Part shown: piece after piece, positions 1 to 22,077 of the stretch
Layout of the letters: each line of letters starts with the position of its first letter
Position numbering within the stretch: the first letter of the stretch is position 1
Source of the DNA: Campylobacter sp.
GTDB lineage: Bacteria > Campylobacterota > Campylobacteria > Campylobacterales > Campylobacteraceae
Length of the DNA stretch: 22,077 bases
Reading direction: 5' to 3'
NCBI GenBank assembly: GCA_017940085.1
Contig: JAGAZK010000204.1
Location: 1 to 22,077, forward strand
Translations under genes and position numbers: made by a program
The notes under the pieces: model-generated
Databases searched by the model: none
Seen by the model: the letters and a program-made list of their open reading frames with translations, nothing else
What the model was told of the DNA's origin: nothing

Positions 1-143
1 GTAATTATGCCAGAAAGGTTTTTAAATTCGCCTTTTAAACCGATAGAAAATCCTTGAATTGTATCGTAGTCTTTGGTGGTATTATCTTTAGTGCGACCTA
101 TATCGTATGCTACAAACGGACGAGCAAAAGTGGTTAAATTTAC
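1..143 (-). pseudogene. 5'-truncated remnant of a TpsB (ShlB/FhaC-type) outer-membrane transporter
   Basis: On the minus strand a frame stays open from about 143 to the left edge, with an end resembling the C-terminal barrel of two-partner-secretion transporters: residues ARPFVAYDIGRTKDN, then GFSIGLKGEFKNLSGI. The final strands of ShlB/FhaC proteins typically read as an aromatic 'YxxYDxGR' strand, a turn, then a 'G.G.GL' strand, and this follows that order. The frame has no ATG, GTG or TTG start between the homology and the nhaA coding region, and a normal TpsB has over 500 residues, so nearly all of the gene is missing. It begins right after the nhaA stop, which marks a deletion or recombination junction. 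The remainder lies outside the window. Family assignment is by eye from about 45 residues; another outer-membrane beta-barrel is possible. Confidence 0.45.
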
Positions 144-1312
144 TCTTTTTTTCGTTTGACTTTGCTGTATAAAAGCAAATATAAATACCCAATTATCCCA
201 GATGCAAGACTTCCGACTAAAATCGCTAATTTATCAGAATGCACAAATACATCGCTATCATGATAAGCTAGAGAATTTACAAACAAACTCATCGTAAAAC
301 CAATACCTGTAAGTATGCAAACGCCGTATAATTGCGACCAAGTAGAGTTTTTTGGCAGTTTTGCAAACCCAAGCTTGATAAAAATAAAACTAAATAAAAA
401 TACGCCAAGTTGTTTGCCAACCAATAATCCAAAGAAAATCCCCATACTGACATTATTTATAAGTGAGCTAAACTCAATCCCGTGAAGCAATACTCCAGCA
501 TTTACAAAAGCAAAAACTGGCAAAATAAAATAATTCGTAACTCCATGCAAATCATCATCTAATTGATCTAGCATTCTGTTGCCGTCTTTATCCACTGTAG
601 GGATAAAAAACGCAGCCAAAACCCCAGCGATTGTCGCATGCACACCGCTATTTAACACGCTCAACCACAATAAAATCGTGATTATAATATAAATTGATTT
701 TATACCAACTCTCAGTTTATGCAAATACCACAACACAAATAATAAAATTCCAGCTATAAATATCGAAATAAACGATAATTGCTCAGTATAAAATAAAGCT
801 ATTATCAAAATCGCACAAATATCATCTATCACAGCTAAGGTTAATAAAAATAATTTTAATGAACTATTAACTCTTTTACCAAGAAGTACCAAAACACCAA
901 CAGCAAAGGCAATATCAGTAGCCGTAGGAATCGCCCAGCCCCTAAGTGCGAAACTATCTCCTTGATTGAACGCCACAAAAATTACAGCTGGCATTATAAC
1001 TCCGCCAAGTGCAGCTACTGTGGGAAGCAGGATTTGAGATTTGTTGCTAAGCTCTCCTTCTCTAACTTCTCTTTTAAGCTCAAGTCCAATCACAAAGAAA
1101 AATATAACCATAAGCCCGTCATTTACCCAAAGCAAAAGTGGCTTTGCCAAATCATGACCCCTAAACCCAATAATAAGCTCTGAGTTTAGAAAATCAATAT
1201 AAATCGTGCTTAATGGACTATTTCTTACAATTAAAGCCAAAATAGTAGCTATTAATAACAAAACTCCTGGAAACGCTTCACTTTTAACAAGCGATTTTAG
1301 AGCATTATTCAT
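140..1312 (-). CDS. nhaA: Na+/H+ antiporter NhaA
   Basis: Inner-membrane antiporter that expels Na+ (or Li+) in exchange for protons, serving pH and sodium homeostasis. The 390-residue product is full length and keeps the E. coli residue numbering exactly at key sites: Asp163-Asp164 in 'AVIDDICA', Asp133 in 'PTATDIAFA', Lys300 in 'GLLVGKQLG' and His225 in 'NSGVHATI'. These are the transport-site carboxylates, the transport-site lysine and the pH-response histidine of the family. About twelve hydrophobic segments are visible. The ATG overlaps the recJ stop by eight bases, so translation is probably coupled, and it is the last gene of pyrG-recJ-nhaA. The stop is directly followed by the truncated transporter remnant. 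No terminator hairpin is evident after the stop. Confidence 0.97.
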   Translation of the reverse strand: MNNALKSLVKSEAFPGVLLLIATILALIVRNSPLSTIYIDFLNSELIIGFRGHDLAKPLLLWVNDGLMVIFFFVIGLELKREVREGELSNKSQILLPTVAALGGVIMPAVIFVAFNQGDSFALRGWAIPTATDIAFAVGVLVLLGKRVNSSLKLFLLTLAVIDDICAILIIALFYTEQLSFISIFIAGILLFVLWYLHKLRVGIKSIYIIITILLWLSVLNSGVHATIAGVLAAFFIPTVDKDGNRMLDQLDDDLHGVTNYFILPVFAFVNAGVLLHGIEFSSLINNVSMGIFFGLLVGKQLGVFLFSFIFIKLGFAKLPKNSTWSQLYGVCILTGIGFTMSLFVNSLAYHDSDVFVHSDKLAILVGSLASGIIGYLYLLLYSKVKRKKE

Positions 1313-2894
1313 AATTTTCCTTGTAGCATATTTCTTTTACTGAAAGCTGGGCAAGTGCTTCGCCACGAAATGAGTTTTTAGAAACACTTACAAATAAATT
1401 TACTACTTCGCCTATTTTTGGGCAATGGTCATAGTTAAAAAATACAGCTTCAAAATTTATGTCATTTTTTTGTAAATTTAATTTTAAATGAGCGTTTGTA
1501 TTGCCTATATTTTTGGTTTGTAGGACTTTTATGTCTTTTATTTCAAATACTGGTCTTGGGTTTTTTTGCCCATAAGGCTCAAAATCTTCTAAAATTTTAA
1601 TCAAATCCAAATCCACAATCTCTGGACTAATTTCACCTAAAATTTCATTATTTGGTGCTGTAAAATTTGCTGATTGGTTGTGAAATGAGTTATTGATTGC
1701 TGTTTTGAAATCTTCTAATTTGTTTGTATCTATCATAAGCCCAGCAGCACCTTTGTGTCCGCCAAAACTTGTCAAAATATCTTCTTGCATAGCAATCAAA
1801 GACAAAATATCAAATCTACCGATACTTCTCGCACTTCCTTTTGCCATACAACCATTTACGCTAAAAACAATAGCAGGGCGTTTGAAATGCTTTGATAATC
1901 TACTTGCTACTATCCCAATCACGCCCTCATGCCACTCTTCGCCCCAAGTTACGATCACACTATCATTTTCATCTATTTCTTTGATAGTTTTGTCAAAAAG
2001 CATTTTTTCTTGAGCTTTTCTAGAATTATTGTAGCCTATAATTATGTCAAAAAATTCATCAGCTATTTTTGTATTTTTAGCTCTTAAAAAATTAAATGAA
2101 ACTATTGCATCGTCCATTCTACCAGCTGAATTTATAAGTGGAGCGATTAAAAAGCTTATATCATCAAATTCAAATTGATCTTTGCCATAATAATCTTTTA
2201 TAGCTCTAAAACAAGGTCTTTTAAGCAAATTTATTCTTTTTAATCCTGCTCTAACCATAGCTCTATTTAAATCTCTAAGCTCCATCATATCGGCAATTAT
2301 CGCTAAAGCAAGCAAATCTAGAAATTTACTTAAATCATAATCTTTTAATCCACAAACATCTTTTAGTGCTGCAACCACATACCAAGCTACTTGAGCTCCG
2401 CAAATATCAACATTTGGAAATGGACAATCATCTTGTTTTGGATTTACGATTGCATGAGCTTTTGGTAAATTTGCTGTGGGCATATGATGATCTGTGATTA
2501 TAAGATCTATGCCTTTTTGCTCACAAACTAATGCTGCTTCATTTGCATTTATTCCATTATCAACTGTGATTATAAGATTAATATCGCCAAACTCATCAAT
2601 TAAAGCTTCGTTTAAACCATATCCGTCTTTGAAACGATTTGGGATTTTTATTAGTGCATTAACTCCGACATCTTCAAAAAACTCGTCCAATATCGCACAG
2701 CTTACTACGCCATCGACATCGTAGTCTCCTATAACTGCGATTTTTTCTTTATTATCTATGGCTTTTTTTATACGATTTGCAGCTTTATATGTGTCTTTTA
2801 ATTCTTTTGGGCTAGGAAGTAATGAGAGTTTGGTGTGAATATCATTTGAAAACCTAGCTTCTAAAAGCTTAATAATATCGTCTTTATTTAACAT
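1305..2894 (-). CDS. recJ: Single-stranded-DNA-specific exonuclease RecJ
   Basis: 5'-to-3' single-strand DNA exonuclease acting in recombinational and mismatch repair; a DHH-family metal-dependent phosphoesterase. The 529-residue product carries the DHH motifs in order: 'GDYDVDG' at 56-62, 'DNG' at 112-114 and 'DHH' at 135-137. The DHHA1 part follows with '[12 protein letters not shown]' at 321-332 and the glycine-rich 'GGHKGAAG' at 378-385. The C-terminal OB-like region holds '[13 protein letters not shown]'. It is somewhat shorter than the E. coli enzyme (577 residues), as is usual in this group. The start overlaps the pyrG stop by 11 bases and the stop overlaps the nhaA start by eight, so all three genes are probably translated from one mRNA. 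No key motif is missing. Confidence 0.96.
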
Positions 2895-4527
2895 TTTTAT
2901 TTTCTATTGATGATTTTATAAAATTTAATATTACTAAATTTGGTTTAGTTAAGCGAGAAGTAAATTCTGGGTGAAATTGCACACCGACAAAAAATGGATG
3001 TTTTTTAAGCTCTACAACTTCAATTAATTCACCACTTTGACCACTTACAATCAAACCATTATCTTCAAATAATTTTTTATATTTTGGATTGGCTTCATAT
3101 CTGTGGCGATGTCTTTCTCTAATAATTTTTGCATTGTTATAAATTTTGCTTAGAAGCGATTTTGGCAGTATCTCACAATCATATCCACCCAATCTCATCG
3201 TGCCACCAAGTGGGCTTTTTTTAGTGCGAATTTGTTTGATACCTTGAGTATTTATAAACTCATCTATCAAATAAATTATAGGATTTTTGCAATTTTCATC
3301 AAATTCTACACTATTTGCATCTTTTAGTTTTAAGACATTCTTAGCAAATTCAATCATTGCAAGCTGCATTCCAAGACAGATTCCAAGATAAGGGATTTTA
3401 TTTTCTCTAGCGTATTTTATGGCTTGTATCTTTCCGCTCACACCCCTTACACCAAATCCACCTGCGACCAAAACACCATCTACGCCTTTTAAAATTTCAT
3501 TTGCATTTGATTCTTCTATTTTTTCGCTATCGCACCATTTTATGTTGATTTTTGTGTCTAAATTTGCTCCAGCGTGAATAAGGGCTTCTGTTAAGCTTTT
3601 GTAGCTTTCTTTTTGATCTATATATTTGCCTACAAATGCGATTGTTACATCATTGCTTGGTGCAATTACTCTTTTTACAAGCTTATCCCAATCATTCATA
3701 TCTGAATTTAATTCGCCAAGATCTAAATTATTTGCAATTGGGGTTAGAATATTTTGTTTGAGAAAACTAAGTGGGAGTTGATAAATACTTGCTAAATCTA
3801 GGCTTTCAATTACGCTTTCTTTATTGACACCGCAACTTAGAGCAATTTTTTCTTTTAGATCAGTGCTTAAAGCCATTTCAGATCTGCAAATTATCATATC
3901 AGGAGCGATACCTATGCGTCTAAGTTCGCCTACGCTATGTTGAGTTGGTTTGGTTTTGAGCTCACCAGCGACTTTTATAAAAGGAACTAAAGTCAGATGA
4001 ATAAACATAGCATTTGTTTTGCCAACTTCTCCACCCAAAGCCCTAATAGCTTCTAAAAAAGGCAAACCTTCTATGTCGCCCACTGTTCCGCCGATTTCTA
4101 CAATCAAAATATCATTTTCACCAGCTGCATTTTTGATTCGTCTGATGATTTCGCCAACAATATGCGGAATAACTTGGATTGTTTTACCCAAAAAATCACC
4201 ACGGCGTTCTTTTTCAATCACCGTGCTATAAACTTTGCCAGTGGTAAAATTGTTTTTTTGATTTAAATTTTCGTCTAAAAATCTCTCATAATGCCCTAAA
4301 TCTAAATCCGTCTCAGCTCCATCGTCTGTTACAAAAACTTCACCATGCTCAAGTGGGCTCATAGTCCCAGGATCTACATTTATATAAGGATCTGCTTTTA
4401 AAATACTTACCTTTAGTCCAGCACTTTTGAGCAAAGTCGCAATACTAGCAGCCGCAATTCCTTTGCCAAGTCCAGACAAAACTCCGCCTGTTACAAATAT
4501 ATACTTAGTTTGTTTAAATTTAGCCAT
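2884..4527 (-). CDS. pyrG: CTP synthase PyrG
   Basis: Converts UTP to CTP with ATP and glutamine, the last step of pyrimidine nucleotide synthesis, in the cytoplasm. The 547-residue product has the N-terminal amidoligase half with the P-loop-like 'SGLGKG' (18-23) and '[13 protein letters not shown]' (46-58). The C-terminal glutamine amidotransferase half has 'LGICLGMQ' with nucleophile Cys384, the oxyanion region 'GGFGVRG' (356-362) and 'HPEF' giving His519 and Glu521 for the triad. Length and domain order are normal. It is the first gene of the pyrG-recJ-nhaA operon, with a promoter about 30 bases upstream of its ATG. The Shine-Dalgarno sequence before the ATG is weak (AAGGCA). Confidence 0.98.
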
Positions 4528-4558
4528 TCTTAGAGTTTGCCTTGATTTTTTGCTTGAA

Positions 4559-4564
4559 ATTATA
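4559..4564 (-). promoter_or_regulatory. Promoter -10 box for pyrG-recJ-nhaA
   Basis: The minus strand reads TTTTGATATAAT, a full-consensus TATAAT hexamer with the T-rich lead-in typical of Campylobacter sigma-70 promoters, which often lack a conserved -35. It lies about 31 bases upstream of the pyrG ATG. The predicted transcript start is near 4552. Visual motif match only. Confidence 0.6.
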
Positions 4565-4726
4565 TCAAAAGTTTTTTACTATCTGCTTATAACAAAATCC
4601 AAGAAAATATAATATTTATAATTAAATTTAATTAAATTTTGCCTCATATAGTTTGTATAAATTTAATCAGTAGAATTATTTATCAAGCCAATATGGATAT
4701 TAATTTATACATAAGCTTTTTTTGGT

Positions 4727-4732
4727 TATAAT
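4727..4732 (+). promoter_or_regulatory. Promoter -10 box for the tRNA gene
   Basis: TATAAT preceded by a run of T and GGT on the plus strand, 17 bases before the first base of the tRNA. A weak TTTATA at 4704-4709 could act as -35. The position suits a transcript start near 4740 with a short 5' leader to be processed. Confidence 0.6.
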
Positions 4733-4749
4733 CCAACTCTTTTATTAGT

Positions 4750-4827
4750 GCCTAGGTAGCTCAGCTGGTTTAGAGCGCTGGTCTCATAAGCCGGAGGTCG
4801 GGAGTTCAAGTCTCCCCTTAGGCACCA
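4750..4827 (+). tRNA. tRNA with anticodon CAU, probably elongator tRNA-Met
   Basis: A complete 78-base cloverleaf can be drawn by hand. The acceptor stem GCCTAGG (4750-4756) pairs with CTTAGGC, followed by discriminator A and an encoded CCA (4825-4827). The D stem is GCTC/GAGC. The anticodon stem CTGGT/GCCGG carries loop CTCATAA, with anticodon CAT at 4785-4787. The variable loop is AGGTC and the T arm is GGGAG-TTCAAGT-CTCCC. It lacks the unpaired first base expected of an initiator tRNA, so elongator Met is the likely identity. An Ile tRNA whose C34 is turned into lysidine by TilS also has CAT and cannot be excluded from the gene alone. The gene converges on nadV, whose stop is 29 bases away, and has its own promoter. 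Confidence 0.95.
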
Positions 4828-4856
4828 TTAAATTTGATTAAATTTATCTAGCAAAT

Positions 4857-6254
4857 TTATGATTCTAAAACATTTAATCTAATTTGATTAAAATCTATTT
4901 CTTTTAATATTTCGCCATTTCTAAAAATAGGAACTAGCTTGTTTTGTTGGGTGTGAAGTTCGCTTAAAGGTATGGTTTTATAAGATGAGCCAATTTTTAT
5001 AAGTGCTAAACGACCATGTTTTGAGCGTTTGGACGGATCTGTTATTGGATTTTTGCTTACAGGTATCCAATTATTTCCATCTTGGGAAGTGGCATTTATT
5101 TTCATAGCAAAATGCAAAGTATCTCTATTTATATGCTGAAGCAATGCTCCACCCATACCAAATACTATATTATCAGCACTAATTTGTCTAAATTTTAACT
5201 CGCTCAAAATATCATTAATGCTTTGCGGATTAATCCCATCGCCATAAATTAAGCGAATATGCTCAGGTAAAACCCTATAACCTTTTTCATTTATTGTATA
5301 ACCAGCAATCTCCATCATTTTTTCTATACATTCACAAGCCATAATTACAGGATTTCCGCTATCTGGACGAAGCACGACTTTGCCACCTAATTGTGCTACT
5401 CGGTTAAAAAGAGTTGTGTTGTTTGAGTCTCTAACTATTCCCCATTTATCAATAGCTGCTAAAGTATCATAGCTATCAATAACACAAGCAAATGTTTGTT
5501 CTCCAAATTTATCAACCATATTTTCAAAAGCTTTAAATTCATCATTTTTACCCCAAGAAATCATAGTGCTATGTTCTGATGCTGGAATAGAAGTAGCTGG
5601 CATATCAATACCATAATATTTTTTTGCAAATAAAATTCCTGTGATTGTATCTGTGCCTTTGAAATTTATTAAATGAGCACTCGAGCCAATTCCTGCGCTC
5701 TCAAAACTACTAACCCCTCTTGCACCAAAATCATGCAAGGCAAAATCTATTCCTTCTGGACTGCCAGTTTCTCTTAAAAATGATAAAATAGTTTGCTTAC
5801 AAAAATAGCTATTTGTAGCTACAGCCACTGGATACCAAACACCTCTTAACAAGCTAGTTTCTATATATCCAACTAGCCAAGCTAGTCTTGGATCTGTGTT
5901 TTTGATTTGGACAAGGACATTTTCTGTTTGAACTATACTTCCTTCTTTGACGGCTTCTATTTCTAATGGAAGTTTGCCATCATAAGTATCTACTATATAT
6001 CTCCAATCTTCTTCGTTAAACGGCATTTGGTGAGCTTTGATTATGTCTTTTGCTTCATCAATATCTTCATGTGTGATTTTTCGTGTTAGGTATTCTTTTA
6101 AAAACATTTGCAAACCATAAAACAAAACCCTATTCCATCTACCACCACGAGATTCTATATACGCACTAAGATATTTTACATCGCTTGAATACTGCAAATA
6201 ATGTGAAAGTTTGTAGCTGTCTGTATTTAAAATAAGATTGATTTTATTGTTCAT
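4857..6254 (-). CDS. nadV: Nicotinamide phosphoribosyltransferase (NAMPT/NadV family)
   Basis: Joins nicotinamide to PRPP to give NMN, a salvage entry to NAD. The 465-residue product follows the NAMPT pattern: 'TDSYKLSHY' near the N-terminus (11-19), 'DFGARG' at 175-180, 'PASEHSTM' with the probable catalytic histidine His228, 'RPDSGNP' at 296-302, 'IYGDG' at 336-340 and 'FGMGGALLQ' at 365-373. The ATG has a clear AAAGGT ribosome site. The gene stands 44 bp behind cmeC with a strong extended -10 promoter inside that gap, and its 3' end converges on the tRNA gene. No NMN adenylyltransferase (NadM/NadR) or Nudix gene is beside it, although nadV is often paired with such genes elsewhere. Nicotinate phosphoribosyltransferase is less likely given the NAMPT-type motifs. 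Confidence 0.93.
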   Translation of the reverse strand: MNNKINLILNTDSYKLSHYLQYSSDVKYLSAYIESRGGRWNRVLFYGLQMFLKEYLTRKITHEDIDEAKDIIKAHQMPFNEEDWRYIVDTYDGKLPLEIEAVKEGSIVQTENVLVQIKNTDPRLAWLVGYIETSLLRGVWYPVAVATNSYFCKQTILSFLRETGSPEGIDFALHDFGARGVSSFESAGIGSSAHLINFKGTDTITGILFAKKYYGIDMPATSIPASEHSTMISWGKNDEFKAFENMVDKFGEQTFACVIDSYDTLAAIDKWGIVRDSNNTTLFNRVAQLGGKVVLRPDSGNPVIMACECIEKMMEIAGYTINEKGYRVLPEHIRLIYGDGINPQSINDILSELKFRQISADNIVFGMGGALLQHINRDTLHFAMKINATSQDGNNWIPVSKNPITDPSKRSKHGRLALIKIGSSYKTIPLSELHTQQNKLVPIFRNGEILKEIDFNQIRLNVLES

Positions 6255-6277
6255 AGTAATACCTTTAAATTTGTGCG

Positions 6278-6283
6278 ATTATA
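6278..6283 (-). promoter_or_regulatory. Extended -10 promoter for nadV
   Basis: The minus strand reads TATGCTATAAT: a perfect TATAAT with the TGN extension. It sits in the 44-base gap between the cmeC stop and the nadV ATG, giving a transcript start near 6271 and a leader of about 17 bases that still includes the AAAGGT ribosome site. Confidence 0.65.
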
Positions 6284-6298
6284 GCATAAAACGATTAA

Positions 6299-7699
6299 TT
6301 AACGATTGTCTGCATTTTCTTGTGCAATGTCTTGATTAAAGCCACCACCTAAGCTTTTATAAACACTAAGTGCGCTTGTAAGTGAATTTAATTTAGCTTG
6401 TGCTAAATTTAGTTTGGCACTTAAAAGCAATCTTTGAGCATCTAAAAAATCCAAATGACTTGAATATCCTTGCTCATATCTAACTTTTGAGAGATCAAAA
6501 ACTTTTTGTTGAGATTCTAATAAATCTTTGGCAGATTCTAATCTCAAAAATGAATTTTGACGCAAATTTAGTGCATTTTTTATTTCTCCAAAAGCATTTT
6601 TAAGTGTTTTGTCATAGTTTAAAAAACTAATATTTTGACTTAATTTTGCCAAATCTACGCTTTTTGAAGTCCTACCAAAATCCAGCAAAGGCATAACCAA
6701 GCTTCCACCGACATTCCAAGTATTTGCGTTTTGTATAAATAAGCGGCTTAATTCATCACTCGCAAAACCATAAGCACCAGTCAAAGATAATCTAGGAAAA
6801 TAATTCGCTCTAGCCACACCTACAAGTGCATTTGATGCTTTTAGTCTTTCGAGTGCTGATGCAATATCTGCTCTATGAAGCAAAATATCTGAATGTATCC
6901 CATCTGGAACTTGTGGGACTTGAACTTGCTCGTTTGTAACATTTAAATCCAAATTTAATATATCATTTATGCTTTTTCCTACGAGTATATGAAGAGCGGT
7001 TTTTGTTTTTGTGATACTATCTTGGAGCGTAAAAAGCTGAGATTTTGCACTATCTACACTTGCTTTTGTTTGAAAATATACAAGTTGTGTTATAGCACCA
7101 TTTTCTAGTTCTTTTTGACGAAAATTTAAAGTATTTTCATAAGTTTGTAAAGTATCTTTTAAAATTTGTTCTTGTTCATTTAAAGCACCAAGTGTAAAAT
7201 AAGTCTCTGCCACGCTTGAAGCTATACTCAAACGAGCATTTTCATAATCATAAATACTTGCTTTAAATAAAGCTTTGTTTGAACGAGCAGTATTTCTAAC
7301 CCTACCCCAAAGATCAACTTCATAGCTCAAAACCGCACTCACGCTAAAATTATCAATTTCCATATTATCAGGATAGTTTGGCAATTCTCCGCTAGTTCTT
7401 GTCCTAGTAGCACTGCCTTGTAAGCTAATATTTGGCAAATATTCTCTTCTTGCAAGTCCTAAATTTACTGCTGCTATATCCATATTATTTAAAGCAATCA
7501 ACAAATCATTGTTATTTTCTAAGGCTGTTTGGATTAGCTCATTTAGTTTTTCATCTCCAAAATCTTTCCACCAATCTTGTTTAATTTGTTGCTCACTAGT
7601 TTTTTCGTAAGTAAATTCAATATTTGCTTCTGGCATATCAGGACGAAAAGAACAACCAGTTATAAATAAAACTACAAATAAAAGTGTAAATTTATACAT
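6299..7699 (-). CDS. cmeC: Outer-membrane efflux lipoprotein CmeC (TolC/NodT family)
   Basis: Outer-membrane channel of the CmeABC tripartite pump, exporting drugs and bile salts across the outer membrane. The chosen start is the ATG at 7699, preceded by an AAAGGG ribosome site. A longer reading to 7729 would need a TTG and would hide the signal sequence. From this ATG the 466-residue product has a lipoprotein signal peptide ending 'LFITGC' with lipidated Cys16. The mature part has two TolC-type repeats, each rich in coiled-coil alpha-helix, with the family motifs 'DWWKDFGDEKLNELI' and 'SYEVDLWGRVRN'. The start overlaps the cmeB stop by eight bases (ATGTATAA on the minus strand), indicating coupling. 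No terminator is seen between its stop and the nadV promoter. Confidence 0.95.
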   Translation of the reverse strand: MYKFTLLFVVLFITGCSFRPDMPEANIEFTYEKTSEQQIKQDWWKDFGDEKLNELIQTALENNNDLLIALNNMDIAAVNLGLARREYLPNISLQGSATRTRTSGELPNYPDNMEIDNFSVSAVLSYEVDLWGRVRNTARSNKALFKASIYDYENARLSIASSVAETYFTLGALNEQEQILKDTLQTYENTLNFRQKELENGAITQLVYFQTKASVDSAKSQLFTLQDSITKTKTALHILVGKSINDILNLDLNVTNEQVQVPQVPDGIHSDILLHRADIASALERLKASNALVGVARANYFPRLSLTGAYGFASDELSRLFIQNANTWNVGGSLVMPLLDFGRTSKSVDLAKLSQNISFLNYDKTLKNAFGEIKNALNLRQNSFLRLESAKDLLESQQKVFDLSKVRYEQGYSSHLDFLDAQRLLLSAKLNLAQAKLNSLTSALSVYKSLGGGFNQDIAQENADNR

Positions 7700-10600
7700 T
7701 ATAAGACCCTTTTTTTCTTTTTTTATCAACCCACTCGTTAAAGCTTTCTAATAGATAGAAAAATAATGGAACAAAGAAAATAGCGATAGTTGAAGCAGCT
7801 ATCATACCGCCCATAACGCCAGTTCCAATAGCGTGGCGAGAAGCGGCTCCTGCTCCTGTGGCTATTGCCATAGGTAAAACACCAAGCGTAAAAGCAAGAC
7901 TTGTCATACAAATAGGTCTAAATCTCATTCTTGCAGCTTCAATCGCAGCTTCAGGGATTGAGCGATTGTTGTGTAAATGCTCTTGCATAGCAAATTCAAC
8001 AATCAAAATAGCATTTTTGGCTGCTAGTCCTATTAATAGTAAAAGTCCGATTTGGAAATATATGTCATTGTTTAGACCCCTAGCCCAGTTAAACAGCAAC
8101 GCCCCAAACACCGAAAACGGAACAGCGGTTAAAACTGCCAAAGGCATTAGCCATCTCTCATATTGAGCTGCCAAAATCAAAAATACAAAAATCAAACCAA
8201 AAATAAAAGCTATCGTGCCTTTTCCTGTGGCGGTTACTTCTTGATATGCTGAACCTGACCAGCCAATTGAATATTCATTGCCTAATTCTTCACGAATAAT
8301 TTCATCAATAGCTTGTATTGCTTGACCTGATGTAAATCCTGGTTTTGGCTCACCCATAATTTTTGCAGCTGGGAAACTATTAAATCTATCAACAGTATCA
8401 GGACCTAAACTTCTTTCTAGTGTAACTAACGAATCAAGCGGAACTAAATGACCAGTTTTTGATTTGACATACAAAAATTTAATATCTTCTGGAGAACTTC
8501 TGTATTCTTGATCGGCTCTTACATAAACCCTAAAAGTCTTGCCAAGTAAGTTAAAATCATTTACATAATATTGACCAATAGTTGCTGATATGGTTGAAAA
8601 AATATCGCTAATATTCACACCAAGCATTTTTGATTTTTCTACATCAACTGTAAGATTGTATTGTGGGAAGCCAGTATCTAAAGTAGTTCGCACAAGGGTA
8701 AGCACAGGGTGAGCATTGGCTTTTGCGACAACTCTTTGCATATCTTCTTCGATTTCAATATAACTTTTGCCAGTTAAACTTTGTGCAAAAAGCTCAAAAC
8801 CACCACTTAAAGAAAGTCCCATAATAGGTGGTGGCGTAACAGCATAAGTCATTGAATTTCTATCTGCAAAATATAATTTTTGGTTTAGTTCTGTTGCGAT
8901 TGCAAAATTTGAATTTTCATAGCCTTTTCGCTCGTCCCAATCTTTGAGCATGATAAACATACCGCCACCATTTTCTTTCAAACTACTACTAATCATATCA
9001 AAACCAGCGATTTCTGTTACGGTTAAGACATTTGGATTTTGTTTGGCGACATTTTTAATAAATTCAGTAGTTTTTTGGGTATTTTTAAGCGTCATAGCCG
9101 AAGGTAAATTTACCATTGCTAAAACTGCACCTTTGTCTTCATTTGGAACTAACGCTCCTGGTGTAGCTTGGAATAATTTAACCACAAAAAATATAAACAC
9201 ACACACGATTAATAAACTAGGGATTACATGTTTTAAAACCTTTGCCACCCCAGCTGTGAATACTCTTGTTGAAAATGCAAAAAATTCATTGTATTTTCTA
9301 ACTAGCCAAAATGGCTCACTCTCTTTTTTCTTCAAAATCAAAGCACAAAGCGATGGAGTAAGCGTAAGAGCAACCAAACCAGAAAAAACTACAGACGAAA
9401 CGAGCGTTAGAGCAAATTGTTTTTGAATAACGCCAGTAAATCCGCCCATAAACGCAACAGGAATAAAAACCGCACTCAAAACTAACACAATTGAAATAAC
9501 TGGGCTTGTAATTTCTCTCATAGCTTTAACTGTGGCTTCTTTGACACTAAGCCCTCGCTCTTCGTGCAAAATTCTCTCTACATTTTCAATAACAATAATA
9601 GCATCATCTACAACTATACCAATAGCCAAAACTAACGCGAAAAGCGTGATTAAATTTATAGAAAATCCAAGTGCATAAATCCCTATAAACGCACCACAAA
9701 TTGAAACTGGCACTGCAAGCATTGTGATAAAAGTCGGTCTAAAATTACCCAAAAACATATACATAATAAAAATAACAAATAACAATGCTTCAGCAAATGT
9801 TTTCATAACTTCTTTTATTGAAATTGAAACAAATTTAGTAGTATCATAAGCGACTGCGTATGTTAAATTTCCTGGAAATGTCTTTTTGAGTTCATCTATT
9901 CTTGAATTTACGGCTTCAACTGTAGCAATAGCATTTGCACCATTTTTTAAAAATATAATCAAAGGCACCATTTCGTGGCCTTCATATTTACCTTGCACAG
10001 AATAATCATCTGCACCAAGCTCTACTCTTGCCACATCTTTTAATCTCAAAAAGCTACCTTTTGAATCGCTTCGTAAGATTATATTTTCAAACTGCTCGAC
10101 TGTTTTCAAACGACCTTGTGGTTGGATTGAAAAAACATACGGATTGCCCATATTGTTCGGTTGTTGGCCTATTTTACCGGCTGAACGCTGAGAGTTTTGT
10201 TCGCCAATAGCTGCTACAATTTCAGGAGCGGTTATATTATATTTGTGCAAAAGCTCAGGTTTAAGCCAAATTCGCATAGCATAATTTTTTGTCATAGCAA
10301 AAGCTTCGCCGACACCTGGAACTCTTTTTATTTCTTCAACTACATTAATCTTAACATAGTTGTTCATTTCAATTTTGTCCATTTCGTCTGATGGGTCATA
10401 AAAAGCCAAAACTTCAAGCATAGAGCCACTTCGCTCATAAACAGAAACACCATATCGTCTAACTTCATCAGGAAGTTGATTTAAAGCTGGGGCTACGCGG
10501 TTATTTATATTTACTCTAGCATCAGCTGGATCTGTTCCTATCTCAAAAAATACATTTATATTTAATTCTCCAGCAGAGCTTGAAGTGCTTTGCATATAAA

Positions 10601-10829
10601 TCATATTTTCAACGCCGTTTATTGCATTTTCAAGTGGAGCTGCAACGCTATCTGCAATTGTTTGAGCATCTGCACCACTATAAGTAGCACGAACTACGAT
10701 TTGTGGTGGAGTGAGCTGAGGATATTCTTCTACAGGCGAAACTGTAGCTGAAATAATACCTGCAATTACGATAATTATAGAAACAACACTTGCAAAAACT
10801 GGTCTTTCAATAAAAAATTTAGAAAACAT
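7692..10829 (-). CDS. cmeB: RND multidrug efflux transporter CmeB (HAE1 family)
   Basis: Inner-membrane proton-driven drug transporter of the AcrB type, core of the CmeABC pump. The 1045-residue product begins 'MFSKFFIERPVFA', the standard HAE1 N-terminus, and has twelve membrane segments with two large periplasmic loops. The proton relay is intact: Asp408-Asp409 in transmembrane segment 4 ('GIVVDDAIIVIEN') and Lys938 in 'LAAKNAILIVEFA'. Length matches the family. Its ATG shares one base with the cmeA stop (TAATG), and its stop lies within the first codons of cmeC. Known substrates in C. jejuni include fluoroquinolones, macrolides and bile salts; the substrate range here is inferred from homology. 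Confidence 0.97.
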   Translation of the reverse strand: MFSKFFIERPVFASVVSIIIVIAGIISATVSPVEEYPQLTPPQIVVRATYSGADAQTIADSVAAPLENAINGVENMIYMQSTSSSAGELNINVFFEIGTDPADARVNINNRVAPALNQLPDEVRRYGVSVYERSGSMLEVLAFYDPSDEMDKIEMNNYVKINVVEEIKRVPGVGEAFAMTKNYAMRIWLKPELLHKYNITAPEIVAAIGEQNSQRSAGKIGQQPNNMGNPYVFSIQPQGRLKTVEQFENIILRSDSKGSFLRLKDVARVELGADDYSVQGKYEGHEMVPLIIFLKNGANAIATVEAVNSRIDELKKTFPGNLTYAVAYDTTKFVSISIKEVMKTFAEALLFVIFIMYMFLGNFRPTFITMLAVPVSICGAFIGIYALGFSINLITLFALVLAIGIVVDDAIIVIENVERILHEERGLSVKEATVKAMREITSPVISIVLVLSAVFIPVAFMGGFTGVIQKQFALTLVSSVVFSGLVALTLTPSLCALILKKKESEPFWLVRKYNEFFAFSTRVFTAGVAKVLKHVIPSLLIVCVFIFFVVKLFQATPGALVPNEDKGAVLAMVNLPSAMTLKNTQKTTEFIKNVAKQNPNVLTVTEIAGFDMISSSLKENGGGMFIMLKDWDERKGYENSNFAIATELNQKLYFADRNSMTYAVTPPPIMGLSLSGGFELFAQSLTGKSYIEIEEDMQRVVAKANAHPVLTLVRTTLDTGFPQYNLTVDVEKSKMLGVNISDIFSTISATIGQYYVNDFNLLGKTFRVYVRADQEYRSSPEDIKFLYVKSKTGHLVPLDSLVTLERSLGPDTVDRFNSFPAAKIMGEPKPGFTSGQAIQAIDEIIREELGNEYSIGWSGSAYQEVTATGKGTIAFIFGLIFVFLILAAQYERWLMPLAVLTAVPFSVFGALLFNWARGLNNDIYFQIGLLLLIGLAAKNAILIVEFAMQEHLHNNRSIPEAAIEAARMRFRPICMTSLAFTLGVLPMAIATGAGAASRHAIGTGVMGGMIAASTIAIFFVPLFFYLLESFNEWVDKKRKKGSYNV

Positions 10830-11914
10830 TATTTATTGCCTTCCATAGCTTTTTGTGCGGCTTGTTGTTGCATCATTTGCATTTCTTTTGCTCTTGCTTC
10901 TTCATTTAGTGGATTTACATTAGCCCCAACTCTAATTTTTTTGAAATTATCAATTACAACCAAATCCCCATCTTTTAGGCCCTCTGATACTACAGCTTCA
11001 GTTGCATTTTGTGAGACAATCTTGACAATTTTTTTAACAACTTTACCATTTTCTACTACATAAACAAAAGGATTGCTCAAATCTTGCAAAATAGCAACTT
11101 GTGGTAATTTAATCCCATTTTTTTGATGAAAACCATTAACTGTAACTTTTGTGTAAATTCCTGGTTTTAATTCTAAATTTGGATTATCAAATTCTGCTTT
11201 TGCATCGACTGTTGCTGTGTATGAATTTATGACATTATCAATAAATTTAAGCGTTCCATTATAGTCTTTTCCGCCTACTTTTATATTAACTTGAGAGTTT
11301 TTGTTTTCCCATTCGCCATTATTTAATTTTGTGTCAAGTTTTAGTTTTTCGACATCTGAAATACCAAATTTAACATAAATTGGATCAAGTTTAGTTAATC
11401 TTACCAAATCAGCATCTGCTGGACTTACATAAGCTCCAACATCTTTTAGATTGTCTCCCACAACGCCAGAAAACGGAGCCTTTACTTTTGAATACTCATA
11501 ATCAATTTTTGCATTTGAATAAGCGGCTTTTACAGCATCAAATTCTTTTTGAGATATTGCATTTGCAGCTTTTAAATTGCTAGCTCGCCTAAATTCAGCT
11601 GCGGCATTGTTGAAATTTACTAAATATTTGTCAGGCTCAATTTCATATAAAACATCGCCTTCTTTTACGGCTTGACCTGGTGTGAAAAGCTGTTTTTCTA
11701 TGCTTCCAGTTACTTTTGCTTTAATTATAACATCAAGTTCTCCAACAATTTGTCCGTTAAACGAAAGCGAAATTGGAATATCGCCCATTTTTGCAGTAAC
11801 TACACCTACAGGAAGTGGCGGCATTTGTTGATTTGCGTTTTCATCTTTGCCTTTGAAAAACGAACACCCAGAAATAAGCAACGCAAAACTTGCCAAAATC
11901 AATATTTTTTTCAT
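10829..11914 (-). CDS. cmeA: Periplasmic membrane-fusion lipoprotein CmeA (HlyD/AcrA family)
   Basis: Adaptor linking CmeB in the inner membrane to CmeC in the outer membrane. The chosen start is the ATG at 11914 with ribosome site AAGGA. A longer frame reaches a TTG at 11989, but that TTG is the -35 element of the promoter, so it is not a real start. The 361-residue product has a lipoprotein signal peptide ending 'LLISGC' (lipidated Cys17). Two lipoyl half-motifs follow ('GSIEKQLFTPGQAVKEGDVLY' without its first residue, and 'KVKAPFSGVVG'), flanking a helical hairpin with the 'AISQKEFD' turn, then beta-barrel and membrane-proximal domains. The C-terminus is a glutamine- and methionine-rich tail. 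It is the first gene of cmeABC, controlled by the CmeR operator just upstream. Confidence 0.95.
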   Translation of the reverse strand: MKKILILASFALLISGCSFFKGKDENANQQMPPLPVGVVTAKMGDIPISLSFNGQIVGELDVIIKAKVTGSIEKQLFTPGQAVKEGDVLYEIEPDKYLVNFNNAAAEFRRASNLKAANAISQKEFDAVKAAYSNAKIDYEYSKVKAPFSGVVGDNLKDVGAYVSPADADLVRLTKLDPIYVKFGISDVEKLKLDTKLNNGEWENKNSQVNIKVGGKDYNGTLKFIDNVINSYTATVDAKAEFDNPNLELKPGIYTKVTVNGFHQKNGIKLPQVAILQDLSNPFVYVVENGKVVKKIVKIVSQNATEAVVSEGLKDGDLVVIDNFKKIRVGANVNPLNEEARAKEMQMMQQQAAQKAMEGNK

Positions 11915-11928
11915 AGTTTTCCTTGTTT

Positions 11929-11944
11929 TGTAATATAAATTACA
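11929..11944. promoter_or_regulatory. CmeR-type operator, 16-bp inverted repeat
   Basis: TGTAAT-ATAA-ATTACA: perfect 6-base arms around a 4-base centre. The C. jejuni CmeR operator known from published work is an inverted repeat of the same length with the same TGTAAT/ATTACA arms. It lies between the cmeA promoter and the cmeA ATG, starting about ten bases after the predicted transcript start, where a bound repressor would block transcription. Recalled from literature; no search was run. Confidence 0.85.
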
Positions 11945-11960
11945 TTTTTTAAAGTTCGCA

Positions 11961-11989
11961 ATTATAGTTAAAATTTGTTTAATTGTCAA
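11961..11989 (-). promoter_or_regulatory. cmeABC promoter, consensus -35 and -10
   Basis: On the minus strand TTGACA (11989-11984) is followed after exactly 17 bases by TATAAT (11966-11961): both hexamers are perfect sigma-70 consensus. The -35 overlaps the cmeR stop codon. A full -35 is unusual for Campylobacter and suggests a strong promoter held down by the repressor site just downstream. Predicted transcript start near 11954. Confidence 0.8.
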
Positions 11990-12615
11990 ATTTTATGAAT
12001 ATTATTAACACCATTTAAAAAGAAATCAACACATTTTTTAATCCATTGCTGTTTATCAAACTCGAAATTATCTTGTTTGTAGATAAATTCTTTGTAAAAA
12101 ATAATTGGCTCTTCGAGCAAAATACAAAATCTAAAAGCTAATAATTCCAAATCTATTTCATTAACTATAGGTTTTATGTCAGATCTACTAAAAAAATCAA
12201 CCAAAATATTAATAAGCGGTTTTACTCCATTATCTAAAAAAATCTTAGTAATTTGCGAATTTTCATTTAAAAATTCTCTCAAAACAATTCTTTTAAATGC
12301 CAAAAATCTTTCTCTTAATATATGGTCTAAATAAATTTCACCAAATTTAGTCAAAAACTCTTCAAGTGTGATATTTTTTGTATTGCTGATTTTTTTGCAT
12401 ACTCGCATAGAAAAATTACTAGTCCAACGCTCGATTATAGCATTAAAAAGACCAAGCTTATTGCCAAAATTTGCATATATCGTAGAAAGAGAACCGCCAC
12501 TTAATTTGACTATATGATTAAGGCTAGTCTTATCATAGCCATTTTTTATGAATAATTCTGTGCCGACTTCTAAAATTTGCTCAATTCTATCTTGTTTTTT
12601 GAGATTTTTACTCAT
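11986..12615 (-). CDS. cmeR: TetR-family repressor CmeR
   Basis: Transcriptional repressor of cmeABC. The 209-residue product has a TetR N-terminal helix-turn-helix domain ('ILEVGTELFIKNGYDKTSLN', then 'LSGGSLSTIYANFGNKLGLF', about residues 14-58) and a helical C-terminal ligand domain lined with aromatic and hydrophobic residues, as expected of a bile-salt and drug sensor. The ATG overlaps the ccoG stop by eight bases (ATGAGTAA on the minus strand), so it is translated from the ccoG transcript. Its stop overlaps the -35 of the cmeABC promoter. Position directly before cmeA, plus the matching operator, supports the CmeR call more than sequence alone. The order ccoG-type gene, cmeR, cmeA, cmeB, cmeC matches the C. 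jejuni chromosome (Cj0369c to Cj0365c). Confidence 0.93.
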   Translation of the reverse strand: MSKNLKKQDRIEQILEVGTELFIKNGYDKTSLNHIVKLSGGSLSTIYANFGNKLGLFNAIIERWTSNFSMRVCKKISNTKNITLEEFLTKFGEIYLDHILRERFLAFKRIVLREFLNENSQITKIFLDNGVKPLINILVDFFSRSDIKPIVNEIDLELLAFRFCILLEEPIIFYKEFIYKQDNFEFDKQQWIKKCVDFFLNGVNNIHKI

Positions 12616-13978
12616 TGAGCTTTTCTTCTATGATTTTGCTTTTTGGAAATACAAATCTAGCACTTTTTGTTGTATTAACATTTTGTTTATCATCATCAGC
12701 AAATGCGAAAATTTTGATTTCTAATGGAGTATCTTTAGTAGGATCATTTACTAAAGTCTCGGTTGTGCTCAATACCACTACAAATTTACGCATAGAGCCA
12801 GATTTAACATGAATTTTCTCAAGAGGCTCTTTTATTTGTATTCTAGGATCGCTTACTTCAAAATAATATTCATGGTCTTTGCTATCTATATTTTGGAGCA
12901 AAAACGCATAATAATTCTCAACACTAAAGCTATTATCAGCTTGTTTTTGGACTTTGTAGAGTTGGGTGGTTCTATTTATATTTAATAGCATATTTTCTTT
13001 TTTGGTTATTGCTATTAACAAACCTATAGTTGCTATTGTCAAAATAACCATATAAGCAATAGTTCTAAATCTAAAATATTTAACTTTGTTGCCAGTTTTG
13101 AGAGAATGAGCACTTGTCCAAGAAATAAGGCTTGGTTTTTTCAAATTTGACATTACTTTACTACAGGCATCTACGCATTCTAGGCAGTTTATACAATCAA
13201 GTTGCATACCTTGACGAATATCTATATGAGTAGGACAAATATGCACACAGGCTTCGCAGCCTATACATTCTCCGCCTTGCGGAGGTTTTTTGCCGAGTTT
13301 ATTGTGTCCATCATAAATTTTCCCACCACGATTTTCATCATAAATCACTTGAATTGTGTCGTGATCAAACATTACGCTTTGCACTCTTGCATAAGGACAA
13401 ACAAAAACACAAAATTTTTCTTTTAAGAATATAACATCAAAAATCAAAAATACGCTAAATCCAGCCACTATTCCAAAAGTTAGTAAATGTTCGCTTGGGT
13501 TTTGTAAATACGAGAAAAAATCTTCAGGTGGGACGAAAAACCACATTAAATTACTAGCTGCAATCACAGCCAAAATTGACCAAATCACTCCACCAATAAT
13601 TCTTTTTGCGATTTTTCCTTCTATCTTTTTTTGTTTGTTGTTTAAATTTGAATGAATTTTTAATAATTTTGTTTGAATTAAATCTCTATAAATTACCCTG
13701 AAAATCGTCTGCGGACATGCCCATCCACACCAAACTCTTCCACCCAAAGTAGTGAGAAAAAATATACCCAAAAAGAATATAATCAACACAAAAGGCATCA
13801 AATAAAGCTCTTGCATATCAAAAGCTGTAAATAATAAATTTAGTTTTTTGTGGTCAAAACTAAGTAAGAAAAAATGATTTCCATTTATAGTAATAAAAGG
13901 CAAAATAAGTGCTACAATCGTAACAACAAAATATAATACATAACGCTTAGAAGCATAAGAGCTGGTATTTTTTGACAT
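12608..13978 (-). CDS. ccoG: Cytochrome c oxidase accessory protein CcoG (polyferredoxin)
   Basis: Membrane iron-sulfur protein of the CcoG/FixG/RdxA group, linked to copper delivery and assembly of cbb3 oxidase. The chosen start is the ATG at 13978, behind a GGAG ribosome site. A frame to 14041 would begin with TTG without such a site. The 456-residue product has several membrane segments with 'WCGWACP' (Cys84, Cys88) and 'CVFVCP' (Cys190, Cys194). Two 4Fe-4S ferredoxin motifs follow (Cys238, 241, 244, 248 and Cys262, 265, 268, 272), then another membrane segment and an immunoglobulin-like C-terminal domain. No ccoNOPQ genes lie nearby. It overlaps cmeR, so respiration-linked expression could set CmeR levels. 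A weak TATACT at 14053-14048 might be its promoter -10. Confidence 0.92.
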   Translation of the reverse strand: MSKNTSSYASKRYVLYFVVTIVALILPFITINGNHFFLLSFDHKKLNLLFTAFDMQELYLMPFVLIIFFLGIFFLTTLGGRVWCGWACPQTIFRVIYRDLIQTKLLKIHSNLNNKQKKIEGKIAKRIIGGVIWSILAVIAASNLMWFFVPPEDFFSYLQNPSEHLLTFGIVAGFSVFLIFDVIFLKEKFCVFVCPYARVQSVMFDHDTIQVIYDENRGGKIYDGHNKLGKKPPQGGECIGCEACVHICPTHIDIRQGMQLDCINCLECVDACSKVMSNLKKPSLISWTSAHSLKTGNKVKYFRFRTIAYMVILTIATIGLLIAITKKENMLLNINRTTQLYKVQKQADNSFSVENYYAFLLQNIDSKDHEYYFEVSDPRIQIKEPLEKIHVKSGSMRKFVVVLSTTETLVNDPTKDTPLEIKIFAFADDDKQNVNTTKSARFVFPKSKIIEEKLNE

Positions 13979-14064
13979 CAATTTCTCCAAATGATTAAAT
14001 TTAACAAACGGCGTTATTTTATTACTTTTTGAATTAAACAAAAATTAAGTATATATTTAAGAAT

Positions 14065-14091
14065 TGCCCAAATTTATTCAAAATTTGGGCA
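14065..14091 (-). terminator. Hairpin terminator after the outer-membrane protein gene
   Basis: Perfect 11-bp stem TGCCCAAATTT/AAATTTGGGCA with a 5-base loop, 11 bases beyond the stop at 14103. The minus-strand sequence after it is AT-rich, though the U run is poor, so termination may be partial or aided by Rho. Confidence 0.6.
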
Positions 14092-14102
14092 TTGTTGAGA
14101 GA

Positions 14103-14708
14103 TTAAAATTTATATCCTACAGCTAATTTGATAGTTTTATTATCTGTTAGATAGCGACCGCTATCTTTTTTTCTTTCGTATCCTACTGCCACACCAGCAC
14201 TTAGTTCGTTTGTGAAATTGTATCCCATTTCAAAACCAAGTCCGATGCCGTTTGGATTGAAATCATCATCAGCAAGATTATTATTATCGCTTCTATCGCT
14301 ATAGAAATAATACGCAAAATTTGCACTTGCTATCATATACATATCTGGATCAATAATCCCGTCTTGTTGCCATTCTACTAGGGCATAATATCCTGCCAAT
14401 CTCCAATCAGGATTTGTATTCAAATAAGCAACACTAGCCCCAATAGGCATAGCTCTTAATACAGAATTTCCTAAATCAAATTTCCAACCCCCAGCGGCAC
14501 TTAGATTATAAATTCTATTTGTAGTTGAAAATACACCTTTGGCTACAAAATCACTATGATCGTAGTAATTATAAGCGAGTTCAAAGATTGGTTTGTCGTC
14601 TTTATTGACACCATTGTCATTAAAAGAATATCCAATATATCCTTTTATTTCATCTGCTTGCAAACTTGCAAACGCCAACAAAAATGCTAGTGTTAGTTTT
14701 TTTAGCAT
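14103..14708 (-). CDS. Small outer-membrane beta-barrel protein, function unknown
   Basis: Predicted outer-membrane protein of 201 residues. The ATG at 14708 has an ideal AAGGAG ribosome site. A longer frame to 14726 would need a TTG lying upstream of that site, so it is not used. The N-terminus is a signal peptide ('MLKKLTLAFLLAFASLQA', cleavage predicted after Ala18). The mature part alternates short amphipathic strands rich in Tyr, Gly and Asn (for example 'GYIGYSF', 'FELAYNYYD', 'GIGLGFEMGYNF') and ends in 'VGYKF' with the terminal aromatic residue typical of barrel proteins. Length suits an eight-stranded barrel. It has its own extended -10 promoter and a terminator, so it is a single-gene unit. 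Exact family not recognised. Confidence 0.8.
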   Translation of the reverse strand: MLKKLTLAFLLAFASLQADEIKGYIGYSFNDNGVNKDDKPIFELAYNYYDHSDFVAKGVFSTTNRIYNLSAAGGWKFDLGNSVLRAMPIGASVAYLNTNPDWRLAGYYALVEWQQDGIIDPDMYMIASANFAYYFYSDRSDNNNLADDDFNPNGIGLGFEMGYNFTNELSAGVAVGYERKKDSGRYLTDNKTIKLAVGYKF

Positions 14709-14735
14709 ACATTTCTCCTTAAGCAATTTCTCGCA

Positions 14736-14741
14736 ATTCTA
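14736..14741 (-). promoter_or_regulatory. Extended -10 promoter for the beta-barrel gene
   Basis: Minus strand TTTGTTAGAAT: TAGAAT (five of six consensus bases) with the TGN extension, 27 bases before the ATG at 14708. No good -35 is visible. Confidence 0.5.
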
Positions 14742-14801
14742 ACAAATTATTTTAAAGGAAATATTAACCCAAAATAAAGTATCAAATTTGATTACAAAAA
14801 T

Positions 14802-15860
14802 TTAATTTATATCATAATTGATATTTTGATTTATTTGATTGTTTGTTTTTTCTTCATTGTTTTTAATATTTAAAGAAATTAGTTTATTTCGTATTTCTTC
14901 TATAGCTTTTTCGGCTTTTGAATTGCATTTTTTTGTTTTGATAAAATAATTGTCATTTATTAGTGCTTCCAAAACTCCAACTAAATCTTCTAAATCATCA
15001 CTTGCTAGATTGCAAACACTATCTATAGCGTCCATTAGAGATTCTAAAGCTTTGTTGAAAACTGGATCGTATTCAAAATCCATTTCTAATTTTTTTATTT
15101 TACCAGATTGTGCTTGAGTAAAGACATTGTGCATATAATCCAAAATATTTTTTCTATTTTGAGCTTGTTTTTGTATCTCATCACTCAAATCTTGAAGCGT
15201 TTTATTTAGCTTGGTTGTTATATTTGGTATATTTTGTATCTGAAGAAGTGAATAAATTTCTTTTATTTGCTCATTTAGTTTTTTGATTCTAGATTTGTGA
15301 TTATTTTTTGCGATAAAAATACTAATTAATATAATAACAAATATAAGCGTAATAATGCCAAGTGCTAAATAAAATTGCATTTTGATACTTGTTGTAAATT
15401 TTTCACTCTCAAGCTCGGCTTGTGCGTGAGAATTTTGATAAACATTGTTTAATTTAGAATTAAATTTACTAAAAAACAATTCCATTTCTTTTATATTTTC
15501 TATGGTTAAATATTGTTGATTTTTAGCTTTTTCTAAATCATCAATAAAAGCATCAAAATCTTTTGAGATTTCGTTAAATTCTAAAGTATAATTTGACTTA
15601 AACTCTGATCTTAGCTCGTTTAAATCCTGAACTTTTTGTGCTATATTATTTTTTTTGGCAAATCCTTCATAATAATCTTTGACATGATTTATAGCAAGAT
15701 ATGATTTTTTTTGTATATTTTCTAAAAAATGTGTCTTATCATCTACAAATTTATAATTTTCATAAGCTAAAGTATGAGTATGCAAAAAATACCAAGAAGC
15801 ACCGATAAGTGTTACAAAAGTAAAAATCGCAACACTAAATAAAAAAACATAATTTTTCAC
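14802..15860 (-). CDS. Two-pass membrane protein with chemoreceptor-like topology, no signalling domain
   Basis: I do not recognise a named family. The 352-residue product has a membrane segment at about 5-26, a periplasmic helical region of about 135 residues (predicted coiled-coil, like a four-helix-bundle sensor), a second membrane segment at about 162-184, then a cytoplasmic part of about 165 residues. The cytoplasmic part begins with charged heptad-like helices ('RIKKLNEQIKEIYSLLQIQN', then 'TKLNKTLQDLSDEIQKQAQN') and later has an acidic helix ('LMDAIDSVCNLASDDLEDLV'). This is the layout of a methyl-accepting chemotaxis protein, but the conserved hairpin-tip signalling motif of those receptors is absent. 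The tail is asparagine-rich. It is flanked by a promoter and stands alone. It may be a sensor or scaffold; its function is unknown. Confidence 0.75.
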   Translation of the reverse strand: MKNYVFLFSVAIFTFVTLIGASWYFLHTHTLAYENYKFVDDKTHFLENIQKKSYLAINHVKDYYEGFAKKNNIAQKVQDLNELRSEFKSNYTLEFNEISKDFDAFIDDLEKAKNQQYLTIENIKEMELFFSKFNSKLNNVYQNSHAQAELESEKFTTSIKMQFYLALGIITLIFVIILISIFIAKNNHKSRIKKLNEQIKEIYSLLQIQNIPNITTKLNKTLQDLSDEIQKQAQNRKNILDYMHNVFTQAQSGKIKKLEMDFEYDPVFNKALESLMDAIDSVCNLASDDLEDLVGVLEALINDNYFIKTKKCNSKAEKAIEEIRNKLISLNIKNNEEKTNNQINQNINYDIN

Positions 15861-15890
15861 TTTTTGATACCTAAATAAGAATTTTTCTTA

Positions 15891-15896
15891 ATTATA
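15891..15896 (-). promoter_or_regulatory. Extended -10 promoter for the two-pass membrane protein
   Basis: Minus strand GTGTTATAAT: perfect TATAAT with the TGN extension and a T-rich stretch before it, about 30 bases upstream of the ATG at 15860. Confidence 0.6.
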
Positions 15897-15957
15897 ACAC
15901 AAAAAATTTAAAATAGATAAATTTATCAAATTAAAATTATTTTAATATTTTATGAAA

Positions 15958-17043
15958 TCAACGCAATTTTTTTAACAAAAACAATAAAACAACGCAAATC
16001 AAAGCACAAATTATTAATAAATTTAGTGCAAATATCCCAGCAATCAAACCACCCAAAAAGCTTCCAAGATACCCAAAAGAAGTAAAAATCCCAAGCATTT
16101 CTCCACGAAATCTAACAGGGGCTTTTTTGCTAGCTAAACTTTGCAAAATCGGCTCATTTAGACAAAATGCTATAAAAAACACCACAATACTAACATAAAT
16201 CAAACTCTCCCCAAAACTCAAAAACGAAAAATAAAATAAAACAAATGAGAGTATTAAAAGAGCTTTGCCTTTTTTGTCCCCAAACATACCAGCAATCGCC
16301 ATGCAAATCAAGCCAAAAACACCGCAAATTTCATAAATTTGATTTAAATTTGCTAAATTTGTATTTCTTGCGAAGTATAAAGGAATAATAAAAAACATAA
16401 TGCTCATAAACATTTTTTGGACTAAATTTGCCAAATTTAATATGAGTAAATTTGACCTAGAAAACAAAAGTGCAAATTTGATTTTCCTAGTTTTGAGCTT
16501 GGCAGTTTCTTTTGGCAAAACCAACAAAAGCAAAGCACAAATCACACTCAAAAACGCAGATAAATAAAATAATCCTGCTAAGCCAAATTTAGAACAAATT
16601 GGAGCTGCGATCACCAATGAAATAATAAAAGACAGCCCTATCATTGCCCCGATTACCGCCATTGCTTTTGAGCGGTTTTGTTCATTTGTAAGATCTGCTA
16701 TCATAGCAGTAGCTACGGCTCCCACAGCCCCACAGCCTTGAATAAATCTACCAAAAAGCATAACAAAAATATCACTCGCCACAGCACAAATCAAAGACCC
16801 AATAATAAAAATTACAAGTCCTAAAAAAATCGTAATCTTTCGCCCGATTTTATCGCTTAATGCCCCAAAAGGAGTTTGAAAAATCATTTGAGCAATGGCA
16901 TAAATCCCGATCGTAAGACCGAGTAAAAACTCGTTTGCACCATTTAAATTTAGAGCCTCCCCACTAAATACTGGCAAAATTATAAATAATCCAAAAAACC
17001 GAGTAGCTATAATAAATGCTAAAATAAAAACACTTTTTGACAT
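15958..17043 (-). CDS. Major facilitator superfamily transporter, drug-efflux type
   Basis: Inner-membrane transporter of 361 residues with about eleven to twelve hydrophobic segments. The N-terminal half carries motif A in the loop between segments 2 and 3 ('GALSDKIGRK', 60-69), and 'GRFIQGCGAVGAVATAMIAD' resembles the motif B/C region of the proton-antiport drug exporters. The protein resembles the YajR group but lacks the extra C-terminal cytoplasmic domain of E. coli YajR (454 residues) and is short for the superfamily. Its ATG follows the cysQ stop by a single base, with AAGG as ribosome site, so the two genes form an operon. The gene is unusually rich in AAATTT. The substrate cannot be read from sequence. 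Confidence 0.85.
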   Translation of the reverse strand: MSKSVFILAFIIATRFFGLFIILPVFSGEALNLNGANEFLLGLTIGIYAIAQMIFQTPFGALSDKIGRKITIFLGLVIFIIGSLICAVASDIFVMLFGRFIQGCGAVGAVATAMIADLTNEQNRSKAMAVIGAMIGLSFIISLVIAAPICSKFGLAGLFYLSAFLSVICALLLLVLPKETAKLKTRKIKFALLFSRSNLLILNLANLVQKMFMSIMFFIIPLYFARNTNLANLNQIYEICGVFGLICMAIAGMFGDKKGKALLILSFVLFYFSFLSFGESLIYVSIVVFFIAFCLNEPILQSLASKKAPVRFRGEMLGIFTSFGYLGSFLGGLIAGIFALNLLIICALICVVLLFLLKKLR

Positions 17044-17044
17044 T

Positions 17045-17809
17045 TTATGCCTTTTGATCCAAATAATCTAAATATTTTGTCAAATTTGATATTTGATGAG
17101 AGTTTAATGCGATAAAATAATCATTTTTTAGATTTTTAAGACTATATTCAAATGGTTTTTTGGTTTTTAGGCAAATCACTGCCCCGCCACTATTTCTAAG
17201 CAAACAATCCCCAGCTGCTATATCCCAAATATTTGATCCACTTATCCTTAGATACACGCTCGCATTACCACTAACTAAATGACAAAATTTAATCGCAGAG
17301 CCACATTTATTTAAATTTAATCCAAATTTAGTCGCAAATTTGGCTGTTTTGCCATTATTTGTCGTTTGATTGCTACAAATTATGGTTTTATCGCCTAAAT
17401 TTGAAGTATTTAGTAAAATATCATTTTTGTAAATTTGACCATTTAGAGTAAAAAAAATCTCATTTTTAAGCGGGATAAAAATCACGCCAAGCGTTGGTTT
17501 TGCGTTTTGGATTAGAGCTATACATACGCAAAATTGCCCGTTTTTTTTGATAAATTCCCTAGTCCCGTCCATAGGATCAACAAGCCAAAATGTGGAAATA
17601 TCATCATTTACTAAAATTTGTTCTTCTGAACAAATTGGGATTTGGGTTTTAATAAGATTTGTAAATATTGCTTCATTTGCTGCTAAATCAGCGCTTGTAA
17701 GCGGGGATTTGTCTGTTTTATACTTCAAATCATAATTATCATAATGCTTTAAAATTGCATTCCCAGCATCAAATGCAGCTCTGACAGCTATTTGCAAAAG
17801 CTCTTTCAA
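17045..17809 (-). CDS. cysQ: 3'(2'),5'-bisphosphate nucleotidase, CysQ type
   Basis: Inositol-monophosphatase-fold enzyme that most likely removes the 3'-phosphate from PAP, a by-product of sulfate assimilation. The 254-residue product has the metal-site motifs in order: 'SEEQ' (Glu62, Glu63), 'DPMDGT' at 78-83 and 'WDIAAGD' at 195-201. The start is a TTG, supported by AAAGGA five bases before it and by the lack of any nearby ATG in frame. The N-terminus 'KELLQIAVRAAFDAGNAIL' is normal for the family. It is followed after one base by the MFS gene. An inositol-1-phosphatase is the main alternative; the 'DGTREF' form favours CysQ. Confidence 0.88.
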   Translation of the reverse strand: MKELLQIAVRAAFDAGNAILKHYDNYDLKYKTDKSPLTSADLAANEAIFTNLIKTQIPICSEEQILVNDDISTFWLVDPMDGTREFIKKNGQFCVCIALIQNAKPTLGVIFIPLKNEIFFTLNGQIYKNDILLNTSNLGDKTIICSNQTTNNGKTAKFATKFGLNLNKCGSAIKFCHLVSGNASVYLRISGSNIWDIAAGDCLLRNSGGAVICLKTKKPFEYSLKNLKNDYFIALNSHQISNLTKYLDYLDQKA

Positions 17810-17829
17810 TTTTATCCTTTAAAACGGCA

Positions 17830-17835
17830 ATTTTA
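17830..17835 (-). promoter_or_regulatory. Possible extended -10 promoter for cysQ-MFS
   Basis: Minus strand TTTGCTAAAAT: TAAAAT with the TGN extension, about 20 bases before the TTG start of cysQ. No clear -35. It adjoins the phased AAATTT tracts. Confidence 0.4.
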
Positions 17836-17837
17836 GC

Positions 17838-17901
17838 AAATTTTGATAAATGGACCAAATTTCCCCAAATTTATTCAAATTTCAAAAATTTTGAAAAATT
17901 T
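17838..17901. promoter_or_regulatory. Phased AAATTT tracts, predicted intrinsically curved DNA
   Basis: Six AAATTT tracts begin at 17838, 17857, 17867, 17877, 17886 and 17896. The steps are 19, 10, 10, 9 and 10 bases, that is one (or two) helical turns apart. A-tracts of the AnTn kind repeated in phase with the helix are known to bend DNA, so the gap between the divergent cysQ and outer-membrane protein genes should be strongly curved. Such DNA commonly activates promoters or binds nucleoid proteins. Periodicity is read directly; curvature is predicted. Confidence 0.6.
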
Positions 17902-17926
17902 AGTGCGATTTAAGCTAATTTTAATA

Positions 17927-17934
17927 GGGGGGGG
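17927..17934 (+). repeat. Poly-G tract of eight G
   Basis: A run of exactly eight G, the only such tract in the window. In Campylobacter, G runs of about eight or more slip during replication and drive phase variation. This one is not in a gene. It lies in the divergent gap and directly abuts TAGAAT (17935-17940), so length changes would alter promoter spacing rather than a reading frame. Confidence 0.85.
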
Positions 17935-17940
17935 TAGAAT
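17935..17940 (+). promoter_or_regulatory. Candidate -10 box for the plus-strand outer-membrane protein gene
   Basis: TAGAAT immediately after the G run matches five of six consensus bases. No -35 is visible at the usual spacing, which would fall within the curved AT-rich DNA. The resulting leader would be about 225 bases and contain the long hairpin. Another promoter nearer the gene cannot be excluded. Confidence 0.35.
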
Positions 17941-18043
17941 AATGCTTTAGAAATTATCGGATTTGTTTTGTCGTTTTGATTTAGTTTGTCGTCAAAATGA
18001 AAGCAAATTTGATTGTTTTAATAAATTTAATCAAGGCACAGGA

Positions 18044-18147
18044 TTTTGGAGCTATTTTGTGGGTTGTGCAGTCCAAACGAGCGTAAATAAGACTTAGAAG
18101 GGTCTATTAAGCGAGTTTGGACAAATCTCCCATAAAATAGCCCAAAA
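18044..18147 (+). promoter_or_regulatory. Long imperfect hairpin in the leader of the outer-membrane protein gene
   Basis: The outer stem TTTTGG (18044-18049) plus GCTATTTTGTGGG (18051-18063) pairs with CCCATAAAATAGC (18129-18141) plus CCAAAA (18142-18147): 19 pairs with one bulged A and one G-U. After an internal loop, GTCCAAAC (18071-18078) pairs with GTTTGGAC (18115-18122). A tip stem AGAC/GTCT (18090-18093 with 18102-18105) closes an eight-base loop. AGGC (18034-18037) and GCCT (18153-18156) could extend the base. The ribosome site AGGAG lies just outside. No T run follows, so it is not a plain terminator. It could be a regulatory or stabilising leader RNA, or a small repeated element. 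Confidence 0.6.
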
Positions 18148-18171
18148 GCCAAGCCTAAAAAGGAGAAAAAA

Positions 18172-18885
18172 ATGAACAAATTTAGCAAATTTGGTGTCGC
18201 TGCAGTATTGGCAGCCAGTATCACAAGCAGTGCAGTAGCTGTAAATTTAGACGGCTTTTTTATCGGAGCCCAAATTGGTGCAAACAAGAGCAAAATGAAT
18301 AATTTTGACAAAATAGTTGATATAGGTGGCGGAATAACGCGTAATGCGAATCCTATGACCGATTCATACTCTGATATTGTGCCAAATTTAGGGTTAAAAA
18401 TCGGTTATGATTTTGATATTGCTAGAGCTTACGGGCTTGTAAGACATAATTTTGAAGCCGAAGATAATTCTAATATTTATAATAATATGGAATATTGGAA
18501 AACAAATATCAATTGGAGTAGCAATGATTTTATTTTAGGAGCTGACTTCACGCCTAAATTTAGCTTATTTAATCAAAATTTCAAGGGCATTTTGGGGCTT
18601 TATACCGGATATTCTATTTTGGATGTGGATTTTAGTTTTGGTAGTTCTATCGCAAGCTTATCTCATAGCTACAGTCAAAATGGCTTTATTTTTGGAGCTA
18701 AACTTGGTGCTATTTATGATTTAAAAGATAAAGGTGAGCTTGAATTTGGCTTTAAATTTGATCAAATCAGCTACAAAGATAAAACAGACGGTATAGATGC
18801 TGGTGGTGTGATACTTACAACTACTGCAAAAGGAGCCAAATTTACAAATACAGGATTGTTTGTGGGGTATAACTACAAATTTTAA
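18172..18885 (+). CDS. Outer-membrane beta-barrel protein, function unknown
   Basis: The only protein gene confidently placed on the plus strand. The ATG follows AAGGAG at about seven bases. The 237-residue product has a signal peptide (cleavage predicted after 'SSAVA', residue 23), then a mature barrel of about 214 residues. It shows alternating strands such as 'GFFIGAQIGANKS', 'NLGLKIGYDFDI', 'FILGADFTP', 'ILGLYTGYSI' and 'FIFGAKLGAIYDL', and ends in 'VGYNYKF' with the terminal Phe of barrel proteins. It resembles small opacity or OmpA-barrel-like proteins in layout. It is divergent from cysQ; upstream lie curved DNA, a G run and a long leader hairpin, so it may be switched or post-transcriptionally controlled. 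Ligand or role is unknown. Confidence 0.85.
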   Translation: MNKFSKFGVAAVLAASITSSAVAVNLDGFFIGAQIGANKSKMNNFDKIVDIGGGITRNANPMTDSYSDIVPNLGLKIGYDFDIARAYGLVRHNFEAEDNSNIYNNMEYWKTNINWSSNDFILGADFTPKFSLFNQNFKGILGLYTGYSILDVDFSFGSSIASLSHSYSQNGFIFGAKLGAIYDLKDKGELEFGFKFDQISYKDKTDGIDAGGVILTTTAKGAKFTNTGLFVGYNYKF

Positions 18886-19208
18886 TTTGACTTTGGTTTT
18901 TTTGGATTATTTTTTAAGAGTTTGCACTGCATTTCCTTGCGACAGGCGTTCAAGCCTGTCTTGGTCATTTGTGCTTCACAACTTAAAAAATATCTCCTTT
19001 GCTTGCAGCTACGAACGCAAGTGAAGCAAAAAATCCTTTGTCAAATAAAAATTCTAAATTCATTTAGTTTTGTTAGCTTAAATTTGCCCTAAATTTAGGG
19101 CAAATTTAAATAAATTTAATTTGCTTGTGTTTAATCGCAATAATTTAGTCTTTGTGGTAGCACCAATACAACCCCAAAAATACAAAACGCTTTATTTTAC
19201 AACTAAAT
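18886..19208. other. Gene-free convergent region with several hairpins
   Basis: 323 bases between the stops of the plus-strand outer-membrane protein gene and the minus-strand 129-residue gene. It holds a GC-rich hairpin GACAGGC/GCCTGTC (18941-18947 with 18954-18960), a larger inverted repeat TGCTTCAC/GTGAAGCA (18972-18979 with 19021-19028) enclosing CTTGC/GCAAG, and the palindrome listed separately. A 26-codon minus-strand frame (19063-18983) has no ribosome site. I see no credible gene here. The hairpin cluster could be a small RNA, a remnant or a dispersed repeat. Confidence 0.5.
19080..19107. terminator. Perfect palindrome, possible bidirectional terminator
   Basis: A 28-bp perfect palindrome: stem AAATTTGCCCT/AGGGCAAATTT with loop AAATTT. 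It lies between convergent genes, where a two-way terminator would be useful. Neither side has a good run of T, so termination is plausible rather than shown. Confidence 0.45.
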
Positions 19209-19598
19209 TTATTCGCTTAAATTTAGCCTAATTTCGCCAAATTTAATAAAATTTTCGCCTTTTTGCACCACAAAATCGCTTTTAAATTCGTGCGTTTTAG
19301 CGATTTCGTAACCGCTAAATTTATTACAAATCACGCCATTTTTAAGTGTTAGCATTTGTTCGCTTAGAAATTCTTTATCTATAAATTTGACCGGGATTAT
19401 CCCAAAAACTTCGCTTTTAACGCTATACAAAAAGCCAGTATTATCGGCGTAGTCGCCAATGACAACTTCAAATTTAACAAACTCGCTTCCATCATCAAAT
19501 TTGCCGATCTCGCCGTCTTCAAACGAGCTTACAAACTCCAAATTTTCATACTGCAAAATCCACGCCAAATCGCCGATATAATACTCTCCGCTTTTCAT
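19209..19598 (-). CDS. Uncharacterised 129-residue protein
   Basis: No signal peptide or membrane segment; an acidic, beta-rich soluble protein. It starts 'MKSGEYYIGDLAWIL' and contains 'VVIGDYADNTGFLYSVKSEVFGIIPV'. This resembles, in my memory, a widespread small uncharacterised family with an N-terminal 'SGxYYIGDLCYV' and a middle 'GDGxY.....YGVDSGxIG'. Members are scattered through bacteria and phages, with no known activity to my knowledge. The ATG has an AAGGA ribosome site and lies 17 bases after the acetyltransferase stop, so they are probably co-transcribed. Base composition is somewhat richer in G+C than the left side of the window (25 of 60 bases at 19501-19560). No function is proposed. 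Confidence 0.75.
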   Translation of the reverse strand: MKSGEYYIGDLAWILQYENLEFVSSFEDGEIGKFDDGSEFVKFEVVIGDYADNTGFLYSVKSEVFGIIPVKFIDKEFLSEQMLTLKNGVICNKFSGYEIAKTHEFKSDFVVQKGENFIKFGEIRLNLSE

Positions 19599-19615
19599 TA
19601 AATTCCTTGTTAAAT

Positions 19616-20269
19616 TTACAATTTCCCTAGCATTTTTTTGATTTCTTCTTTTACTTTTTGCAAATCATCGCTTGAAAGAATTTCGCCCAAATTTTCGATT
19701 TCACCCACGCTTTTGTCCCACCATTTAAACTCTAAGAGCAAATTTATCATCTCATCATCAAAGCGTTTGCGAATTAGCCGTGCTGGGTTTCCGGCGACTA
19801 TGCTATACGGCGGTATTTCGCCGATGACTACGCTACTAGCACCGATTATCACGCCATCGCCGATTTTGCTTCCTGGTAAGATAAGCGAATTTTGTCCTAT
19901 CCACACATCGTTACCGATCACCGTGTCGCCCTTGATTGGCAATTTATCAAGGCTCGGAGCGTCTTGCGAAAAGCCCTTAAAAATATAAAACGGAAATGTG
20001 CTAATACCGCCCATAGCGTGATTTGCACCGTTCATCATAAATTCCACCCCAGCCCCGATTTGACAAAATTTGCCGATGATTAGCCTATCGCCGATAAAAT
20101 CATAATGGTGCGTAACCTGCTTCTCAAAATCCTGCCCCGCATAGTAGCTAAATTCGCCCACAATTATATTTTTATTTTTAATGGTCGGTTTTATATAAGT
20201 TACACTTTCTAACCCCGATTTTAATGGGAAAATTTCGTCCCAGTTTGGAAGAGTTTTTATTTTAACCAA
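19616..20269 (-). CDS. Xenobiotic (Vat/CatB-type) acetyltransferase, hexapeptide-repeat
   Basis: Acetyl-CoA-dependent O-acetyltransferase of the left-handed beta-helix class. The 217-residue product has the family pattern: 'HHYDFIGDRLIIGKFCQIG' before 'MNGANHAMGG' with probable catalytic His84. Hexapeptide rungs follow ('GDTVIGNDVWIGQNSLILPG', then 'IGDGVIIGASSVV'), and the closing 'NPARLIRKRFDDE' precedes a helix. Relatives modify chloramphenicol (CatB) or streptogramin A (Vat), but many have unknown natural substrates, so resistance is not implied. The start is a TTG inside the end of the preceding gene (13-base overlap) with no clear ribosome site; an in-frame TAG lies two codons upstream and the next Met is residue 78, so this is the best start. 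The gene is clearly G+C-rich (32 of 60 bases at 19801-19860), suggesting transfer. Confidence 0.88.
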   Translation of the reverse strand: MVKIKTLPNWDEIFPLKSGLESVTYIKPTIKNKNIIVGEFSYYAGQDFEKQVTHHYDFIGDRLIIGKFCQIGAGVEFMMNGANHAMGGISTFPFYIFKGFSQDAPSLDKLPIKGDTVIGNDVWIGQNSLILPGSKIGDGVIIGASSVVIGEIPPYSIVAGNPARLIRKRFDDEMINLLLEFKWWDKSVGEIENLGEILSSDDLQKVKEEIKKMLGKL

Positions 20270-20658
20270 AATCTACCGCTTTCAAAAATTTCAGTTTCAT
20301 CAAAAAATTCTATATTATCGTTACCGCCATTAAGTTTTACATTTTCCATGTTAATATCTTTTTTTGTCTCACAAAGCCAACCTTCGTTTTGCTTTAATTT
20401 ACAATTCTCTCCAAAAACCGCTTTATTATCATCGCTTGAAATAACGAATTTTGCACTATTTTTATCATTTTCCAAAGGGCAAATTATCATTGTATTATCA
20501 AAAGCGTATGTCGCACCAGCACCTGAACTATTATAAATTTCTCCATCGCATACTATATTTTCACCATTTATATCCGCATTCGTCCAAATATTTTTAGTAT
20601 TTGCAACACCACCAAAAACAAAATTGCAAAACAAACAAAAAATTAAAATTTTTCTCAT
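20257..20658 (-). CDS. Small secreted or periplasmic protein, function unknown
   Basis: I do not recognise the family. The chosen ATG at 20658 has AAAGGA upstream and gives a signal peptide at the very N-terminus ('MRKILIFCLFCNFVFG'). Another ATG at 20685 overlaps the aroC stop by eight bases and would add nine residues; it is possible but has a poorer ribosome site. The 133-residue product has four cysteines after the signal (37, 60, 86, 96), which could form two disulfides in the periplasm, and an acidic C-terminal half ('NIEFFDETEIFESGRFW'). It is AT-rich (15 of 60 bases G or C at 20281-20340), in contrast to the G+C-rich genes on both sides. It overlaps the acetyltransferase start. Confidence 0.7.
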   Translation of the reverse strand: MRKILIFCLFCNFVFGGVANTKNIWTNADINGENIVCDGEIYNSSGAGATYAFDNTMIICPLENDKNSAKFVISSDDNKAVFGENCKLKQNEGWLCETKKDINMENVKLNGGNDNIEFFDETEIFESGRFWLK

Positions 20659-20677
20659 TTTTTTATCCTTTATAAAT

Positions 20678-21748
20678 TTACCCATAAATTTTCTTTAAAT
20701 TCCCCAAATTTGCACTTGCGTTTAATAAAAGCAAATCAGCGATGATTAGCCTTGCAAGTGCCGTGCAGACGACACTGCCACGCACCCCGATACAAGGATC
20801 GTGGCGACCACGAAGCGAACAAATCGTTTCATTGCCGTTTTTATCAATAGTCGGCTGGTCGGCAAATATGCTAGGGGTTGGCTTAAAATGCGTTTTTATG
20901 ATGATTTGCTCACCTGTTGTGATACCGCCTAGAATGCCCCCTGCGTGATTTGATTTAAAGCCATTTTTATCCATAAAATCGTTATTTTGAGAGCCAAATT
21001 TGCTTGAAGCTTCCACGCCGTCTCCGATTTCTACGGCTTTTACGCCGTTTAGCCCCATAAAAGCTCCGCCGATTAGCCCGTCTGTCTTAGCATAAAGCGG
21101 TTCGCCAAGCCCCTTTGGCACGCCATTTGCGATTGTTAGCACACTTGCGCCCACGCTTTCGCCTTTTTTCTTTAAATTTGCGATAAGCTCTTTTTGTGCG
21201 TTCTCCACACCTTTATCAAGCGCGAAAATCTCGCTATTTTGGGCATTTGCGAAATCTAAATTCTCAGCCTTTATTTCCCCGACGCTTAAAACGCCACTTT
21301 TCACACTTATACCAAATTCATTTAAAAGCATCTGCGAAAATGCCCCACCTGCGACCCTTATCGCCGTTTCTCTTGCCGAGCTTCTGCCGCCGCCTCTGTA
21401 ATCCCTAATGCCGTATTTAGCAAAATAGCCAAAATCAGCGTGTCCCGGGCGAAAAAGTTCTTTTAAATTTTCATAGTCTTTTGAGTGCTGATTTGCGTTG
21501 TAAATCACAAATCCTATCGGTGCGCCCGTGCTAAGCCCATCAAACACGCCACTTAAAATCTGAACCTCATCGCTTTCTTTGCGAGAAGTGGCAAATTTAC
21601 CGCCCGGTTTGCGTTTATCTAGCTCGGCTTGTAAAAATTTAGTATCGATTTTCACACCCGCCGGAAAGCCGTCCAAAACGCCACCAATCGCCACGCCGTG
21701 GCTCTCCCCAAAAGTCGTAAGTCGTAATTTTATGCCTAGTGTGTTCAT
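20678..21748 (-). CDS. aroC: Chorismate synthase AroC
   Basis: Makes chorismate from EPSP with reduced FMN, the last step of the shikimate pathway feeding aromatic amino acids, folate and quinones. The 356-residue product is full length, with the signature 'GESHG' at 14-18, '[14 protein letters not shown]' after it, '[30 protein letters not shown]' region residues (notably [11 protein letters not shown]), and '[15 protein letters not shown]' near the C-terminus. The ATG has GGAG eight bases upstream and follows the 39-codon ORF after 13 bases. The gene is strikingly G+C-rich for this window (36 of 60 bases at 21661-21720; 31 of 60 at 21001-21060), with many GCG, CGC and CCG triplets. This suggests that an allele from a higher-G+C relative replaced the original. 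Function is not in doubt. Confidence 0.97.
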
Positions 21749-21761
21749 ATAAAATCTCCGT

Positions 21762-21881
21762 TTATAAAATATCTTTAAATTTTGGCGGATTTTTATCTAT
21801 CAGCCATTTATTTTTGAAATCCGCTTTTGATGAAAAACCAAGTTTTTTTCTGTATTCTTTAAAATCATCGCTACTAAACAT
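21762..21881 (-). CDS. 39-residue ORF between methyltransferase and aroC
   Basis: An ATG with an excellent AGGAG ribosome site opens a 39-codon frame that overlaps the methyltransferase stop by eight bases, the same arrangement as other coupled genes here. The product is basic and helical ('[20 protein letters not shown]') and ends 'PPKFKDIL'. The '[15 protein letters not shown]' segment recalls, weakly, the N-terminus of some type II restriction enzymes, which are often next to a cytosine methyltransferase; if so it is the stub of a deleted nuclease gene. It may equally be a genuine small protein. It ends 13 bases before the aroC ATG. Confidence 0.5.
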
Positions 21882-22077
21882 AATTTTCTCCTAAAAACTC
21901 TAAAACCGAATTTGACAAAGCAATGCTAAGAAGCGGCGGAACGGCATTTCCGATTTGCAATCTTTTTGACTGGTCGCTTCCACAAAAAGCATAATCATCA
22001 GGGAAACTTTGAAGCCTAGCACCTTCTCTAATGCTAAGTGCTCTTGAATCTCGCGGGTGGATACACCGAGAGCTAGA
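21874..22077 (-). CDS. DNA (cytosine-5-)-methyltransferase, C-terminal part (cut by window edge)
   Basis: The last 67 codons of a gene running in from the right edge. They contain the closing motifs of 5-methylcytosine methyltransferases: 'SRCIHPRDSRALSIREGARLQ' minus its first residue (motif IX region), 'SFPDDYAFCG', then 'LQIGNAVPPLLSIAL' (motif X with the near-invariant GNAVPP). The motif order and short tail after motif X are typical of restriction-associated or orphan Dcm-type enzymes. Target sequence cannot be told because the recognition domain is outside the window. The 39-codon ORF starts inside its last codons. Confidence 0.9.
   Translation of the reverse strand, partial: SSSRCIHPRDSRALSIREGARLQSFPDDYAFCGSDQSKRLQIGNAVPPLLSIALSNSVLEFLGENYV

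What the first reader, a model, noticed from the sequence alone, without database searches (positions are those of the whole stretch)
17838..17940. Curved-DNA tract followed by an eight-G run abutting a -10-like box
Six AAATTT tracts step at about 10 bases (one gap of 19), which should bend the DNA. They are followed by G8 that touches TAGAAT. In Campylobacter, G runs of this length are usually phase-variable and mostly lie inside genes; here one sits at a promoter position in a divergent gap before a surface protein gene. A change in G number would move the curved upstream DNA relative to the -10 and could turn the outer-membrane protein, or cysQ-MFS, up or down. The repeats are seen directly; switching is inferred.
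Basis: partly seen in the sequence, partly recalled or inferred. Interest (0 to 1): 0.7.

Follow-up and report, generated by a model that had tools for sequence, protein, structure and literature searches.

The report
Poly-G promoter switch for surface proteins
A stretch of bent DNA and a run of G's sits inside the likely promoter of an outer-membrane protein gene, and the same switch-like promoter recurs in front of related surface-protein genes in this Campylobacter genome, so the bacterium may turn them up and down one by one.

Summary
It is not a lone curiosity: the ~100-bp block recurs at eight other places in this genome (81-86% identity). In the eight copies with readable downstream DNA it points at an outer-membrane-protein (OMP) paralogue (six intact including the window's, one cut by a contig end, one split). 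The block reads as a Campylobacterales promoter: phased A-tracts, TTAAGC, ten bases, G run, TAGAAT. The run thus lies in the spacer between a -35-like box and the -10, as in meningococcal porA. The layout occurs in 43 of 153 family genomes (reversed control 1 of 153), mostly before ORFs that start like exported proteins, and G number differs between otherwise identical sites (G13 against G12 in two Helicobacter species). Best reading: slipped-strand changes in G number shift TTAAGC and the bent DNA relative to the -10, making each OMP promoter phase-variable. Switching was not seen; no reads or expression data were available. cysQ-MFS is an unlikely target. The mechanism class is known; the dispersed multi-copy promoter set is the new part.

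The parts
17838..17901 (+). Phased AAATTT tracts (six), predicted curved DNA upstream of the promoter
   Evidence: positions and bend scan; A/T tracts conserved in nine copies
17910..17915 (+). TTAAGC, -35-like box (TTTAAGCT invariant in nine copies)
   Evidence: TTAAGC as a Campylobacterales -35 motif is recalled
17916..17934 (+). 19-nt spacer, its second half A+G8 (G9 in seven sister copies, GT+G10 in one)
17927..17934 (+). G8 tract
17935..17940 (+). TAGAAT, -10-like box (TAGAATAAT invariant in nine copies)
17947..18171 (+). 5' leader if transcription starts near 17947 (inferred); 17947-18175 folds to -78.2 kcal/mol, z -8.1
17950..18019 (+). Leader hairpin 1
18032..18158 (+). Leader hairpin 2, a copy of a dispersed ~125-bp palindromic repeat
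18160..18165 (+). AAGGAG, likely ribosome-binding site
   Evidence: read
18172..18885 (+). OMP gene, 237 aa, signal peptide by eye plus predicted beta-barrel; member of a paralogous family
17045..17809 (-). Divergent neighbour, inositol-monophosphatase family (cysQ-like); not part of the switch

Best explanation
The block 17838-17940 is a sigma-70-type promoter of the OMP gene at 18172, one of nine copies of a dispersed promoter module that drives a paralogous outer-membrane beta-barrel family. Shown by sequence: phased A-tracts, TTAAGC, ten bases, G tract, TAGAAT, aimed at an OMP paralogue in every readable copy. Shown by comparison: tracts of this type differ in length between otherwise identical sites. 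Inferred: slipped-strand mispairing adds or drops G's, each step changing the TTAAGC-to--10 distance by one base and turning the bent upstream DNA by about 34 degrees relative to the -10, so polymerase contact and OMP transcription go up or down; with a separate tract at each locus, a population would show a mosaic of OMP combinations.
For: Nine copies whose invariant columns include TTTAAGCT, TTTAAT, G8 and TAGAATAAT. 9 of the 20 runs of G>=8 in this assembly lie in these blocks. Mean pairwise nucleotide identity 0.86 for the block against 0.71 for the mature coding part among six full-length paralogues. Same layout, own genome included, in 9 of 16 genus genomes (reversed control 0 of 16) and 43 of 153 family genomes (control 1 of 153); with a stricter pattern 22 of 398 order genomes (control 0 of 398). 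7 of the 27 OMP-homologue loci held from other genomes have a G>=8 tract of this layout upstream, six with TTAAGC and one with TTCAGC. Length differences: G13/G12 in H. magdeburgensis/H. bilis, otherwise identical over ~200 bp; G9/G8 at the orthologous OMP of G014/G008 with identical adjacent flanks; G13/G14/G13 in G091/G094/G095; G8, G9, G9, G8 behind one left flank in G008; five G9 and one G10 in Ca. H. avicola. Downstream ORFs: 41 of 56 with signal-peptide-like start against 56 of 220 control ORFs; Pfam of 52 of the 56: OMP_b-brl 10, HP_OMP 9, AMP-binding 4, Autotransporter 3. Barrel-like model, mean pLDDT 83.5.
Against: No reads, isolates or expression data for this species: switching is not seen. 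7 of 9 copies are G9 (the others G8 and G10), so the assembly shows little length spread; the window copy is the most divergent (75-78% to the five compared, which share 84-97% among themselves), has an A-interrupted G8, and its bend is matched by 17 of 300 shuffles. 20 of 27 OMP-homologue loci in other genomes lack the tract. C. jejuni promoters are described as having a periodic A/T pattern instead of a clear -35 (PMC3656092, passages), so TTAAGC as a contact point is uncertain. TTAAGC/TATAAT sites without a G run favour spacing 20-21 (33 of 148 against 17.4 flat, uncorrected, related genomes; 5 of 25 against 2.9 in the own genome), not the 19 of the block, with a second rise at 14-15 (26 against 17.4). 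For capC, tract length did not track intact/inactive status (PMC7168839). An E. coli-type promoter scan finds nothing here.
Confidence: 0.75

Rival explanations
1. Rheostat by DNA shape alone (a variant of the best explanation, not exclusive with it): the -35-like box does not matter; the G number only sets the rotational phase between curved, UP-like DNA and the -10, as proposed for the T-tract of H. pylori sabA.
For: Phased A-tracts in the nine copies; predicted bend 119-155 degrees in the eight sister copies, 0-2 of 300 shuffles as bent; 20 of 65 comparable promoters from other genomes at or above the 95th percentile of their own shuffles; sabA precedent (PMC4081817, passages).
Against: TTTAAGCT is invariant in the nine copies; TTAAGC was part of the search pattern, so its presence elsewhere is not independent evidence either way; 45 of 65 promoters elsewhere are not unusually bent and the window copy only weakly so; the sabA tract lies next to the -35, not in the spacer.
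Confidence: 0.3
2. Recombination module: the block is conserved because paralogues exchange 5' ends by gene conversion, and the G run is a passive passenger.
For: P0007 joins a signal peptide like that of the C24 paralogue to a mature part with one difference from the C19 paralogue, so 5' exchange may occur; the block is more alike than the coding parts.
Against: Conservation includes all the promoter-like elements; the layout recurs before other surface genes in other genera. P0007 could also be an assembly chimera.
Confidence: 0.15
3. Fixed promoter: the G tract is a constant protein- or polymerase-binding feature and does not vary.
For: G9 in seven of nine copies and in 37 of 66 sites elsewhere.
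Against: G7 to G14 across 66 sites with spacers 13-24; single-base length differences between otherwise identical sites. G9 is also the commonest length of G/C tracts in Campylobacter generally (53%, PMC6321876, section read).
Confidence: 0.12
4. RNA-level effect: transcription starts upstream, the G tract lies in the 5' leader and acts through RNA folding or a small RNA.
For: A G-tract leader target is known for H. pylori tlpB (recalled); this leader is strongly structured.
Against: TAGAATAAT directly after the tract is invariant and would put the start downstream of it; leaders of the sister copies differ in length and sequence.
Confidence: 0.07
5. The element controls the divergent cysQ-MFS genes.
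For: Only their position.
Against: Upstream neighbours differ in the other copies. The cysQ neighbourhood in other genomes was not examined, and the promoter scan misses both directions, so it does not decide.
Confidence: 0.03

Closest known systems
Spacer-type phase-variable promoters: N. meningitidis porA, fetA, opc
   Same: Homopolymer between -35 and -10 of a surface-protein promoter (PMC2791445, passages; PMC7864442, passages, which places the opc tract over the -35)
   Different: Those are single genes (porA optimum 17 nt); here TTAAGC with 19, curved upstream DNA, nine copies in one genome
Treponema pallidum tp0126 (OmpW homologue) and tprE/G/J/L
   Same: Poly-G at the promoter of OMP genes, tp0126 with the tract in the -35/-10 spacer; several paralogues carry tracts; 7-11 G seen for tprL (PMC7864442, passages)
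   Different: Unrelated bacterium and proteins; no shared ~100-bp curved cassette mentioned in the passages seen
Campylobacter capC autotransporters
   Same: Poly-G in the putative promoter region, length G4 to >=10 among C. jejuni genomes, G9 commonest (PMC7168839, passages and section 8); a C. coli ORF that looks like an autotransporter by eye has this layout here (L163/L211)
   Different: Single, mutually exclusive genes; the exact promoter anatomy was not set out in the passages seen
H. pylori sabA rheostat promoter
   Same: Homopolymer plus phased A-boxes acting on polymerase binding (PMC4081817, passages)
   Different: T-tract adjacent to the -35, not G in the spacer

Membership tests
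Spacer-type phase-variable promoter (porA/tp0126 kind) | Homopolymer between -35-like and -10 boxes | tested here: met
   TTAAGC-N10-G tract-TAGAAT in nine copies; the -35 identity rests on a recalled motif
Spacer-type phase-variable promoter (porA/tp0126 kind) | Tract length varies | tested here: inconclusive
   Varies between related species and between copies; same-species reads not available
Spacer-type phase-variable promoter (porA/tp0126 kind) | Transcription depends on tract length | not testable with these tools
   needs expression data
Spacer-type phase-variable promoter (porA/tp0126 kind) | Drives a surface protein | tested here: met
   Barrel-like model, mean pLDDT 83.5, matches to solved outer-membrane barrels; the window's own OMP has no Pfam match; five of nine relatives tested hit barrel families at E <= 0.01, most below the curated cut-off
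H. pylori sabA-type rheostat | Homopolymer upstream of, adjacent to the -35 | tested here: not met
   tract lies downstream of TTAAGC
H. pylori sabA-type rheostat | Phased A-tracts upstream | tested here: met
C. fetus sap-type switching (single promoter moved by inversion; recalled) | One promoter serves many silent cassettes | tested here: not met
   each of 8 readable copies has its own promoter block

The most novel reading that the evidence does not exclude
A genome carries a dispersed promoter module in which curved DNA and a slipping poly-G spacer form a self-contained switch; at least eight copies independently gate paralogous outer-membrane proteins, 5' ends are exchanged between paralogues, and the same architecture has been used repeatedly across Campylobacterales (for example Ca. 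Helicobacter avicola and a Helicobacteraceae MAG with several copies each) as a general transcriptional contingency system besides the known in-gene G tracts.
Probability: 0.55. Interest if true: 0.75.

Novelty: new variant of a known kind. Interest (0 to 1): 0.62.

Why it matters
Phase variation in Campylobacter is mostly described through G tracts inside genes; intergenic tracts are catalogued, but in what I saw rarely given a mechanism. A recognisable promoter layout (TTAAGC, about ten bases, G tract, TANAAT) lets intergenic tracts be assigned to core promoters from sequence alone, across Campylobacterales, and makes the spacer hypothesis testable by read counts and start-site mapping. If right, this unnamed Campylobacter has a combinatorial OMP surface set by at least eight independent transcriptional switches.

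Tried and rejected
Tried without result: Rfam for the block and leader (no match there; only matches below gathering score); OMP query against genome contigs (32 pattern stretches, none a relative); Pfam on the window OMP (0 families); PDB sequence search (five matches, E 0.27-0.44, taken as chance); E. coli-type promoter scan (0). Rejected: lone curiosity; cysQ-MFS target; chance G run.

Rows dropped or not seen: searches used only sites whose loci were held (many matches have no locus), left out 11 of the 49 loci as not Campylobacterota by title or as the 14-15-spacer element (L167, L171, L179, L182, L183, L195, L199, L202, L206, L208, L213), and removed duplicates; one search includes two own-genome copies (L135, L138), one search leaves own-genome loci out and could not score the bend of one of 66 sites. 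One search scanned 52 of the 56 downstream ORFs (L123, L135, L138, L151 not passed). One search used the lists of G006, G004, G008 and G000 only (G001, G010 and the cut-off G014 list unused) and left out sites with G runs. One search covers the 27 homologue loci held, not every match. C10 and C33 differ at 2 of 124 positions and both contigs end at the block, so they may be one locus: nine copies means at least eight loci.

Full report
What is there. The window is contig C179 of an unnamed 1.50-Mb, 268-contig, 83.6% complete genome. A same-genus genome, G010, has a 28,302-base contig with the same promoter match and protein as the record 'Campylobacter sp. isolate RGIG9945' of the same length, so the genus is Campylobacter.

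It is one of nine. A DNA search of the own genome with 17820-18175 found, besides itself, eight matches at 81-86% identity to the same ~102-bp stretch (about 17855-17956), then a drop to weak A+T-rich matches (58 matches at E <= 1 in all, the tenth at E 1.7e-6). Aligned, the nine copies make 129 columns at 88% mean identity; invariant stretches include TTTAAGCT, TTTAAT, G8 and TAGAATAAT. The spacer from TTAAGC to TAGAAT is 19 in eight copies and 22 in the ninth (C19, GT+G10). The window copy has A+G8 where seven others have G9, so its spacer is also 19. 9 of the 20 runs of G>=8 in this assembly are in these blocks; of the other 11, seven lie inside ORFs of at least 80 aa on one strand or the other, and C80, C183 and C262 lie 5-8 nt before a start codon.

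What it drives. In 8 of 9 copies an ORF of at least 90 aa starts 89-274 nt after the G run; the ninth, C33, reaches the contig end after 35 nt. These ORFs are paralogues of the window OMP: C10, C45, C19, C24 and C130 intact, C35 cut by a contig end, C253 in two pieces. The window OMP has a signal peptide by eye, no Pfam match, and an AlphaFold2 model with eight long strands, mean pLDDT 83.5. The model matches solved outer-membrane barrels (OmpA-type, OmpX, NspA and OmpW chains among them; 95 matches at E <= 0.001), mostly with TM-scores under 0.5 (best 50 seen). Five of nine relatives tested hit barrel families at E <= 0.01, most below the curated cut-off; of the nine, C201 and C215 have no promoter block. 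Upstream ORFs, present for eight of the nine blocks, differ in kind and orientation, so the block travels with the OMP genes.

Promoter anatomy. TTAAGC/TTTAAG as the -35-like box of H. pylori and C. jejuni promoters is recalled (Vanet 2000, Wosten 1998; not read). Dugar et al. 2013 (PMC3656092, passages) report for ~89% of C. [quoted passage not shown] The block has both kinds of feature. As a check, TTAAGC-N12-28-TATAAT sites (poly-G ones included) outnumber the reversed control 275 to 91 in seven genus genomes; among 148 without a G run from four genomes, spacing 20-21 is over-represented (33 against 17.4 if flat, P 2e-4, not corrected, relatives not independent; 14-15 is also raised, 26 against 17.4). 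That peak is one or two bases longer than the block's 19. Curvature by a wedge model is high in the eight sister copies (0-2 of 300 shuffles as bent) but weaker in the window copy (17 of 300).

Other species. The pattern TTAAGC-N7-14-G6+-N0-8-TANAAT is present in 9 of 16 genus genomes with 0 of 16 for the reversed control and in 43 of 153 family genomes against 1 of 153; made stricter, in 22 of 398 genomes drawn from the order against 0 of 398; all three counts include the own genome. The own genome has the most copies in the family (9; next 4 in G008 and G146). Among named records (49 stretches) are C. coli LMG 9860, a C. jejuni isolate, C. aviculae, H. bilis, H. magdeburgensis, and MAGs with several copies (Ca. 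Helicobacter avicola 6, a Helicobacteraceae bin 5). Of 68 distinct sites with loci in hand, 56 have an ORF of at least 70 aa within 300 nt; 41 of the 56 begin like a signal peptide by a crude rule, against 56 of 220 control ORFs from the same loci (Fisher P 1e-10, or 39 of 54 and 5e-10 without the two own-genome copies; control ORFs were required to be longer, 150 aa). 52 of the 56 scanned against Pfam: OMP_b-brl 10, HP_OMP 9, AMP-binding 4, Autotransporter 3, single hits to a sialyltransferase, LicD and an FkbM methyltransferase (a protein can count in two families). Of 27 OMP-homologue loci held from other genomes, 7 carry a G>=8 tract of this layout and 20 do not.

Does the tract change length? 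Directly in this species: unknown. By comparison: yes. H. magdeburgensis and H. bilis differ only by G13 against G12 over about 200 bp; the orthologous OMP of G014 and G008 has G9 and G8 between identical adjacent flanks; G091/G094/G095 have 13/14/13; four G008 copies with one left flank have 8, 9, 9, 8; six Ca. H. avicola copies have five 9 and one 10. capC tracts range from 4 to >=10 among C. jejuni genomes (PMC7168839).

How it most likely works. Slippage changes the G number; each base changes the spacing of TTAAGC and the -10 and turns the bent upstream DNA about 34 degrees relative to the -10 (recalled twist). Transcription of that OMP then rises or falls. Spacer effect and shape effect cannot be separated here. 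Steps shown: anatomy, recurrence, association with surface genes, length differences between related sites. Steps inferred: transcript start, slippage, effect on expression, biological role.

Known or new. The mechanism class is known: porA, fetA and opc in Neisseria and tp0126/tpr genes in Treponema (passages), and capC in Campylobacter has a poly-G in the putative promoter. PhasomeIt (PMC6321876, passages and one section) catalogues intergenic tracts, 77% of G/C tracts being within ORFs; the C. hyointestinalis genome note says the majority of its 42 and 52 tracts are intergenic or in genes of undetermined function (PMC4945800, passages). In searches I saw no paper describing a multi-copy curved poly-G promoter before an OMP family; I saw capped listings and the passages and sections named, no whole paper, and the library lacks most subscription journals.

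The leader. If transcription starts near 17947, the 5' leader is about 225 nt; 17947-18175 folds far better than shuffles (-78.2 kcal/mol, z -8.1, 0 of 200). Its second hairpin (18032-18158) is a copy of a dispersed ~125-bp palindromic repeat: a model from five copies has 25 matches in this genome and 43 in G009 at E <= 0.1, and matches in 11 of 16 genus genomes (at most 150 candidates scored per genome). Some matches are the opposite strand of one palindrome or generic long hairpins, so copies are fewer. The consensus fold keeps 9 of 41 pairs through changes on both sides, but its covariation term is slightly unfavourable (+1.03), so an RNA function is not shown. The hairpin ends before the ribosome-binding site; its role here is open.

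Noticed in passing
window 18032-18158; L222, L223, L224, L225, L227: A dispersed ~125-bp palindromic repeat with, by eye, a conserved internal loop (GGTTGNG ... CTCC); 9 of 41 consensus pairs changed on both sides in five copies, covariation term +1.03. In G001, G006, G008, G011 and G015 a match lies in-frame inside a ~755-aa ORF (cut by the locus end) that by eye is valyl-tRNA synthetase, like the palindromic coding insertions of Rickettsia (recalled).
   Followed up: partly
L216 (C54:3674), L217 (C73:7523), L218 (C84:1371): TTAAGC promoters with a poly-T spacer: C54 and C73 share flanks but have T14 and T6 (spacer 23 and 15); C84 has T13 before a 440-aa exported-looking ORF.
   Followed up: partly
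L114 (C183:12237), L119 (C262:396), L111 (C80:4762): G9-G10 tracts 5-8 nt before a start codon (LysR-like, chemoreceptor-like and one other ORF by eye), i.e. at the ribosome-binding site rather than in a promoter.
   Followed up: no
P0007 against L102 and L103: A database OMP joins the signal peptide of the C24 paralogue to a mature part that differs at one residue from the C19 paralogue: 5' exchange between paralogues or an assembly chimera.
   Followed up: partly
L108 (C253:2887-3586): The OMP behind the C253 promoter is in two ORF pieces; described only.
   Followed up: no
L167, L179, L206, L213, L182, L195: A similar-looking motif (TTAAGC, 3-4 bases, long G run, TAAAAT; spacer 14-15) recurs in MAGs titled 'uncultured bacterium' (RUG12268, RUG10582) and Gastranaerophilales; it looks like a different repeated element.
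   Followed up: no
window 18904-18996 (-): A weaker match to the palindromic repeat just downstream of the OMP gene (26.7 bits).
   Followed up: no
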